From Alphaproteobacteria bacterium (GTDB lineage Bacteria > Pseudomonadota > Alphaproteobacteria > JANQMY01): a stretch of DNA of 64,000 bases. A program made the translations under genes and the position numbers. The stretch lies in assembly GCA_028289425.1 (NCBI GenBank), contig JANQPL010000019.1:62001-126000 (forward strand), in the 5' to 3' direction. Numbering within the stretch: position 1 is the first letter of the stretch; each line of letters opens with the position of its first letter. Shown here in pieces: positions 1 to 64,000 of the stretch. Under the pieces are notes generated by a model. That model was not told where the DNA came from and did not search any database. It was given only the letters and a program-made list of their open reading frames with translations.

Positions 1-341
1 GTGACAACCGACACAAAGCCGTATCGCTGCAGATGCTTGAGGCACGCCTCGGTGCTGTCGAAGCGTTTGACGAAGCTCCATTTGATGGCCGAGACCGAAG
101 TTTTGGACAGCGAGCGCCGTTCGCGCATGTATTGCCAGTCATCGGGCAAGCGGCCCTTGGGGTCGACGATATAGGCCTTTTCGACGCCCAACGCGTTCAC
201 ATTGCGGATGACCGTGCCTATGTTTTTAACATCGGACGGGTCTTCGATGACCGCGATGAGGTTCTTGCAGCGATAGTTCTTGATCTCGTCCGCGCGCCGG
301 CGGACAGCGCTCTTCTGTTTGGGTGTGTTGTTGATTGTCAT
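1..341 (-). CDS. SpoU/TrmH-family RNA methyltransferase (3' end cut by window edge)
   Basis: The minus strand opens with ATG at 341 and runs off the left edge, giving about 113 residues. Near residues 25-45 the translation reads EDPSDVKNIGTVIRNVNALG followed by a VEKAYIVD strand. This matches motif 1 of the SPOUT class (N-x-G-x-x-x-R), the SAM-dependent 2'-O-ribose methyltransferases of rRNA and tRNA. The basic N-terminus (KQKSAVRRR) fits RNA binding. Motifs 2 and 3, which form the SAM knot, lie outside the window, so the target RNA cannot be inferred. No in-frame start is visible just upstream and no strong ribosome binding site is seen. Confidence 0.75.
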   Translation of the reverse strand, partial: MTINNTPKQKSAVRRRADEIKNYRCKNLIAVIEDPSDVKNIGTVIRNVNALGVEKAYIVDPKGRLPDDWQYMRERRSLSKTSVSAIKWSFVKRFDSTEACLKHLQRYGFVSVV

Positions 342-471
342 GTCGATAATGTTCGAGCGATCGCATTCAATAGACGATTAGAAAACGCACTATTTTAGCG
401 AGTATGTGCAGTACTTCACCAACTAGCACCAAAGTTCGGGCTTACCATTGAAACACAGGGAGGTATTCGGC

Positions 472-1314
472 ATGCAAACAAAAAAAGCTCGAAATACATC
501 CATTTTGGCACTAGTCGCTTTCGGTATTGCCCAACACACTTTCGCGGCGGACTCGGATGACAAGGAAAAGCTCATTGCCAGCGCGGCTTATACCCTTGGT
601 ACGGAAGACTTCAATGATTTCTTCAGTGGGGGCGTGTCTGACATTGACGGTGGTTTGGATGATGACCGCAACCTAACCCGCGTACACACGTTTGAGGGTT
701 CCCTTCAATACACCGATAAGAAGGGACACAGTTACTTGCTTGCCCTTGAACACGAGATCGATGGAGAAAGTCGCGATCTCACAACACGGGAGATCACATT
801 AGGGTACACGCATCTAATTGCACCAAACGGCAAGCACGAACTCGGTGTCCAAGGTTCCTATGAGGAAGTCGATGACGAGTTCGAAACGGGTCTCACCATA
901 GAGAGGAGCGCAGGTTGGAATCTCTGGGGCACAGACTACCCTGTTGTGCCATCAGCTGGTTTTACCGTAAGCGATCTGGGTGCTGAGGATGACTTAAGCC
1001 TTAGAGGCACGCTCAAACCCACATTGAAAGACTTTAAGGCTCTCATTTGGAACAACATAAAACCAATGCTTGAGCTCCAAGCGTCCATTGATCCAGAGGA
1101 GGTCGGCCAAGGGCCGCGCGTGGAATTGGGCCTATCTTTCGCACTACTCCCTTTTGAAGGGAAGTTTGATAACCTGGAGATGGAATTCGGCGGCAGCGTC
1201 AGTCACGACTCCGACGACGGAAAGCCTGACGGAGCGGCCTTCATTACATTTACGCTGAATTCGGAAGACCTGCTGCCGTCTCTACGGCGACACTTTTCGA
1301 GGTCAGGCGCATGA
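472..1314 (+). CDS. Secreted, probably outer-membrane beta-barrel protein of unknown function
   Basis: I do not recognise a named family. ATG 472 is chosen because AGGGAGG lies 8 bases before it; an in-frame TTG at 448 would sit upstream of that site. The N-terminus is a signal peptide (KKAR, a hydrophobic stretch, then HTFA-AD). The mature part of about 255 residues is acidic and made of short alternating segments such as SLQYTD, YLLALEHEI and ITLGYTHLI, as expected of transmembrane beta strands. It has no terminal aromatic residue, which is atypical for a barrel. The gene is visibly more A+T-rich than most of the window. It is followed by a tandem repeat. Confidence 0.6.
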   Translation: MQTKKARNTSILALVAFGIAQHTFAADSDDKEKLIASAAYTLGTEDFNDFFSGGVSDIDGGLDDDRNLTRVHTFEGSLQYTDKKGHSYLLALEHEIDGESRDLTTREITLGYTHLIAPNGKHELGVQGSYEEVDDEFETGLTIERSAGWNLWGTDYPVVPSAGFTVSDLGAEDDLSLRGTLKPTLKDFKALIWNNIKPMLELQASIDPEEVGQGPRVELGLSFALLPFEGKFDNLEMEFGGSVSHDSDDGKPDGAAFITFTLNSEDLLPSLRRHFSRSGA

Positions 1315-1349
1315 TGCTGCAACGACAATAGCCTGCCCGCCGGATGGCG

Positions 1350-1505
1350 GTTTGAACGCCGTCGGCCATTCATCCATTTCCAAATCGGTCAACATGCGGT
1401 CGGGATTGAAAATCCCGACCGGCCAGGGTTTGAACTCCGTCGGCCATTCATACACTTCCAAATGGGTGAACATGCGGTCGGGATGACAAATCCCGACCGG
1501 CTAGG
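1350..1505. repeat. Tandem duplication of a 78-bp unit, each with a hairpin
   Basis: Two head-to-tail copies occupy 1350-1427 and 1428-1505 and differ at only a few positions. Each copy ends with a strong inverted repeat: CGGTCGGGATT (1397-1407) pairs with AATCCCGACCG (1411-1421), and the second copy has the same stem around 1475-1499. The pair fills the space between two convergent genes, so the hairpins could act as terminators in both directions, although no clear U-run follows. The stems resemble the other hairpin repeats of this window. Confidence 0.8.
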
Positions 1506-1506
1506 G

Positions 1507-2577
1507 TTATTGAACAATCATCCTCACTTCCTGAGACTTAAAGCAAGCAAACGGATCGATCACGCGTTGCGCGTCGGATTCGTATAGCGGCCATTGATCT
1601 TTACATCGCCCGCGCAGACAAACGCACGCATACTTGGTGTCTAACGACGACGTAGTGTCCGAGAAGACTCGAATTTTTGCTCGCCTCGCATTTAGCCGCT
1701 GGAACGCGGCATGATGGTGGAGCGTCGTTTCAAAACTCACGATGCGCATTATGTTGAGCCTTGTGTTTTCTTTTGAGTTCGCCAGCCTTTCTTCGCTCAC
1801 GAAGTCTCCCGTTATCTCAAGAGTTTGCGCTTCGTAATCTGCATAGGCTTCGACGCTATCTTGAAGCAGACGTATCTTCTCGCGGGTTTCAGCAACTATC
1901 TCATTCAAATCGTTGCCTGTGTAATCGGATAGCTCGCCAATCAAACTCCGGTTGCGTTCGCCTGAGATATAGAGGGGTTGTTCGTCTCTAATCTCCGTGA
2001 CAAAAACATCTCGAATGATCAGTGTGCGTCTCTTCCAATGAGAACACTCGCTGCGCTTGATGCGCGTCCCGTCTTCCAGAACGCGGACCAGAATTTCAGG
2101 AACATTTTCCCCGCGTTCTACTTTTCGATAGGGAACGCATCGATGGTAAAAGCGCCCGACGAACGTGACGTTGCGGCTGTGAAAATTGCCTGCTCGAGTG
2201 TCTGGAGGCAGGAAGGTGGCGATGAGGTATCTTGCGCCCTCACCCTTTAGGTGCTTCGGGAACGACTCAACCAAACTACCATGATAGCCGAAGGGGTCTT
2301 CCCAGCGATAGAGGCCCGATAGCTCGACCCATCTGCATTTTGGATCGGCATCCAGGAGATATTCGTCACGATTGACACTGATTTCAAAAAGTTCGCCGAA
2401 CGTTTCAAGCTTGATGGGGTTAAGAGGGGTGCCGCCGGGTTCCTTCGGATCGGGTTCGACGGTACAAAATCCGGACCGTTGCCAAGACCAAGTCTCTGGC
2501 GTTACGTCTTTCGCGCCGACCGGATATGAAGGCAGCGATATGGCGACGGCAATGAACAGTCCCAACAGTCGTTTCAT
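1507..2577 (-). CDS. Secreted cysteine-containing protein of unknown function
   Basis: 356 residues with a clear signal peptide (KRLLGLFIAVAISLP, cleavage near VGA-KD). The mature protein has about nine scattered cysteines (for example GFCTVEP, DPKCRWVEL, YHRCVPY, CVCLRGRC) and a charged, probably helical segment at about residues 220-270. This suggests a disulfide-stabilised periplasmic or extracellular protein. I do not recognise a family. AGGGGGGG precedes ATG 2577. The stop codon abuts the tandem repeat. Codon use looks more A+T-rich than the metabolic genes to the right, as with the preceding gene. Confidence 0.6.
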   Translation of the reverse strand: MKRLLGLFIAVAISLPSYPVGAKDVTPETWSWQRSGFCTVEPDPKEPGGTPLNPIKLETFGELFEISVNRDEYLLDADPKCRWVELSGLYRWEDPFGYHGSLVESFPKHLKGEGARYLIATFLPPDTRAGNFHSRNVTFVGRFYHRCVPYRKVERGENVPEILVRVLEDGTRIKRSECSHWKRRTLIIRDVFVTEIRDEQPLYISGERNRSLIGELSDYTGNDLNEIVAETREKIRLLQDSVEAYADYEAQTLEITGDFVSEERLANSKENTRLNIMRIVSFETTLHHHAAFQRLNARRAKIRVFSDTTSSLDTKYACVCLRGRCKDQWPLYESDAQRVIDPFACFKSQEVRMIVQ

Positions 2578-2655
2578 GATGCCCCCCCTTCGCCGGCAAT
2601 TTAACCGGGAAGACAGAGGGTATCAAACTCTCTAGTAAGTCGGGTCGGACTGGCG

Positions 2656-3237
2656 CTACAAGATCGGCTCGAACGTGACCGTCAACGTGTCGCTGAACAC
2701 GTATGGCGTGCCGTCGCTCAGGCCGTTTTCCGTAACCGTTTCGCTGATCGACCGCGACGCCTGGGAGGGGTCCGTTTCCGGCGTCACGCGAATGAGCAAA
2801 GCATTGGTGTTAATGCAGGGCGGAGCGGCAAAGGTGAACACCTGCCATTGGTAATCAATCGTGTCCGTGGTGTTCAACAAAACCGGCGGTCCGAGCCCAT
2901 CCACATTCGCCGAAATGCTGTAATTTATGTAATCGCCAACGGCGGTGTTGGTCAGCGACGGCAAACCATTATTCAGCGGGTTTTGCTTCGCCACCGTCAC
3001 CCGAACATCGGACACGTCTGCCGTGACGCAGATGACTTCAAGAGCCGTTCCGGGGGTTGAGTCAACGCCGTCGGAAGACAGGGAGACATCGTTGATATTG
3101 GATACGGTAATTTGGGGTTCCGCCGTCACCGTGAGGTCGACGCCCACATCGCCGCCCACCTCCTGCGCGGTGGAGGGGCCGATCATCCACACGCCCATGG
3201 CTGCTGCCGCCAAGAATTTGTTGCGCCGTTTTGTCAT
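2656..3237 (-). CDS. Secreted beta-sandwich-like protein of unknown function
   Basis: 193 residues with a signal peptide (KFLAAAAMGVWMIGPSTAQ). The mature part is rich in Thr, Val, Ser and Asn, and has two cysteines (VICVTAD and PPCINTN) that could form one disulfide. It ends in VFSDTLTVTFEPIL. The alternating polar/apolar strands and this ending recall SCPU/fimbrial-type beta sandwiches, but that is a resemblance and not an assignment. GGGGGGA lies before ATG 3237. No chaperone or usher gene is nearby, which argues against a complete chaperone-usher locus here. Confidence 0.55.
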   Translation of the reverse strand: MTKRRNKFLAAAAMGVWMIGPSTAQEVGGDVGVDLTVTAEPQITVSNINDVSLSSDGVDSTPGTALEVICVTADVSDVRVTVAKQNPLNNGLPSLTNTAVGDYINYSISANVDGLGPPVLLNTTDTIDYQWQVFTFAAPPCINTNALLIRVTPETDPSQASRSISETVTENGLSDGTPYVFSDTLTVTFEPIL

Positions 3238-3262
3238 TACCGTCCCCCCGTCTGCCTTAAAC

Positions 3263-3326
3263 GTACCTTGGGTATGAGGAGACGATAATCAGCCGCGCGA
3301 TGCCGCACATACCTTAATTTGGGTAT
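3263..3326. promoter_or_regulatory. Two TACCTT..GGGTAT inverted motifs upstream of a secreted-protein gene
   Basis: GTACCTTGGGTAT at about 3263-3275 and ATACCTTAATTTGGGTAT at 3309-3326 share a TACC...GGTA dyad with different spacers. They lie about 26 and 72 bases upstream of the start at 3237. They could be paired operator sites, but no regulator is adjacent, so this is a pattern only. Confidence 0.25.
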
Positions 3327-3378
3327 AGGGGTTAGGAAGAATTCGCCCCGGATTGCATTTGGTTGCGGCGATGCGGTG

Positions 3379-3909
3379 CTAGCAGGTCTCTAACGGCAGA
3401 ACGGCAGGGGCAGGCACCGGCCGTGGGTCGGAGCGGCGGAGGATGTATTCGCTGCCCTCGCCCGCCGGGTATTGGACGGTGCGGTGGAACGTCATGCCCA
3501 GCCGCTTCATCACGGCGAGCGATGCGGTGTTGGGCGCATCGGCACCAGCGATGACGGCGTCAAGGCCTTGATCGAAGGCGTGTTGGATGACCGTCCACGC
3601 CATGCGGGTGGCGAGCCCCTTGCCCCAATGGTCCGGGTGCAGAACATAAGTGAGTTCGGCTTGCGATTCTTCTTCGAGAACTTCAAGCAGGACGCAGCCG
3701 GCGAGGTCATCGCCCGCGCGCAGGAGCCACAGGCCGACGCCGTGGCCCGCAAAATCGGCAGCGCTTTTGGCAAGCCATTGTTCGGTCACAGCGCGCGGCG
3801 GCGGCGCCCCGTCGGCCAAATACTTGTAGACCTCCGGCACGCAGAGCAGGGTGTGCAGCGCGTCCGTATCGCCCGTGCGGACAGGGGTGAGGGTGTAGCC
3901 GTCTGTCAT
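3379..3909 (-). CDS. GNAT acetyltransferase, RimJ/RimL-like
   Basis: From the internal Met at 3909 (MTDGYTLTPVRTGD) the protein has 176 residues, the usual GNAT length; the frame stays open to 3999, but those extra residues look unlike the family. The core has ELTYVLHPDHWGKGLATRMAW, where HWGKGLA is the acetyl-CoA pyrophosphate loop (motif A, Q/R-x-x-G-x-G/A), followed by a conserved ADAPNTASLAVMKRLGMTF segment typical of RimJ/RimL-type N-acetyltransferases. The acceptor is unknown. The start is uncertain because no ribosome binding site is evident at either Met. Confidence 0.75.
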   Translation of the reverse strand: MTDGYTLTPVRTGDTDALHTLLCVPEVYKYLADGAPPPRAVTEQWLAKSAADFAGHGVGLWLLRAGDDLAGCVLLEVLEEESQAELTYVLHPDHWGKGLATRMAWTVIQHAFDQGLDAVIAGADAPNTASLAVMKRLGMTFHRTVQYPAGEGSEYILRRSDPRPVPAPAVLPLETC

Positions 3910-4082
3910 GGGTCGGCATGTGGGGATTGTTTGTCTTGGCGACAAGGCCAGGGTCTCAAACATGACGCCGGTGCACACTGCGCTGACGGCGCCGCGCAAT
4001 AAAGCTAGCGAGCATGGGGTCGCTTCGTTTAGACTGGGCTAACTGACAAATTATCACCGACCAACAAAGCCGGAAGAACGCC

Positions 4083-5948
4083 ATGACCACTGATACCTCC
4101 GCGGCAACCACCAGCGAACGGGAACGCCTCCACAACCTGTTTCCGGACCTCGATTTCGACCCGCAGGCCTTGCGCGACAAATACCGCCACGAACGCGACA
4201 AGCGCCTGCGTACCGACGGGGAAGATCAATATATCGAAATGGCGGAGGAATTTGCTCATTACGCGGAAGAAGACCCTTATGTGGAACCGGGGTTTGCCCG
4301 CGACCCAATCAATGAAGAGATCGATGTGGCGATTGTGGGCGGCGGCTTTTCCGGCATGCTGGCGGCGGCGCGCCTGAAAGAACGGGGCCTGACGAACATT
4401 CGCATCATTGAAGCGGGCGGCGATTTCGGCGGCACCTGGTATTGGAACCGCTATCCCGGCGCCCAATGCGATATCGATTCATATTGTTACCTGCCGCTGC
4501 TGGAAGAACTCAAGGTGATGCCCAAGGAGAAATATTCCTTTTCGCCGGAAATCTTCGAACATTCCCAGCGCATCGGCCATGAGTTCAGCCTTTACGACAT
4601 CACCTATTTCCAAACCCGTGTGAAAGAATTGCGCTGGCTGGAAGACGACAAGCGTTGGCGGATTTCCACCAATCGCGACGATAACATCCGTGCACGGTTC
4701 GTCATACAAGCGGCCGGTGTCGCCAGCCGGCCCAAACTGCCGGGCATTCAAGGCATTAAGGGTTTCAAGGGCCATTCTTTCCACACCTGCCGGTGGGATT
4801 ATGACTATACGGGTGGCGATCACTCAGGCGGCCTCACCAAGCTTGCCGACAAGCGCGTCGCCATTATCGGCACGGGCGCCACGGCCATTCAGGCGGTGCC
4901 GTTCCTGGGTGAGTACGCCAAGCAGCTTTATGTATTTCAGCGCACGCCGTCTTCCGTGGGCCTGCGCGGCAACAAGCCCACCGACCCGGACTGGGCGAAA
5001 TCGCTGGAGCCCGGATGGCAGCGGCGGCGACGGGAGAATTTCGCCGACATCGTCATGGGTATTCCGCATGAAGAAGATTTGGTGGCCGATGGCTGGACAG
5101 ACATCACCCGTCTGGTGGGCACCTCCATTGCCCGGCAGGCGGAGGCTACCGGCCAGACGGCGGATCTTGCCGAAATGATGCTGCGCGCAGAAATCGCCGA
5201 TTTCCAGAAAATGAACGAGCTGCGCAAGCGCGTGGACGATACGGTCGACGACTCGGACACCGCCGAGGCGCTCAAGCCCTGGTACCGAATGTTCTGCAAG
5301 CGCCCCACCTTCAATGACGAGTATCTGGAAACCTTCAACCGGCCCAATGTGGACCTGATCGATGTGAGTGCCGCCAAAGGCGTTGACCGCATCACCGAAA
5401 AGGGCGTCGTCGCCAACGGTACCGAATACGAAGTGGACTGCATTATTTACGCAACCGGCTTCGAGATCACCACCTCGCCCAAGCGCCGGGTGGATTTCGA
5501 CATTCTGGGGCGCGGAGGGACCAGCCTGTTCGAACACTGGGCAAACGGCAACCGCACCCTGCACGGGCTCTACAGCCATGGCTTTCCCAATTGGTTCACC
5601 ATCGGCATCAATCAGAACGGATTGTCGCCCAACATGACCGCCATGTTCGACGACCAAGCGGCGCACATTTCTTACATCATCGATGAAGTGGGCAAGCGCG
5701 GGCACACTGTCGCCGAAGTGAAGAAGGATGCGGAAGACGACTGGGTCGCCGAGATTAAGCGGCTTCAGGTTTTTGGCACCAGCTTTCAGGAAGCCTGCAC
5801 GCCGGGCTACTACAACAATGAAGGCCGTCCGAACAGTGGTGGCGGCGCGCTGGGTCTGGAGATCTACACGCCGGGCATTAACGCGTTCAACGCCCTGCTC
5901 AAGACGTGGCGCGACCAAGGCGATCTTGAGGGGTTCGAGCTGAGCTAA
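4083..5948 (+). CDS. Flavin-containing Baeyer-Villiger monooxygenase
   Basis: 621 residues. Predicted to insert oxygen next to a ketone carbonyl to give an ester or lactone, using FAD and NADPH. The first Rossmann motif is GGGFSG (86-91). The long Baeyer-Villiger motif is at 116-132 (GGTWYWNRYPGAQCDID). The FxGxxxHxxxW(P/D) fingerprint is FKGHSFHTCRWD (228-239), and the second nucleotide-binding motif is GTGATA (263-268). An extension of about 80 residues precedes the first fold, as in the larger cyclopentadecanone and steroid monooxygenases, so a bulky cyclic ketone is plausible. GGAAG precedes ATG 4083. No lactone hydrolase is directly adjacent. Confidence 0.92.
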   Translation: MTTDTSAATTSERERLHNLFPDLDFDPQALRDKYRHERDKRLRTDGEDQYIEMAEEFAHYAEEDPYVEPGFARDPINEEIDVAIVGGGFSGMLAAARLKERGLTNIRIIEAGGDFGGTWYWNRYPGAQCDIDSYCYLPLLEELKVMPKEKYSFSPEIFEHSQRIGHEFSLYDITYFQTRVKELRWLEDDKRWRISTNRDDNIRARFVIQAAGVASRPKLPGIQGIKGFKGHSFHTCRWDYDYTGGDHSGGLTKLADKRVAIIGTGATAIQAVPFLGEYAKQLYVFQRTPSSVGLRGNKPTDPDWAKSLEPGWQRRRRENFADIVMGIPHEEDLVADGWTDITRLVGTSIARQAEATGQTADLAEMMLRAEIADFQKMNELRKRVDDTVDDSDTAEALKPWYRMFCKRPTFNDEYLETFNRPNVDLIDVSAAKGVDRITEKGVVANGTEYEVDCIIYATGFEITTSPKRRVDFDILGRGGTSLFEHWANGNRTLHGLYSHGFPNWFTIGINQNGLSPNMTAMFDDQAAHISYIIDEVGKRGHTVAEVKKDAEDDWVAEIKRLQVFGTSFQEACTPGYYNNEGRPNSGGGALGLEIYTPGINAFNALLKTWRDQGDLEGFELS

Positions 5949-6000
5949 CAAGCAGGCCGCCCTCCGATCAAACCGCAGGGCAAGCCTTACACGTTGTTCT

Positions 6001-6912
6001 TTATGGTGCCGGGCAGAGCATCCTGACTTCGTAATCCTTGCATATGTTGTCCGGCTGCTCATCGTTAATACACCGTCCGCCGCGCTCGGTATCGCAATGG
6101 TAGACCTCTCCGGCGTCCGCTGAACTTTCGCCACCCACAACACGGCACTGAATATCGGCCGGGGCTTCGCATCCATTGCCGTCTTCCAGATGACCGGCAA
6201 TGGTTTCATAGTCCCCTTTGCCGCCCGGATTGTCGCGGTCGAGCCAGGGCGTCCAACTCAAGTCCGGACCGACGCATAGTCCGAAGACAACATAATCGAC
6301 GGCCGTATCGTCTTGGACGTGGATGTCAACCACGGAAGGTTCGGCGCGGTTCCCGATAAGATCCAATAGTGTCTTTCCCGGGGCGCGCAGCTGCAAATTG
6401 GAAAGTTTGGACGAATAGTGATTGTCCGACTTCAACCAGCCCTTCGATGTCAATTGATTGATGCGCGACGCAAAGGCAAACCTGTCTTCATTGTTCGCAT
6501 TGTTGTAGACCGATGCGAGATCGCCGATTTGGATATTGTCATTAGAGTTGCCGGAGATTGCCCGCATACGGAGCATCACATAGCCCGATTTAATGTTCGC
6601 CGGTAACACAGCGTGATCGAGAAAATGCGCATTGGCACGCGTCGCATCATATCCGACGACGGTGCGGGTCTTGAAATGGTCAAGCTGCGCCACGGGGTCC
6701 GACAACGCACTGACCTCATTGTTGCCTTGGGCGAAATTGTCGTTCTTGCCCCGCTGAACCAGAACTTTTCCGTCCCCCGGCGCACATTGCATACCGAGGT
6801 AGAATTCTTTTGGATTGCCGGCTTGCGACTCATCCAATTCCATCTGCGCAAGCGCATTGGTGCTGACGGCAATCGACAGTGCCGCAAAACCGAACACAAA
6901 CTGTTTGATCAT
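6001..6912 (-). CDS. Secreted protein of unknown function, probably under the adjacent two-component system
   Basis: 304 residues from ATG 6912, chosen because AAAGGGG lies before it and a classical signal peptide (IKQFVFGFAALSIAVSTNALAQ) follows. I do not recognise a family. The mature protein is Asn/Asp-rich, and the last 70 residues carry paired cysteines (NGCEAPADIQCRVVGG, VYHCDTERGGRCIND, NICKDYEVRMLCP) resembling a small disulfide domain. A perfect palindrome lies 103 bases upstream, and a related palindrome lies upstream of the response regulator at 9269. This suggests common control. Confidence 0.6.
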   Translation of the reverse strand: MIKQFVFGFAALSIAVSTNALAQMELDESQAGNPKEFYLGMQCAPGDGKVLVQRGKNDNFAQGNNEVSALSDPVAQLDHFKTRTVVGYDATRANAHFLDHAVLPANIKSGYVMLRMRAISGNSNDNIQIGDLASVYNNANNEDRFAFASRINQLTSKGWLKSDNHYSSKLSNLQLRAPGKTLLDLIGNRAEPSVVDIHVQDDTAVDYVVFGLCVGPDLSWTPWLDRDNPGGKGDYETIAGHLEDGNGCEAPADIQCRVVGGESSADAGEVYHCDTERGGRCINDEQPDNICKDYEVRMLCPAP

Positions 6913-7014
6913 GGTGGTTCCCCTTTCCTGATACGCACCTGACGACATAAGGCTGCCGACGCGGTTGGCGTGCGCCGGCAACAAGTTCAAGTTTGAGGGG
7001 TGTTGAGGAATGCT

Positions 7015-7036
7015 GCCTCACATGATCATGTGAGGC
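7015..7036. promoter_or_regulatory. Perfect 22-bp palindrome (candidate response-regulator operator)
   Basis: The core reads CCTCACATGATCATGTGAGG and one more complementary pair extends it on each side. It lies between the histidine-kinase stop and the secreted-protein start, about 100 bases upstream of the latter. Its centre CACAT-GATC-ATGTG matches the palindrome at 9189-9208 (CACAT-TATC-ATGTG). Confidence 0.5.
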
Positions 7037-7089
7037 GCGTGCCTTCTTAATCCTGCAGCCGATCGCCGAGGCGGTGGAATGAAACCACG

Positions 7090-8652
7090 CTAGTGAGAGT
7101 GTGGACGCGGTTCTGCAGACGGCACGTCGAGGGAAAGCAAGACACGCGTGCCCGGTTTGGCGCCACCGGAAGCGATATGGAGCTTGCCGCCCAACCGTGC
7201 CGCGCGCCGTTCCATATTCTGCAACCCCTTGCCTCTTTTGCCGTTGATCTCATTCGGATCGAAACCGACGCCATTGTCTTGGAGAAAAATCTCGAGCTTC
7301 CCCTGGTCCTCGAGACGCTTGATGGACACTTCCAAAAGATCCGCTTGTGAATGTTTTATCGTATTGGCCACAGCCTCTTGCAAAAACCGGAAGACGCTCA
7401 ACACATCTTCAGCGCCCAGCTCGATTTCTTGCATGTCTTCCGCATCCATTGACCAATTGAGCGCAACATCGGCCGCCTTGAGTTGGGGCTCAATGCGCGC
7501 GTGAAACGAATGCATTGCCGCGACAAAGTCGGCATTCTCCAAATCGAGCGAATCGACGATCAGCCGCAAGTCCTGCAAACCGGATTGAAGCTCGGCTTCA
7601 AGTTCCGCCGGATCGACCGACTTGTTCCGTACCCGAACAAGAAGCGATGTGATTTGCCCGCCGATGCCGTCATGGACATCGCGGGTCAGGCGCCCACGTT
7701 CTTCCAACAAGATGCGCATGCGCTTTTCTTCTTCCAGGCGCTGCCTTTGTTCCGCCAAGGCCTGCCGCTGTTCATCGATCACCAAGGCCAGATCTTCCTT
7801 TTCCTCCGGGCCGCGCTGATAGAGCGCAAGAGAAAATGCCCCACACGCCATCACCAAGAAGGGAATGGGTCCAAGAACCTGGAAAAGCCCCCAAAAGTCG
7901 GTCTCAATCCCCGTCAGGGCTTTAAAGGCAATGTGCGCCACCCAAGCCAGCGCCAATCCGAGGACAGCGGCTTCGGCAAAAGGACGCAGGCCTTTCGCCG
8001 CATGAACAAGCAACCAGTAGAGGCTGAGGGCAAAAATCGGCAGGAGGAGCCCGCCCGTGACGGCGCCGAGCCAGAATATGTCGAACTCACCCAATGGCGC
8101 GGCGGCCGCAGCCGCAAGAACCAATCCCGTGCCAACTTGCCGCCAACGGAGCGTCAAGTGCCCTCTTGAGTCCGTCCAGGCCGCACATAAGAAGAGAACC
8201 GCCACGGCGGTCAACACACACCAGAGGCGAACAATCGTTTCAATGTACGGCATCAGCGGGGGGATGCCCGGCTGTGCGCCGAAATAGACAACCACGCAGA
8301 CATAGCCAAATAGAGCTGACGTTCGGGCCTTGGGCCGCAACGCCGGCATGTCCTGCCATGTGATCAGGGCAACCATAATCGTCAGCACTGAGACGATAAG
8401 ACAAAACAACACGAGTTGCCGAAGAGGCGGCGCCATAACGACCGGCGCTTGTGCGTTGTCAGAGCCCGGCCCAAGAATAGCGTTTAGAATGGCGCGGGAC
8501 AGATTGTCTTCCACCAGCAAGAAGACGGCCAGAATGAGAAGCGCCAAAAGCACCAGCGATTGCCGATTTTCGCCAGCCCCATTCCGGGAGGACGCCCCCG
8601 CCGCGGACGTTTGTCGTTCTTCTTCCCGCAAGTGATGCCCCGCTTGTCCCAA
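7090..8652 (-). CDS. Membrane sensor histidine kinase, NarX/HisKA_3 type
   Basis: 520 residues. About seven hydrophobic segments between residues 33 and 275 form the sensor, followed by a coiled-coil stretch (285-315, EEKEDLALVIDEQRQALAEQ) and a HisKA_3 dimerisation box with phosphoacceptor His327 (LTRDVHDGIGGQ). The ATPase domain has EAVANTIKHSQ, DNGVGFD and GKGLQNMERRA. It should phosphorylate a LuxR/NarL-type response regulator, and one is encoded at 9269-9922. The start used is a TTG at 8652 without a convincing ribosome binding site, so the first residues are uncertain. It is transcribed divergently from the DUF4345 gene. Confidence 0.88.
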   Translation of the reverse strand: MGQAGHHLREEERQTSAAGASSRNGAGENRQSLVLLALLILAVFLLVEDNLSRAILNAILGPGSDNAQAPVVMAPPLRQLVLFCLIVSVLTIMVALITWQDMPALRPKARTSALFGYVCVVVYFGAQPGIPPLMPYIETIVRLWCVLTAVAVLFLCAAWTDSRGHLTLRWRQVGTGLVLAAAAAAPLGEFDIFWLGAVTGGLLLPIFALSLYWLLVHAAKGLRPFAEAAVLGLALAWVAHIAFKALTGIETDFWGLFQVLGPIPFLVMACGAFSLALYQRGPEEKEDLALVIDEQRQALAEQRQRLEEEKRMRILLEERGRLTRDVHDGIGGQITSLLVRVRNKSVDPAELEAELQSGLQDLRLIVDSLDLENADFVAAMHSFHARIEPQLKAADVALNWSMDAEDMQEIELGAEDVLSVFRFLQEAVANTIKHSQADLLEVSIKRLEDQGKLEIFLQDNGVGFDPNEINGKRGKGLQNMERRAARLGGKLHIASGGAKPGTRVLLSLDVPSAEPRPHSH

Positions 8653-8682
8653 TTTCGACGCTTGAATACGTCCGCCTAATGA

Positions 8683-8731
8683 GGTTGCATGCCCTTAGAG
8701 TTGTAGCAACTACCGAAAACAACATGCAACC
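8683..8731. promoter_or_regulatory. Nested inverted repeats in the divergent kinase/DUF4345 promoter
   Basis: GGTTGCATG (8683-8691) and CATGCAACC (8723-8731) are perfect inverted arms. Between them is AGTTG-TAG-CAACT (8699-8711), itself an inverted repeat. The position between two divergent genes suits an operator or a stem-loop, but the binding protein is unknown. Confidence 0.35.
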
Positions 8732-8751
8732 AGCGTCTAAGGGGAAAGTTC

Positions 8752-9153
8752 ATGAAGCTGGGTCTTCAAATCTATCTCGGTCTAATGTCAATGATCGTGT
8801 TTCTTTACGGCGCCCTTCAGTATTACTACGGCGTGCAATTGGGGGCCGACCCGAACTTACCGCCACCCATTAACGCACCGGCGGACAATCAAATCCGCTA
8901 CTCGGGTGGGATTTTCATCGGCCTTGCCATGATGATCTGGTGGATCATCCCGAATGTCGAAAAGCATACAATTCCTCTACGAATTATCTGCATAACCTTC
9001 CTGCTGTCCGGATTTGGCAGACTGGTTTCACTCATACTTGTCGGTCCAGGTCTACAAGTTCAGACTCAAGCGATGGTTTTGGAGTTTACCGCACCGCTGC
9101 TGCTGATTTGGCAACACTACGCGGCGAAAGAAGTTCTGCGCCAAGCTCAATAG
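8752..9153 (+). CDS. DUF4345-type small integral membrane protein
   Basis: 133 residues with about four transmembrane helices (LQIYLGLMSMIVFLYGALQYY, FIGLAMMIWWIIP, LRIICITFLLSGFGRLVSLI, AMVLEFTAPLLLIW). The hydrophobic pattern, the YSGGIFIGLAMMI segment and the FGRLVSL motif fit the DUF4345 family, whose function is not established. AGGGGAAAG precedes ATG 8752. It sits between a divergent sensor kinase and the co-directional response regulator, so it may be an accessory membrane component or a regulated target of that system. This is inference from position only. Confidence 0.65.
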   Translation: MKLGLQIYLGLMSMIVFLYGALQYYYGVQLGADPNLPPPINAPADNQIRYSGGIFIGLAMMIWWIIPNVEKHTIPLRIICITFLLSGFGRLVSLILVGPGLQVQTQAMVLEFTAPLLLIWQHYAAKEVLRQAQ

Positions 9154-9188
9154 GTGGCCAACCGGCTCTATTGGGTGTTCTCAAATGA

Positions 9189-9208
9189 CATCACATTATC
9201 ATGTGGTG
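9189..9208. promoter_or_regulatory. Near-perfect 20-bp palindrome upstream of the response regulator
   Basis: CATCACAT-TATC-ATGTGGTG has one arm mismatch. It lies about 60 bases before ATG 9269 and shares the CACAT-N-ATC-ATGTG core with the palindrome at 7015-7036. The arrangement is consistent with autoregulation by the NarL-type protein. Confidence 0.45.
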
Positions 9209-9268
9209 CACGGCCTGAGAACTTTGTGCAGGGGTTAGACCTAGAGAAGGCGTACCGGAGAAATCATT

Positions 9269-9922
9269 ATGTCGGAAAAAATTGGCATCCTGGAAGACGA
9301 TCCGGATCTTCGATTGTGGCTGGAGAACGTCATAAACGAAAGTTCGGAATTCGAACTTATCTTTTCCGTTGCCACATTGGCGGAGGCCAATCAGAAAATC
9401 GCGCAACAGGGGGTGGACGCGTGCTTGGTGGACATCAACCTTCCGGACGGCTCAGGCATCGCATTTACGGAAGATTTGAAATCCAACAGCGACACCAAGA
9501 TTCTCATACTGACGGTATTGGGAGATCGAAAAAGCGTCTTATCGGCTCTCAAGGCGGGCGCTGATGGGTATGTGCTGAAAGATGCGCCTGCCGAACAAAT
9601 CAAACAGCATTTGACCGAAGTCTTGAATGATGCCGCCCCCATCAGCCCCCGAGCCGCGGCCCATCTGTTGCATGCCTTACGACCCAATCGCCTTGGGTCA
9701 ACGGGCGACCAGGGAGACAATGCCGAAACCCTGACCGACCGGGAGCACGAAATCCTGCGCTTGTTCGAAAGAGGGCTTTCCTATTTGGAAACCGCGAACG
9801 CACTGGGCATCTCCCATAATACAGTCCGCTCTCACGTCAAAACCATTTACGGCAAGCTCAGCGTGACATCCCGCAGTGAAGCAATTTTCGAAGCGCGGCA
9901 AATGGGGATATTGGAAAACTAG
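9269..9922 (+). CDS. NarL/FixJ-family response regulator
   Basis: 217 residues. The receiver domain (1-120) has acidic residues EDD (9-11), phosphoacceptor Asp55 in LVDINLP, a Thr/Ser switch in ILTVLGD and conserved Lys105 in YVLKDAP. The C-terminal LuxR-type helix-turn-helix (about 150-210) reads LTDREHEILRLFERGLSY and then NTVRSHVKTIYGKL. Its cognate kinase is very likely the HisKA_3 sensor at 7090-8652. The palindrome 60 bases upstream suggests autoregulation. It is separated from the DUF4345 gene by 115 bases and probably has its own promoter. Confidence 0.92.
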   Translation: MSEKIGILEDDPDLRLWLENVINESSEFELIFSVATLAEANQKIAQQGVDACLVDINLPDGSGIAFTEDLKSNSDTKILILTVLGDRKSVLSALKAGADGYVLKDAPAEQIKQHLTEVLNDAAPISPRAAAHLLHALRPNRLGSTGDQGDNAETLTDREHEILRLFERGLSYLETANALGISHNTVRSHVKTIYGKLSVTSRSEAIFEARQMGILEN

Positions 9923-10437
9923 TCCTCATCTCTGAGCACCCCGGGCAAACCTGACCCAGATTGTAGCCATCGTCACATCCGCCGGATTTCGACCTCCCTC
10001 CATTGCTCATGTGTAACCGCCATCACACGACATTTGCCGCCTGAATTGCCATCTTCAGTTCACCGCGACGGACATTATGGCCAGTTAATCCAGAACGGAT
10101 TTTTTGGCGAAAAAGGGGGAAGAACGGATGTTTGGCTTTTCGATTTGGACGGCGCGCAGCCGAGTGCAAGGCAACACCGAACAGTCTCCCCAGGCGCGTC
10201 GCGCGACCGCACCAAAGGATGATGCGTCCAAACGTTATTCCGATCCGCAAAACCCGCATCTGGCGCACAGCCAATGGGGATCGTGGATTTGCTGGCCCAT
10301 GTATTAGCGGCCAGGAACTAGGCGAGGAAACAGTAAAGCACCGCACACAAACTTCAGCCCGCTCGGCCAGCCCCACACCTCCACGCAACCCTCTTGGCCG
10401 GGCGGGCGCTTCCTTCAAGTGGAAAAATGGGAATGGA
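9923..10437. other. 515-bp gene-poor interval
   Basis: This stretch between the response regulator and the molybdenum hydroxylase operon end contains one possible small gene (10128-10307). I see no hairpin repeat, RNA gene or clear terminator. Longer open frames on both strands here run into the downstream gene, lack ribosome binding sites and have no recognisable sequence. Confidence 0.5.
10128..10307 (+). CDS. Possible small protein (59 residues), unrecognised
   Basis: ATG 10128 is preceded by GGGGGA at good spacing and the frame closes with TAG at 10305-10307. The product starts MFGFSIWTARSRVQG, has a charged middle and ends WGSWICWPMY, rich in aromatic residues. No signal peptide or full transmembrane segment is evident. 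It lies alone in a gene-poor interval and faces a convergent operon. The strong ribosome binding site is the only positive evidence, so it may be fortuitous. Confidence 0.35.
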   Translation: MFGFSIWTARSRVQGNTEQSPQARRATAPKDDASKRYSDPQNPHLAHSQWGSWICWPMY

Positions 10438-10893
10438 TTAAAGCGATCGGGCGGCCTGCTTGATCGCTTTCCGTATGCTGATATAGGTCGCACAACGGCA
10501 GAGATTACCATTCATCGCCGCGTCGATCTCACCGTCGTCCGGCCTGCGGGTTTCTTCCAGCAAAGCGACCGCCGACATGATCTGGCCCGCCTGGCAATAC
10601 CCGCACTGGGGAACGTCATTGTCTTCCCACGCTTTCCGGAGCGCGTCCGCGGCCCTGCCCGACACGCCTTCGATGGTGGTGATTTTTGACCCGGCGACGG
10701 AATCATGCGGTGTGCTGCACGAGCGGATGGGCACGCCATCCACATGCACCGTGCAAGCGCCGCATTGGGCGACGCCACAGCCAAACTTCGTTCCCGTCAG
10801 TTTCAAGTGGTCGCGCAGCACCCAAAGCAGCGGGGTGCCTTCAGCCGCCGTCACTTGTTTGTCTTCGCCATTAATGTTGAGCACGATCGCCAT
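10438..10893 (-). CDS. 2Fe-2S subunit of a molybdenum hydroxylase (IorA-like)
   Basis: 151 residues with the two-cluster arrangement of xanthine-dehydrogenase-family small subunits. A plant-type ferredoxin cluster is bound by Cys39, 44, 47 and 59 (GCGVAQCGACTVHVDG and SCST). The second, helical-domain cluster uses CGYC (98-101) and the CRC of NGNLCRCATY. It passes electrons from the molybdenum centre. The catalytic subunit ends only 9 bases upstream on the same strand. No FAD-binding medium subunit is present, as in isoquinoline 1-oxidoreductase and related two-subunit enzymes that use other acceptors. The substrate is unknown. Confidence 0.9.
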   Translation of the reverse strand: MAIVLNINGEDKQVTAAEGTPLLWVLRDHLKLTGTKFGCGVAQCGACTVHVDGVPIRSCSTPHDSVAGSKITTIEGVSGRAADALRKAWEDNDVPQCGYCQAGQIMSAVALLEETRRPDDGEIDAAMNGNLCRCATYISIRKAIKQAARSL

Positions 10894-10902
10894 GACTGCC
10901 CC

Positions 10903-13248
10903 CTAACTCTTTTGGACGTTTTCGATGGGCAAACGGTCTCCATCGGCACCGAAGATCGGCAACTTCCGAATGCGCAAGCCCGTTGCCGCAAAAATGGCAT
11001 TGGTGAGCGCCGGGGCCGCGGGCGGCGTGCCCGGTTCTCCCGTGCCCGCCGGCGGTGCGTCGGATGCGACGATTTCGATCTCCATGTCTTTGGGTGCTTC
11101 TTCCATGCGCATCAAACGCCAATCAGGAAAGTTGTTCTGCACCACGGCGCCGCCTTGGGTGGAGATTTCGCCATAAAGCGCATTGGAGAGGCCGAACAGC
11201 GTTCCGCCCTCAAACTGGTCTTCCGAATGGCGCGGATTAACGACAGTCCCTGCATCGGCGGCGAGCCAAATGCCCGGGATCTCCAACCGCCCCTCATCGT
11301 CGACGGCAACTTCGATGACCGTTGCCACATAGGTGAGGAACGACCGGTGGGCAGCAATGCCAAGCCCACGGCCTTTGCGCATTCGGCGCCCCCAGCGGGC
11401 CATATCGGCTGCCCGTTCGATTACGTGCCGCAGACGGCCCGTATCGATGGGATATTCTTCGGGGTCGGCACCATAATTGTTGTATTTGGCGCCGTCCGCC
11501 AGCGGGTCGACGATGCGGGACGGCCCCACCAGGTCGAGCAGATAATCCTTTTGATCGCGGCCGGCTGCATGGGCAAGTTCCGCCGCAAAACTCTGCACGC
11601 CAAAGGCATGAAACGTGTTGCACACGGATCTTAGCCATCCAATGCGCACATGGCCGGTGGCCGTTCCCGATTCCGTGCGAAAGTTCGGGACGTCGAACGG
11701 ATTATCCAGCACGCCTTGTGACAGCTCTTCATCCCGCATTTGGTTGAGACCCGGGACAAACGTGGTGGCAATCGACGGGAATGCCGACCGGTGCAGAAAG
11801 GCGGTGCACTTCCCATCTTCGTCCAAGCCCGCTTCAAAATGTTGAGCGCTTGGCATGTGAAAATAGTCTTGCTGCAGATCATCTTCCCGCGTCCAAGTGA
11901 CTTTGACGGGCCGGCCCATTTGTTGGGCAAGCAGAACCGCTTCCAACACAAAATCGGGCTTGGATTTACGGCCGAACGCGCCGCCCAGCCACGTGGTGTG
12001 AACCGTTATGTTCTCGAGCGGAATGCCCAGGCCTTGGTGGATGGTGTTTCGAGTGGTTTGCGCATCCTGAACGCAGGCCCAACAGGTCAGTTTGTCACCA
12101 TTCCATTCGGCCGTGGCACTGACCGGCTCAATCGACGAGTGGGCGTAATGAGGTGTTGCGTAATCCGCCTCGACCTTCGTCTTGGCCGACGCCAAAGCGC
12201 CGTCGACGTCACCGCGATTGCTTCTTACCCCTCCCGGTTGGCGCACGCTGGCAACCAAACCCGCCAGAAAGTCTTTGCTGTCATAGTCGGCATTGGGCCC
12301 GTCGACCCAGTCGATCTGCAGCGCCTCTCGTCCTTGAATGGCCGCCCAAGTATCGGTGGCAATCACGGCCATGCCGCCCAGCGGTTTGAATAGAGCCGGC
12401 GGTTCCGCATCGGGCAGTCGGATCGTTTTAAGCACGCCCGGAACGGTTAGCGCGTCGCTGTCGTCGACCGTGCCGACCTTGCCGAACAATTGTGGGGGGT
12501 GCGCGATCACCGCGTAGACCATATTGGGTCGGTCCACATCGATGCCGTATTCCCCTTGTCCGCGAATAATCTTCGGGACCGTCAGCGAAGGGACCGGTTT
12601 GCCGATGTATCGCCAGTCGCGCCTTTCCTTCAGCTTCACTTGATCTTCGGTGGGCAGGGGAAGAGCAGCGGCTGCCACTGCCAGTTCGCCAAAACCAAGC
12701 CTGCGGCCATTCTGGGAATTCCTTACTTGGCCCAGCTTGGCGGTACACCGCGCCACATCCACGCCCCATTCATTGGCAGCGGCTTGTTCCAACATGCCGC
12801 GCATGGCGGCACCCGCAACGCGCAAGCGATGCAAGTTGAAGCGCACGGAGCGGGAGCCATCCGTGTTTTGATCGCCGTATTTCGCGTCACCCTCCGCTTG
12901 GACGATTTGCACATCGTCCCAATCGGCTTCGAGCTCGTCAGCGACGATCTGCGCCATGGCGGTCCAAGCCTGCTGGCCCATTTCCGCCCGATGGCAGGTG
13001 ATGCGAACGGTGCCGTCTTCTTCTATGGCAATCCACAAAGAGGGCGTGGCATCCCCGCCGCGGACTTGGGTGAGCGGACGGGCGGACTGCAATTCCTGCG
13101 CAAAACTGAGCCCCGGCCTACCGGCCAAGGCGACGCTGACGGCAAAGCCCCCTGCTCCCGCCAGCATGCTGCGCCGACTGACTTTTGCGATTGCAGATGT
13201 ATCGTTTACCGGCGCCTGCGTTGACGTTTGCCCTGTGCGCATTTGCAT
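10903..13248 (-). CDS. Molybdopterin-binding aldehyde/N-heterocycle dehydrogenase large subunit, Tat-exported (IorB-like)
   Basis: 781 residues. The N-terminus has a twin-arginine signal ([20 protein letters not shown], about 24-43), so the folded enzyme is exported to the periplasm with its 2Fe-2S partner. The body has two molybdopterin-binding domains, with motifs such as [16 protein letters not shown] and, near the C-terminus, [18 protein letters not shown], where the Glu of GEPG is in the position of the family's catalytic base. The layout matches IorB and membrane aldehyde-dehydrogenase large subunits. It is the middle gene of a hydrolase-IorB-IorA operon under probable TetR control. AGGGGGG precedes ATG 13248. 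No cytochrome c partner is encoded nearby. Confidence 0.9.
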
Positions 13249-13269
13249 GACGGATCCCCCCTTTGTGCC

Positions 13270-14196
13270 TTACGTCGCCGCCCGATTGGGAACATGGGCG
13301 TCAAACCACGTCAGCATGTCTTCCGGATGATCACCGAACCAATTGTAGCCGTCAAACCTGTGAGTGGGCTCTTCCAACCAATACATTTCTTTTTCGACTG
13401 GTATGTTTTCGAAAAGTGTCGCAACAAAATCAAAATCCGTATTGGGGTCTTTGCGCGCTTGTACCAATCGGGTGGGCACATTGACCGACGTCGCCGCGTC
13501 TTGAACCGGGTAGTCGAGGGAGATCCCGCCGGTATGAGCCGTAAAGTGGTCTTCGACCGCTTGCCAAAGCTCGTCGACAACGCCGGTCTGGCGCAGGAAG
13601 TCGCCGTTGCGCAATGGCTGCAGGGCCACCATGGCTTTAACGCCCGCGCGCACAAAGGCGTCAGGATCTTCCGCCATGGCATTAATGGTGGAATTCGCGC
13701 CCATGCAATAGCTCAAAAGGCCAACGGGCTTGCCGGCAGTTGCGGGTTCCTCGGCGACAAAATCAACGGCGGCGAGTACATCCCAGCGCTCGTCCAAACC
13801 GCCCGTGCCCACGCCCAGCTTGCTTTTGCCGCTGAGGCCATGGTTGCGTAAATCATACATCAGCACCGCATAGCCGGCGTCGGTCAGCCGCTTTGCAACG
13901 TTCACGAACTCGATCTCTTTGTCGTATGGCACGCTGCCTTCCGGCTGATGTCTGAGCTGATAGCCGTACCGGTTCGCCCGATAGCCGAAATGGGTCATAA
14001 CGATAGCCTTGTCGGCCGTTTCGTTGAGGAGCCAGCCGGACAAGGTCACTCCATCGCGCGTCTCAAACGTCACGTCCCGGTAGTCAATCCCGTAGTCGGT
14101 CGGTGTTTTGGGGAAGGGCTGCGGTGGTGGATGCAGCATGGTATCGCCAATCATCTTCGCCATTGCCGTCTGATCGATTGAAGCTTGTTCCGTCAT
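13270..14196 (-). CDS. Alpha/beta hydrolase with a cysteine nucleophile
   Basis: 309 residues from ATG 14196; the frame is open to 14244, but that start lies inside the operator palindrome. The fold is shown by the VMTHFGYRANRYGY oxyanion region, the YDLRNHGLSG strand and the nucleophile elbow LLSYCMGAN, in which Cys164 replaces the usual Ser of G/S-x-S-x-G, as in dienelactone hydrolases. A candidate His is in EPTHRFDGYNW near the C-terminus. It is the first gene of an operon with the molybdenum hydroxylase (21-base gap), so it probably acts on the same substrate or product. Substrate unknown. Confidence 0.8.
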   Translation of the reverse strand: MTEQASIDQTAMAKMIGDTMLHPPPQPFPKTPTDYGIDYRDVTFETRDGVTLSGWLLNETADKAIVMTHFGYRANRYGYQLRHQPEGSVPYDKEIEFVNVAKRLTDAGYAVLMYDLRNHGLSGKSKLGVGTGGLDERWDVLAAVDFVAEEPATAGKPVGLLSYCMGANSTINAMAEDPDAFVRAGVKAMVALQPLRNGDFLRQTGVVDELWQAVEDHFTAHTGGISLDYPVQDAATSVNVPTRLVQARKDPNTDFDFVATLFENIPVEKEMYWLEEPTHRFDGYNWFGDHPEDMLTWFDAHVPNRAAT

Positions 14197-14230
14197 GACA
14201 CTTGCATCCCGTTTTGTTGGAAAGTGATCT

Positions 14231-14279
14231 CTTAGCGTCAACATGACAAATTATGTCTTTTTGTCATGTTGACGCTAAG
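14231..14279. promoter_or_regulatory. Perfect 20-bp inverted repeat, likely TetR operator
   Basis: The left arm at 14231-14250 (CTTAGCGTCAACATGACAAA) is an exact reverse complement of the right arm at 14260-14279, with a 9-base spacer. It occupies the divergent promoter between the hydrolase/molybdenum-hydroxylase operon and the TetR gene. This is the expected place for an operator controlling both directions. Confidence 0.7.
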
Positions 14280-14303
14280 GAGGCAGAAAGTCAATATGAA
14301 TCG

Positions 14304-14864
14304 ATGAATGAGAAGGAAACTGAAATCGTCGACGCCGCCGTGCGCGTCTTTGCGCGATACGGCCTGAAACGGGCGACCATGAACGACATCGCCAACGAAG
14401 TCGGTGTTGCGCGGCAAACGCTCTATGCGACGTTTTCAACCAAGGATGACATTCTGCGCGCGACCATTCGTTTGGCCGCGGAACGCAGCATCACGGCCAT
14501 TCGACGCGAATGCGAGGAGGCCCATTCACTTGAAGACAAGATCGACATTTTCTTGGCCCACCATACCGTTAAACCCTTTGAGCGGATTAGAGCTTCCGTC
14601 GATCCCGACGATTTCCTAACCGGGTTCAACACGGCGGGCGAGAAAGAGATCGAGAAGTCAAATGCGGCCTATTGCGCCGCCCTGGAACGTATCCTCGCAC
14701 CCTATGAGAACGAGATCCGCGCCGCGGGTTCGACCGTGCGGGACTTTGCCGAGTTCATCCAGGTTTCGTCAGCCGGCTTCAAACAAACCGCCAAATCCAA
14801 GAAACAGCTCATGCGCTTGTTGGACGCCTTGAAGTCATCCATCTTGGCAACGATTGCAGAATAA
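14304..14864 (+). CDS. TetR/AcrR-family transcriptional repressor
   Basis: 186 residues from ATG 14304. The N-terminal DNA-binding domain is canonical: IVDAAVRVFARYGLKRATMNDIANEVGVARQTLYATFSTKDD (split here: helix-turn-helix about residues 25-48). The C-terminal ligand-binding part is unassigned. AAGGAGG at 14277-14283 lies 20 bases upstream of ATG 14304 but at good distance from ATG 14296, which opens a three-codon frame (MNR-stop) whose TGA overlaps the repressor start as ATGA. Translation may therefore be coupled to this mini-frame. The gene probably represses the divergent operon through the 20-bp inverted repeat. Confidence 0.88.
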   Translation: MNEKETEIVDAAVRVFARYGLKRATMNDIANEVGVARQTLYATFSTKDDILRATIRLAAERSITAIRRECEEAHSLEDKIDIFLAHHTVKPFERIRASVDPDDFLTGFNTAGEKEIEKSNAAYCAALERILAPYENEIRAAGSTVRDFAEFIQVSSAGFKQTAKSKKQLMRLLDALKSSILATIAE

Positions 14865-14910
14865 GAGACGCGGCGTCTAAGCCTGCCCACATTTCCAGAA
14901 GCGAAAAGGC

Positions 14911-15738
14911 TTAAGACCGCACCAGCGGTGTTTGCTCAGCAAGCGAACCTTCGCGCCCCGCCACTTCGTCGAACAGATCCTCATAATGCGGGTGATTGGT
15001 GCCCAGCACACGGTCCCAAAAGGTGAAATAGAAACCGTAATTGTAGCGGAATGTCCGGTGATGGAGGTTATGATGGGTTGCCGTTAGAAACCATCTTCCG
15101 ATCGGATGCCGGGCAAAGCCCTTGGGGAAAAACTCAAATCCCAGATGGGCCAAACAATTCATCAGCAGCATGTAATGAACAAAGGCCAGCAAAACAATGA
15201 TGTGAAGAGGCATGACCACCACAAGCACTACCGCAATGCCAAACTCCAATACAGCCTCCAGAGGATGAAACGCATATGCCGCCCATGGCGTGGGGTTGGT
15301 GGATGCGTGATGTACTTTATGAACGCGCTCGTAAATCGGCCCCACATGCATCAGCCGGTGAATGAAATAGAAATAAGCGTCATGAACGAGGATGGTGGCA
15401 AAGAAACTTGCCAACAAATACCACCATCCATATTTGGCAACGTCGAAGTAAAGCTGCGACACGCCCATCTCATGAAGCCAAATGACAATGATGTCGAGCG
15501 CCGCAAAGACAATCAGTGTACCGATGGAGTAACGCATCTCGCGGGAGATCTGTTTGCCATCGGGTGTGACGTTCTGAATGCGCTTATGGGCGTACCAGGT
15601 GGCCATGACAATATGCACGATGAAATAGGCCAGCCCCGCGATCAGAATGTAGCGCACCCCATTGCTTAGAAAAGAATCGAGCATCACGTCGGTCAATTTC
15701 GAGACGTCTGTGAGAATGCCGTCCAGCGGATGGTTCAT
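14911..15738 (-). CDS. Sterol desaturase / fatty acid hydroxylase family membrane protein
   Basis: 275 residues with about four transmembrane helices. The eight-histidine di-iron pattern is present: His119 and His127/His131 (HDAYFYFIHRLMH), HKVHH (140-144), and THHNLHH (221-227). Family members use O2 at a di-iron site to hydroxylate or desaturate lipids, sterols or carotenoids. GGAGG precedes ATG 15738. The DUF2147 gene ends 11 bases upstream on the same strand, so the two are probably cotranscribed. The substrate cannot be told from sequence. The window's hopanoid genes make a polycyclic or isoprenoid lipid possible, but they are 20 kb away. Confidence 0.88.
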   Translation of the reverse strand: MNHPLDGILTDVSKLTDVMLDSFLSNGVRYILIAGLAYFIVHIVMATWYAHKRIQNVTPDGKQISREMRYSIGTLIVFAALDIIVIWLHEMGVSQLYFDVAKYGWWYLLASFFATILVHDAYFYFIHRLMHVGPIYERVHKVHHASTNPTPWAAYAFHPLEAVLEFGIAVVLVVVMPLHIIVLLAFVHYMLLMNCLAHLGFEFFPKGFARHPIGRWFLTATHHNLHHRTFRYNYGFYFTFWDRVLGTNHPHYEDLFDEVAGREGSLAEQTPLVRS

Positions 15739-15749
15739 GGCCGCCTCCT

Positions 15750-16250
15750 TTACGCTCGGGAATCATCGAAGCGGGGCAACGCGCTCGGCCGCCGCCAGAT
15801 TTGGGTCTTACACAGGAAGAGGACGCAGCCTTCCACATAGAGCGTATCGTCATCGGCAAGCGTCATGGTGGCGCGATAGGTGCGGCCGTCGCCCGGATTG
15901 TAGATCTCACCGGAGGCAGACAGAGGCTCCAGCGAGCCCCTGACCATGCCGATTAAGATATGCCGCCCTAACAGGGGCTGCCGGCGCAGCTCATGGTCCG
16001 GGTTTTCGGCATCGAGAACAGGCAGGCCATTCCCGTCGACCGCCGCCCACAGCCAGACGATTTCGCCGCACATGGAGGCGCTGTCCGTTTCGCACGGAGC
16101 AACCTCCACCACAGAGGCATAGCCTTCGGTCACCCAATACCCGTTCAAGGTGTTGGGCGCGGCAAAGGCCGGTCCGCCAAAGATGGGGCTGATGATGATG
16201 AAGATCAGCGGAAAGGGCAAAAAGGCCAATAAGTGTCGAAGAGTGGTCAT
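15750..16250 (-). CDS. DUF2147 secreted protein
   Basis: 166 residues with an N-terminal signal or anchor (LLAFLPFPLIFIIISPIFGGPAFA). The mature region starts with GYWVTEGYASVVEVAPC and contains CGEIVWLW, GRTYRATMTL and DDDTLYVEGCVLFLCKTQIWRR. These are hallmarks of DUF2147, a small periplasmic beta-rich family of unknown role. AGGAG precedes ATG 16250. Probably cotranscribed with the downstream sterol-desaturase-like gene. Confidence 0.8.
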   Translation of the reverse strand: MTTLRHLLAFLPFPLIFIIISPIFGGPAFAAPNTLNGYWVTEGYASVVEVAPCETDSASMCGEIVWLWAAVDGNGLPVLDAENPDHELRRQPLLGRHILIGMVRGSLEPLSASGEIYNPGDGRTYRATMTLADDDTLYVEGCVLFLCKTQIWRRPSALPRFDDSRA

Positions 16251-16418
16251 TTCTTAGCTCCTTAAATCACCGCCCGAACGCGATGCGCCGGGTGTTGAGC
16301 TGAAGCTAAGAAGCGGCAGACGGGAATTCCTGCCGGAAGCGAAAACGGCTGTTTTCTCCTGAAATCGGCGATGATTTTTCAGAATCGGCGAGTTGATTGG
16401 ATGGGCGGGCCCGATCGT

Positions 16419-16536
16419 CCTCTTGTCGTCCCCGTGAAAACGGGGACCCAGTAAGCTGAGGGGCTGCTGTTCAGCCTTAGCATACCAATGGCGGCACGGA
16501 ATACGGGATCCCCTCTTTCGAGGGGATGACAAGAGG
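16419..16536. repeat. REPIN-like paired hairpin element (118 bp)
   Basis: The outer arms CCTCTTGTC (16419-16427) and GACAAGAGG (16528-16536) are inverted. Just inside each arm is a hairpin: GTCCCCGT-GAAA-ACGGGGAC (16428-16447) and ATCCCCTC-TTTC-GAGGGGAT (16508-16527). Two hairpins in opposite orientation around a spacer is the layout of REPINs. A minus-strand frame through it (RKRGSRIP...LGPRFHGDDK) is the typical spurious translation of such repeats. It could also terminate transcription. Confidence 0.75.
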
Positions 16537-16599
16537 TTTTGAATTTGCGCGCCACACCTTCAGGTCGACTCAGCGCCGCGTCGCAGCTTTAATCGCCTC

Positions 16600-17133
16600 A
16601 TGGAAGACATTCAGGTGCGACGCGCGACACTGGACGATGCTCCCGAATTGGGGTTTGTCGCGCCCGTGGCCTATGCCGAAGCCTATGCCTATCTATGGCA
16701 ACGAACCGACGCCTATTTGGCGCATCTGCAGACATTCGGCGAGCGCGCCTTTCGGCAGATCCTCAGGTCCGATCACATGCGCGTTTGGGTGGCTATTGTT
16801 GATGACCGCATTGCCGGCTTTCTGTCGATGAACATGGCCTCGCCCGACCCCATCAGGCGGGCGCCCAATGGGGCAGGATTGCCGCGCATCTATTTTCTGG
16901 CGCAAACACGGGGCATGGGACTGGGACGCAAGCTTTTCGATCGCGCGTTGAAAGATGCACGCGTCGCCGGCAAAGCTTATCTGTGGCTCGATGTGATGAC
17001 GTCGGCAGACTGGGCCTATCGGACCTACGAGAAATGGGGCTTCAAAGAAGTGGGCCGGCGCGTCTTCGGCGGTGGCGTTCGGCGTGATCTTTCGGAAATG
17101 ATCGTCATGGTGCGCCCGATAAACGCGGACTAA
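16600..17133 (+). CDS. GNAT acetyltransferase
   Basis: 177 residues. RRATLDDAPELGFVA opens the fold, and RIYFLAQTRGMGLGRKLFDRAL carries the acetyl-CoA loop (TRGMGLGRK, Q/R-x-x-G-x-G/A). It is followed by AYLWLDVMTSADWAYRTYEKWGF, the conserved motif B with the W-A-Y-R-x-Y-E-K-W-G-F signature of RimI-like acetyltransferases. The acceptor is unknown. No clear ribosome binding site precedes ATG 16600. The gene lies alone between two REPIN-like elements. Confidence 0.82.
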   Translation: MEDIQVRRATLDDAPELGFVAPVAYAEAYAYLWQRTDAYLAHLQTFGERAFRQILRSDHMRVWVAIVDDRIAGFLSMNMASPDPIRRAPNGAGLPRIYFLAQTRGMGLGRKLFDRALKDARVAGKAYLWLDVMTSADWAYRTYEKWGFKEVGRRVFGGGVRRDLSEMIVMVRPINAD

Positions 17134-17203
17134 GTGTTCGCGCAACGGTCGCCTTCGGTGATTTCATACAATTTGAGGCAGGACGGCCGTCATTCCTCCC
17201 CAT

Positions 17204-17344
17204 TGTCGTCCCAGCCTTGAGCTGGGACCCATAACCAATAGTTTTGATGGCTATCGTGTGGCCGTGGTGCAATCGCACAGACACCCTTCATCCAACCCAA
17301 GTCGGTGGTTATGGGCCCCTGCTTGCGCAGGGGCGACACCTTGA
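17204..17344. repeat. REPIN-like paired hairpin element (about 140 bp)
   Basis: The two hairpins are GTCCCAGC-CTTGA-GCTGGGAC (17208-17228) and CCCCTGC-TTGC-GCAGGGG (17316-17333). Inverted arms CCCATAACC (17228-17236) and GGTTATGGG (17307-17315) are perfect, and outer GTCG/CGAC pairs also match. It lies between the convergent GNAT and GST genes. Confidence 0.72.
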
Positions 17345-17365
17345 GTGTTGGATCGCCTACAAACT

Positions 17366-18025
17366 CTAAAACGTCTCCTTACCCTTCATGTCATCGAAGG
17401 GCAGCATGACGTGAGCGCGATAGCCGGGTCTTTCCTGCAGCCGGGCATACCAAGCGCGCACGTTCGGCACATCCGGATACTCAATCTCCAACGAAAAGTA
17501 TCTGAACAAAGCCGTGCCGGCGGGCACATCCCCGACCGTGAAAGTTTCACCGGCCAAAAACGGTTGACCCGCCAGGTGCGTGTCCAGCAACACAAAGTCA
17601 TCGGCGCAGCGTTGCTGGGCATCTTTGATGAAGTCCCAATTCCGTTTGGGTTCAGGCGTGCGGTAGTAGCCCCAAAACAAATCCATGAAATCGGGCTGCA
17701 GCCGCGACAAGGACCAATCCATCCACCGGTCCGAGAAGGATTGCTCGCGTGGATCGGCAGACCAAACTATTCCCTCCCCATATCGTGACGCGAGATACCG
17801 TAAGATCGCGTGGGACTCCCAAACGACCGTGCCGCCATCGTCGATGACGGGCACTTTGCCGTGCGGGTTCATCGCGCGGAAGTTGGGATCATCGAGCCCA
17901 CCGAAATCGCCACCCAGTTCCGTGTGGTCGTAGTCGAGCGAAAGCTCATCCATGAGCCAAAGCATCTTCTGAACATTGAACGCGCTGCGGCGTCCCCAAC
18001 TTTTGATACGTGATGTCATCGTCAC
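17366..18025 (-). CDS. Glutathione S-transferase family protein
   Basis: 219 residues. The thioredoxin-like N-terminal domain has SWGRRSAFNVQKMLWLMDEL, then NPHGKVPVIDDGG (cis-Pro) and WESHAILRYLASRYG, the glutathione gamma-glutamyl contact segment (E-S-x-A-I). The helical C-terminal domain carries FLAGETFTVGDVPAG, the conserved N-capping box with Asp. Ser in the first motif is the likely activating residue. Start is GTG 18025, whose sequence GTGA overlaps the stop of the upstream AraC gene, so the two are translationally coupled; ATG 18019 is an alternative. The substrate is unknown. Confidence 0.9.
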   Translation of the reverse strand: MTMTSRIKSWGRRSAFNVQKMLWLMDELSLDYDHTELGGDFGGLDDPNFRAMNPHGKVPVIDDGGTVVWESHAILRYLASRYGEGIVWSADPREQSFSDRWMDWSLSRLQPDFMDLFWGYYRTPEPKRNWDFIKDAQQRCADDFVLLDTHLAGQPFLAGETFTVGDVPAGTALFRYFSLEIEYPDVPNVRAWYARLQERPGYRAHVMLPFDDMKGKETF

Positions 18026-19113
18026 TGCATGGTTTCAAGGGACGCGGTGCGCGCCAAAGCTTGTTTCCGAAATTCCGTGGGTGTCTTACCGGTTGCCTCC
18101 TTAAAGGCGCGGTTAAACGGTCCGAGCGAGGCATAGCCTGCCTCCAACGCAATGGTCAGCACTTGCGTGCGCGCCTGGGCAATGTCGGCCAATTGCGCTT
18201 TCGCGGCAGCCAGCCGGTATTTGTTGAGATAGGCGTTGAAGTTCTTATAGCCCATGGCTTGGTTGATCAATTTTCGCAACTGGTGTTCCGGGGCACCGAG
18301 CGTTTCTGCCAATGCACCAATGGTCAGGCCTTCCGTTCGAAACGCCTCGTCCTGCTCCATGGCTTTTTGAAGTTTGTCATAAAGCGCCCGGTCTTCAGGC
18401 GCGATACCGTCGCTTGGTGCGGCGACCGCAGGTGTCGCCAAGGCCGCCAGCAAACTGTCGGAACGCAACGATAAAAGCTGCAACGCTAGCAAAGTGACGA
18501 TCGCCCAAATTGAAACAGCGGCGAGCAAGGTGAGTGCCATAGAGGGGCTGTCGACAGCCAGAACGACAAATGAAAGCTCCGTTGACACGATGATCGCAAT
18601 GAGAACGCCGACACCGCCGACAAACATCAACCGGAATGAGCGGCGCGCTTCCAGCAAATCGCCCTCGCGTCCCCGCCAGGCCACATAAAGCGCATGGGCA
18701 ACCAGCACCAGGCTTACAATGTCATTGACGGCGGGCAGAAAGCCGCCGATCGGCGCCCACGCTTGAACCGAAAAATAAAACTCTGTGCACGATACGGTCA
18801 GGATGGCCGCCAACAGGACCCAATGGAGCGGACGCGCCGAGAAATCGTCTTCAAACAGTGCATGGGTGCTCATCCAGAAGAGCCAGGTGATCGGAAACGT
18901 AAAAGGCACCAACGACAGGATCACTTCCGGATGATGGTCGAACAGCATGCCGGACGACACCACGGTGTAAGCCAGGGTGCACAGGATGAAGGCGGCGAAC
19001 AATCCCTTGAACGGGCGCAGTTCCACATCTGCCACGACCCGCCAGAAGATGACGAACTGAACTCCCACGGCAGCGAAGCGAAACAGAAGGTTAAAGACCT
19101 CGATCCCAGACAT
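18022..19113 (-). CDS. Membrane-anchored AraC-family transcriptional regulator
   Basis: 363 residues. Six or seven hydrophobic segments cover about residues 5-225 (for example VILSLVPFTFPITWLFW, DIVSLVLVAHALYVAW, LTLLAAVSIWAIVTLLAL). The C-terminal 110 residues are an AraC helix-turn-helix pair: LTIGALAETLGAPEHQLRKLIN, then TQVLTIALEAGYASLGPFNRAFKEATGKTPTEFRK (in two parts: recognition helix and GYASLGPFNRAFK). Family members of this layout sense a signal in the membrane and regulate from there. The stop overlaps the GST start, so the GST is a likely regulatory target or partner. Confidence 0.88.
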   Translation of the reverse strand: MSGIEVFNLLFRFAAVGVQFVIFWRVVADVELRPFKGLFAAFILCTLAYTVVSSGMLFDHHPEVILSLVPFTFPITWLFWMSTHALFEDDFSARPLHWVLLAAILTVSCTEFYFSVQAWAPIGGFLPAVNDIVSLVLVAHALYVAWRGREGDLLEARRSFRLMFVGGVGVLIAIIVSTELSFVVLAVDSPSMALTLLAAVSIWAIVTLLALQLLSLRSDSLLAALATPAVAAPSDGIAPEDRALYDKLQKAMEQDEAFRTEGLTIGALAETLGAPEHQLRKLINQAMGYKNFNAYLNKYRLAAAKAQLADIAQARTQVLTIALEAGYASLGPFNRAFKEATGKTPTEFRKQALARTASLETMQ

Positions 19114-19165
19114 GGGGGAAACCTAATAGGTTTGCCCCCATACGCAAGTGGGAAGGACGTTTGGT

Positions 19166-20188
19166 CTATTCGGGGTCGGCCACGTGCAGGATCAGTTTGC
19201 CCAGATTCTTGCCTTCAAACAGGCCGCGCAAGGTGGCAGGGGCGTTTTCAAGGCCTTCCACAACGTGCTCTTCGAAGTGGATCTTGCCTTGCTGAACCCA
19301 TTGAGCAAGCTCGCCAATCGCTTCCGGGAAACGGGCCGCATAGGTCAGCACCAGGAATCCTTCCATGCGTGCCGAATGCAGGATCAAGTTCATATAGTTC
19401 TTAGGCGGATGGTCGGTGCCCCAGGAATGATAACCGCTGGAAATGCCACCGCAGACCACGATGCGGGCGCCTTGGGCCAAATTCAACAAGGCCGCATCGA
19501 GGATCACGCCGCCCACATTGTCGAAATATACATTGATGCCGTTCGGGCACAGCTCTTGAAGTTTGGCGGCAACATCGTCTTTCTTGTAGTCAATCGCCGC
19601 ATCAAAATTAGCTTTCGACGTAAGCCACTCGCATTTCTCGGGACCACCGGCGATGCCGACCACCCGGCACCCTTTGATCTTGGCGATTTGGCCCGCAACG
19701 GAACCTGTCGCACCGGCCGCGCCGGAAACAACAACCGTATCACCTTCCTTAGGCTGACCAATTTCGAGCATGCCGAAATAGGCGGTCAATCCCGTAATCC
19801 CGAAGATACTCATATTGTGCGTGAGCGGATAATCCCGGGACAACTTTGTAAACGGCATGGGCCCGTCGGGTTTAGCTGCCACATAGTCCTGCCACGAGAT
19901 CGTGCCTTGCACCACATCCCCCACGGCAAACTCCGGGTTGTTGGATTGCACCACCTGTCCAATGCCCCCCGCGCGCATGGGCTCGCCGATTTGAACCGGC
20001 GGAATATAGCTCGGCACGTCATTCAGCCAGCCACGCTGGGTGGGATCAAAAGAGAGATAAAGCGTCTTCAACAGGACTTCGCCGGGACCGGGGTCGGGGA
20101 TCGCCCCTTCGCGGTATTCGAAGATGTCATCCGTGACGTCGGTTTCCGGCCGCTTGACCAAAACATATTGACGGTTGTTTTCGTTCAT
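19166..20188 (-). CDS. NADP-dependent zinc-free MDR oxidoreductase (CurA/prostaglandin-reductase-like)
   Basis: 340 residues from ATG 20188, preceded by GGGGAG. The medium-chain dehydrogenase/reductase fold is shown by PGPGEVLLKTLYLSFDPTQRG at the N-terminus, the NADPH-binding VVVSGAAGATGSVAGQIAK, and INVYFDNVGG. No zinc-binding cysteine cluster is present. Members reduce alpha,beta-unsaturated ketones or aldehydes (2-alkenal reductase, curcumin reductase). The gene is divergent from the acyl-CoA dehydrogenase across 245 bases in which I see no strong operator. Confidence 0.88.
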   Translation of the reverse strand: MNENNRQYVLVKRPETDVTDDIFEYREGAIPDPGPGEVLLKTLYLSFDPTQRGWLNDVPSYIPPVQIGEPMRAGGIGQVVQSNNPEFAVGDVVQGTISWQDYVAAKPDGPMPFTKLSRDYPLTHNMSIFGITGLTAYFGMLEIGQPKEGDTVVVSGAAGATGSVAGQIAKIKGCRVVGIAGGPEKCEWLTSKANFDAAIDYKKDDVAAKLQELCPNGINVYFDNVGGVILDAALLNLAQGARIVVCGGISSGYHSWGTDHPPKNYMNLILHSARMEGFLVLTYAARFPEAIGELAQWVQQGKIHFEEHVVEGLENAPATLRGLFEGKNLGKLILHVADPE

Positions 20189-20436
20189 CACTCACTCCCC
20201 GTTTCCGGTGTTGTCATTGCCGTTGGTTGAAACGGAAATATGTGCCTAAGGCAAGGCGTCAATGGAGAAAATCAACTCAAATCAGAACGTTGGGGCGCGA
20301 AAATTGCCAAAAGTAGAACCGGCAAAATCAACAGCGTAAAAAAAACATGACAAAGCGCATCAGTCCTTTCCGTGGATGAAAGACGCTGGCACAATGTGGG
20401 CAATCGATATTCAGATAAGACAAGGGTGTAAACGTT

Positions 20437-21726
20437 ATGAATTTTGATATCCCGAAGGAGATCAGCGACTACCTAAAAATTCTCGATGATTTTATCGAGA
20501 AAGAGATCAAGCCGCTCGAGCAAGAAAACGACAATATCCGCTTTTTCGATCACCGCCGGGAAGATGCCCGCACCGACTGGGACCGGGGCGGCCTGCCCAA
20601 CAAGGAATGGGAACAATTGCTGCGCGAGATGCGCCGGCGCGCGGACGCGGCCGGTCATTTGCGCTTCGCCTTGCCTACCGAATTCGGCGGGCAGGACGGC
20701 GGCAATCTCGCCATGGCGATCATCCGCGAACATTTGGCGGCAAAGGGGCTTGGCCTGCACAACGATCTTCAAAACGAGAGTTCTATCGTCGGCAACTTCC
20801 CCACCGTTTTAATGATGCGCGATTTCGGTACGGAATCGCAAAAAGCGAAATTCCTGGAAGGCATGATCACCGGTGAATACCGCATGGCCTTCGGACTTAC
20901 CGAACCGGATCATGGGTCGGACGCCACCTTCATGGAAACGCGCGCCGTGAAAGACGGCAATGGCTGGCGCATCAATGGCGAGAAGATGTGGAACACCGGC
21001 GTACACGTTGCCAATTACGACATGATCTTCGCCCGCACCAGCGGCGAAGACGGCAGCGCGCTTGGCATTTCGTGCTTTTTGGTTCCCACCGATTCCGACG
21101 GCTTCAAGGTCGAAGAATATTATTGGACATTTAATATGCCCACGGATCATGCCCATGTCTCACTGACCGATGTGTGGGTGCCCGACGAGGCGCTGTTTGG
21201 CGAAGAAGGCCAGGGCCTTGCCCTGGCACAACACTTTGTGCACGAAAACCGGATCCGCCAAGCCGCGTCGAGCTTAGGGGCGGCGCAGTATTGTATCAAC
21301 GAATCCGTCAAATACGCCCAAGAACGCAAGCCTTTCGGCAAGGCGCTGGCCACGAACCAGGCAATCCAATTCCCGCTGGTGGAACTGCAATCCGAAGCGG
21401 AAATGCTGCGCGCTCTGATCCACAAAACCGCCTGGATCATGGATCGCGATGGCCACTTCTCTGTGTCGGACAAGGTGTCCATGTGTAACTACCGGGCGAA
21501 CCGCCTGTGCTGTGATGCCGCCGACCGGGCCATTCAAACCCATGGCGGCATGGGCTATTCGCGGCACAAACCGTTCGAACACATTTATCGTCACCACCGG
21601 CGCTATCGCATCACCGAAGGATCGGAAGAAATCCAGATGCGCCGCGTGGGCGGTTACATGTTTGGGTTCATGAAGGGGCAAGCGCCGAAGGGCGTTACCA
21701 ATATTCGACCAAAGGCAGCAGAATGA
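20437..21726 (+). CDS. Acyl-CoA dehydrogenase, ACAD10/11- and LvaC-like
   Basis: 429 residues. Contains the FAD and acyl-CoA binding signature AFGLTEPDHGSDATFMETRA, the YAQERKPFGKALATNQAIQF segment and the C-terminal ITEGSEEIQMRRVGGYMFG. Family knowledge: in mammalian ACAD10/11 and in the Pseudomonas Lva route an enzyme of this branch removes phosphate from a 4-phosphoacyl-CoA made by an APH-type kinase. The next gene is such a kinase and starts inside this stop (ATGA), so the same chemistry is likely here. A conventional dehydrogenase role is the alternative. No strong ribosome binding site is seen. Confidence 0.85.
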   Translation: MNFDIPKEISDYLKILDDFIEKEIKPLEQENDNIRFFDHRREDARTDWDRGGLPNKEWEQLLREMRRRADAAGHLRFALPTEFGGQDGGNLAMAIIREHLAAKGLGLHNDLQNESSIVGNFPTVLMMRDFGTESQKAKFLEGMITGEYRMAFGLTEPDHGSDATFMETRAVKDGNGWRINGEKMWNTGVHVANYDMIFARTSGEDGSALGISCFLVPTDSDGFKVEEYYWTFNMPTDHAHVSLTDVWVPDEALFGEEGQGLALAQHFVHENRIRQAASSLGAAQYCINESVKYAQERKPFGKALATNQAIQFPLVELQSEAEMLRALIHKTAWIMDRDGHFSVSDKVSMCNYRANRLCCDAADRAIQTHGGMGYSRHKPFEHIYRHHRRYRITEGSEEIQMRRVGGYMFGFMKGQAPKGVTNIRPKAAE

Positions 21727-23153
21727 ACGCACCGCAGGGGGAATTAGAGGCAAGGCTTGAAGCGCTTGTGAAAGCGCGCGTGCCCGGGTGTCAGGCGCTC
21801 AAAGGGTTTGAGCGCTTGTCCGCCGGCGCCAGTCAGGAAACCTACGCGTTGACGGTGGAAACCGCAGGCGAGGATGCAACGTACTGTTTGCGGCGTGCCC
21901 CCGGCGGTGAAAACACGGACGATCTGGAAGGCCGCCCCGGCCTTCGCGTTGAAGCTCAACTGATAAAGCTCGCCGGTGAAGCGGGCGTACCGGAACCGAA
22001 GATCCTTCACGTGCTCGACGAAGATGACGATCTGGGCGACGGCTTTCTGATGGAATGGCTCGATGGCGAAACTCTGGGCGGGCGCATTCTGCGTGCGGAG
22101 CATTTGGCCGATGTGCGCCCCAAGCTTGCCTACCAGTGCGGCGAAATTCTGGCCCGCATCCACCGGCTTGACCTATCGGCATCGGGCATTGACCGGTCAC
22201 TCCAGGTGGTGCAACCCGCCGAGTTGATCGATCTGAACTGGGACCGGTACAAAGAATACGAAACGCCCCAGCCCATGATCGATTATGCAGCCCGCTGGCT
22301 GCGGGAGCATGTGCCGCCGCCCGTCACGCCCATGCTCACCCATGGGGATTTCCGGAACGGCAATCTGATTATCGCTGAAGAAGGCGTGCGCGCGGTTCTG
22401 GATTGGGAGCTTGCTCATCTGGGCGACCCGATGCGGGATTTGGGACATTTATGCACCAATTCTTGGCGTTTCGGACAAACGGACCTGCCTGTGGGTGGCT
22501 TTGGCACGTATGAGGATTTGTTCGCAGGGTATGAGTCCGTGAGCGGCCAACCGGTCGATGCGGAGCGGGTCAAGTTTTGGGTGGTGTTCGGCTCCTTCTG
22601 GTGGTCCATCGGATGCCTGGGTATGGCCGATCATTTCCGCAATGGACCCGACGGCTCCATTGAACGGGCAGCAATTGGACGGCGCTCATCCGAATGCCAG
22701 GTAGATTGCGTCAATTTGCTGATCCCCGGTCCTGTGGCACTGGTTGAAGCGTCGGACCTCGGGGGATCGCTGGATATGCCGCGGGCGGACGAATTGATTA
22801 CCGGGGTGCGGGATTATTTGCGCAACGATGTGATGGCGGAAACGCAAGGACGTTTGAGCTTTCTGGCGCGGGTTGCCGGCAATGCGTTGGATATTGTTTT
22901 ACGAGAAGCGGCTGTCGGGCCGGCCGCCAAGGACCAAGAACGCAAGCGGCTCGCAGATATTCTGGGCAAGAAAGGTAATCTTGAAATTCTGCGCTGGGAT
23001 CTGGTGCGCGCCCTGCGCTCTGGCGACATGCCCCTTGACGAACCCGGCCTTGCCGACCATTTGCGCCAGACGGTCGTGCAGCAAGTGGCCATCGATCAGC
23101 CGAAGTATTCCGGCTTTAAGACTGCGGTCCATTGGTCGGGTGACAACAACTAA
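21723..23153 (+). CDS. APH-type phosphotransferase fused to a DUF6285-like C-terminal domain
   Basis: 476 residues, about 120 longer than usual for ACAD10/LvaA-type kinases. Residues 25-345 form the aminoglycoside-phosphotransferase fold with catalytic HGDFRNGN (207-214) and the metal-binding Asp227 (VLDWELAHLGDP). Residues 354-460 (ADELITGVRDYLRNDV, LSFLARVAGNALDIVLREA and a helical end) look like the DUF6285 family, normally encoded as a separate small protein beside such kinases. The start overlaps the acyl-CoA dehydrogenase stop as ATGA. Inferred role: phosphorylation of a 4-hydroxyacyl-CoA. A CoA-independent substrate cannot be excluded. Confidence 0.82.
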   Translation: MNAPQGELEARLEALVKARVPGCQALKGFERLSAGASQETYALTVETAGEDATYCLRRAPGGENTDDLEGRPGLRVEAQLIKLAGEAGVPEPKILHVLDEDDDLGDGFLMEWLDGETLGGRILRAEHLADVRPKLAYQCGEILARIHRLDLSASGIDRSLQVVQPAELIDLNWDRYKEYETPQPMIDYAARWLREHVPPPVTPMLTHGDFRNGNLIIAEEGVRAVLDWELAHLGDPMRDLGHLCTNSWRFGQTDLPVGGFGTYEDLFAGYESVSGQPVDAERVKFWVVFGSFWWSIGCLGMADHFRNGPDGSIERAAIGRRSSECQVDCVNLLIPGPVALVEASDLGGSLDMPRADELITGVRDYLRNDVMAETQGRLSFLARVAGNALDIVLREAAVGPAAKDQERKRLADILGKKGNLEILRWDLVRALRSGDMPLDEPGLADHLRQTVVQQVAIDQPKYSGFKTAVHWSGDNN

Positions 23154-23156
23154 CAA

Positions 23157-23386
23157 TCCGCTCATCCCCGTGTTCGGCCTTCTGCAGGCACAAGCATAAA
23201 CTTCAGCGGGGATCTAGTTGCGGTAAGGTGAACGAGATCCCGGTTCGCGCTTACGCGCGACCGGGATGAGCGGTTGGAGGGAAACTCTAAAGTTCAACTC
23301 ACTCCGCTCATCCCGGCCGAGCTTTAGCGAGAGCCGGGATCTCCCCAGGTGCTTCGCAGATTCCCGCTTTCGCGGGAATGAGCGGA
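23157..23386. repeat. Array of about four hairpin repeats in alternating orientation
   Basis: Units with conserved tips CCGCTCAT/ATGAGCGG and GATCTC/GAGATC: CCGCTCATCCCCG...CGGGGATC (23157-23213), GAGATCCCGG...CCGGGATGAGCGG (23234-23272), CCGCTCATCCCGG...CCGGGATCTC (23304-23342) and ATTCCCGC-TTTC-GCGGGAAT followed by GAGCGG (23360-23386). Adjacent units are inverted relative to each other, as in REPINs. The array lies immediately beside the stop of the GIY-YIG gene at 23414. Confidence 0.75.
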
Positions 23387-23413
23387 GGGGGTAATCCCGA
23401 CCAAATTATCGCG

Positions 23414-23695
23414 TCACAACCGCTCGGCCAGGTCGAGCCAACCGGGATTCATTTCCTCAATTAGCTTGATCTTCCACTCGCGCATCCATTTCTTGACACG
23501 CCGCTCGCGAGCAAATGCACTTTCACGCGAGTCGTGAATTTCATACCACACGAGTTTTTCGCAGTTGTATTTGTCCGAGAAGCCAGGGCGAATATGGGTG
23601 CGATGCTCCCAAACTCGTTTGACAAGGTCGTCCGTCATACCTGTGTACAGAACGCCCTTTGGCCGATTTGTCATGATGTAGACAGCAAAGGACAT
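23414..23695 (-). CDS. Small single-domain GIY-YIG nuclease
   Basis: 93 residues from ATG 23695. The GIY-YIG core is VYIMTN...GVLYTGMT (residues 5-22), followed by conserved Arg28 and His32 (KRVWEHR), Tyr44 in SDKYNCEKLVWYE, an acidic residue in AFARERRVKKW, and NPGWLDL at the end (Asn84). This is the full length of the UPF0213/YhbQ-like family, which has no separate DNA-recognition domain. Hairpin repeats lie on both sides (23157-23386 and 23752-23834). Adjacent genes are unrelated in function, so the gene and repeats may form one mobile or repeat-maintaining unit. That link is inference. Confidence 0.88.
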   Translation of the reverse strand: MSFAVYIMTNRPKGVLYTGMTDDLVKRVWEHRTHIRPGFSDKYNCEKLVWYEIHDSRESAFARERRVKKWMREWKIKLIEEMNPGWLDLAERL

Positions 23696-23751
23696 CAAAG
23701 TACATTCTTCGTTAAAGGAAGTGCAAAAGCGGCGGCAAAAAAATACCGTTC

Positions 23752-23834
23752 GTCCCGGTCACAAACTTCGTTGTGAGCCGGATCTCATTACCTATATCAC
23801 ACCAAGATCCCTGCGCGGGCAGGGATGAGCAATG
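23752..23834. repeat. Hairpin repeats on the 5' side of the GIY-YIG gene
   Basis: Two hairpin units: TCCCGG-TCACAA...TTGTGA-GCCGGAT (about 23754-23784) and ATCCCTGC-GCGG-GCAGGGAT (23811-23829), the latter followed by GAGCAATG. The GATC/GATGAG tips match the other hairpin elements of this window. Together with the array at 23157-23386 they bracket the nuclease gene. Confidence 0.65.
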
Positions 23835-23841
23835 TTGGGGT

Positions 23842-24657
23842 CTAACGTCCTTTGAATACCGGCGGGCGTTTTTCGAGGAAGCTTGCAACACCTTCCTTAT
23901 GATCTTCCGTCTCGAAGAGCACGCCGAGTGTTTGGCTCACCCAAGTGCCGATTTCGTGCACATCGCCATGTGTGGCACGGCGCAGACCTTCCTTCAGGTA
24001 GCGAAGTGCCAGCGGCGGATTGACGGCAATGCGTTCCGCCATGCCCCGGGCTTCAGCCATGAGCTGATCGTGGGGCACCACATTACTGACCAGACCGATC
24101 TCTTTCGCTTCTTCCGCGGTAATGACATCACCCGTAAACAAGAGCTCCGCGGCCTTTGATCGGCCCACTACTTGTGGCAGACGCCAAATGCCCCCCACGT
24201 CGGTCACCAGTCCGCGCTTGATGAAAATCTCACCAAACTTCGCCTGGTCGGACGCAATGCGAATATCCGCGAACAAGGACAGTTCCATGCCCCAGCCCAC
24301 AGCCGCGCCATTCACGGCGGCGATCACGGGCCGATCGCAATTAAGGATCAATTCCGCCGCCGGCGTCGGGCCCGGCCGCACAGATTGCAGGCGCCGCACC
24401 GACGCTTCCCGTTCCGCCCCGGCCATGATTTCCCGCACATCGTCACCGGAACAAAAAGCGGGGTCGGTGCCCGTCACCACGGCACAGCGCACATTCGTGT
24501 CGGCTTGGATGTGTTTGAAGGCAGATTCGAGTTCCGAATAAGCCTGGAGGTTAAGCGCATTCCGCCGCTCCGGCCTGTTCAACGTGACCGTGGCGATATG
24601 GTTTTCGACCGAATAAAGAATCGTCTCGAAGTCGGCCGGATCGATGGTCGCCGCCAT
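23842..24657 (-). CDS. Enoyl-CoA hydratase/isomerase family protein (crotonase)
   Basis: 271 residues. The crotonase oxyanion-hole segments are present: AFCSGDDVREI (residues 67-77) and AAVNGAAVGWGMELSL (113-128), with an acidic Glu143 (KFGEIFIKRGL) in the region of the catalytic acid, and LPQVVGRSKAAELLFTGD after it. The C-terminus KEGVASFLEKRPPVFKGR is typical of CaiD-like hydratases. Start ATG 24657 lies 5 bases after the P450 stop with its ribosome site AAGGTAAGG inside the P450 end, so the two genes are an operon. The acyl-CoA substrate is unknown. Confidence 0.9.
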   Translation of the reverse strand: MAATIDPADFETILYSVENHIATVTLNRPERRNALNLQAYSELESAFKHIQADTNVRCAVVTGTDPAFCSGDDVREIMAGAEREASVRRLQSVRPGPTPAAELILNCDRPVIAAVNGAAVGWGMELSLFADIRIASDQAKFGEIFIKRGLVTDVGGIWRLPQVVGRSKAAELLFTGDVITAEEAKEIGLVSNVVPHDQLMAEARGMAERIAVNPPLALRYLKEGLRRATHGDVHEIGTWVSQTLGVLFETEDHKEGVASFLEKRPPVFKGR

Positions 24658-24662
24658 GAGCC

Positions 24663-25943
24663 TTACCTTTTGTCGAAGGCGAGGTGCAATTTCTCCATGC
24701 CACGCAATAACACGTTGGGCGAATGACGGAAATCATTCTTGCCTTCCACAAAGCGCCAATTCTTGGTGCGGTCGAACAGCACGCGGAAACCCACTTTCAT
24801 TTCCTGTCGGGCAAGCGAATTGCCGATGCAGGTATGGATTCCCATGCCGAAGGCCAAATGGCTGCGCGCATTCTTGCGGCGAATATCGAAGTCTTCACCA
24901 TCGGCGAATTCATCCGTGTCGCGGTTGGCAGCCCCATACTTCACCATCAACATGGAACCTTTGGGTATCTTGACACCCCCCAATTCCGTATCGTCAGTCA
25001 CCACACGGTACATATTGTTCGTAGGTGTCAGCATGCGGAGGGATTCTTCGATCATATTGGGGATCAATTCATAATCCTCATATACAGCTTTCATCTGATC
25101 CGGATGCGTGATCAGCAAATACATACCTTCGACGATGGACTTCGCCGTGGTTTCGTTGCCGGCCACCAGCAATTGTTGCAGAATCGAAAGCTGCTCGGCC
25201 GTATTGAGGCCGCGTGGATCGCCTTCATCTTCCAGGGTCACGTGGGCCAGGTCCGAGATGATATCATCGGTAGGATTGGCCTTCTTCTCCTTGAGCTTTT
25301 CCGCAAAGTAGTGCTGGAACTCAACAATATCCCGCTGAGCCTGAAGCTGACGTTCTTCATCCGCCATCATGCTGAGCTGAGCGATGAAACTGTCGGACCA
25401 TTTGCGGAATTTCTTGCGGTCGCTGACAGGAACCCCCAACTGCTCGGCAATCACAATAAGCGGCAACAATTGTCCGAATTCGGACAATAATTCGACCTCC
25501 CCTTTGTCGATGAATCCGTCGATGATTTCATTGACGATCTTCTCGATGCCCTTGTCCATTTCCGCAACGCGCTTAGGCGAGAAAGCCTTGTTCACAAGCT
25601 TACGGTAACGCGTATGCTCTGGTGGATCGGCCGTCAGCATTGTGTCAACGGCTTCGTAGCCGGTCGCGGCAATTTCTCTCAGTTTCTTTTGGTGAGGGCT
25701 GTCATCGTTCCGCAGCGACAATCCAAATTTGTTCGAAAACAGGGTGGGGTTCCGCACCACATCACAGACGAGCTTGTAGTTCGACACCAGATACATGCCC
25801 GTGGTCGGGTCTTGGAAGACCGGTGCCTCCTCGCGCAGCTGTTTCCAATAGTGGAATGGGCATTCCATAAGATCGGGATCGAAGGAATTGTATTCTTCGA
25901 GCTTTTTGACTTCCGGTGGCCGTGGCGCCTCAGCAATGCTCAT
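24663..25943 (-). CDS. Soluble bacterial cytochrome P450
   Basis: 426 residues. Diagnostic motifs: DPPEHTRYRKLVNKAFSP (C-helix), I-helix AGNETT (261-266), E-x-x-R as EESLR (299-303), and the haem loop FGMGIHTCIGNSLAR with axial Cys372. No membrane anchor, as expected of class I bacterial P450s that need a ferredoxin and reductase; none is encoded nearby. AGGAAAG precedes ATG 25943. Cotranscribed with the crotonase downstream and divergent from a phytanoyl-CoA dioxygenase gene, which together suggest oxidation of a branched, cyclic or aliphatic carbon skeleton. Confidence 0.95.
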   Translation of the reverse strand: MSIAEAPRPPEVKKLEEYNSFDPDLMECPFHYWKQLREEAPVFQDPTTGMYLVSNYKLVCDVVRNPTLFSNKFGLSLRNDDSPHQKKLREIAATGYEAVDTMLTADPPEHTRYRKLVNKAFSPKRVAEMDKGIEKIVNEIIDGFIDKGEVELLSEFGQLLPLIVIAEQLGVPVSDRKKFRKWSDSFIAQLSMMADEERQLQAQRDIVEFQHYFAEKLKEKKANPTDDIISDLAHVTLEDEGDPRGLNTAEQLSILQQLLVAGNETTAKSIVEGMYLLITHPDQMKAVYEDYELIPNMIEESLRMLTPTNNMYRVVTDDTELGGVKIPKGSMLMVKYGAANRDTDEFADGEDFDIRRKNARSHLAFGMGIHTCIGNSLARQEMKVGFRVLFDRTKNWRFVEGKNDFRHSPNVLLRGMEKLHLAFDKR

Positions 25944-26202
25944 GAGCTTTCCTCATTGGTTGGCGTTTTCCGGGTTGGCAATTCCCGTTTTGGGGAGACT
26001 AACGCCTTCTCCCGGCCACCACCAAGATCTTTCCGCAACAACGGGTTAAGTTTGCAATGGCCGATAGGGCTTGCGCATAATTTTCTGCAACGGCCAAAAT
26101 ACTCGTGAAAGAATCGGGCGCGATGCGCATCCAGAGATTGGCTGTTGTGGGATGGCCTTTGGCGGTGAAACAATGAAATGACCGGTTTGGAGCACACCCA
26201 AG

Positions 26203-26961
26203 ATGTCGGCATTTGACGCGACCCCCTATTGGCAAGACCTGGTCGAACACGGGTTTGCCGTCGTACCCGACGTGCTAAGCCGGCAGCAGACGGCAGACGT
26301 CACCGAGACCCTGTGGCGCGCGGCCGAGGAAAGCCGGCGGCGGGGAGATGCCACCCACGTACCGGTGCTGGACCCGAACGATAAGAATGTGCGGGTGTTC
26401 GATCTAATCGCACTGGACCCGGTGTTCGGCGACCTCATCCAACATCCGGTCGCCGATGCTTTTGCGAAAAAACTCTTGGGCGACGATTACATTGTCTCCA
26501 ATTTCACCGCCAACATCGCACGGCCCGGCAGCGGTTCGATGATGCTGCATTCGGACCAGGCGATCGTGGTGCCCGAGCCGTGGCTTGCGCCCTGGTCGCT
26601 TAATATCATTTGGTGCCTGAGTGATGTGTGTGCGGAAAATGGGGCGACACACTATGTACCCGGCAGCCAGAAGTTCGCTTGTGCAGCGGACCTGCCTGAA
26701 AACATGGAGCAGCTTCTTGTGCCGTTCGAGGCGACGGCCGGATCGATCATCGCCATGGAGGGGCGCATGTGGCACACCTCCGGCGCCAATGTGACCAAAG
26801 ATAAAGACCGCCCGCTGCTGTTCGGCTATTACTGCAAACCGTTCGTGCGGCCCCAATGGAACTTTTCGGAAGCCCTGTCGCCGGAGCAAAAAGCGCGCTT
26901 CTCGGACATAATGCGCAAACGGCTGGGCCTCGAACGCGGCGCCAATTTGGGAACGTTATGA
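26203..26961 (+). CDS. Phytanoyl-CoA dioxygenase family Fe(II)/2-oxoglutarate oxygenase
   Basis: 252 residues. The iron triad is visible as H-x-D (His116, Asp118 in MMLHSDQAIV) and distal His191 (GRMWHTSGAN), with Arg203 downstream as candidate 2-oxoglutarate anchor. WCLSDVCAENGATHYVPGSQK between them is the typical PhyH segment. It should hydroxylate an aliphatic position using O2 and 2-oxoglutarate. GGAG precedes ATG 26203. The SDR gene follows after 25 bases, so they form an operon in which the SDR may act on the hydroxylated product. The substrate is not determinable. Confidence 0.9.
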   Translation: MSAFDATPYWQDLVEHGFAVVPDVLSRQQTADVTETLWRAAEESRRRGDATHVPVLDPNDKNVRVFDLIALDPVFGDLIQHPVADAFAKKLLGDDYIVSNFTANIARPGSGSMMLHSDQAIVVPEPWLAPWSLNIIWCLSDVCAENGATHYVPGSQKFACAADLPENMEQLLVPFEATAGSIIAMEGRMWHTSGANVTKDKDRPLLFGYYCKPFVRPQWNFSEALSPEQKARFSDIMRKRLGLERGANLGTL

Positions 26962-26986
26962 ATTTCGCTTGAACATTTAGGAGCAA

Positions 26987-27706
26987 ATGATGACCACTGC
27001 CGTTATCGCCGGCGTCGGCCCCGACCGGGGCTTAGGCGCCCAACTCTGTCACCGATTTGCGAGCAAGGGGCTGCACGTGATTGTTGGCGGGCGGACGCTT
27101 GAGAAGATCGAAGCGGTTGCCGACAGCATCAAGGCGGCTGGCGGCCAAGCGACCGCATGCGTTGCGGATTCCACCAGCGAAGACGACACGATCAAATTGT
27201 TCGATGCAGCGGGCGGTGATGTGTCCCTGGCGATCTACAACACCGGCAACAACACGCCCGGCAAGCTGCTGGACATGGAAGCCGCCTATTTCGAGAACAG
27301 TTGGCGGGTGTGTTGCTTCGGCGGATTTCTGTTCGGCCGGGAAGCGCTGCGCCGCATGGTGCCGAATGGGGGCGGCACAATTCTGTACACCGGCGCCAGC
27401 GCTTCTTTGCGCGGCCGGTCCAATTTCGGTGCCTTCAATTCCTCCAAGGCCGCCTTGCGCACCATGGCTCAGGCCATGTCGAAAGAATACGGACCGGAAG
27501 GCATTCATGTGGGCCATGTGGTGGTCGACGGTGCCATTGGCGGCGAGAAGATCATGAAGGGCCTCCCTCAGTATGCGGAGAGACTGGGCGAACAAGGCAT
27601 GATCTCCATCGAAGGCATCGTCGATGCGTTCGAATATCTTTACGACCAACCGCCACGCGCCTGGTCGTTCGAGGTGGACGTGCGCACGTCTGTGGAGAGT
27701 TGGTAG
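26987..27706 (+). CDS. Short-chain dehydrogenase-like protein lacking the catalytic Tyr
   Basis: 239 residues. The cofactor motif is degenerate but present (AGVGPDRGLGAQL, residues 8-20). The active-site region reads YTGASASLRGRSNFGAFNSSKAAL: the Y-x-x-x-K motif is F-x-x-x-K, with Phe150 replacing Tyr and Lys154 retained. The usual NNAG is YNTGNN. A classical dehydrogenase reaction would therefore be impaired, though some SDR subfamilies with this change exist. AGGAG precedes two adjacent ATG codons (26987 and 26990). It is cotranscribed with the phytanoyl-CoA dioxygenase. Confidence 0.82.
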   Translation: MMTTAVIAGVGPDRGLGAQLCHRFASKGLHVIVGGRTLEKIEAVADSIKAAGGQATACVADSTSEDDTIKLFDAAGGDVSLAIYNTGNNTPGKLLDMEAAYFENSWRVCCFGGFLFGREALRRMVPNGGGTILYTGASASLRGRSNFGAFNSSKAALRTMAQAMSKEYGPEGIHVGHVVVDGAIGGEKIMKGLPQYAERLGEQGMISIEGIVDAFEYLYDQPPRAWSFEVDVRTSVESW

Positions 27707-27779
27707 CCGGACGCCGACAGCCATACTCACCAGGGTATGTTTACTTGTCAGAAGTATTTGAAATCGTCATTGCCTGACG

Positions 27780-27795
27780 CCGGACCTCAGTCCGG
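27780..27795. repeat. Single hairpin repeat between convergent genes
   Basis: CCGGAC-CTCA-GTCCGG, preceded by GTCATTGCCTGACG and followed by GACAAG. It resembles one half of the paired hairpin elements and lies between the SDR stop and the hydrolase stop. It may terminate both transcripts. Confidence 0.55.
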
Positions 27796-27815
27796 GACAA
27801 GATTGACCGGACTTC

Positions 27816-28691
27816 TCATTCAGTGATGCTTGAAAGAAAAGTCAGCAGTTCGGCTGTCAGTCCTGGCGGATCTTCAATCGCCGTCATATGCCCAAGCGCC
27901 GGCATTACAACATGCCTCGCGTCAGGTATGATACGTGCTAATAGCTCGTTGGGTTTGATGAACATTTCGTCATACTCTCCGACAATCAGCAGGGTTGGAC
28001 AGGCTATTTTTCGCATCAGTGGAATTTTTGGATCGGCATTGGTGTAAAAACTTCTCATGAAGTCCGCCACATGCTGCGACGGGCTGACCTCCAATATATC
28101 CGAGACCTCACGCCAACAACGAGCCGACTCCGGATTGGCGTCAAACCGATTCATGAAGGGACCTCCGCCCGTTTCCCGAACTTGCCGAATCGTCTCCTCA
28201 GTACGAAAACGCTCCCGCGCGTCAGCCATCGAGTTCTTGAGCGGTTTTGCTCGAGGTTCGAATAGATAATCTTCGTATGCTTCGTCGGCGAACTTGTCCG
28301 TTGGGAAAGTAGCCGATCCTGAATCCGTGGACATCAAGCTGAGGAGTCTGTCGGAATGGTGACCAGCAAAATGAAACCCCGCCATACCGCCAGTCGCATG
28401 GGTTAGTAGATGAAACCGCTCAAGTCCGAGATGGTCGGCTATTCGAGCAAAGTCATCGGCAACCGTCTTCACGTCATAGCCAGGATCTGTGTCACCTATC
28501 GGGACGCTTCGACCGTGTCCGCGCATGTCCGTATCAATCACCCTGTAGCCCGCCGCAGCAAGCCGCTCAGTGATACCGGTGCGAGACCAGTAGGACCCAT
28601 TCTCTGCAACTCCATGGGTCGTAATGATCGGTTCCCCCGAACCGGTGTCATCAAAGAACAGTTTTGCGTTGTGAAGAGTTAGATAGGGCAT
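27816..28691 (-). CDS. Alpha/beta hydrolase fold protein without the usual Ser nucleophile
   Basis: 291 residues. The fold is clear: HGVAENGSYWSRTG (oxyanion region), DTDMRGHGRSVP, and LLIVGEYDEMF plus MPALGHMTAIEDPPGL at the C-terminus, which carries candidate Asp and His. The nucleophile elbow, normally G-H-S-x-G-G, is T-H-A-T-G-G (97-102), so Ala99 occupies the Ser position. It may be a non-hydrolytic member (ligand binding or cofactor-independent chemistry) or use another residue. It is the last gene of a co-directional block with a second hydrolase, a TonB-dependent receptor and a FecI/FecR pair. Confidence 0.82.
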   Translation of the reverse strand: MPYLTLHNAKLFFDDTGSGEPIITTHGVAENGSYWSRTGITERLAAAGYRVIDTDMRGHGRSVPIGDTDPGYDVKTVADDFARIADHLGLERFHLLTHATGGMAGFHFAGHHSDRLLSLMSTDSGSATFPTDKFADEAYEDYLFEPRAKPLKNSMADARERFRTEETIRQVRETGGGPFMNRFDANPESARCWREVSDILEVSPSQHVADFMRSFYTNADPKIPLMRKIACPTLLIVGEYDEMFIKPNELLARIIPDARHVVMPALGHMTAIEDPPGLTAELLTFLSSITE

Positions 28692-28738
28692 TGTGTCGTT
28701 TTCGGTTTTTGAAACTGTTGCGAGAGGTGTAGCAAATG

Positions 28739-29527
28739 TCAGATCGAAATATCATCATAGAAACGAAGGACCTCTCGAGAGCATCGATCAGGAGATTCCC
28801 AGGGTAACATATGCCCTTCGTCTGAAAAGATTACCTCTTTACACCGCGGGATTCTCATTGCGTCAGCATGTTCGGATTCAATTGGCACAACATTATCCAA
28901 TGCGCCATTTACAAATAGCGTCGGTAGAAGCAAGTCCTTCAAATAGCGCGTGATGTTGACGTTAGGCCATTCCTTTGTAAGCCAAAGCTGATAGTCATCA
29001 GGCCGCATCAGCAAGGCCGCATCGACTAAGCGATCAAGAATCTCCTCCGAGGTGTCCCTCACAAACATTGAACGAATGGATTCCCTCTTTAGATACGGAT
29101 CGCGATGTTGCTCGACGGCCAGCCGGACGGCCTTTTGATCGACAGCTATTCCCCGAGACGCCACGGGCGTCAGCACTGCCAAACTTGAAAACAAGGACCT
29201 CGCCTTTATTACGGCCACCATGCCCAGGTGGCCACCCATCGAATGGCCAAGGTACATTGGGCGATCCAGTTCTAGTTTTTCGACAACGGCAACAATGTCA
29301 GCCACCATTTGATCGAGTTTTACATGTTCTTGTACATTTGCAGATGCTCCGTGCCCACGCATATCGATCGCTGTGATGCGGAACCGAGTTCGGAGGCCGC
29401 GTAGAAGTTGGCTGTACAAGTCCCCTGTGGCACGGGCAACGAAACCATGAACAAACACGAGATCTTTCTCGCCGGCACCGAATTGTTCATACGCAAGATC
29501 AGCGCCGTACACTCTGACGGTCTTCAT
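28739..29527 (-). CDS. Alpha/beta hydrolase
   Basis: 262 residues from ATG 29527, which has AGGAAA upstream; the longer frame to 29599 adds unconserved residues. FVHGFVARATGDLYS gives the oxyanion region, YLGHSMGGHLGM the nucleophile elbow with Ser96, FVNGALDNVVP the acid strand and FSDEGHMLPWESPDRC the catalytic His. The triad appears complete, unlike the next hydrolase downstream. Position behind the TonB-dependent receptor suggests that it cleaves the imported compound. Codon use is visibly more A+T-rich than in the flanking housekeeping genes. Confidence 0.88.
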   Translation of the reverse strand: MKTVRVYGADLAYEQFGAGEKDLVFVHGFVARATGDLYSQLLRGLRTRFRITAIDMRGHGASANVQEHVKLDQMVADIVAVVEKLELDRPMYLGHSMGGHLGMVAVIKARSLFSSLAVLTPVASRGIAVDQKAVRLAVEQHRDPYLKRESIRSMFVRDTSEEILDRLVDAALLMRPDDYQLWLTKEWPNVNITRYLKDLLLPTLFVNGALDNVVPIESEHADAMRIPRCKEVIFSDEGHMLPWESPDRCSREVLRFYDDISI

Positions 29528-29588
29528 ATCGGTTTCCTGATTTCGTACTTCAGATGCTCTCTGGCGCCGGCACTTGCTCAGGGATAGA

Positions 29589-29619
29589 CGTCCCGGCACC
29601 TAGCCAACGTGCCGGGACG
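29589..29619 (-). terminator. Hairpin between receptor and hydrolase genes
   Basis: CGTCCCGGCAC (29589-29599) and GTGCCGGGACG (29609-29619) are perfect 11-bp arms with a 9-base loop, 24 bases past the receptor stop. No U-run follows on the minus strand, so it may attenuate or stabilise the transcript instead of ending it. Downstream hydrolases could thus be expressed at a different level from the receptor. Confidence 0.5.
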
Positions 29620-29642
29620 CAGTTGCAAGTTTGGCATGAGTC

Positions 29643-32345
29643 TCAAAACTCCGTGCGCAGCCTGACACCATATGTCCGCGGTTCGCCTATGCCCGCAGCA
29701 ATATTTGATCCAATCACCGTGGAGAAAGTGAAGACCGATTCCTTGTAGAACTTATTTGTCAGGTTGTTTCCGTACACATCGATCGACCAAACCGACTCCG
29801 AATCATGAAGCCGTAGAAGCGCATCGAATATTCCATAGCTATCTTGGGATGCTCCGAATGTGCCAAATGCATCAAGATTCACATCGTCTTGCCAGCGGTA
29901 CGACGCTTTTACGTCTAACGTGAGATCGTCGTTCAACTGAACGTAACGTTCTGCAGCAACTCGAAACGCAAAATCCGGCGTCCTTGGTAGGGGTTCTCCC
30001 GCCACAACAGGATCATTTGTGGCCGGATTCAACAGGCCTGCTTGGTTGTAGCTGGTTATTTCCGACTCGTTCCAAGACGCAACGGCGCTGATCTTCCAAT
30101 TCTCCAGCGGAATAAGTGTGAACTCAGCTTCAACACCATAAATCTCCGCGTCGGCGTTCGTGATGATCAACGCAGTATTAAGAATAGACTGCAACTGATA
30201 GTCCTTGTAATCGGAATAGAAGCCGGTGAGATTCAAGCGTGCACGCTTGTCAAGAAACGTAGACTTGATGCCGAGTTCGTAGTTGATCAACGTCTCTGGA
30301 TCGAAAGCCCCGGTTAAGCTGCCAAGATTGATTCCTCCGCTTTTGTAACCGTTGGCCACATTTGCATAAATTAAAATTTCGTCCGCTGGCGTATATTCAA
30401 GGCCAGCTTTCCAAGTCACTTCCTGCCAATTCTCATCGAAATTCGCGGTGGTGTCGGCAATTACCAAGCCGCTTCTTTCACCGATGACAACGATGCTGCG
30501 CTCGTCACCTTTTTTCTGGTCCGAAGAAAACCGAGCTCCCAAAGTTACCGAAACGTCATCAATCAGCCGGTAGTTGCTTTGACCAAAAATTGCATAGGAT
30601 GTCGTCTTCTGATTGCCCGCCTGCACGAAAGTCGCTTGCGGAAACGCGGGTCCAAATGCGCCGCCGAAGACGACGTCCGGAGAACCTGGGTACGGTCCCA
30701 CAGTTGTGTCATTATCTATATCGAGGTTCTGGAAGTAGAAGTATCCACCGACCAGCCAGTCAAACCTATCCCAACCATCCGAAGACAGACGGACTTCCTG
30801 GCTGAACTGTTGCGTGTCTTCTCGCAGGAAAGAAAAATCTTCGAAAACCGTCGAAGGAGTAAAGTCAATGTCCCGAACAGATTGTCTGTCGTGGTAACGA
30901 TAGTCTGTCAGCAGCGTCAGACTTAACGAAGCGAAGTCATGTACAAACTCCGACGTGAAGTAGTACGCCTCTGTCGCCTCATTACTATCGGGAAGTGAAT
31001 TGAATGTGGTGAAAGTTCCTTGAGTCGCTGAGAAACCACGATTGATTTCAGCAAATGAACGAGACCCATCGTTTGCCAGAGTTGGAGCGAATGTTACAGG
31101 GTCGGCAAGAGCCGCTGCGGGCGAAAACGGGTGCTGAACGCCCGGAGGAAACGCTGTCCCCTGTTGAGTTTCATTTATGGCCGTAATATCCGAATAGGCA
31201 TAACCCGCAGCCACCAACCATTCCGTTGTATCCGAGAATTTTGCCAACAACGAACCCCGAAAACTCACTGTGTTGTCGTCAGCGACGTCAGGCTGACCCG
31301 GCACTAGGTTTTCGATGTAGCCGTCGCTGCGTCGATAGCTTACGGCAAAGCGGCCCAGCAGAGAGTCTGTGAGTGGTCCGCTCACAGCACTCTCTGCGCT
31401 GAGGGTGTTGAAGCGACCGTAGTCTGCCGCCAAATATCCTTCAAAGTCCTCAGTTGGACGCTTTTGAATGACATTTACGGCGCCACCGGTCGAGTTTCGC
31501 CCCCATAGTGTTCCTTGAGGTCCACGCAATATTTCGATCCGGTCCACATCAAGGAAACCGAGTGTCGAAGAAACATTTGATCCGTTAAAGACGCCATTGG
31601 TATGGAATGCGACACCCGGTTCGCCAACACCCGAAATGATGATCTCGTTTCCCACGCCACGGATCGTGATCTGAAGCTGTTGCACCGATCGGGAGATGAC
31701 GGTACTCGGCGCGAGACCGTTCAGATCCAGCGGCCCTGAAACACCGGCATCGCGCAATAGGCTGCTGTCGAGAGCCGTAACCGCAATCGGTGTGCGTTGC
31801 AGCCCACTTTCCCGCTTGGTAGCCGTAACGATGATTTCGTCAATCTGCGCAAGGGCTTCCGGCGCTGGCCCGCCCAAGCCGAACAAAACAGCTGAAACCC
31901 CCGCCAACAATGATCCTTTTCTACCTAAGCCGCGCACGTTCGTCTCCCCGTCGTTTTCTGTGTTTGTGAGCGAGATCGTGATGACCCCGCTTTCCGTCAG
32001 GCCGCCGGAAAGGTCCGTGCCGTCAAGCATGATTTGGAGCGCGTGCAACAGCGTGTAAGTGCCATCGATTGAGGTGGATCGCAGGGATCCTACGTCTTCC
32101 GACGGCATCACCAGAGCATGACCGGTTTCCGTCGCAAGCGCGATGAGGGCACGGTCTAACTCTTGAGAGGGAATTGTGAGACGATAGCTTTGATCGTATT
32201 GACCGTTTCGTTCGTGTTCAGATGAAAACACAATCGACGGCGTCAACCAGCAAGCCAAGAACGCGAGAACAATTGTTAGCGGCTGCCTCCGAATGCCTTC
32301 CCCTTTGAATATTGTTTTGTCAGATCGCTGTTTTACGTTCCCCAT
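29643..32345 (-). CDS. TonB-dependent receptor with N-terminal signalling (STN) domain
   Basis: 900 residues. After a signal sequence, residues about 52-125 form a secretin/TonB short N-terminal (STN) domain (RLTIPSQELDRALIALATETG, TYTLLHALQIMLDGT), which in FecA contacts FecR in the periplasm. A second hydrophobic stretch and ALAQIDEIIVTATKRESGLQRTPIAV (in parts: the TonB box region and plug start) precede the plug (VDRIEILRGPQGTLWGRNSTGGAVNV). The 22-stranded barrel ends GIGEPRTYGVRLRTEF with terminal Phe. The ligand is unknown; the adjacent hydrolases suggest an ester or similar organic molecule as an alternative to iron complexes. Confidence 0.93.
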   Translation of the reverse strand: MGNVKQRSDKTIFKGEGIRRQPLTIVLAFLACWLTPSIVFSSEHERNGQYDQSYRLTIPSQELDRALIALATETGHALVMPSEDVGSLRSTSIDGTYTLLHALQIMLDGTDLSGGLTESGVITISLTNTENDGETNVRGLGRKGSLLAGVSAVLFGLGGPAPEALAQIDEIIVTATKRESGLQRTPIAVTALDSSLLRDAGVSGPLDLNGLAPSTVISRSVQQLQITIRGVGNEIIISGVGEPGVAFHTNGVFNGSNVSSTLGFLDVDRIEILRGPQGTLWGRNSTGGAVNVIQKRPTEDFEGYLAADYGRFNTLSAESAVSGPLTDSLLGRFAVSYRRSDGYIENLVPGQPDVADDNTVSFRGSLLAKFSDTTEWLVAAGYAYSDITAINETQQGTAFPPGVQHPFSPAAALADPVTFAPTLANDGSRSFAEINRGFSATQGTFTTFNSLPDSNEATEAYYFTSEFVHDFASLSLTLLTDYRYHDRQSVRDIDFTPSTVFEDFSFLREDTQQFSQEVRLSSDGWDRFDWLVGGYFYFQNLDIDNDTTVGPYPGSPDVVFGGAFGPAFPQATFVQAGNQKTTSYAIFGQSNYRLIDDVSVTLGARFSSDQKKGDERSIVVIGERSGLVIADTTANFDENWQEVTWKAGLEYTPADEILIYANVANGYKSGGINLGSLTGAFDPETLINYELGIKSTFLDKRARLNLTGFYSDYKDYQLQSILNTALIITNADAEIYGVEAEFTLIPLENWKISAVASWNESEITSYNQAGLLNPATNDPVVAGEPLPRTPDFAFRVAAERYVQLNDDLTLDVKASYRWQDDVNLDAFGTFGASQDSYGIFDALLRLHDSESVWSIDVYGNNLTNKFYKESVFTFSTVIGSNIAAGIGEPRTYGVRLRTEF

Positions 32346-32446
32346 TTCCGTTACGACCTGTTTATGGGAGCGAGAGGGTGCTGCTTTCCGTAATAATTTT
32401 TTTGACCTCCGTTTCTGCGCGGCAGTGACGAAGCATGTTCGACATG

Positions 32447-33514
32447 TCAGCCGCTGGTAAGTTCAACCACATCGGGCGCGACCCAATGGGCCTTGATCCC
32501 CAGCGCGGCTTCAATGCCTTCGAGCATGGTCGACACATCCCCGATGGGCAACACGCCGGTAATCCTATGGTGCCCCAATGTCTCGGAATCTAACTGGATC
32601 TGAACTGTGGTGTAGCGCGCTACTTGTTCGATCACAGCACCCAGTTCTTCGTCGTAAAACACGAGCTGACCGTCCGCCCATGACAATCGCTCGATCAGAT
32701 CCCGCTTGGAAAGTTGGCTTTTGAACTGTCCTTGGTTGCGGCCCAAATCTGCGGCCTCTCCTTGACTGACAAGAAGGGATTGACGATGCCGCTTCCCCGG
32801 CCAGCGGTTTGCGAGAGATTTGCCGACGCGGGTGTGCACCGCCACCTTGCCTTCTTCCACAGCGACCATGACATTTTCGGCGCGCAATCGGACAGCGAAA
32901 CGCGTTCCCACCGCACGTATGACTCCGTCGGACGCATAAACCACAAATGGCCTGTCCGCATCATGAGTGACATCGAAAATAGCCTCACCGGAAAGTAATC
33001 TCAGTGTACGTTCTGAGCCCGTAAAACTGTGTTCCAACCTTGTGTTGGTATTCAGAACGACCTCCGACCCATCGGGAAGCAAAACCGCCCGCGTCTCACC
33101 GATCTGCGTCCTGTAGTACCCCTGAGTGGTGAGTGACGCGGGTTGCCAAACAAAAACCCACAGGCCAAGAACGACACAGGCCAGCGTCAACGACGCCGTC
33201 ACCGCGGCGGTCGCGCGCAGATGAGACCGCGCAAAGGCAGCAAGTGCTTGAAAAACCCCGACTGATGCCGGCTGACTGCCGCCGCTCACCGCGCTAACCC
33301 CTAGCTCCGCGAGCGGTGCATTTAGTCCGTACCAGAAAGACGCCATCGCTTGCAGCTCTGTTTTGCGGCGCGGATCTTCCCTTAGCCATTGCGCCAGCTC
33401 CGTGCGCTCCTGTTCTGTCAATGGCCCCCGATCAAGCCGTGACAACCACTCTGCGACTTGATCGCGCCGTGTGTCATCCGCATTGAAGGGAATGATTTGA
33501 GACTTATCGTTCAT
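32447..33514 (-). CDS. FecR-family anti-sigma/signal transducer
   Basis: 355 residues. N-terminal DUF4880-like cytoplasmic region (QVAEWLSRLDRGPLTEQERTEL, residues 19-40; WLREDPRRKTELQAM), one transmembrane helix (about 102-127, TAAVTASLTLACVVLGLWVFVW) and a periplasmic FecR domain (RTQIGETRAVLLPDGSEVVLN, FDVTHDADRPFVVYA, VGTRFAVR, EGKVAVHT). A C-terminal DUF4974/secretin-like part follows. It should hold the sigma factor inactive until the receptor STN domain signals. The start overlaps the sigma-factor gene by 11 bases, so the two are cotranslated. Confidence 0.92.
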   Translation of the reverse strand: MNDKSQIIPFNADDTRRDQVAEWLSRLDRGPLTEQERTELAQWLREDPRRKTELQAMASFWYGLNAPLAELGVSAVSGGSQPASVGVFQALAAFARSHLRATAAVTASLTLACVVLGLWVFVWQPASLTTQGYYRTQIGETRAVLLPDGSEVVLNTNTRLEHSFTGSERTLRLLSGEAIFDVTHDADRPFVVYASDGVIRAVGTRFAVRLRAENVMVAVEEGKVAVHTRVGKSLANRWPGKRHRQSLLVSQGEAADLGRNQGQFKSQLSKRDLIERLSWADGQLVFYDEELGAVIEQVARYTTVQIQLDSETLGHHRITGVLPIGDVSTMLEGIEAALGIKAHWVAPDVVELTSG

Positions 33515-34142
33515 GAGAACGGTCCTTCATTGATGTATTACGCGTTGGCGTCGTTCCCTCCCCCATTGGTCTTTTGTCTTTTTGATTTGCGAAACTCTCA
33601 AGCGCATAGCCTCGTTTCACCAACAAGTCCTGGCAGCGGGCAATGCCTTGGGCGAAATATTTTTCAACCGAGCTTACGGAAACGCCCATTTTTCTTGCGA
33701 TTTGCCGGTGGGAGAGTCCGTACACGCGCCTCAGCAAGATCGCGCGCCGTTGTTTTTCCGGAAGTGAGTCGAGGGCGTCGCGAAAAACCTCCAGCATGCG
33801 CCGGTAATGCAAATGGTCCTCAACTGAAGCATCGCTCGACGGTAGGCTCGCATCGTCGATCTCGGTTTGTACCTCACGCGATCTGCGTTCGTGCTCGCGA
33901 AACACCACATTGCGAGAGACTGTGAACAGATAGCTTTTGGGAAAATCAATTTTGCCTGCGTTCTCGGCTTCCAGTGTCCGCCGGAGCGCCTCCTGCAACA
34001 CGTCGTCCACGTCGTTGGGGTCGACGGACCAGCGCAACAGCGCGCGCACAAGCACATCCCGATAGCCGAGAAAGGCCCGAACTATACGGTTTTCAGACTT
34101 TTTGTACCCGGTTGTCACGCGGCCTTGCCCCCACTTGGACAC
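33504..34142 (-). CDS. ECF sigma factor, FecI-like
   Basis: 212 residues from GTG 34142; GTG 34118 is an alternative. Region 2 covers VRALLRWSVDPNDVDDVLQE and NAGKIDFPKSYLFTVSRNVV. Region 4 is LDSLPEKQRRAILLRRVYGLSHRQIARKMGVSVSSVEKYFAQG (shown in two parts: LPEKQRRAILLRR and the helix-turn-helix HRQIARKMGVSVSSVEKYF). It is the first gene of a block with FecR and an STN-type receptor, the standard cell-surface signalling order. It probably drives the receptor promoter. The 100 bases upstream hold its own promoter, then a hairpin repeat. Confidence 0.92.
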   Translation of the reverse strand: MSKWGQGRVTTGYKKSENRIVRAFLGYRDVLVRALLRWSVDPNDVDDVLQEALRRTLEAENAGKIDFPKSYLFTVSRNVVFREHERRSREVQTEIDDASLPSSDASVEDHLHYRRMLEVFRDALDSLPEKQRRAILLRRVYGLSHRQIARKMGVSVSSVEKYFAQGIARCQDLLVKRGYALESFANQKDKRPMGEGTTPTRNTSMKDRSHER

Positions 34143-34242
34143 ACCTCAAGTAGAGATTAGATCGCCCAGGCGGCAAAACCCGCAAAACTTTTCTTACCGG
34201 AGTGGCCTGATAGCAATTTCGCAGGGTTTCCAAATTCTGTTT

Positions 34243-34355
34243 AACACCCTCCCGTCGCTACGCGACCCCGCTCCCATCAAGGGGATGGGGGATACCGATT
34301 GAATTCATTGCAAGCTCGTTTCTCCCCCTTGATGGGGGAGGTTAGGAGGGGGTGT
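34243..34355. repeat. Intergenic repeat with AACACCCTCC / GGAGGGGGTGT ends
   Basis: Inverted ends (34243-34252 and 34345-34355) enclose two hairpins: CCCATC-AAGGG-GATGGG (about 34273-34289) and CTCCCCC-TTGAT-GGGGGAG (34322-34340). Its sequence class differs from the CCGGGATGA-type elements elsewhere in the window. It separates the sigma-factor promoter from the next gene's stop. Confidence 0.7.
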
Positions 34356-34364
34356 CGGAATGCA

Positions 34365-35138
34365 CTAGGCCTCTGATTTCCGCCGCGCCGGTTTACGTTT
34401 CTCTTTACGCAGTGCCTTCACCTCCGCTTTCTCCGCAGGGGTCATTTTTTCGATTGCCGCGGAGAACGCGTCCGGGTGGATATCGCCCACATGTTTCAGC
34501 ACAAAGTCGAGCGCCTCCGCCGGATAGACATTGTACGTCTCACGCAAGGTCCAGCCAACGCCCTTCTGCACATAATAATCCTCATCGCCCAGTAAGGGCT
34601 TCACCAGGGGCAACACCCTCTTCAGCGGCGGATGTTTTTTGTGAAGCGCCGCGTAGCAAAACAAGCTGACGATGGACTGGCGCCGCTTCCATGGATTTGC
34701 GTCCGTATTCCATGTTTTGAATTGGGGATAAAGCAAGCTTGGTTTGGCTTCAAACATGTAGGAAAAGGCCTTCGACACTTCGTCCGACTGATCCCAACAG
34801 TTGATGGACGAGGGCCATTCCTTCGTGACCGACCAAACGAAGTCCACATCCTCGATCGGCTTTAGGGACCCCAGATAAAGTGCTGCTTGGATCTTTGCTT
34901 CATGGGTTTTGGCATTCTTCCAAACGTAGTCCCAGACCGCCAACTGGGCTTCCAACGATTCCTTGGAAAACCCATAGCCCTTCTTAAATTCCGCCCGCTG
35001 CTGAGGCACGGTGAGACCAAGCATGGGCATTTTCACTTTCATGAAATGGGCCCGTTCCGCCGCTTTCGCTTTTGGAATGCGGGCCGAAGCCTTCTTCAGC
35101 CGCGATTCCACTTCTTTGAGATGATCTTTGTACGTCAT
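34365..35138 (-). CDS. DNA alkylation repair protein (AlkD-like HEAT repeats)
   Basis: 257 residues from ATG 35138, 8 bases after the hpnA stop; the frame is open to 35183, but that start would overlap hpnA. The protein is a string of amphipathic helices with conserved aromatic positions: EAQLAVWDYVWKNAKTHEAK, WPSSINCWDQSDEVSKAF, NPWKRRQSIVSLFCYA and DEDYYVQKGVGWTLRETYN. The last resembles the AlkD Y-x-x-K-x-x-x-W-x-L-R-E signature. AlkD-type enzymes excise N3- and N7-alkylpurines. The C-terminus is a basic tail (RKEKRKPARRKSEA) that may bind DNA. Confidence 0.8.
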   Translation of the reverse strand: MTYKDHLKEVESRLKKASARIPKAKAAERAHFMKVKMPMLGLTVPQQRAEFKKGYGFSKESLEAQLAVWDYVWKNAKTHEAKIQAALYLGSLKPIEDVDFVWSVTKEWPSSINCWDQSDEVSKAFSYMFEAKPSLLYPQFKTWNTDANPWKRRQSIVSLFCYAALHKKHPPLKRVLPLVKPLLGDEDYYVQKGVGWTLRETYNVYPAEALDFVLKHVGDIHPDAFSAAIEKMTPAEKAEVKALRKEKRKPARRKSEA

Positions 35139-35146
35139 AAGAGGAC

Positions 35147-36154
35147 TCAGGCTGCTTTCAAATGCCCTTCGGCACGCAACCACTCCACCGATTGACCCAA
35201 GGCATCCGCAAGCGGTGTCAGCTCAAGACCCAATTCATTGCGCGCTTTGGAATTGTCAAAGGACATGGCCGTGCCCGCCACACGCACGCCTTCGAGCGGC
35301 GCAATGGGTGGTTTGCCGGTAATGTTGTCGGCCATGAACTCCGACACCACACCCACCGCATAGGACAGCCAATAGGGCACCTTTCGTTTGGGCATGGGGC
35401 GGCCGGTGATTTGTTCTAAAATTTCCAGCATGCGGCCGAGACGCACATTCTCTCCGCTGAGGATGTAGCGTTCCCCCACTCGGCCCTTTTCCGCCGCCAA
35501 TATATGACCGGCGGCGACGTCCTGCACCGCGATCAAGTTCAGCACGCAGTCCAGATAGGCAGGCGTCGACCCGTCCACAAATCCGAGAATCATCTTTGTG
35601 GGCGGGGTGAAACTTACATCCCCCTCGCCCACCGGCACTGTGGGGTTGACGATGGTGATCGGCAGACCGGATGCCATGGCGTCGCGGGCCGCCATGTCCG
35701 CCCGCATTTTCGACCGGCTGTAATGGCCCGCAAGATCTTTCAACTCAGGCAACGGACTGGTCTCGGAGATGGGGGCGGACGAGCCGTCCCGATAAGATTT
35801 GAGAATGGTCTCCGTGGACGTCACCACAATGCGTTCCAGATCTGCTTTCGCGGCCGCGTCCAGAACCGTCCTGGTGCCCTCATAATTCACTTTGGATAAT
35901 TCGGACTTGTCCCGGGCCCACAGATTGGGGTTGGCGGCCAAGTGAAATAAGCGACCGGCCCCGCGCAAAACCTGCTCCAGGGCTGTGGCATCCAAGATCG
36001 ATCCTTGATGAAACGCCGCCTCGGTCCCCAAGCCTGCGCCCGGGGGATTGAGGTCGAAGATCCGCACCGTATCGCCTTGCGCGACCAACTGCCGCACAAC
36101 ATGGCTGCCGATAAATCCGCTTCCCCCGGTTACGACTGAAACCTGGCCACCCAT
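35147..36154 (-). CDS. hpnA: Hopanoid-associated NAD-dependent sugar epimerase
   Basis: 335 residues, extended SDR fold. NAD site GGSGFIGS (10-17); LFHLAANPNLWARDKSELSKVN carries the HpnA-typical LWARD; active-site Y-x-x-x-K is Tyr145/Lys149 (GHYSRSK). Later NPTVPVGEGDVSFTPPTKMI, PAYLDCVLNLIAVQDVAAGH and GERYILSGENV match the hopanoid-associated epimerase subfamily. Its exact reaction is not settled; it is thought to act in hopanoid head-group sugar formation. The gene lies divergently from a sulfotransferase and 3 kb from hpnB-G. The AlkD-like gene follows at 8 bases. Confidence 0.85.
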   Translation of the reverse strand: MGGQVSVVTGGSGFIGSHVVRQLVAQGDTVRIFDLNPPGAGLGTEAAFHQGSILDATALEQVLRGAGRLFHLAANPNLWARDKSELSKVNYEGTRTVLDAAAKADLERIVVTSTETILKSYRDGSSAPISETSPLPELKDLAGHYSRSKMRADMAARDAMASGLPITIVNPTVPVGEGDVSFTPPTKMILGFVDGSTPAYLDCVLNLIAVQDVAAGHILAAEKGRVGERYILSGENVRLGRMLEILEQITGRPMPKRKVPYWLSYAVGVVSEFMADNITGKPPIAPLEGVRVAGTAMSFDNSKARNELGLELTPLADALGQSVEWLRAEGHLKAA

Positions 36155-36300
36155 CGCAATTCTTGTGAGATCCTATTATTGTCGTGTGGGCGCGCGGCAC
36201 CTTTCATCCCGCGCGAAAATCGCTTATCGAGTGCGATTAGCCTAAAGATCCGGCAAGATCAAACTGAATTCCGGCCCAAAGCGCGCTGCGCCCAGGGCGC

Positions 36301-36324
36301 ATGACGAGACCAACGCGTTTATGA
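36301..36324 (+). other. Seven-codon leader frame overlapping the sulfotransferase start
   Basis: ATG 36301 (preceded by AGGGCGC) encodes MTRPTRL and stops at TGA 36322-36324, overlapping the sulfotransferase start ATG 36321 as ATGA. The sulfotransferase has no good ribosome site of its own, so termination-reinitiation is plausible. Chance is possible. Confidence 0.3.
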
Positions 36325-37439
36325 CGAGCAAAGAGACAGAAGGCCCCCGTCTGTTCCATCCGCTGAGCGGCTGCAATGTGACGACGCTGTTGAACGTGCT
36401 CACCACGAATGGACCGCTGCCGACCAACCGGCTGCCCCACGCCGCCATGGCGAGCCTGGCAACGCTTGGGCGTTTCCCCTTCTACACGCTTGAAAAAATC
36501 TATGTGGAGTTTCTGAAGCGCCGGCGGGCGCCCATGAAGCCCCCAATCTTCATTGTGGGCCATTGGCGCGGCGGCACAACACATCTCTACAATGTGATGG
36601 TGAAGGCCGATACGTTCGGCTTTGTACCCCCGCTCGCCACCGGTCTGCCCTGGGACCTGCTGGGCATCGGCACCATCTTCCGGCCTTTCCTGGAAAAAGC
36701 CCTGCCCGAAGACCGGTTCATCGACAATGTGCCGGTGAAGCCCGATAGTCCGCAGGAAGATGAAATTGCGCTCGCCAACATGACGCCGCTGTCGTTTTAT
36801 CACGGGCTTTATTTTCCAGCGAAGTTCGAGGAGAACTTCAATCGCGGCGTTTTCTTCGAGGGCTGCACGGACCAAGAAATCGAAGCTTGGAAAAAGATCT
36901 TCGTCTATTTCCTGGAAAAGATGTCGCTGCATCAAGGCGGCAAGCAATTGCTGATCAAAAACCCCACCTATACGGCGCGGGTGAAGATGCTGCACCACAT
37001 GTATCCCGACGCAAAGTTCATTCATATCCACAGGAACCCCTATATGGTGTTCCCGTCCATGAAGAACTTCTATGTGAAGCTGTTCAAGGAACTGGCGCTG
37101 CAGCCCTATGACCATGTGGACATTGATGATTTCGTTTTGAAGACTTATCCGCGGGTGATGGGCGCTGTGCTGGAAGACAGCAAAGATCTGCCCACGAACA
37201 GATTCATCGAAATCAGCCACGAAGACATGGAACAAGACCCGCTGCCGGTATTGGAGCGCGTTTACACCCAGCTTGAAATGCCGGGCTTCGACGACGCCAA
37301 GCCCAAATTCGAAGCCTATTTGGCCTCGGTGCAGAACTATCAGAAGAACAAGTACAGCTATCCTGAAGAGATCACGAACCGGGTCCAACAAAACTGGGGC
37401 CCATTCATCGACCGTTGGGGGTACGCCCCGCCGGCTTGA
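36321..37439 (+). CDS. PAPS-dependent sulfotransferase
   Basis: 372 residues. The 5'-phosphosulfate loop is PIFIVGHWRGGTTHLYN (about 75-91), and the 3'-phosphate motif is FIHIHRNPYMVFPSMKNFY, with Arg and Ser in the expected positions. FIEISHEDMEQDP and the C-terminal region complete the fold. It transfers sulfate from PAPS to a hydroxyl or amine of a small molecule or lipid. Neighbours are hpnA (divergent) and dxr (convergent), inside the hopanoid/isoprenoid cluster, so a hopanoid or other isoprenoid lipid acceptor is worth considering. That is inference only. Confidence 0.88.
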   Translation: MTSKETEGPRLFHPLSGCNVTTLLNVLTTNGPLPTNRLPHAAMASLATLGRFPFYTLEKIYVEFLKRRRAPMKPPIFIVGHWRGGTTHLYNVMVKADTFGFVPPLATGLPWDLLGIGTIFRPFLEKALPEDRFIDNVPVKPDSPQEDEIALANMTPLSFYHGLYFPAKFEENFNRGVFFEGCTDQEIEAWKKIFVYFLEKMSLHQGGKQLLIKNPTYTARVKMLHHMYPDAKFIHIHRNPYMVFPSMKNFYVKLFKELALQPYDHVDIDDFVLKTYPRVMGAVLEDSKDLPTNRFIEISHEDMEQDPLPVLERVYTQLEMPGFDDAKPKFEAYLASVQNYQKNKYSYPEEITNRVQQNWGPFIDRWGYAPPA

Positions 37440-37475
37440 CGATGCAGCGACCTAACCACTCGTTATCAAAGCAAA

Positions 37476-37595
37476 TGTCATCTTCGCGAAAGCGAAGATC
37501 CAGTAAAGGGCGTCCGTGCGGTTAGGTCGCCGGACGAATTCAATTACATTGAATACTGGATCCTCGATAACGCCTCCGGCGTTTCGAGGATGACA
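37476..37595. repeat. REPIN-like paired hairpin element (120 bp)
   Basis: Outer TGTCATC (37476-37482) and GATGACA (37589-37595) are inverted. Inner hairpins are ATCTTCGC-GAAA-GCGAAGAT and ATCCTCGA...TCGAGGAT, and GATCCAGTA/TACTGGATC form a further inverted pair. A separate perfect pair GCGACCTAAC (37447-37456) / GTTAGGTCGC (37521-37530) overlaps it. It fills the gap between the convergent sulfotransferase and dxr genes. Confidence 0.75.
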
Positions 37596-37610
37596 AATGG
37601 GGTGTGATCG

Positions 37611-38831
37611 CTACCCCACACCGACCTTCTTGGCAGCGCCACCGCTTTCGAACCGCGCGACCACGTCGGCGGAAACCTCTCGCGCCAGCCGGTCCGTCTC
37701 AAAAACGGCGTCCAGGCTGTCGAGCTGTTGGGGGTCGATCGACTGCAGCGTTTCTTCCACCGTCTCAGCGATTTCCGTGAACCGAATACGCTCATTCAGG
37801 AAGGCATCCACCGCAATTTCGTTCGCAGCATTCAAGATCGTTGGCGCGCTGCCCCCGTCTTCGAGCGCCGTGCGCGTGAGGCGCAGGGCCGGGAACCGCT
37901 TGGGATCGGGATCCTCAAATGTCAGCTCTCTGACTTTTGCAAAATCGAGCCGCTCCACCGGCGCCTTCATGCGCTTGGGCCACGCCAACGAATAGGCAAT
38001 GGGCGTACGCATGTCCGGGCTGCCCAGTTGCGCCAACACCGAACCGTCCACATAGGCGACCATGCTATGAATGACCGATTGCGGATGCACCAATATGTCG
38101 ATCTGCTCGGACGGCATGTTGAATAAGTAATGGGCCTCGATCAGCTCGAGGCCCTTGTTCATCATGGTCGCGGAATCCACGGAAATTTTCGCGCCCATAT
38201 CCCAATTCGGATGCGCAATTGCCTGGGCCGGGGTCACGTCGCGCATTTCGTGCAGCTCGCGCGTGCGCAAGGGTCCGCCCGATGCCGTCAGAATGATCTT
38301 TTCGATCGCATCGGGCTGGCTGTCTTCAAGCACTTGAAAGATGGCGTTATGTTCCGAGTCCACCGGCAACAAGGTCGCTCCGTGCGCGGAAAGCTCAGCG
38401 GACATGAAGTCGCCGGCGCAGACCAGCGTTTCCTTATTGGCCAAAAGAATGGTGGTGCCCTGCCGAATAGCCGCCAACGTTGGCGGCAGACCGGCCGCCC
38501 CCACGATTGCCGCCATCACCATGTCGGCGGGACGGGCGGCCGCGTCATCGACCGCCGCACCGCCGGCCGCGGCCTCAATGCCCGATCCCGACAGGGCCTC
38601 TTTCAGCTCGCCATAGAGGCTCTCGTCAGCGATAACCGCCAACGCCGCGCCCACCTCTTTGGCCTGAGCGGCCAGTTCCTGGACCCGGCGCCCCGCCGTC
38701 AGGGCCACGACCCGGTAGTCGTCGGGGTTTCGCTTCACCAGATCCAGCGTGCTGCACCCAATCGATCCGGTGCTGCCCAGAATCGTGAGCTTTTTCGGCC
38801 CCTCCGCGCTTCCCGGCGCGCCTTGCGTCAT
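37611..38831 (-). CDS. dxr: 1-deoxy-D-xylulose 5-phosphate reductoisomerase
   Basis: 406 residues from ATG 38831; an in-frame TTG at 38867 would add 12 residues. Second step of the non-mevalonate pathway: DXP to MEP with NADPH and a divalent metal. NADPH site LTILGSTGSIGCSTLDL; LLANKETLVCAG; metal and substrate residues in PVDSEHNAIFQ (Asp and Glu), LTASGGPLR and the MNKGLELIEAHYLF motif; IAHPNWDMGAKISVDSATM between them. All family signatures are present. It is divergent from hpnB, next to the squalene-forming genes that consume its product downstream. Confidence 0.97.
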   Translation of the reverse strand: MTQGAPGSAEGPKKLTILGSTGSIGCSTLDLVKRNPDDYRVVALTAGRRVQELAAQAKEVGAALAVIADESLYGELKEALSGSGIEAAAGGAAVDDAAARPADMVMAAIVGAAGLPPTLAAIRQGTTILLANKETLVCAGDFMSAELSAHGATLLPVDSEHNAIFQVLEDSQPDAIEKIILTASGGPLRTRELHEMRDVTPAQAIAHPNWDMGAKISVDSATMMNKGLELIEAHYLFNMPSEQIDILVHPQSVIHSMVAYVDGSVLAQLGSPDMRTPIAYSLAWPKRMKAPVERLDFAKVRELTFEDPDPKRFPALRLTRTALEDGGSAPTILNAANEIAVDAFLNERIRFTEIAETVEETLQSIDPQQLDSLDAVFETDRLAREVSADVVARFESGGAAKKVGVG

Positions 38832-39061
38832 GCGATCAACCCCGTCATCAAATCCTTTGGATTTCAAGACTATAGAGCACCCAAGGGCATCTCAGGCAAA
38901 ATCTCCGTGATTTTTGTGCCCTGTGTCCTTTCGCCCACTCTCGGCAAAAGCCATTCCCCGACAAAAAGCGGCCCAACCGTTCTAAATCTTCGTATTCTAA
39001 TGTATAAATAGGCTTATATCTTTTGGGGTGACAAAATTAGACAGTATTACGAAGGACACTG

Positions 39062-40243
39062 ATGGCGAGTTTGGTGGTTTTTCTTTCCATTCTTTCCCTA
39101 GGATCATGGATTTATTTGGTCTTCTACAGGGGCAACTTTTGGCGCGTGGGCGAGACCCTGCCCCGTGAGGCTGCCAAAAGGGACAATTGGCCAAGCGTCG
39201 TAACCATCGTTCCGGCGCGCAACGAAGCCGGCGTGATCAACACCACGGTGAAGGCGCTGCTGAAACAGGATTATCCTGGAAAGCTTCGGATCTTGGTGGT
39301 GGACGACCAAAGCCGCGACCGGACCGGCAAGGTGGCCATGCGCGCGGCCGAAGCGTCGGAAAGCCCGATCAGCTTTTCCGTCTTGTCGGGGTCGCCGCCG
39401 CCCGCCGATTGGACCGGCAAACTATGGGCGCTGTCCCAGGGCATCAACAAAATGGCCCATACGGCCCAGGACGCCGACTATTACTGGTTCACTGATGCGG
39501 ATGTGGCGCACAGCAAATCCTGCCTCAGGCGTCTCATCCAAAAGGCGGAAGACGGGGACCAGGACTTGGTGTCGCTGATGGTGAAACTGGAATCGAAGGG
39601 CATTTGGGAGCTGCTGTTGATCCCGCCATTCGTCTATTTCTTCAAGAAACTCTACCCGTTCGAATGGATTTCCGACCCCACAAAGAAGACGGCAGGCGCC
39701 GCAGGCGGCTGCGTGCTGATCCGGCGCAAAGCGCTTGAAAATGCGGGCGGCATCGAGTCCATCCGGAATGCGCTCATCGACGATTGCACTTTGGCCGACC
39801 GGATCAAGAAGTTCGGTCGCCCGGAAGGCGGTCGGGTCTGGCTGGGGCTGACGGCTCGGTCCAAAAGCATCCGCCCCTATGACGGCCTTAAAGGCATTTG
39901 GCGCATGGTTGCGCGCACGGCCTACACCCAGCTTGAGCATTCGCCACTGAAGCTGCTGCTCGCGGTGCTGGGCATGATCGTGGTCTATCTGGTACCGCCC
40001 ATCGCGGTAGCCACCTTTCCGCTCCACAACAATGATTGGGCGCTTTATGCGGGCGGCGCATCATGGTTTTTCATGGCCTATACGTTTTGGCCCACCTTGC
40101 GGCTCTACAGCCTGCCCATTTGGCTGGCACCCAGCCTGCCGATCGCCGCGGCCTTTTACACGCTCATGACCGTGGACTCGGCCTTTTCCCATTGGCGCGG
40201 CAAGGGCGGTGAATGGAAGGGCAGGACTCAAGCGGCTCATTAG
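39062..40243 (+). CDS. hpnB: Hopanoid biosynthesis glycosyltransferase, HpnB family
   Basis: 393 residues. N-terminal membrane helix (ASLVVFLSILSLGSWIYLVF), GT2 fold starting at about 45 with VVTIVPARNEAGVIN, DDQSRDRTG, and the D-x-D metal site Asp145-x-Asp147 (WFTDADVAH). IDDCTLADRIK is the acceptor region. Several C-terminal transmembrane helices follow (about 305-375). HpnB is thought to act on hopanoid side chains or head groups at the inner membrane. GAAGG precedes ATG 39062. First gene of an hpnB-C-D-E-G run; hpnC starts 18 bases after its stop. Confidence 0.88.
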   Translation: MASLVVFLSILSLGSWIYLVFYRGNFWRVGETLPREAAKRDNWPSVVTIVPARNEAGVINTTVKALLKQDYPGKLRILVVDDQSRDRTGKVAMRAAEASESPISFSVLSGSPPPADWTGKLWALSQGINKMAHTAQDADYYWFTDADVAHSKSCLRRLIQKAEDGDQDLVSLMVKLESKGIWELLLIPPFVYFFKKLYPFEWISDPTKKTAGAAGGCVLIRRKALENAGGIESIRNALIDDCTLADRIKKFGRPEGGRVWLGLTARSKSIRPYDGLKGIWRMVARTAYTQLEHSPLKLLLAVLGMIVVYLVPPIAVATFPLHNNDWALYAGGASWFFMAYTFWPTLRLYSLPIWLAPSLPIAAAFYTLMTVDSAFSHWRGKGGEWKGRTQAAH

Positions 40244-40261
40244 TGTATTGAGTCGCCTGTT

Positions 40262-41185
40262 ATGACGGCCGCCCATCGCGAACCAACGCCCTTAGAAGCG
40301 CAATCTGTGGAAACCGGCTCCGGCAAAGGGGCGGGCGACGAGAATTTTCCGGTCGGTTCTTTTTTGCTCCCAAAGCATTTGCGGCCCCATGTGGCGGTCT
40401 TTTATGCCTTTGCTCGAGCGGCGGACGATATTGCGGACAACCCAGACCTTGAGCCAGACGATAAAATCAAGCGGCTCGATTTGTTTGAAGGGGGGCTGAC
40501 CGGTGCGATCACCGACGGTCCTCAGCTTGACAAGGCCTACAAGCTCAAAGCATCGCTCGAAGAACTGGGGGTCACCAATCAGCACGGGGTCGACCTGCTC
40601 GCGGCCTTCAAACAAGACGCCAAAAAAAGCCGTTATGAGGACTGGGCAGACCTGATGGGCTATTGCGAGCTGTCGGCCAATCCGGTTGGGCGCTATCTGC
40701 TGGATATTCACGGCGAAACAAAGGAACTGTATCCCGCTTCAGACGCGCTGTGCAGCGCGCTTCAGGTAATCAATCACCTTCAGGATGTGCAGAAAGACTA
40801 CCAAGCGATGGATCGGGTCTATGTGCCGCAAGATTGGCTTTCTGCAGCCGGACTGACGGTCGATAGCCTGAACCGCCCGTCGTCGGACCTGGCGCTGCGG
40901 CGCGTGCTCGACAAATGCCTTGAAGGGGTCGACACGCTGCTCGATACGTCCCGAGCCCTTGCCGGACAGATGGCCAGCAAGAGCCTTGCGATGGAAACCG
41001 CGGCGATCCAGTCCCTGGCGGAAACGCTCACCAAACGCTTGTGGCGGCAGGACCCTTTGGCTATCCGAGTTGAGCTCAAAAAGCCCGCTTTTCTGTGGGT
41101 TGCCGGCCGCGGGGCGCTGAATGAATGGCGCCGCCGGTTGATGGGAAGAAAGCCGCCGACATTGCAGGCGGCAGGCCACCGCTGA
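40262..41185 (+). CDS. hpnC: Hydroxysqualene synthase HpnC (squalene/phytoene synthase fold)
   Basis: 307 residues. The first Asp-rich motif is YAFARAADDIADN (48-60) and the second is VINHLQDVQKDYQ (169-181), with PVGRYLLDIHGE typical of HpnC. Established chemistry of the family: HpnC converts presqualene diphosphate to hydroxysqualene. It follows hpnB and is followed by hpnD after 41 bases; the three enzymes HpnC, HpnD and HpnE replace a single squalene synthase. Only a weak ribosome site is visible before ATG 40262, consistent with coupling to hpnB. Confidence 0.93.
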   Translation: MTAAHREPTPLEAQSVETGSGKGAGDENFPVGSFLLPKHLRPHVAVFYAFARAADDIADNPDLEPDDKIKRLDLFEGGLTGAITDGPQLDKAYKLKASLEELGVTNQHGVDLLAAFKQDAKKSRYEDWADLMGYCELSANPVGRYLLDIHGETKELYPASDALCSALQVINHLQDVQKDYQAMDRVYVPQDWLSAAGLTVDSLNRPSSDLALRRVLDKCLEGVDTLLDTSRALAGQMASKSLAMETAAIQSLAETLTKRLWRQDPLAIRVELKKPAFLWVAGRGALNEWRRRLMGRKPPTLQAAGHR

Positions 41186-41226
41186 TAAAGTCGCCCAACT
41201 CCCGGGGACAAAACAAAAACAGACCT

Positions 41227-42102
41227 ATGGCGCAAACCTCCGACGCATTGAACATGCCGATGGCCGACGACGATCTGGCTTACGTCAAACAGGTTGTCGA
41301 AAAATCGGGCACGTCTTTTTTAGCTGGTATGAAGGTGCTGCCGAAACCGCGCCGCAATGCCATGTTTTCCATCTATGCGTTTTGCCGGGAAGTGGATGAC
41401 ATCGCCGACGAGCCCGGCGACCTGACCGAACGGCGGCGCGCGCTGCAAGATTGGCGCGATGAGATCGATCGCCTGTATGCGGGACAGCCAGGCCGGGAAA
41501 TCACGCGCGCGTTAAAGCGGCCGGTCACCGATTATGGTTTGCCCAAGGAAGAGTTTCTTGCCGTCATCGACGGTATGGAGATGGACCTGGAACGCGACAT
41601 GCGCGCGCCCAGCATGGAAGAGCTTACACTGTATGTGCGCCGCGTGGCTGTCGCGGTGGGACTGTTGTCCGTGCGGGCGTTCGGCGCCAAAGGCGACGAA
41701 GCCGACCGGATCGCCCAATCGCTTGGGGAAGCCCTCCAGTTCACAAACATCCTGCGCGACCTCAACGACGATTTGAAGCTCGGGCGTCTTTATCTGCCTA
41801 AGGAATATCTGGAAAGACACGGCATTACGGAAACTGAGCCGGCGGCAGTTCTGCGCCATGAAAACCTGCCCTTGGTCTGCCAGGATCTCGCCGTTCTTGC
41901 AAAACAGCGCTTTGCGGAAACGAGACAAATCCTCGCGCAATCACAACAGCGCCGGGCGCTGCGCCCTTCCATCTTGATGATGGAAGTGTACGACCGGACA
42001 CTGGATAAGCTGGTGGCCTCGAATTGGCAGAACATTGAAGAGCGGGTGTCGATTTCCACGGCATCAAAACTCTGGATCGTTCTGCGCCACGGTATCTTTT
42101 AG
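41227..42102 (+). CDS. hpnD: Presqualene diphosphate synthase HpnD
   Basis: 291 residues from ATG 41227; the frame is open from 41125, but that part overlaps hpnC. Motifs: YAFCREVDDIADE (50-62) and the second Asp-rich motif TNILRDLNDDLKLGRLYLP (173-191), with VAVGLLSVRAFG between, as expected for the HpnD branch, which condenses two farnesyl diphosphates to presqualene diphosphate. The overall layout is that of bacterial squalene/phytoene synthases. hpnE begins 3 bases after its stop. Confidence 0.94.
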   Translation: MAQTSDALNMPMADDDLAYVKQVVEKSGTSFLAGMKVLPKPRRNAMFSIYAFCREVDDIADEPGDLTERRRALQDWRDEIDRLYAGQPGREITRALKRPVTDYGLPKEEFLAVIDGMEMDLERDMRAPSMEELTLYVRRVAVAVGLLSVRAFGAKGDEADRIAQSLGEALQFTNILRDLNDDLKLGRLYLPKEYLERHGITETEPAAVLRHENLPLVCQDLAVLAKQRFAETRQILAQSQQRRALRPSILMMEVYDRTLDKLVASNWQNIEERVSISTASKLWIVLRHGIF

Positions 42103-42105
42103 AGA

Positions 42106-43353
42106 ATGGCACATGTTCACGTGATTGGAGCGGGGCTCGCCGGTCTTGCCGCCGCCGTCAAGCTGGTATCGCACGGTCATCAGGTCACCCTTTATGAAGG
42201 CGCCGGCCATGCGGGTGGACGCTGCCGTTCTTACTTTGACGAGGTTCTCGAACAAAACATCGACAACGGCAATCATTTGTTGATGAGCGCCAATAACGAG
42301 GCCCTTTCTTTTCTCAATATGATCGGGGCAGAAGATTCGTTGGAGGGGCCCGACGAAGCAGTATTCCCCTTCTACGATGTGCGCACAGGCCAGCATTGGC
42401 TGGTCCAACCCAACAAAGGTCTTATTCCGTGGTGGATCTTCGACAAAGCGCGCCGCGTCCCCGGTACAAAGCCTACGGATTATCTGTCAATTGCAAAGTT
42501 TGCCCTCGCCGACGGCACGAAAACGGTCGGCGATTTGGTTACGCGCGATCACCCCCTTTACGAAACATTTTTTGAGCCCTTCACGGTCGCCGTCCTGAAC
42601 ACGTCGACAGCAAAAGGCTCCGCCCCATTGCTGTGGAACGTCCTGATACGGACCTTTGCTAAGGGGGCGGATGGATGCCGCCCGCTTGTGGCGCGTGAAG
42701 GCCTATCCCAATCATTCGTCGATCCCGCGCTGAAATTCATCGAAGAGAAGGGCGGCACAATTCATTTCAACAGGCGGTTACGCGAGATCTCGACGCAAGA
42801 CGGGTCGATCACCACACTCCGCTTTGCGAAAGATGACGTGGCGGTCGACCGGCAAGACCATGTGGTCCTCGCCATCCCGCCCGTGCCCGCACAATCGGCG
42901 CTGCCAGGTCTGACCGTGCCGACCGAGTTCAATGCCATCGTGAATGCACATATCAAACTGCCGCCGCACAACCGCCCGAACGAACACCAGCTTTTACTGG
43001 GCATCATCGGCGGCACCGCCGATTGGATTTTTCGGCGGGAAGAAATCGTTAGCCTTACCGTCAGCGCGGCTGATGAGCTGGCGGAGAAAAGTGCCGAAGA
43101 AATCTCGGATGCTTTATGGAACGACACCGCTAAAGCGCTGAGTTTAGATGTATTTGACAGACCGCCCATACGCATCATTAAGGAGAAAAGGGCGACATTT
43201 GCTCAGACGCCGGATCAGATCAAGCTGCGGCCGAAAACGAAAAGTGCCTGGCGCAATCTCTGGCTGGCAGGCGACTGGACAGACACTGGTCTACCGGCCA
43301 CGATCGAAGGGGCCATTACGTCCGGCTTTCGTGCCGCCGATCAGGTGAGGTGA
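42106..43353 (+). CDS. hpnE: Hydroxysqualene dehydroxylase HpnE (FAD-dependent)
   Basis: 415 residues. N-terminal FAD-binding Rossmann motif HVIGAGLAGLAAAVKL (5-20) followed by LYEGAGHAGGRCRSY, the amine-oxidase/phytoene-desaturase signature. The C-terminal FAD contact is LWLAGDWTDTGLPATIEGAITSG (in parts: AGDWTDTGLP and IEGAITSG). It removes the hydroxyl of hydroxysqualene to give squalene. ATG 42106 lies 3 bases after hpnD. In many alphaproteobacteria squalene-hopene cyclase follows directly; here only 27 bases separate it from hpnG. Confidence 0.94.
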   Translation: MAHVHVIGAGLAGLAAAVKLVSHGHQVTLYEGAGHAGGRCRSYFDEVLEQNIDNGNHLLMSANNEALSFLNMIGAEDSLEGPDEAVFPFYDVRTGQHWLVQPNKGLIPWWIFDKARRVPGTKPTDYLSIAKFALADGTKTVGDLVTRDHPLYETFFEPFTVAVLNTSTAKGSAPLLWNVLIRTFAKGADGCRPLVAREGLSQSFVDPALKFIEEKGGTIHFNRRLREISTQDGSITTLRFAKDDVAVDRQDHVVLAIPPVPAQSALPGLTVPTEFNAIVNAHIKLPPHNRPNEHQLLLGIIGGTADWIFRREEIVSLTVSAADELAEKSAEEISDALWNDTAKALSLDVFDRPPIRIIKEKRATFAQTPDQIKLRPKTKSAWRNLWLAGDWTDTGLPATIEGAITSGFRAADQVR

Positions 43354-43380
43354 ACCGATGAGGCGCTTCGGAGTGTACAC

Positions 43381-44079
43381 ATGATGTCGGGGCTTGGCAT
43401 TTTGACCGGCATGCCCGTGGAGGCAAACATCGCCAAATCGGCGATGAAGACCGCCGATACCGATTGCTTGGTCGAATTCTCCGAAGCGGACCAGGATCTG
43501 GCCCGCGCGCGTGTGGCCCATCTGATTGAAGAAGGCGTCACCACACTGATGAGCTTCGGCATTGCCGGTGGCTTGTCCAGCGACGTGAAGACGGGCGACT
43601 TAATCATTCCCACAAAGATTGTTTCGCCGGCCGGTGAGCATTTCAACACGGATTTTGTTTGGCAGAAAAAAGTCTGCCGCACGCTCGACAAGGCGGGCAT
43701 CCGCTATCACGAAGGAAACCTGCTGGGCAGCGTCTATGCGGTGGCGGAAGCGTCCGAAAAGAAAGCGCTTGCCGTTCAGCACCAGGCGCTGGCAGTGGAT
43801 ATGGAAAGTCATGTGGTGGCCGAACAGGCGGCCGCTGCCGGCCTTTCAATCCGCGTCATTCGCGCCGTTGCCGACGGGGCCGACGATACGTTGCCGCCTG
43901 CGGCGCTGGCCGCGATGACCGAGAGCGGTTTCATCGCGCAGGCGTCCAAAGTCACAAAACATCTTTTTCGGTATCCAGGAGAACTGCCGGCGCTGATGCG
44001 CCTTGCCCGCAACACGCAAAAGGCGCTGACCACCCTTAAGCGCGCAACGGCACTGACACCTAGCATTTTGAGCGCGTAG
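43381..44079 (+). CDS. hpnG: Adenosylhopane nucleosidase HpnG
   Basis: 232 residues of the nucleoside phosphorylase/MTAN fold. LMSFGIAGGLSSDVKTGDLIIP is the glycine-rich region, ALAVDMESHVVAEQAAAAG carries the ribose-binding Met-Glu, and IRVIRAVADGADDTLP the purine-site Asp. HpnG removes adenine from adenosylhopane, a step toward bacteriohopanetetrol and other elongated hopanoids. GGAG precedes ATG 43381. It converges on ispH with a 15-base gap. The enzymes needed just upstream in the pathway (cyclase and HpnH) are not in the window. Confidence 0.88.
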   Translation: MMSGLGILTGMPVEANIAKSAMKTADTDCLVEFSEADQDLARARVAHLIEEGVTTLMSFGIAGGLSSDVKTGDLIIPTKIVSPAGEHFNTDFVWQKKVCRTLDKAGIRYHEGNLLGSVYAVAEASEKKALAVQHQALAVDMESHVVAEQAAAAGLSIRVIRAVADGADDTLPPAALAAMTESGFIAQASKVTKHLFRYPGELPALMRLARNTQKALTTLKRATALTPSILSA

Positions 44080-44094
44080 ATTAGAGAAACCCGA

Positions 44095-45078
44095 TTAAGA
44101 AGCGCGGCTTAAATTTTCTGGATTGAGAACCTTCTCCGGCAGCTTGAACTGCACATTCTCTTGCACGCCGGACATGAACTCCTGTTCGATCGTGTAGGTG
44201 GTGCCAAGCCGTGCCAAGAGTTCGCGCACCAGCTCTTCGGGTGCCGATGCGCCTGCGGTTATGCCGACGGCCGACACGTTTTCAAGCCAACTCATGTCGA
44301 CCGCATCCGCATCTTCAACCAAATAGGCCGGCACCCCTTCCAGCGCCGCAATTTCCACAAGCCGCTTGGAGTTCGAACTGTTCCGTGCGCCCACCACCAG
44401 CACCAGGTCCACCATGGACGCAAGCTGCCGCACAGCGGTCTGCCGGTTCTGGGTGGCGTAGCAAATGTCACGCACATCGGGCCCGACAATATTGGGGAAA
44501 CGTTCCGTCAGTGCGGAAATAATGTCTCTTGTATCGTCGACGCTTAGCGTGGTCTGTGTCACATAGGCCAGCTTGTCCGGATCCTCCGGCTCGAAGGTAT
44601 TCACGTCTTCAACACACGAAATCAAATGCACAGGTGCCGGAATCTGGCCGATGGTGCCTTCCACTTCCGGGTGACCTGGATGGCCGATCAGGACGACACC
44701 GTAACCGCGCGAGGCATAGCGGCGGCCTTCCTTGTGAACTTTGCTCACCAAAGGGCACGTGGCATCAATAACATCGAGCCCACGGTTTTCGGCATCATTC
44801 TCCACGACCTGGGCGACCCCATGGGCGCTAAAAATGGCCACCGCTCCTTCCGGCACTTCGTCTACTTCCTCAACGAACTTGGCGCCCTTCGCTTTCAGCG
44901 TTTCCACCACACGGGCGTTGTGAACGATCTCGTGCCGCACATAGACCGGCGCGCCATAAAGATCCAACGCGCGTTCTACAATCTCAATCGCACGCTCCAC
45001 ACCGGCGCAGAAACCGCGCGGTTCTGCCAGCAACACGCGCAACTTTCGACCCATTTGCTGGTTCGCCTCACTTGTCAT
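44095..45078 (-). CDS. ispH: 4-hydroxy-3-methylbut-2-enyl diphosphate reductase
   Basis: 327 residues from ATG 45078, preceded by GAGGGGC; the frame continues upstream to 45150 without a ribosome site. Last step of the non-mevalonate pathway, making IPP and DMAPP with a 4Fe-4S cluster. The three cluster cysteines are visible: Cys24 ([10 protein letters not shown]), Cys108 ([11 protein letters not shown]) and Cys206 ([10 protein letters not shown]). The proton-relay Glu lies in [10 protein letters not shown], and the conserved Thr in YVTQTTLS. Transcribed toward hpnG and downstream of hpnN, from which it has a 123-base gap with its own possible promoter. Confidence 0.97.
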
Positions 45079-45145
45079 GCAATTGCCCCTCAGAAATTTT
45101 TTTTGGTTAGACGCCGACCGTGCTGATTCCGTTCCGTTGTCCCAC

Positions 45146-45172
45146 ATCATACATGTTCGCCTGGTGCGTCAA
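45146..45172 (-). promoter_or_regulatory. Possible ispH promoter
   Basis: On the minus strand TTGACG (45172-45167) is followed after 15 bases by TATGAT (45151-45146), about 70 bases before the ispH start. The hexamers are close to sigma-70 consensus but the spacer is two bases short, so this is tentative. Confidence 0.3.
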
Positions 45173-45201
45173 CAGCGCTCAGGCCGTGGATGAGCCAAGT
45201 T

Positions 45202-47820
45202 TCACGCGGACTGTGGCGCATTTTCAGCAGAACTGGGCCAGACCATTGCCATTAAAGCGGGTAGAATAACTATCGTGGATAGCAATGTATAGCCTATTGC
45301 AATTGTCAGTAGCTGGCCCATGCTGGTCATTCCCTGGTGGCCGGACAGGGCCAGACTGCCAAAAGACGCAATGGTCGTGAGCGCGCTGAACATTACGGCC
45401 CGGGGCGTGCTGCTTCCCAACAGCTCGCCTTCCGCTGCCACCTGACGACGCCGCATGACAAAATGGACGCCACTGCTGACCCCCAAACCCAACAGAAGGG
45501 GCAGAACAATAATGTTCGCCAGGTTGAACGGCAGGCCCAGGAGCACCGCGGTTAGTATGGTGAACAGGCCGGCAAAGACGATGGGCACCAACACCAGCGC
45601 CATATCGATCAGCCGCCGCAAAACGACGAGCAAGGTAAAAACAATCAAAACAAACGCAATGGTCGAGGCTTCTTGGAACGCGCCGGTCACAGCTTTGCCG
45701 GATTCAGAAATGTTTACCGGCGCGCCCGTGGCGGTGGGCACGAGGCCCAACACCTCGTCGGCAAACTTCTGCAGGTCTGCGTTCTCGGTAATGCCCCCGG
45801 CGGCAAAGATTTCAAGCCGCCGTTTGCCGTCCCCACTCACCCAGCGTTCGGTGAGGCGTTGCGGAATGTCGTCAATAGTGACCTCTTGGGCTGACAAGGC
45901 AGTTTCCAGCCGACCAATCGCCCGCGGAAAATGAACGAGCAATCTGTTCTCGAACGCGGCTAGATCCCCTGCACCGGCGGGCAGACGCACCAAGCTGTCG
46001 GAAAGTTGTTTGGCGGAGGCACCTATGTCACCCCCCAACGTCACAAGCTGGTTTACCGCCTGGCGGAAATCGGCAAAGGCAGCGGTGCGTTCCGAATCCG
46101 ATAATGACTTGGCGTCGGATAAATCTTGATTGAACACCGGCGACAAGAAGAAGGCCATCTCGTCGATAACGAAGAATTTGTCTTCCTGGTCTTTCGGCAC
46201 AAAACTATCAAGGCTGATGACCCGATCGACGGTGCTCAACCCTTTGAGCTGCTGTTTGAGGTCGCGTTCTTGCTCATCGGTGGTCGCCAAAACGTTGATC
46301 GTATAGGGCGTGGTGTTCGGATCCTTTGCCAAATCGAGGAATGTGGCTACCGACTCGTCGGTCTTGTTTCTGAGATTGATCGGATTGGAATCGAACGAAA
46401 CGAAAGGCAACGAAAACAGACTCACAATGGCGGCAATGCCGGCCACGGTCAGGATCGTTCGACCGTGCCGCTGAAAGTCGATGCCGGCACCGGCGGCGGC
46501 GCCCAGCGGTTTTGCCGAACGTGCCGCAGGCAACACTTTCAACAACGCAGGCAGCGTGATCAGGCTTGCTATGAGAGAAATGAACATGCCCGCACCGGAA
46601 ATAAGCCCCAATTCGGCAAGCCCTAAATAGTCCGTAGGCAGAAATGAGAAGAAGCCCGCCGCCGCCGAAACCGTGGTCAGGACCAAAGCCCCGCCAACAC
46701 CAACAAAAGTCCGACCGAGCGCGCCGTTAATGTAATCTTTTTTTGTCGCTTCCTCTCGAAATCTCAAACAAAGGTGAATACCGAAATCGACACCAAGACC
46801 GATAAACAAAACGGCAAACGCCACGGAGATGAGATTGAGATGGCCAATCGCCAGTGTCGCGAACCCGGCTGTCCAGGCAAGGCCCATCAGCAGCGCCGCG
46901 GCAGTGGCAATCACCATCGACACGGACCGCAGCCCCAACGACAACAACACAAAGATCAGCATAAAGGACAAAACGCCTGATCGGATCCCTGCACTTTCGA
47001 CGCGATCCAATTCGTCTTGGTCGATGGCGGGCGGACCGGTAAGCCGAACGGACACGCCATTGTCGGCGGTGAGGCCGAGGGCCGCGGCGGACGATCTTAT
47101 CTCGCCGATGGCCTGTTGCGCGGGTTTGAGTTTCGAATAATCGAAGACCGGCTGCACAAGGACAATGCGCTGCGGCCCCAACGCGCTGCCGCTGTCCAGA
47201 TCGCCGCTCAACAAATCCTGCCAGGACAGGTCGCCCGGTTGAGCGCCGATCTGCGCGTTTGCCACCGCATCGACGTCATCCAGCAATAGGGCGAGCTCGT
47301 CGGCGCCACTCAGATCCTCATTCTCTGACGCCGCGTCCAGCATGTCCGCAAGGCCTTGGAGATTTGGCTGTTCGGCAATCAGCCCAAGGATCGGTGCGGC
47401 AGAGGCGAGCCTGTCCGCAAGATCGGTCAGCTCATCCTCCGGCAACAGCAGAAAGGCGTTCTGCTGCAAATAGGGTTCCGCCGCGGGTATGTAGACATCG
47501 CGCACCTGGGCGCCGGATTGGCTCAGCTTTTCGGCGAGACGTTCTGCCGCATCATCCGCTTGCTCGCTGGATCTCGCGTTTATGACTACGGCAATTACGT
47601 TCTTTGTCTCGGGAAATGCCTCATTAAAGGCTATATTGTTCACCCGGAAAGGAACCTCGGGTGAGATCATGTCCGTGGTACTGGTGTTGATGCCCAGGTT
47701 GGAGGCCGTGTAAAACATGGCCCCGCCGGTGAGAAGCAGGGATGCCAAGATGACCGGCCAGGCCTGACGCTCCACAAAACCGGACAGTTTTGCGTAGAGA
47801 GAAGACGACAGTGAGGACAT
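45202..47820 (-). CDS. hpnN: Hopanoid RND transporter HpnN
   Basis: 872 residues of the MMPL/RND superfamily. One N-terminal helix, a large periplasmic domain (about 40-260), five or so helices (about 275-440), a second periplasmic domain and a final helix bundle (about 720-865), so two internally similar halves. TSTTDMISPEVPFRVNNIAFNEAFPE after the first helix fits the hopanoid-specific subfamily (shown in part: STTDMISPEVPFR). Established role in Rhodopseudomonas and Burkholderia: moving hopanoids from inner to outer membrane. AAGG precedes ATG 47820. Divergent from hpnM across 243 bases. Confidence 0.9.
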   Translation of the reverse strand: MSSLSSSLYAKLSGFVERQAWPVILASLLLTGGAMFYTASNLGINTSTTDMISPEVPFRVNNIAFNEAFPETKNVIAVVINARSSEQADDAAERLAEKLSQSGAQVRDVYIPAAEPYLQQNAFLLLPEDELTDLADRLASAAPILGLIAEQPNLQGLADMLDAASENEDLSGADELALLLDDVDAVANAQIGAQPGDLSWQDLLSGDLDSGSALGPQRIVLVQPVFDYSKLKPAQQAIGEIRSSAAALGLTADNGVSVRLTGPPAIDQDELDRVESAGIRSGVLSFMLIFVLLSLGLRSVSMVIATAAALLMGLAWTAGFATLAIGHLNLISVAFAVLFIGLGVDFGIHLCLRFREEATKKDYINGALGRTFVGVGGALVLTTVSAAAGFFSFLPTDYLGLAELGLISGAGMFISLIASLITLPALLKVLPAARSAKPLGAAAGAGIDFQRHGRTILTVAGIAAIVSLFSLPFVSFDSNPINLRNKTDESVATFLDLAKDPNTTPYTINVLATTDEQERDLKQQLKGLSTVDRVISLDSFVPKDQEDKFFVIDEMAFFLSPVFNQDLSDAKSLSDSERTAAFADFRQAVNQLVTLGGDIGASAKQLSDSLVRLPAGAGDLAAFENRLLVHFPRAIGRLETALSAQEVTIDDIPQRLTERWVSGDGKRRLEIFAAGGITENADLQKFADEVLGLVPTATGAPVNISESGKAVTGAFQEASTIAFVLIVFTLLVVLRRLIDMALVLVPIVFAGLFTILTAVLLGLPFNLANIIVLPLLLGLGVSSGVHFVMRRRQVAAEGELLGSSTPRAVMFSALTTIASFGSLALSGHQGMTSMGQLLTIAIGYTLLSTIVILPALMAMVWPSSAENAPQSA

Positions 47821-48063
47821 TCAATACACCTTCAGGCCACGTTCAGGTACTGCGTGCATACTGGCCGAAAACGGCACAAAACTGCTTCATCTCTTGGCGA
47901 CTATCTTTGTAAGATTATTACCAAGGACTTAACAGGTTAACGGAAAATTGATGACCGCGATGGCTGTATCACTTCCGTGACCATTTGTGTCTATCATATC
48001 AAACGCGTCATAGTCTGTGCGCTTTGTAGACGGCCTCCGGGGCCGAGTTAAAGGAATTCGCCT

Positions 48064-48696
48064 ATGCTGGCTCAGTTTCGAGCATTGATCGTCCTTTTGG
48101 TTGTCACCGGCCTGTCGATCATTCCAGCTCAATCGCAAAGCAGAACACCTGAAGAGCTGGTTGCAACGATCAATAACGGGCTTATCGAAGCCATGAAATT
48201 GGGCGGCGGCCAAGACGCCTTTCAAGCGCGATTTGACATGCTCGCGCCCATTCTAGAGGAGGCCTACAATTTTCCGGCGATGACCCGCGTCATTGTCGGC
48301 AAGTCGTGGACCACGCTCAGCGACGAACAAAAAGAGTCGATCACCGAGGCGTTTTCGCGCATGAGCATTTCCACATTCGCCGCGCGCTTTAAAAACTATA
48401 CGGGCCAACGTTTCGTCATTCAGGGAACGAAAGAAGGCTTGCGTGGATCGGTCATTGTGGAAAACGAACTCATCTCGCCGGATAGAGAACCAGTACGCCT
48501 TAATTATGTTCTTCGCCAGTTCAAAGGGGAATGGCGCGTCATCGACGTGCAGCTTGGCGCGACCGTCAGCGAGCTTGCCTTGCGGCGCTCTGAATACGGA
48601 TCAGTTATTTCCCGCGACGGATTCGATGCGCTGATCGGCCTGCTGAACAATAAGATCGCGGAAATCGAAGCGGACGCAAGTTCGACCGCTTCGTAA
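48064..48696 (+). CDS. hpnM: Hopanoid-associated periplasmic lipid-binding protein HpnM (MlaC/Ttg2D fold)
   Basis: 210 residues. Signal peptide LAQFRALIVLLVVTGLSIIPAQSQS. The mature protein follows the MlaC family: FQARFDMLAPILEEAYNFPAM, VGKSWTTLSDEQKESITEAFS, then beta strands LNYVLRQFKGEWRVIDVQL. MlaC proteins shuttle phospholipids across the periplasm; HpnM members are found with HpnN and are presumed to carry hopanoids. AAAGGA precedes ATG 48064. Divergent from hpnN and convergent with dxs. Confidence 0.87.
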   Translation: MLAQFRALIVLLVVTGLSIIPAQSQSRTPEELVATINNGLIEAMKLGGGQDAFQARFDMLAPILEEAYNFPAMTRVIVGKSWTTLSDEQKESITEAFSRMSISTFAARFKNYTGQRFVIQGTKEGLRGSVIVENELISPDREPVRLNYVLRQFKGEWRVIDVQLGATVSELALRRSEYGSVISRDGFDALIGLLNNKIAEIEADASSTAS

Positions 48697-48710
48697 CCTC
48701 TATCTCTCTG

Positions 48711-50621
48711 TCAGGCTAGACCTTCCGACTTGCGCATTTCCGTGAGCGCTGCTTCGGCGGCCGTATCGAATTTGAACGCCCCCAGTACCGTTTTCACAAT
48801 GTTTGATGCCGTGAGGCCGGCCGCGTCGTATTGATGATCCGGCTTGTCGTGATCGATGAAATAGTCGGGAAGACAGATCGAACGGAACGCCAAGCCTTGG
48901 TCGAAATGCCCATTGTTCGCCAAGAAGTGCGTCACTTGCGTGGCAAAGCCGCCAATGGACGCATCTTCCATGGTGATCAGCACTTCGTGTTCCCGTGCAA
49001 GACGGGCGACCAACGGCTCATCGATCGGCTTTGCAAACCGTGCATCGGCAACCGTGGTGGAGAAGCCAAGGGCCGACAATTCTTCCGCAGCCTTTACAGC
49101 TTCCCCCAGCCGGGTGCCGTAGGAAAGGATCGCCGCTTTGGTGCCTTCGCGAATAATGCGTCCACGGCCGATTTCAATCGGGATGCCCCGCTCCGGCAGA
49201 TCGATCCCCAATCCTTCGCCGCGCGGATAGCGCAGCGCCGACGGTCGGTCGTCAATCTCCACGGCCGTTGCGACCATATGCACCAACTCCGCCTCGTCGG
49301 CGGCCGCCATAAGGACAAAGTTGGGCAGGCAGCCAAGATAAGTCACGTCGTAGGACCCTTGGTGCGTAACCCCATCAGCCCCCACCATGCCGGCCCGGTC
49401 GATGGCAAAGCGCACGGGCAATTTTTGGATGGCCACGTCGTGCACCACTTGGTCGTAGCCGCGCTGAAGGAAGGTGGAATAGATCGCCGCAAACGGACGA
49501 TAGCCTTCACAGGCCAATCCGGCGCAGAAGGTAACGGCGTGTTGTTCCGCGATGCCCACATCGAAGGTGCGGTCCGGAAACTTCTTGCCGAACCGGTCAA
49601 GACCGGTTCCGGACGGCATCGCGGCCGTCACGGCAACGATTTTGTCGTCCGTTTCCGCGTGCACGGCCAAGGCATCCGCGAATACGTTTTGATACTTCGG
49701 CGGTCCGGCCGGCCCCTTTTTCTGTTCGCCGGTTTCCACGTCGAACTTCGAGACGCCGTGATATTTATCCGCAGATTTTTCTGCCGGCTCGTACCCCTTG
49801 CCCTTTTCGGTAAGCACGTGCAACAGCACCGGCCCGTCAATCTCGCCGTCGCGGATTTTTTTCATGACCTGAACCAGCAGGTTCACATCATGACCGTCCA
49901 CAGGGCCCACATAGGTAATGCCCAGATCGTCGAACAGCGTGGGCGGATCATTCGACTCTTCGATCTGCGTGCTGCCATTGATGCGGACGCGGCGCGGCGG
50001 CACGGTTTCTCCGGTTTCCCGCCCGTTGAGCTGTCGCAAATAGTGGCTGAGGGCGCCCGCTGGCGGCGCGATGGACATGTCATTGTCGTTCAGTACAATG
50101 AGCATCTTGCTCTTCAGCGCGCCCACATTGTTCATGCCTTCATAGGCCATGCCCGCGGTCATCGCCCCATCACCGATCACCGTGATGACGTTGTGGTCTT
50201 TGTGGGAAAGATCCCGGGCGACCGCATAGCCAAGGCCTGCTGAAATCGATGTGGAACTATGGGCCGCGCCGAACGGATCGAAACGGCTTTCCGTGCGTGA
50301 CGTGAAGCCCGACAATCCGCCGCCCTGACGCAGCGTTCGAATTCGGTCCCGGCGGCCTGTCAATATCTTATGCGGATAGCACTGGTGGCTCACATCCCAA
50401 ATGATGTGATCGTCGGGGGTGTCGAAGACGTAATGCAGCGCGACCGTCAGTTCAACCGCCCCCAGACCCGCGCCCAAATGGCCGCCGGTTTCGGAAACTG
50501 CGTGAATGGTTTCCGCACGTACTTCATCGGAAACTTGCTTGAGATCGTCTTCAGGCAGTTTGCGGAGATGGGCAGGATCCTTGATCTTATCAAGTAACGG
50601 TGTGCCCCCGTCTAAACTCAT
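48711..50621 (-). CDS. dxs: 1-deoxy-D-xylulose-5-phosphate synthase
   Basis: 636 residues. First step of the non-mevalonate pathway, pyruvate plus glyceraldehyde 3-phosphate to DXP, with thiamine diphosphate. TPP motif GDG...N is at 150-152 ([18 protein letters not shown], then NDNDMSIAP). [20 protein letters not shown] near residue 48 supplies the substrate His; [17 protein letters not shown] and [15 protein letters not shown] mark the pyrimidine domain. The C-terminal transketolase-like domain is complete. GGGAG precedes ATG 50621. ispA lies 63 bases upstream on the same strand, so they are probably cotranscribed. Confidence 0.98.
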
Positions 50622-50684
50622 ATGGAACTCCCAACCTTAAGTGTAGCCAGTGTGCCTATAGGCCGTGCCGAGTATCTTCTTGTT

Positions 50685-51629
50685 TTACGACCGCCGTTCG
50701 ATAACGAAATGTACGACTTGGCGCAAGGGGTCGGCTTCCCCTCCAAAAACATCCAATTGAGCGATTGCTGATTCTGCTAAGTGTGCCGCTTTTTGACGTG
50801 CTCCAGCAACCCCTAACTGACCAACAAACGTCGCCTTTTGTGCTTGCGCATCTTGTTGCGCCGGTTTTCCAAGCGCTTCCGTTGTACCTTCCACATCAAG
50901 GAGGTCATCGACCACCTGAAAGGCCAAACCTAAATCGTCCGCATAAGCGTCTATACGCGAATATTGCTCGCGATTTGCCCGTCCTAAAATGGCACCGGCT
51001 TGACATGAAAACTTTATGAGCGCTCCTGTTTTGAGCGCCTGCAATCGTGTAATGCCATCCAAGTCGAACTCTTCGCGGTCGGGTGACATGTCGATCATCT
51101 GCCCACCAACCATGCCCTGCGCGCCTGACGCTTGCGCAAGACCCGCAATCAACGCGACCCGAACATCCGAGTCCGGATGTGTTTCGGGCGACGCCAAAAC
51201 CGTGAAAGCCTCTGTCAGCAGACCGTCGCCCGCCAAGATTGCCGTCGCGTCGTCATAGACCACATGTACAGTTGGTTCGCCGCGCCGCAAGTCCGCATCA
51301 TCCATGGCCGGCAAATCGTCATGAACAAGGCTATAGGAATGCACCATCTCGATAGCGGCCGCGGTGCGCAGCGTCTCGCTCTGCGGCACACCAAACAACT
51401 CGCCCGTGGCCACCGCTAGGAAAGGTCGCAAGCGCTTGCCGCCATTAAGGCATCCATGGCGCATGGCCTCCACGACCCGGCCTTCTGGGCCCGCGACAGG
51501 CGGCAGCAGCTCTTTGAGCAATGCCGATGTCCGATCTGCGCATTTTTGGAGGCGTTCGACGATTGCCGCGTCACTCTTTTCCCGAGAGTCCGCCGGCAAT
51601 TCCACACGTTGATGCTTGGCCGCGCTCAT
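50685..51629 (-). CDS. ispA: Short-chain polyprenyl (farnesyl) diphosphate synthase
   Basis: 314 residues from the ATG at about 51629, which is preceded by AAAGGGG; the open frame to 51797 lacks such a site. First Asp-rich motif LVHDDLPAMDDADLRRG (DDxxxxD at 104-111), second motif FQVVDDLLDVEG, substrate residues GGKRLRPF (63-70) and KTGALI. The residues before the first motif (MVHSYSL) fit C15 product length. It supplies farnesyl diphosphate to HpnD. Upstream of dxs on the same strand; a small exonuclease VII subunit gene often found beside ispA is not present here. Confidence 0.95.
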   Translation of the reverse strand: MSAAKHQRVELPADSREKSDAAIVERLQKCADRTSALLKELLPPVAGPEGRVVEAMRHGCLNGGKRLRPFLAVATGELFGVPQSETLRTAAAIEMVHSYSLVHDDLPAMDDADLRRGEPTVHVVYDDATAILAGDGLLTEAFTVLASPETHPDSDVRVALIAGLAQASGAQGMVGGQMIDMSPDREEFDLDGITRLQALKTGALIKFSCQAGAILGRANREQYSRIDAYADDLGLAFQVVDDLLDVEGTTEALGKPAQQDAQAQKATFVGQLGVAGARQKAAHLAESAIAQLDVFGGEADPLRQVVHFVIERRS

Positions 51630-51813
51630 ATACCCCTTTACCCCTGATACACGTGTCTTGTCCGGCACTGTTTTAGGGCGCGCCCGCCGGTCACATTCGC
51701 GTAAGATAAGCGCAACACGCCTTGGCAAACAAGGTTGGACAGCCCATTTCTGGGCGCATGTGGCGCGGCCGTGACAAATTGTGATCAAAGACGGCACGCG
51801 AAGAGGTGTGTCA

Positions 51814-52479
51814 ATGAAACTTCATGCAGATCTAACCAAACGCGCTGTGGTGTTGCCCCAGGACGGCAAGTGGGTGTCGTCACCTTTGCCGGGTGTTGAG
51901 CGTTACATGCTCGATCGCGACGGCGAAGAAGTCGCGCGCGCAACAAGCCTGGTCCGATACGCCGCAAACAGCCGATTTGACGAGCATGTGCACGGCGGCG
52001 GCGAAGAGTTTTTCGTGCTGGACGGCGTCTTTTCCGATGCGACAGGAGATTTCGGGCCCGGCACTTATGTGCGCAATCCCATCGGAACGGCGCATGCGCC
52101 ATGGAGCACAGACGGCTGCACGATTTTCGTGAAGCTTCAGCAATTTGACGCCGACGATAAAGATCGGGTCGTTATCGACACATCAAATGTGCCCGAAAGC
52201 GATTGGCAACAAATAAGCGAAGGATGCTCGCTTTTACCGTTGCATTCATACGGCACCGAGAATGTGGTGCTGTTTCGCTTTGAGCCGGGCGCCAAGGTCG
52301 ATCATCACGTTCACGAACGCGGCGAAGAGGTTTTCGTGCTCGACGGAACGCTGCAGGACGAGCACGGCATTTATCCAAAGGGATCTTGGCTGCGGAATCC
52401 TCATGGCAGCGCACACACCGCTTGGTCCGACGAAGGATGTTTGCTGTATGCGAAAGTGGGTCACCTGCCGACGGCGTAA
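51814..52479 (+). CDS. Two-cupin (ChrR-like) protein
   Basis: 221 residues from ATG 51814 (AGAGG nearby); a GTG at 51781 is possible. The protein is an internal duplication of one cupin: HVHGGGEEFFVLDGVFSD with FGPGTYVRNPIGTAHAPWS in the first half, and HVHERGEEVFVLDGTLQD with YPKGSWLRNPHGSAHTAWS in the second. Each has the H-x-H...E...H metal set. Similar cupins occur as the sensor domain of the anti-sigma factor ChrR; no sigma factor is adjacent here. Function unassigned. Confidence 0.82.
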   Translation: MKLHADLTKRAVVLPQDGKWVSSPLPGVERYMLDRDGEEVARATSLVRYAANSRFDEHVHGGGEEFFVLDGVFSDATGDFGPGTYVRNPIGTAHAPWSTDGCTIFVKLQQFDADDKDRVVIDTSNVPESDWQQISEGCSLLPLHSYGTENVVLFRFEPGAKVDHHVHERGEEVFVLDGTLQDEHGIYPKGSWLRNPHGSAHTAWSDEGCLLYAKVGHLPTA

Positions 52480-52502
52480 GGCTAGAATGCGAGCATCGCT
52501 CG

Positions 52503-53291
52503 CTATTTGCCGGTGAAGGTGGGTTTGCGTTTTTCGAGAAACGCAGCAATGCCTTCTTTGGCGTCGGCCGTGCGCGCACTGTCTGAAATGCCGCGTCCTT
52601 CGATCTCCATCTGTGTTTCCAGAGACTCGTTAAACGTCTGTGTCAGGAGCTTTTTGACCAGCCCATAGGACTTGGTCGGGCCTGCTGCTAATTGTTTGGC
52701 AAGTGCCATGGCCGTCGGCATAACCTCTTCCGGCGGCACGACTTGATTGACCAATCCCCATTGGAGCGCTTCGTCCGCGGACAAGCGCCGATTGGTCATC
52801 ATGAGTTCCGCAGCGCGCCGCGTTCCCACCAGCCGTGGCAGATAGAAACTCGAACTGCCATCGGGCGATAAGCCGGCGGCGGTGTACGCCATGGTGAACT
52901 TTGCTTCGGACGAAGCAATCGCCAGGTCTGTGGCAAGGGCCAGGCTGAACCCCGCCCCCGCGGCCGTTCCATTGATCGCGCCAATGAAAGGCGCATCACC
53001 GCGGGCAAAGCGCGACACGGCGGGATGAAGCGATGTGACCATGCGTTTGATCAGCAAAGGAACGTCGCCGCCGCTCTTGGCAATACTTGCAAGGTCTCCC
53101 CCAGCACAGAACATTTTACCTGTTGCCGTGAGCACGATGGCCCGCACGTCTGGATCTTCATCACAGAGTGTCGCGACGTCACACAATTCTTCCGCCATTT
53201 TAAGATCCAACGCATTGGCGGCGTCAGGGCGATTGAGGGTGATCGTGGCGACTTTGTCGGCCACCTCAAGCAGGAGTGTTTCGTAACCCAT
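52503..53291 (-). CDS. Enoyl-CoA hydratase/isomerase family protein (crotonase)
   Basis: 262 residues from ATG 53291, preceded by GAGGAC at good spacing; the frame is open to 53318. Crotonase motifs: TLNRPDAANALDL, MFCAGGDLASI (oxyanion hole), AINGTAAGAGFSLALATD, and FTMAYTAAGLSPDGSSSFYLPRLVG (in parts), where the usual second catalytic Glu region reads SPDGSS. C-terminus AKEGIAAFLEKRKPTFTGK. The specific acyl-CoA substrate is unknown. Isolated gene between a convergent bicupin and an M48 protease on the same strand. Confidence 0.88.
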   Translation of the reverse strand: MGYETLLLEVADKVATITLNRPDAANALDLKMAEELCDVATLCDEDPDVRAIVLTATGKMFCAGGDLASIAKSGGDVPLLIKRMVTSLHPAVSRFARGDAPFIGAINGTAAGAGFSLALATDLAIASSEAKFTMAYTAAGLSPDGSSSFYLPRLVGTRRAAELMMTNRRLSADEALQWGLVNQVVPPEEVMPTAMALAKQLAAGPTKSYGLVKKLLTQTFNESLETQMEIEGRGISDSARTADAKEGIAAFLEKRKPTFTGK

Positions 53292-53389
53292 GGCAAAGTC
53301 CTCGATGAATGAGCCCAAAGCGGCGTGACACGACCCTGCCTTCCGTTTCGGAAAGCGGCATGCTTACGGTGTGAAAAAGAGTCAGCTGA

Positions 53390-54838
53390 TCACTTTATCA
53401 GCTTCACCTTTTGACCGGGCCGCAAATCGTTGCCGTCCCGCAATCCGTTAATCACGATAAATCGGTCCACCTTGGCGTTCTCAAATCGCGTCTGCGCCGC
53501 CAAAGAAGACGCCGTATCACCAGAGCGGACGGTGCGCACATCCACCTTTGTCGCCCTTGGGATTTGCATGGCGGATGCACTCATAGCCCGAAAGGAATTG
53601 ACCGACGCATTGATGCCGTTTTGTATGCCGCGGGTCCGGTTGGAGGGGGTCACCCACATAAAGATGAAGTGCTGTGTGCCCTGCCACTGAATGGCAAAGG
53701 CCTGCACATCCACCCGACCGCTGCGGGAATTGGCCGTGGCGCCGCCATAGGCGCCCGGTCGGCCGTTTACGGTGATCCGACGCGCCGGACCAAGGTTGAG
53801 CTGAAGTTGCTGGCTCAAAGCGTTAATGAGCGCGCCGGGGCCGTTTTGCGAATTGGCGCCGATGAATTGCATCTGCGCAAAGTCGCTTTGAGCCACGACG
53901 GCTTGCGGGGTGTTGTGAAGCTTCATGCCGTCCGGCACGCGGAAGGTCATACCGATTTGCGGGTGGTAAAACGTCGTGCCGCGAATGAATCCGTGGGTAC
54001 GCGGATCATCGCCATAGAGCATGTCGTCGATCGCCACCAAATAGTCGCTGCGGCCCTTACGGGCCCCCTGGATGTTCAGCACCTGCGCTTCCGCAGCGGC
54101 GCGGCGCACGCGTTCGGCCGTGTTGGGGTGCGTGGACAAAAATTCCGGCGGTCGCGCGGCGCGCCCGGACACGCGTGCTTCCAGGTTGGACCAGCGGTTC
54201 AAAGAATTGAGAAAGTCGGCTTCCGCGACCGGATCATACCCCGCACGGGCGAGCAAGCGCACGCCCACTTGGTCCGCTTCGTACTCTTGCGACCGGGAGA
54301 AGCTAAGCAGATAAAGCTGCGCCCCTTGCGCCGCCATCTGATAGACCCCCTGATCACCGGTCAGAATACCGATCACGGCCGCGCCCAAGCCCGCAACGTT
54401 CGACCTGCTGACCCGTTCCGCCGTGTGCCGTTCGAAGATGTGCCCGATTTCGTGCCCTAAGACGCCGGCCAGTTCCGCTTCCGTATTGGCGAGCGCCAAC
54501 AGCCCCCGCGTTGCATAAATATGCCCGGGCAGGGCCATGGCGTTCACGACCGGTGAATCCAAAACGGTCGTCTTAATCGGCATGTTCGGCTGATCCGATG
54601 ACGCCATCAGACGCTGAACGATGCGTTCCACATAATTGCGCAGCTCAGGGTCTTTTACTTCGCCACCGAACGCCGCAAGAATTTTGGGATGTTCCTGGCG
54701 CCCCAATGCGAGCCCTTGCTCGTCGGAAAGGCCCAGCGGACCGCCGGTGGACTCGCACGCTGCGAGCACGCCCGCGCAAAAAATCAGAACAAGCGCGCGC
54801 CAGGCATGCACCGTCCTCAAGGCAGAAATTGATCTCAT
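53390..54838 (-). CDS. M48-family periplasmic zinc metalloprotease with LysM, lipoprotein
   Basis: 482 residues from ATG 54838; GAGGGGGG precedes it, and the in-frame start 15 bases upstream would overlap this site. A lipoprotein signal ends in the lipobox LAAC (Cys28). The metalloprotease motif HEIGH is at 129-133 and the third ligand Glu187 is in RSQEYEADQ. The arrangement resembles BepA/YfgC, which checks outer-membrane protein assembly. The C-terminal 50 residues form a LysM-like domain (RTVRSGDTASSLAAQTRF, NGLRDGNDLRPGQKVKLIK), suggesting attachment to peptidoglycan in place of the TPR domain of BepA. Confidence 0.9.
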   Translation of the reverse strand: MRSISALRTVHAWRALVLIFCAGVLAACESTGGPLGLSDEQGLALGRQEHPKILAAFGGEVKDPELRNYVERIVQRLMASSDQPNMPIKTTVLDSPVVNAMALPGHIYATRGLLALANTEAELAGVLGHEIGHIFERHTAERVSRSNVAGLGAAVIGILTGDQGVYQMAAQGAQLYLLSFSRSQEYEADQVGVRLLARAGYDPVAEADFLNSLNRWSNLEARVSGRAARPPEFLSTHPNTAERVRRAAAEAQVLNIQGARKGRSDYLVAIDDMLYGDDPRTHGFIRGTTFYHPQIGMTFRVPDGMKLHNTPQAVVAQSDFAQMQFIGANSQNGPGALINALSQQLQLNLGPARRITVNGRPGAYGGATANSRSGRVDVQAFAIQWQGTQHFIFMWVTPSNRTRGIQNGINASVNSFRAMSASAMQIPRATKVDVRTVRSGDTASSLAAQTRFENAKVDRFIVINGLRDGNDLRPGQKVKLIK

Positions 54839-54941
54839 CACGACCCCCCTCAATTTAGCCCTGCGATGCCGTCATCATGGCACTTCAAATTCCCGATGGC
54901 AAAGATGCATTGACGCGGCAAGTCTCGCGTGCGCGTTCCGG

Positions 54942-56474
54942 TTATGGCCAATAAGGCTTCTTCAGCTTGCGCTTGTTCACCTTGCCCATGGTGTTGCGCC
55001 CGAGATCCTCCACGAATTCGACCGAGCGCGGACATTTGTAGTGGGAAAGCCGGTCGCGGCACCAGGTGATGATGTCGTCAGCCTGCGGCGGGTGGGCAGC
55101 GTCTCGCGGTATGACCAGCGCTTTCAGTTCCTCGCCCATTTCCGGATTGGGCACGCCGATGCATGCCACGTCTTGAACATCGGGATGATCGATAATCACC
55201 TGTTCGGATTCTGCCGGGTAAATGTTGACGCCGCCGGATACCACCATGTCACTAAAGCGGTCGGTGATGTAAACATAACCATCCTCGTCCATGTAGCCGA
55301 TTTCGCCCAAGGTGAAGACGCCGGGCGCGATATGGGCGGCGGCCGTCTTTTCGGGATCGTTGTGATAGACAACACCCCGCCCGGTCGTGTCCTTGAAGTA
55401 CAAACGGCCTTCCTCATTCGGCGGCAAGGGATTGTCGTCATCGTCCAAAATCAACGCTTCGAACGGTTCATTTGTCTTGCCGACCGATCCCGGATGTTCG
55501 AGCCATTCTTCCGACGTGATTTGATTTGTGGTGCCCACTTCGCTTGCGCCATAGGCTTCGAATAATACCGGCCCCAACCATTCGATCATGGCGCGCTTAA
55601 CGTCCACCGGACATTTCGCACCCGTATGAGCAATGCGTTGCAGGGAACTAGTGTCGTATTTGTTGCGCACGTCTTCCGGCAGCGCCAGCATCCGCACAAA
55701 ATGCGTGGGCACCATGAGCGTGCCCTCGATCCTATGGTCTTCGATGGCGGCCAGGGTCTTTTCGGCATCGAAACGGCCCAGGATAATCAGGGGCACACCG
55801 CGCGCCAAGCTGCGTGCGGCGCTCAGCGGCCCCGTGTGATAGAGCGGCCCCACCACAAGCTGCGTGCCGTCGCCCATGCCGGCTGCCGCTGCCAACTCCT
55901 TCATCAATTGCAAGTGTTCGGCGATGGTTTCGCCGCCCGCAAACATGGTTGGCGGCAGCGGCGTGCCTTTCGGACGGCCCGTGGTGCCCGACGTGTAGAG
56001 CAGATTGGGCCGTGGCGTCATATCGGTGGGCGGATCATCCGGACTGTTGCCGGCAAGCCAGTCCTGCCATTGCGCGACGCCACCCACATGGGGCGCATCC
56101 CAGGCGATAACGGTTCGGATGCCTGCGTCGGCAGCGGCCTGGATGCCCCGTTCGGCCGTCGCGCCATCGACAAAAAGCAGTCTCGCGGCTGAGTCGGTCA
56201 AGATATACGCCACTTCTTCGGCCGTGAGGTGAAAGTTCACTGGCACCACCGACACGCCGGACAACAAGCCGCCAATATTCGCCAAGGCCGTTTCGGCTGC
56301 GTTCTCAGCAAATATGGCAATCCGATCGTCCGGTCCGAAATTGTGCTGCAGCAAACCGTTGACGATGCGGTTTAAGATCTCGTCCACCTGCGCCCAATTA
56401 TAATTCTTGTGGGGATCCTTTACGGCGATTTCTTCCGGACGCTCCGCCGCCTTGGCCGATGCAAAACTGGTCAT
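54942..56474 (-). CDS. AMP-forming acyl-CoA synthetase/ligase
   Basis: 510 residues of the ANL superfamily. The ATP-binding P-loop is LLYTSGTTGRPKGTPLP (158-174); FEAYGASEVGTTNQIT is the A5 region; GEIGYMDEDGYVYITDRFSDMVVSGG (in parts: GYMDEDGY and DRFSDMVVSGG) the hinge; the catalytic Lys lies in GRNTMGKVNKRKLKKPYW. It activates a carboxylic acid as acyl-adenylate and transfers it to CoA. GAGGG precedes ATG 56474. An MBL hydrolase gene lies 37 bases upstream on the same strand. Chain length and type of acid are unknown. Confidence 0.92.
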   Translation of the reverse strand: MTSFASAKAAERPEEIAVKDPHKNYNWAQVDEILNRIVNGLLQHNFGPDDRIAIFAENAAETALANIGGLLSGVSVVPVNFHLTAEEVAYILTDSAARLLFVDGATAERGIQAAADAGIRTVIAWDAPHVGGVAQWQDWLAGNSPDDPPTDMTPRPNLLYTSGTTGRPKGTPLPPTMFAGGETIAEHLQLMKELAAAAGMGDGTQLVVGPLYHTGPLSAARSLARGVPLIILGRFDAEKTLAAIEDHRIEGTLMVPTHFVRMLALPEDVRNKYDTSSLQRIAHTGAKCPVDVKRAMIEWLGPVLFEAYGASEVGTTNQITSEEWLEHPGSVGKTNEPFEALILDDDDNPLPPNEEGRLYFKDTTGRGVVYHNDPEKTAAAHIAPGVFTLGEIGYMDEDGYVYITDRFSDMVVSGGVNIYPAESEQVIIDHPDVQDVACIGVPNPEMGEELKALVIPRDAAHPPQADDIITWCRDRLSHYKCPRSVEFVEDLGRNTMGKVNKRKLKKPYWP

Positions 56475-56510
56475 CTTGTACCCTCACTCCAAAATATCTT
56501 CATTGGGTAT

Positions 56511-57401
56511 TTATTCCGTCACCAGACGAAATCCACTTCCGTCGGCTTCGATCCGTCCAGCAGTGGGTTCACTGAAATGAGATCCCACCAGCAGCGTTTG
56601 CGAGCCATCAAGAGTGGAGAACAGCTTCCGGCGGGTTTCCGCCCCCCGCTCGGCATCCACGTCGGCGTGGGTATGCCAATCCGGGTTGGCGATCTGACAG
56701 GGGTGGTGCACGCAATCGCCCGTAATGATGGCGCTTTGCCCCTGAGAGCTAATCTGTATGCTGACATGACCCGGCGTGTGGCCTGGCGTCGGACACAGTG
56801 TCACCTCTTCGCACACTTGATGATTTGTGGATACGATGTCGGCCAGGTCCCGCTCAAGTATCGGCCGGATGGAATCTTCATACACATTTTTGTCCGTGCG
56901 TTTCATGCGGCCCTTAGGGGGCTCCGGCGCATTGATGAATTCATCGTACGAAGCTTGCCAATGTGAAAGCTCGCTTTCCGCAAACAAATAGCGCGCATTG
57001 GGAAAGGTGGGTTGCCAGTTTGTGCCGTCCCAAAACGTGTTCCACCCCACATGATCCAAATGCATATGGGTGCACAATACCGTGTCGACCGCGGACGGAT
57101 CGAAGCCGGCTTCCTTAAAGCGATCCAAAAAGGCAGTTTGCGCCATGTGCCAGGCGTCAACGGCGGGCCGGTCTTTGTCGTTACCGACGCAGGTATCCAC
57201 AATGATCTTTCGGTCTGCTGTTTCGATGACAAATGACTGAATAAGGCCTGAAAGGCGGCCCTCCCGGTCCGCAAAATGCGGCACCAACCAAGGAATGCCC
57301 TTGATGGCGGCGGGTTCCGCCGCGACAATCAGATCATTCAAGAAGTCCAGATCCTGTTCCACAATGCTGGTGATACGCACTGATCCGATGGTCCACTGCA
57401 T
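56511..57401 (-). CDS. MBL-fold metallo-hydrolase, lactonase/esterase-like
   Basis: 296 residues. The metal motif H-x-H-x-D-H is at 112-117 (THMHLDHVGWN), followed by PTPGHTPGHVSI (His), TGDCVHHP (bridging Asp) and GSHFSEPTAG (last His). Overall similarity is to the AHL-lactonase/YtnP-like group, which hydrolyse lactones or esters; a LuxR-type gene sits 6 kb away, but a quorum link is only a guess. GAGGTG precedes ATG 57401. Probably cotranscribed with the acyl-CoA synthetase downstream. Confidence 0.9.
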   Translation of the reverse strand: MQWTIGSVRITSIVEQDLDFLNDLIVAAEPAAIKGIPWLVPHFADREGRLSGLIQSFVIETADRKIIVDTCVGNDKDRPAVDAWHMAQTAFLDRFKEAGFDPSAVDTVLCTHMHLDHVGWNTFWDGTNWQPTFPNARYLFAESELSHWQASYDEFINAPEPPKGRMKRTDKNVYEDSIRPILERDLADIVSTNHQVCEEVTLCPTPGHTPGHVSIQISSQGQSAIITGDCVHHPCQIANPDWHTHADVDAERGAETRRKLFSTLDGSQTLLVGSHFSEPTAGRIEADGSGFRLVTE

Positions 57402-57510
57402 GTGGGCACCTCGCTGAGCTTAGTTTTTGTGGACTGTGATAGCGGAAGAACCATCGATCTCCAATGCGAACGGGCGTTGGCAAGACAAAAATGCAGAAAG
57501 GACGCAGCTC

Positions 57511-58278
57511 ATGTCATTTATTGACGTTTCAACGAAGGGCCCGGTGACATGGGTTACACTCAACCGGCCCGAAAAAATGAACGCCGTCACCCCGGACATG
57601 CATGACGACCTGCAAACCGCGTTCGATTCCTTTGCGGAGGACGACAGTCAGTATGTTTGCGTGGTGACCGGCGCCGGCGAGAAGGCCTTTTGCGCCGGCA
57701 GCGACCTGAAGTCCGGCATAAATCGTGACTATCCGAAAGACGGTTATGCCGGGCTGATCGAGCGTTTCGACCTGCCGAAACCCGTGATCGCCGCCGTAAA
57801 CGGCCTAGCTTTGGGCGGGGGCTTTGAGATTGCTTTGGCCTGCGACATCATCATTGCGTCCGACACGGCAAGCTTTGGCCTGCCGGAGCCGCTTGTGGGG
57901 GCTGTCGCCCTGGGCGGCGGCATTCACCGCCTGCCGAGACAAATCGGATTGAAGAATGCGATGGGCCTTCTGCTCACCTCAAAGCGTATCGATGTCTATG
58001 AGGCTTACCGCCTGGGGCTCGTGAATGAAGTCGTCCCGCCAGCCGATCTTGTGGCAACCACGGAGCGATGGTGCGAGGACATTCTCAAAGGGGCGCCGCT
58101 TTCCATTCGCGCCTCCAAGGAAGCTGCGTTGCGGGGCCTTGAAGAGCCGTCGCTTGCGGACGCCATGAAGAACCAGAACGACTATCCCGCTTACGCCCAA
58201 TGGCGCACCAGCGAGGATTTATTCGAAGGCCGCACCGCGTTCGCCGAAAAACGCCCGCCGCGATGGAAGGGGAAGTAG
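57511..58278 (+). CDS. Enoyl-CoA hydratase/isomerase family protein (crotonase)
   Basis: 255 residues from ATG 57511, preceded by AAAGGA; the frame is open from 57427. Motifs TLNRPEKMNAVTP, AFCAGSDLKSGIN (oxyanion hole), AAVNGLALGGGFEIALACD and FGLPEPLVGAVALGGGIHRLP, with Glu in GLPEP as likely catalytic acid. CaiD/carnitinyl-CoA-dehydratase-like C-terminus (FAEKRPPRWKGK). Divergent from the MBL hydrolase/acyl-CoA synthetase pair and possibly part of the same catabolic route. The GIY-YIG gene begins 18 bases downstream. Confidence 0.9.
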   Translation: MSFIDVSTKGPVTWVTLNRPEKMNAVTPDMHDDLQTAFDSFAEDDSQYVCVVTGAGEKAFCAGSDLKSGINRDYPKDGYAGLIERFDLPKPVIAAVNGLALGGGFEIALACDIIIASDTASFGLPEPLVGAVALGGGIHRLPRQIGLKNAMGLLLTSKRIDVYEAYRLGLVNEVVPPADLVATTERWCEDILKGAPLSIRASKEAALRGLEEPSLADAMKNQNDYPAYAQWRTSEDLFEGRTAFAEKRPPRWKGK

Positions 58279-58296
58279 CTGTTCTCGCGGCATGTC

Positions 58297-58590
58297 GTGA
58301 TCTACTTCGTTTACATAATGACAAACAAAAAGGGTGGAACGCTTTACACCGGCGTCACCAATTATTTGATTCGACGCGCGTACGAACACCGCACGCATGC
58401 AGTCGACGGGATATCGAAAAAATACAACACCACACGACTTGTTTATTTCGAGCCTTTCGAAAGCATCGAGTTTGCCATTTCCAGAGAGAAGACTCTCAAG
58501 AAATGGCGCCGAGCCTGGAAGATCAAACTCATCGAACAACAAAACCCAGATTGGAATGATCTGTTCGAAACGATCGCACCTCAAAGCTGA
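58297..58590 (+). CDS. Small single-domain GIY-YIG nuclease
   Basis: 97 residues from GTG 58297. The GIY-YIG core is FVYIMTNKKGGTLYTGVT (4-21), then Arg26/Arg27 and His31 (RRAYEHR), KKYNTTRLVYFE, SREKTLKKW and NPDWNDLF, so all conserved positions of the single-domain family are kept. It is clearly related to the gene at 23414-23695 (shared RTH, KY, KKW, WKIKLIE, NP-W) but divergent, so it is not a recent duplicate. A two-codon frame (ATG TCG TGA, 58292-58300) overlaps its start. Paired hairpins follow immediately (58597-58725). Confidence 0.87.
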   Translation: MIYFVYIMTNKKGGTLYTGVTNYLIRRAYEHRTHAVDGISKKYNTTRLVYFEPFESIEFAISREKTLKKWRRAWKIKLIEQQNPDWNDLFETIAPQS

Positions 58591-58596
58591 ACAACC

Positions 58597-58725
58597 GTCG
58601 TCACCCCGGATGCATTGCAACACGTCAGTGTTGCTATGCTGATCCGGGGTCTTGTGCATATGGACTGAGATCCCGGATCTACGGTGCATCATCAAAGATG
58701 CTGCACCGTAGATCCGGGATGACGT
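58597..58725. repeat. Paired hairpin element adjoining the GIY-YIG gene
   Basis: First unit: ACCCCGGAT (about 58602-58611) pairs with ATCCGGGGT (58642-58650). Second unit: perfect 19-bp arms at 58670-58688 and 58702-58720 (tips ATCCCGGATC / GATCCGGGAT) with a 13-base loop. Outer CGTCA/TGACG also match. It lies between the GIY-YIG stop and the convergent Lrp stop and begins 6 bases after the nuclease gene. Confidence 0.75.
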
Positions 58726-58747
58726 AGGAATTGAATGGCTTAAGTAA

Positions 58748-59209
58748 CTAAACAGGCAGCGCCGTCGTGTATTTCACCTGCTTTAGGATGTATACGGACT
58801 TTACATGGGCGATGCCTTTTATACGCAGGAGGCGTTTGGTCAAAAACCGCTCATAATCTTCGCTGCCTTCAACCGCCACCCGCAGCCAATAGTCCCCCTC
58901 GCCGGCCACCAAATAGGCTTCCAGGATTTCCGGCATGTCGCGGATCTGTTCCACGAAGTGGTCAAGCTCCACATCCTGGTGTTTTTCGAGGGTCACCTGA
59001 GCAATGACGCTGTCCCCGAAGCCTACTTTCTTCGGGTCCAAGAGCCCCACATAGCCCTGGATCACGCCGTCATCTTCCAGGCGCTTCACCCGGCGCCACG
59101 CAGGGGTCGCCGACAGCCCGACTTTCTCCGCCAACGTGGCCGCACTTTGCCGGCCGTTCTTCTGAAGTTCGCGCAAGATCTCGCGATCTAACTCGTCAAT
59201 TTCGCTCAT
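58748..59209 (-). CDS. Lrp/AsnC-family transcriptional regulator
   Basis: 153 residues from ATG 59209; the longer frame to 59341 is not family-like. N-terminal helix-turn-helix: LDREILRELQKNGRQSAATLAEKVGLSATPAWRRVKRLEDDG (here in parts; recognition helix about 29-42). The C-terminal RAM/ligand domain has EAYLVAGEGDYWLRVAV. Such regulators usually bind amino acids and control nearby amino-acid genes. It is divergent from the indolepyruvate:ferredoxin oxidoreductase gene, which degrades aromatic or branched keto acids, so that gene is the likely target. Confidence 0.93.
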   Translation of the reverse strand: MSEIDELDREILRELQKNGRQSAATLAEKVGLSATPAWRRVKRLEDDGVIQGYVGLLDPKKVGFGDSVIAQVTLEKHQDVELDHFVEQIRDMPEILEAYLVAGEGDYWLRVAVEGSEDYERFLTKRLLRIKGIAHVKSVYILKQVKYTTALPV

Positions 59210-59212
59210 AGA

Positions 59213-59236
59213 CGAAATATATATCCTAATATTTCG
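59213..59236. promoter_or_regulatory. A+T-rich inverted repeat, candidate Lrp-type operator
   Basis: CGAAATAT (59213-59220) and ATATTTCG (59229-59236) are perfect arms with an 8-base A+T-rich spacer; a second palindrome ATTTCGAAAT overlaps the right arm (59231-59240). It is 4 bases upstream of the Lrp start, fitting autoregulation and joint control of the divergent gene. Confidence 0.5.
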
Positions 59237-59292
59237 AAATTTGCAGCGTTTTTGTTTCACCAAGTCGCGGAAATCCGTTAAAATTGGTAAGC

Positions 59293-59315
59293 ATGTCTCA
59301 AGGGGATTGGGACAT
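59293..59315. promoter_or_regulatory. Imperfect palindrome ATGTCTC-N9-GGGACAT upstream of the oxidoreductase
   Basis: One arm mismatch. It lies about 55 bases before ATG 59369. A near-identical dyad (ATGTCCC-N8-GGGACAT) occurs after the same gene at 62941-62962. Confidence 0.3.
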
Positions 59316-59368
59316 ATTGGGTGGGCAAAGCGTAGAATCACACCGCTTCGTGCCGGAGGCCCTTGGCA

Positions 59369-62300
59369 ATGAACATCAGCACCCTGTCATCCCAGTCGGG
59401 CTTTGATACGGACTACACGCTTCTTGACCGGTACCGCCTCGATGATGGCCGGGTCTATTTAACGGGTACTCAAGCCTTGGTGCGCATCGCGCTCATGCAG
59501 CGCCGCTTGGATGCGGCGGCGGGCCTCAATACGGCTGGATTCATTTCGGGTTATCGCGGATCGCCCCTTGCCGGGCTGGATCGAGAACTTGGCCGCATGA
59601 GCTCTCTGCTTGACGACCACCACATACGCTTCCAGCCGGGCCTCAATGAAGACCTGGCAGCCACCGCCGTTTGGGGCAGCCAGCAACTCGATGCTTTCGG
59701 CGGCAAGAAGTATGACGGCGTGTTCGGCCTTTGGTACGGCAAAGGCCCGGGGCTCGACCGGTCGGCGGACGCCATGCGCCACGCAAACGCTTTCGGCACC
59801 TCAAAATATGGCGGCGTGTTGGCCGTGGTGGGGGATGACCACGGCGCCCAGTCGTCCACCATTCCGCACCAAAGCGACCACATGTTCATGGGTTTCATGA
59901 TGCCCATCCTGCATCCGGCCAATGTGGCCGAATACCTGTGGCTTGGGCTTGCGGGCATTGCAATGTCGCGCTTTTCCGGCTGTTGGGTGGGCTTTAAAGC
60001 CATTACAGAAATCGTGGAAAGCGGCGCGTCCGTCAGCCTTGATCCGCAGGCGTATCAATTTTTGATTCCGGAGCCTGGCGAATACGAACGCCCGCCAAAA
60101 TTCGATCTGAATTTCGACCCAACCCTGCCCTGGCCGCAGGAACGGTGGGAGCTGGAACGGCTTGTACAACGTTACCGCACCCGCGCCACCTGGGCATTTG
60201 CGCGTAAGAACAATCTAGACAGCATCACTCTCAACAGCCAGCGGGCCCGCATCGGCATCCTGACCACCGGCAAAGCCTATCATGATCTCATGCAAGCGCT
60301 GGCGGACCTGGACATCGACGAACTCACCGCGCAGCGCATCGGTTTGCGGATCGGCAAGGTCTCCATGCCGTGGCCGCTGGAACCTGAGTTTTCCAAAAAA
60401 TTTGTCGAGGGCCTGGAAGAAATCATCATCATCGAAGAAAAACGCGAGGTGATGGAGCCACAGGTGAAATGGCAGCTCTTTAATCTGCCTGCGGACAAAC
60501 GCCCCACCATCATCGGCAAGGAAGACGAAACGGGCGAAGTCTGGCTGCCCTGCGACGACGAACTGTCGCCCCGCATGATCGCGCGTTTGCTGGCATCGCG
60601 CCTGCGCGTGCACCATTTGGAAGGCGATATCGACGAACAATTAGCATCCTATGAAGCGCGCAAGTTTTCGGCGCCCCCGGCACCGGCGCCCATTGCCCGC
60701 AGCCCCTATTTCTGTTCCGGCTGCCCCCACAACACGTCGACCAACGTGCCGGAAGGCAGCGATGCCATGGGCGGCATTGGCTGCCACATCATGGCGCTTT
60801 CCATGAACCGTCATAATCAACTGTTCACCCATATGGGCGGCGAAGGGGTTTCCTGGGTCGGCATGGCGCCGTTCCTGGAAAAGGACCACATCTTCCAGAA
60901 TCTGGGCGACGGTACTTACGAACATTCCGGCCTGCTGGCCATTCGCCAAGCGGTCTATGCGGGCGTCAACATCACCTACAAAATCCTGTTCAACGATGCG
61001 GTGGCCATGACCGGCGGCCAGGCGATCGACAAGCATCTCACCGTGCCCGCTATCATCGCACAAGTGCAAGCGGAGGGCGTGGAGACCGTTGCCGTGCTGG
61101 GCGAAGAAGATCCGGCCACCGCGCGCAGCCGATACGGCTTCGGCTTACGCGCGCCGACGGGCGTCACGATCCACCATCGAGACGATTTGGACGATGTGCA
61201 GCACCGCTTGCGTGATACCAAAGGCGTCACGGTACTGATTTTCGACCAAACCTGCGCGGCGGAAAAACGCCGCCGCCGCAAGCGCGGCGAAATGCTTGAC
61301 CCGCCCGTGCGTGTCTTCATCAATGATTTGGTGTGCGAAGGCTGCGGCGATTGTTCCGACAAATCGAACTGCATTTCTGTGGAACCATTGGAAACCGAAT
61401 TCGGCCAAAAGCGCACCATCAATCAGTCGAGCTGCAACAAAGACCTGTCGTGTTTGAAAGGGTTCTGCCCGAGCTTTGTCACGGTGGAAGGCGGCACGCT
61501 GCGCAAGAAACCCTTTCCAATTTCGGCTGAGGAAGAGCAGCGTCTAATGGCGGCCCTTCCCACACCGACACCGCGGGAACTGGGGCACCATACGTACAAT
61601 ATTCTAGTAGCAGGCATTGGCGGCACGGGTGTCGTGACCATCAGTTCCCTGCTCAGCATGGCCGCCCATCTGGAAGGACGCGGTGTCACGGCGCTGGACT
61701 TCACCGGCCTTGCCCAGAAGAACGGCGCGGTGGTGTCCCACCTCAAAATCGGCCGGGCGCCCAAAGACATGCATGCCGTGCGCGTTGGCAAGGGCGAAAC
61801 CGATCTGCTGATTGGCTGCGATATGGTGGTGGCCGGCAGCGCCGACGTGCTGGCACGCACCGCCACGCTGCGCACCCGCAGCGTCATTAACACCCATGTC
61901 GCGCCCACGGCAGGATTTGTTCTGGACACCCAGTCGGACCTGCCCGATCAACGAACGATCGACGCCATCGCCCATGCCATCGGCGAAAAACATGTGGAAT
62001 GTTTCGACGCCACGCGGGTTGCGACAGACCTGTTCGGCGATGCTATTGCCACCAATTTGTTGCTGCTTGGATATACCTACCAAAACGGGTTCGTCCCTCT
62101 GTCCGCAGCAGCGATTGAGCGGGCCATCGAACTCAATGGCGTTGCCGTCGAGCAAAACCTAAAGACATTCCGTTGGGGTCGCTTGCTGGCCCATGACGGG
62201 AACTTGCTGGAACGACTTCTATCCGCCACCGCACCGGCTGTGGCCGATCAATCCCTGGATGACCTTATCCGGCGCCGCGCGGACTTTCTGGTGGGGTATC

Positions 62301-62911
62301 AGAATGAAGCGTATGCGAATAAGTATCGAGACCTTGTGAAGAGAGTGCGCCGCCAAGAAGACACGCTCACCCCTCCCGGCAACGCTCTGTCGACAGCCGT
62401 CGCCAGAAATCTCTTTAAGCTTATGGCGTATAAAGACGAATATGAGGTGGCAAGGCTGCATACGACTATGGGCTTTGAGCAGAAAATCCAGGATCGTATG
62501 GAAGGGGACTATACCCTCACCTATCACATGGCACCGCCCGTCCTTGGCCGCAAAGACGCGCAAGGCCATCCAAAAAAGACGCGCTTTAACGAACGGCTGA
62601 TGAAACCGGCTCTCAAATTTCTGGCCGGCCTGAAATCACTCCGCGGCACGTGGGCGGACCCGTTTGGATACACGGAAGAGCGCCGGGAGGAACGGCAGCT
62701 CATCGCAGATTACGAGAAGCTGCTCGACAACATCTTGCCGCGCCTCACCGCCGAGAACTATCAAATAGCGGTGGCTCTTGCCGAAGTGCCCGATATGATT
62801 CGGGGCTATGGCCATGTGAAACTTGAAAATCTGCAAAAGGCTCGACTACGCCGTGACGCCCTGTTGGCGGAATTCAACACGCCGCAGCCCTTGCAATCGG
62901 CGGCCGAGTAG
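59369..62911 (+). CDS. Indolepyruvate/2-oxoacid:ferredoxin oxidoreductase, fused alpha-beta(-gamma) chain
   Basis: 1180 residues from ATG 59369, with GGAGG 10 bases upstream. Oxidatively decarboxylates aryl- or branched-chain 2-oxoacids to acyl-CoA, reducing ferredoxin. N-terminal pyruvate-oxidoreductase-like domain (GYRGSPLAGLDRELGRM); CSGCPHNTS near 448; TPP region NLGDGTYEHSG and GGQAIDKHLTVP (about 515-560); a cysteine-rich FeS segment CEGCGDCSDKSNC near 655 followed by SCNKDLSCLKGFCPSF; gamma-type domain from about 746 (VAGIGGTGVVTISSLL). The fused form of about 1150-1190 residues is common in proteobacteria. Controlled, by position, by the divergent Lrp gene. Confidence 0.94.
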   Translation: MNISTLSSQSGFDTDYTLLDRYRLDDGRVYLTGTQALVRIALMQRRLDAAAGLNTAGFISGYRGSPLAGLDRELGRMSSLLDDHHIRFQPGLNEDLAATAVWGSQQLDAFGGKKYDGVFGLWYGKGPGLDRSADAMRHANAFGTSKYGGVLAVVGDDHGAQSSTIPHQSDHMFMGFMMPILHPANVAEYLWLGLAGIAMSRFSGCWVGFKAITEIVESGASVSLDPQAYQFLIPEPGEYERPPKFDLNFDPTLPWPQERWELERLVQRYRTRATWAFARKNNLDSITLNSQRARIGILTTGKAYHDLMQALADLDIDELTAQRIGLRIGKVSMPWPLEPEFSKKFVEGLEEIIIIEEKREVMEPQVKWQLFNLPADKRPTIIGKEDETGEVWLPCDDELSPRMIARLLASRLRVHHLEGDIDEQLASYEARKFSAPPAPAPIARSPYFCSGCPHNTSTNVPEGSDAMGGIGCHIMALSMNRHNQLFTHMGGEGVSWVGMAPFLEKDHIFQNLGDGTYEHSGLLAIRQAVYAGVNITYKILFNDAVAMTGGQAIDKHLTVPAIIAQVQAEGVETVAVLGEEDPATARSRYGFGLRAPTGVTIHHRDDLDDVQHRLRDTKGVTVLIFDQTCAAEKRRRRKRGEMLDPPVRVFINDLVCEGCGDCSDKSNCISVEPLETEFGQKRTINQSSCNKDLSCLKGFCPSFVTVEGGTLRKKPFPISAEEEQRLMAALPTPTPRELGHHTYNILVAGIGGTGVVTISSLLSMAAHLEGRGVTALDFTGLAQKNGAVVSHLKIGRAPKDMHAVRVGKGETDLLIGCDMVVAGSADVLARTATLRTRSVINTHVAPTAGFVLDTQSDLPDQRTIDAIAHAIGEKHVECFDATRVATDLFGDAIATNLLLLGYTYQNGFVPLSAAAIERAIELNGVAVEQNLKTFRWGRLLAHDGNLLERLLSATAPAVADQSLDDLIRRRADFLVGYQNEAYANKYRDLVKRVRRQEDTLTPPGNALSTAVARNLFKLMAYKDEYEVARLHTTMGFEQKIQDRMEGDYTLTYHMAPPVLGRKDAQGHPKKTRFNERLMKPALKFLAGLKSLRGTWADPFGYTEERREERQLIADYEKLLDNILPRLTAENYQIAVALAEVPDMIRGYGHVKLENLQKARLRRDALLAEFNTPQPLQSAAE

Positions 62912-62937
62912 GCCAGTCCCTCCAAAAGCAGACCCCC

Positions 62938-62965
62938 TTCATGTCCCGTAATTTTGGGACATGAA
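62938..62965. promoter_or_regulatory. Perfect 10-bp inverted repeat after the oxidoreductase gene
   Basis: TTCATGTCCC (62938-62947) and GGGACATGAA (62956-62965) with an 8-base spacer. It may be a hairpin ending the oxidoreductase transcript or an operator for the STAS-like gene; the ATGTCCC/GGGACAT core also appears at 59293-59315. No U-run follows. Confidence 0.45.
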
Positions 62966-63080
62966 GTCCGTGACAAGCAATTATGTGACAAATTTACTAC
63001 ATGCCAGTTGTCGCCGAACAACTGCCAAACGCCTTGGCCCCGGCGGATCTCTTTCAATCAAACCCATTGGAGATGCTGCC

Positions 63081-63485
63081 GTGAGAAAGCAGGACGAGCC
63101 CCCTAGTGCCGCAAATACAGATCTGGTCGATTACGAGGTCAATGGAGACCGTCTCACCCTGGACCTTAAGGGCGACATTTCTAAGTGCAGCTGCGGCACC
63201 ATTTTCGAGTATCTGGGACGCGTTTTAACGACGGACATTAAATCGTTGTTGATCGACAAGAAGGGTTTCAAACGCGAATCCAGCGATATAGAGGACGTGA
63301 AGCTCTTCGGCCATCGGTTTGGCCGGATGCTGCAAGAGCATCGCATTCAGGCGGCGTTGGTGCTCGACCCTCAAGATTTTTTTGAAACGGCCATGTGCGT
63401 GTTCGCCATGGAAACGGGCGCCAAGATTATGACAACCGACTCCCGTCATGAAGCCGCCCTCTGGCTTGAGGGCGGGATCAACTGA
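63081..63485 (+). CDS. STAS/SpoIIAA-like small protein
   Basis: 134 residues from GTG 63081, chosen because GGAGATG precedes it; the frame is open from 62961, but that Met lies in the palindrome. The sequence TDLVDYEVNGDRLTLDLKGDIS opens like a STAS-type fold, followed by YLGRVLTTDIKSLLIDKKGF and RIQAALVLDPQDFFETAMCVFAMETGAKIMTTDSRHEAALWL (in parts), the alternating beta-alpha pattern of SpoIIAA-like proteins. The phosphorylatable Ser of anti-sigma-factor antagonists is not obvious. It converges on the LuxR gene. Assignment is by pattern only. Confidence 0.5.
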   Translation: MRKQDEPPSAANTDLVDYEVNGDRLTLDLKGDISKCSCGTIFEYLGRVLTTDIKSLLIDKKGFKRESSDIEDVKLFGHRFGRMLQEHRIQAALVLDPQDFFETAMCVFAMETGAKIMTTDSRHEAALWLEGGIN

Positions 63486-63493
63486 CGCTCATC

Positions 63494-64000
63494 TCAGGCT
63501 ACGAGGCCGATGGCCATGCCGCGAAGGGCGGCCGTTACCCGATCCGACACATCAAGCTTGCCGTAAATCCGGCGCAAATAGGTATCCACCGTATAGGTCG
63601 AAATACCGACAATATCGGCAATGACGGCGTTGCTCTTACCGCGGGCAACCCATTCGAGAATTTCCACCTCCCGCCTGGACAAGGACACACCATCCGGCGC
63701 CTGACTTCGCAAAAGATCGCAATAGCGCTGGTGACCGAGCTGACACGCCCAATGAAGCGTGGCCATTTCGACGATGGTGAGGTCGACGTGCTTCTTGCCA
63801 AATCCCAGGCCCGCATAACCGTTGCGGCCATGGGGACCGAACACCGGCACGGCCAATCCGTCCCCTAAATTGGCCGCATCGAGCGCATCCAAATAAGACA
63901 GCTCTTCATCCGACAGATTGGGTTGCTCCCTAATCTCCGACCACCAAAACGGCACCGTGGCCGTGAGGGCGCGCTTCGGGATCGGGTCGATCTCGTAGTA
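63494..64000 (-). CDS. LuxR-family regulator, probable autoinducer-binding type (5' end beyond window)
   Basis: The frame is open to the right edge, so the N-terminus is missing; the visible part is 168 residues. It starts YYEIDPIPKRALTATVPFWW, like the Y-x-x-x-DP and W region of the autoinducer-binding domain, and continues AVPVFGPHGRNGYAGLGFG. The C-terminal GerE-type helix-turn-helix is LSRREVEILEWVARGKSNAVIADIVGISTYTVDTYLRRIYGKL (in parts: LSRREVEILEWVARGKS; TVDTYLRRIYGKL). The layout resembles VjbR-type regulators of alphaproteobacteria. Whether a signal synthase is nearby cannot be seen. Confidence 0.85.
   Translation of the reverse strand, partial: YYEIDPIPKRALTATVPFWWSEIREQPNLSDEELSYLDALDAANLGDGLAVPVFGPHGRNGYAGLGFGKKHVDLTIVEMATLHWACQLGHQRYCDLLRSQAPDGVSLSRREVEILEWVARGKSNAVIADIVGISTYTVDTYLRRIYGKLDVSDRVTAALRGMAIGLVA

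Follow-up and report, generated by a model that had tools for sequence, protein, structure and literature searches.

CGTC-tagged REPs were described by Di Nocera, De Gregorio and Rocco in 2013, and the dRS3/NIME repeats of Neisseria were assigned to their family CGTC-1 (PMC3733652). The pattern of dRS3 is given as ATTCCC(N8)GGGAAT (PMC3898611). REPs were found frequently downstream of genes, but no transposase flanked by CGTC REPs was detected and it was concluded that a dedicated enzyme is lacking (PMC3733652). For REPINs, three flavours were found beside three RAYT genes (Bertels and Rainey, 2011; PMC3116915). The present analysis concerns a single-domain GIY-YIG nuclease gene (L008) and the hairpins around it, located in a window of 64,000 nucleotides from an alphaproteobacterial genome of 5.42 Mb (G000, hereafter the source genome).

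Small GIY-YIG nucleases are met in other settings. A study by Chenal and colleagues in Nat Commun in 2025 is said to describe Ssn, a GIY-YIG nuclease of Neisseria meningitidis with many homologues, which reportedly cleaves NTS sites in single-stranded DNA and influences natural transformation, the NTS sites being dRS3-type palindromes. GIY-YIG enzymes hydrolyse DNA, and branched DNA is cut by Slx1; to our knowledge, Slx1 and UPF0213 have no repeat partner. In a literature search, no paper was found that ties GIY-YIG genes to CGTC REPs.

Organization of the locus

The original prediction, made from the letters of the window, described a 93-residue GIY-YIG gene at 23414-23695 with about four alternating hairpins on one side and two on the other, between a kinase and a crotonase gene. 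The open reading frame and a PF01541 match agree with the gene; six hairpins were found, in the order -,+,-,+, nuclease gene, -,+ from low to high coordinates, and the flanking genes encode a phosphotransferase (APH + DUF6285) and an enoyl-CoA hydratase. The six hairpins, one of which (h4) is degenerate, form three inverted doublets, two left of the gene and one right of it (Table 1).

Table 1. Features of the L008 locus and doublets elsewhere; positions refer to the window unless a contig of the source genome is given
Feature	Position	Position without tag	Strand	Details
Single-domain GIY-YIG nuclease gene, L008	23414-23698		-	94 aa from TTG; ATG at 23695 gives 93 aa
h0 hairpin	23158-23213	23164-23213	-	tag CCGCTC 23158-23163; stem ATCCCCG/CGGGGAT; 36-nt loop
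h1 hairpin	23237-23273	23237-23267	+	GAG-ATCCCGG..CCGGGAT-GAGCGG; inverted doublet with h0
h2 hairpin	23304-23340	23310-23340	-	tag CCGCTC 23304-23309
h3 hairpin	23360-23385	23360-23379	+	ATTCCCGCTTTCGCGGGAAT-GAGCGG; doublet with h2
h4 hairpin, degenerate	23746-23783	23752-23783	-	tag CCGTTC
h5 hairpin	23807-23832	23807-23826	+	ATCCCTGCGCGGGCAGGGAT-GAGCAA; pairs with h4
Doublet h0/h1	23158-23273			left of gene
Doublet h2/h3	23304-23385			left of gene
Doublet h4/h5	23746-23832			right of gene
Doublet, other flavour	16428-16527			GAC-type
Doublet, other flavour	17208-17334			GAC-type
Dispersed GAGCGG doublet	C3:74764-74855			
Dispersed GAGCGG doublet	C3:530537-530609			
Dispersed GAGCGG doublet	C9:54948-55022			
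Dispersed GAGCGG single hairpin	C3:85885			

The hairpin blocks at the locus exceed chance: the left block (239 nt) gave a folding z of -7.3, equalled by none of 200 shuffles, and the right block a z of -3.0, equalled by one of 200. At 0-1 mismatch, CCGCTCATCCC occurs in four copies at the locus and once elsewhere in the window. A typical hairpin consists of a stem such as ATCCCGG/CCGGGAT, flanked on one side by the tag, which reads GAGCGG on one strand and CCGCTC on the other, and on the opposite side by a short tail with AG as its last letters. Both h3 and h5 have 8-bp stems, 4-nt loops and A-T first pairs, and h3 conforms to the dRS3 pattern; the loops of h0, h1 and h2 are longer.

These hairpins resemble CGTC REPs in their 8-9 bp stems, mostly 4-5 nt loops and A-T closing pairs, in having an unpaired tag at one end and a short tail at the other, in forming inverted dimers and in occurring mainly in Alphaproteobacteria. 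Inverted dimers were found dispersed in intergenic DNA (three at the locus; further ones in the source genome, its congener G001 and Henriciella). They differ from CGTC REPs in that the hairpins of the L008 clade carry the tag CCGCTC (GAGCGG) instead of CGTC (or TGTC, CCTC) and the tail CTC/CTT instead of CCA, and in some long loops; other flavours in the source genome do bear CGTC or TGTC tags. Judged by these sequence features, the L008 repeats belong to the described REP superfamily as a variant with a different tag, and the proposal of a different kind of repeat was not upheld. What sets the locus apart from the 2013 work, which had no partner gene, is the candidate nuclease.

The nuclease

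The 94-residue L008 protein is small and comprises a single GIY-YIG domain, as in the Ssn type (Pfam PF01541 over residues 5-77, E=5e-14). All residues invariant across 20 aligned relatives are present, including Y18, G20, R28, H32, E65 and N84. Its AlphaFold model (pLDDT 95) had UPF0213 and Slx1, both of the GIY-YIG fold, as top PDB matches; the predicted fold is thus shared with these proteins, but their identity to L008 is only about 13-25%. Between the nucleases of H. algicola and H. marina, dN was 0.014 and dS 0.586, and strong purifying selection on the nuclease is therefore indicated. A defence system was considered and dropped when no PADLOC model matched, and a phage origin was dropped when no relative was found among the viral contigs searched.

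Hairpin flavours and nuclease genes in the source genome

The source genome contains 12 GIY-YIG genes, UvrC not counted. The original prediction had proposed measuring hairpin density near such genes, with a lack of enrichment to count against it, and a clear enrichment was found: in a sample of 1.65 Mb containing 9 GIY-YIG genes, 18 strong hairpins lay no more than 300 bp from these genes, compared with 1.76 predicted by a baseline of 1518 other genes. When the L008 locus was excluded, 16 hairpins remained against 2.2 expected from intergenic-rich genes, a number reached in none of 100,000 resamples. The frame TGG-stem-GAC was present in 14 of the 18 hairpins (0.25 expected).

The flavours in this genome, which differ by tail, stem type and doublet spacing, were each assigned to a nuclease gene: TATGG to L004, TACTGG to L002, AGTTGG to L009, TCCTGG to L011, CTCTGG to L001 and GAGCGG to L008. 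Several flavours have dispersed copies. For GAGCGG, three doublets and a single hairpin were located in a dispersal sample of 2.05 Mb (Table 1), and such hairpins occurred at no other GIY-YIG gene of the sample. Hairpins of this kind were absent at 3 of the 12 genes (L007, L010 and L012), and L006, a more divergent GIY-YIG gene, has a different palindrome type.

The more divergent clade (about 35-38% identical) is flanked in two families by the palindrome CATCCTTCGA..TCAGGATGA (L006 1740-1790; L044 1190-1910), which is possibly a parallel nuclease-repeat pairing. A separate dispersed family of near-perfect palindromes of about 50 nt, CCCGCTCCCC(TCC/GGC)CAACCACCC..GGGTGGTTGGG..GGGGAGCGGG, was also seen in the source genome (C3:32840, 122849, 292984, 296521, 303297, 425182, 733518; C5:2854, 202359; C7:172532), with related sequence in G001; none of these sites was seen close to GIY-YIG genes.

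Association across genomes

We searched 385 alphaproteobacterial genomes with a covariance model built on GAC-type doublets. Doublets were detected in 99 of the 113 genomes that encode a close L008 relative and in 63 of the 272 that do not (odds ratio 23). With kinship handled by one-per-family thinning only, without tree or genome-size correction, the figures were 31 of 37 against 21 of 100 (p=2e-11; p=1e-9 after removal of the genomes used to train the model). Several doublet-rich genomes (e.g., G100) have no single-domain GIY-YIG gene and contain UvrC only; the nuclease is therefore not needed for the persistence of the repeats. Doublet-bearing genomes without a close L008 relative were not richer in other single-domain GIY-YIG genes than doublet-free genomes. 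When the exact dRS3 core was searched phylum-wide, single-domain GIY-YIG genes were about equally common in genomes without the core, a likely reason being that these genes also serve other flavours.

Outside the Alphaproteobacteria, about eight GAC-tagged hairpins frame a GIY-YIG gene on both sides at two Flavobacteriales loci (L260 and L261), and nuclease-hairpin pairing extends to Bacteroidota.

Tag co-variation and turnover in relatives

In G001, the only congener available, a gene 74% identical to L008, together with GAGCGG hairpins, sits at the corresponding position, bordered by the counterparts of the L008 neighbours (81-82% nucleotide identity), and the unit is therefore not new there. 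The original prediction had regarded the block as an insertion; a recent insertion was not borne out. One hairpin type in G001 lies on the opposite side of the gene compared with the source genome, and GAGCGG-type matches were found at about 17 further places. The tag is also carried by relatives located at other sites in Henriciella, Marinicaulis, Parvularculaceae, Brevundimonas and others, each Henriciella genome having several GAGCGG doublets. In the genus of G038, a first look for the queried unit proposed 88-199 places in each genome, and at least 12-50 matches per genome were confirmed with scoring limited to 40 candidates.

Tag and nuclease co-vary. In a tree of the 68 nucleases whose tag could be scored, the 22 GAGCGG loci group in a single clade, broken only by L243 (GACCGG), and 2 tag changes were counted against 18.8 with shuffled labels; this could in part reflect gene and repeats travelling together. 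Within the L008 clade the stem sequences vary, whereas 37 of 41 hairpins share the tag GAGCGG; the first four letters were partly required by the search, but positions 5-6 were not, and these are GG in 38 of 41.

The units also turn over. In Henriciella, the nuclease-hairpin unit sits at one site and is inverted against its flanks in H. barbarensis relative to H. marina and H. algicola; the dS of the H. barbarensis nuclease is 1.6 or saturated, compared with 0.25-0.62 for the flanking genes. We infer inversion or replacement of the unit via its flanking inverted repeats. Two further doublets in the window, of the GAC type and other flavours (Table 1), have no counterpart in the orthologous gaps of G001, and an H. 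marina doublet near G390:C38:523134 is absent in H. barbarensis. Clean empty sites with target duplications were found at none of the orthologous gaps compared, where intergenic divergence obscures the junctions.

Two arrangements with directly oriented doublets were also observed. At L321 of H. algicola (G389:C5:1127051-1128100), about 860 bp lie between two GAGCGG doublets that are 97% identical; in H. marina this segment is absent and one doublet is present. At L212, near-identical whole doublets (1350-1440 and 1812-1900) bracket the nuclease gene in a composite-transposon-like manner.

Interpretation of the locus

We consider it probable, at roughly three in four, that L008 is a nuclease-repeat module in which a single-domain GIY-YIG endonuclease is joined with its own REPIN-like doublets, tagged CCGCTC/GAGCGG rather than CGTC/GAC. 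This reading builds on proximity, doublet dispersal, one flavour per nuclease gene, the co-variation of tag and clade, the genome-level association and purifying selection. The likeliest arrangement would be a sequence-specific nuclease with cognate REPIN-like repeats, as reported for Ssn and dRS3/NTS. Like Ssn, L008 is a small single-domain gene adjoining multi-copy dRS3-type palindromes; in contrast to Ssn, the tag is different and several nuclease-repeat pairs coexist in one genome. With REPIN/RAYT the locus shares the inverted hairpin doublet as a unit and one flavour beside each partner gene, but a GIY-YIG hydrolase and a GAGCGG/CCGCTC tag take the place of the HUH tyrosine transposase and the GTAG tag, neither of which is found at L008.

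In this module, the nuclease would most likely act on hairpins in single-stranded or extruded form, where it would recognise the conserved tag adjoining the stem and cut at that point, each nuclease lineage presumably being matched to one tagged flavour as RAYT transposases are to GTAG REPINs. A repeat system served by a GIY-YIG enzyme had been proposed originally; the association stands, and the function is kept as a candidate one.

Homing-like spread, in which cuts at the repeats would lead to recombinational repair that copies the doublets and the nuclease unit, is a tentative suggestion that we hold at less than even odds. It is plausible because GIY-YIG enzymes hydrolyse DNA and, as far as we know, do not rejoin it, and true transposase action is therefore less likely. 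A broader proposal would assign single-domain GIY-YIG nucleases to the whole CGTC-type REP superfamily as its dedicated enzymes, which would spread doublets and themselves by tag-specific cleavage and subsequent recombinational repair; it is likewise held at less than even odds.

About as likely as cut-and-repair spread is a role in the service of the host, a possibility of real weight that nevertheless falls short of an even chance. The enzyme would then be a single-strand hairpin nuclease that limits recombination, foreign single-stranded DNA or transformation uptake, with the repeats as genomic marks spread through ordinary recombination. Ssn, with its reported single-strand cleavage of NTS sites and effect on natural transformation, would be a precedent, and the strong purifying selection between H. 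algicola and H. marina also fits. The precedent is linked to this repeat class through dRS3, which belongs to CGTC-1 (PMC3733652). The lack of a PADLOC match is neutral for this reading. The coexistence of several nuclease-repeat pairs in one genome, and the replacement of the unit at one Henriciella site with a dS far above that of the flanks, are more suggestive of selfish turnover than of a single host function.

Much less probable is that a RAYT or another transposase moves the doublets and that the GIY-YIG gene is a chance passenger between them. The original prediction had noted that no RAYT was visible, which holds for the window, but the genome has two Y1_Tnp genes elsewhere. Neither has CCGCTC/GAGCGG hairpins. 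One of them, L015 (1140-1944), is of the RAYT type, and no second RAYT with flanking hairpins was found in the genome; the hairpin that flanks L015 in three copies, CGGACGGGGTT..AACCCCGTCCG, is a type of its own and unrelated to those of L008, so a RAYT with matching hairpins, named beforehand as the finding that would count against a GIY-YIG partner, did not turn up. Over the 385 genomes RAYT presence was weakly associated with doublets (odds ratio 2.3), but among nuclease-positive genomes it added nothing (odds ratio 0.8), and no tyrosine transposase flanked by CGTC repeats was found by Di Nocera et al. (PMC3733652). RAYT mobilisation was rejected on account of the different L015 hairpins and the lack of added association.

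That the hairpins are bidirectional transcription terminators near which small genes merely accumulate is very improbable: REPs are commonly downstream of genes (PMC3733652), but the enrichment persists against intergenic-rich control genes, and a tag that is conserved outside the stem and co-varies with the nuclease clade is unexpected for terminators.

Significance

Since 2013, CGTC REPs have been regarded as having no dedicated enzyme; the class includes the dRS3 repeats, of which meningococci carry roughly 700. The present data supply a candidate partner enzyme and, in the tag, a predicted recognition element, and natural swaps (GAG versus GAC clades; inverted or replaced Henriciella units) make the question of the partner testable at the bench. 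The findings point to GIY-YIG enzymes of the L008 type as the missing partner of this supposedly enzyme-less repeat class. If the nucleases do serve the superfamily by spreading its doublets and themselves, it would represent a second, transposase-free kind of REPIN, in which the tag would be read as RAYTs read GTAG.
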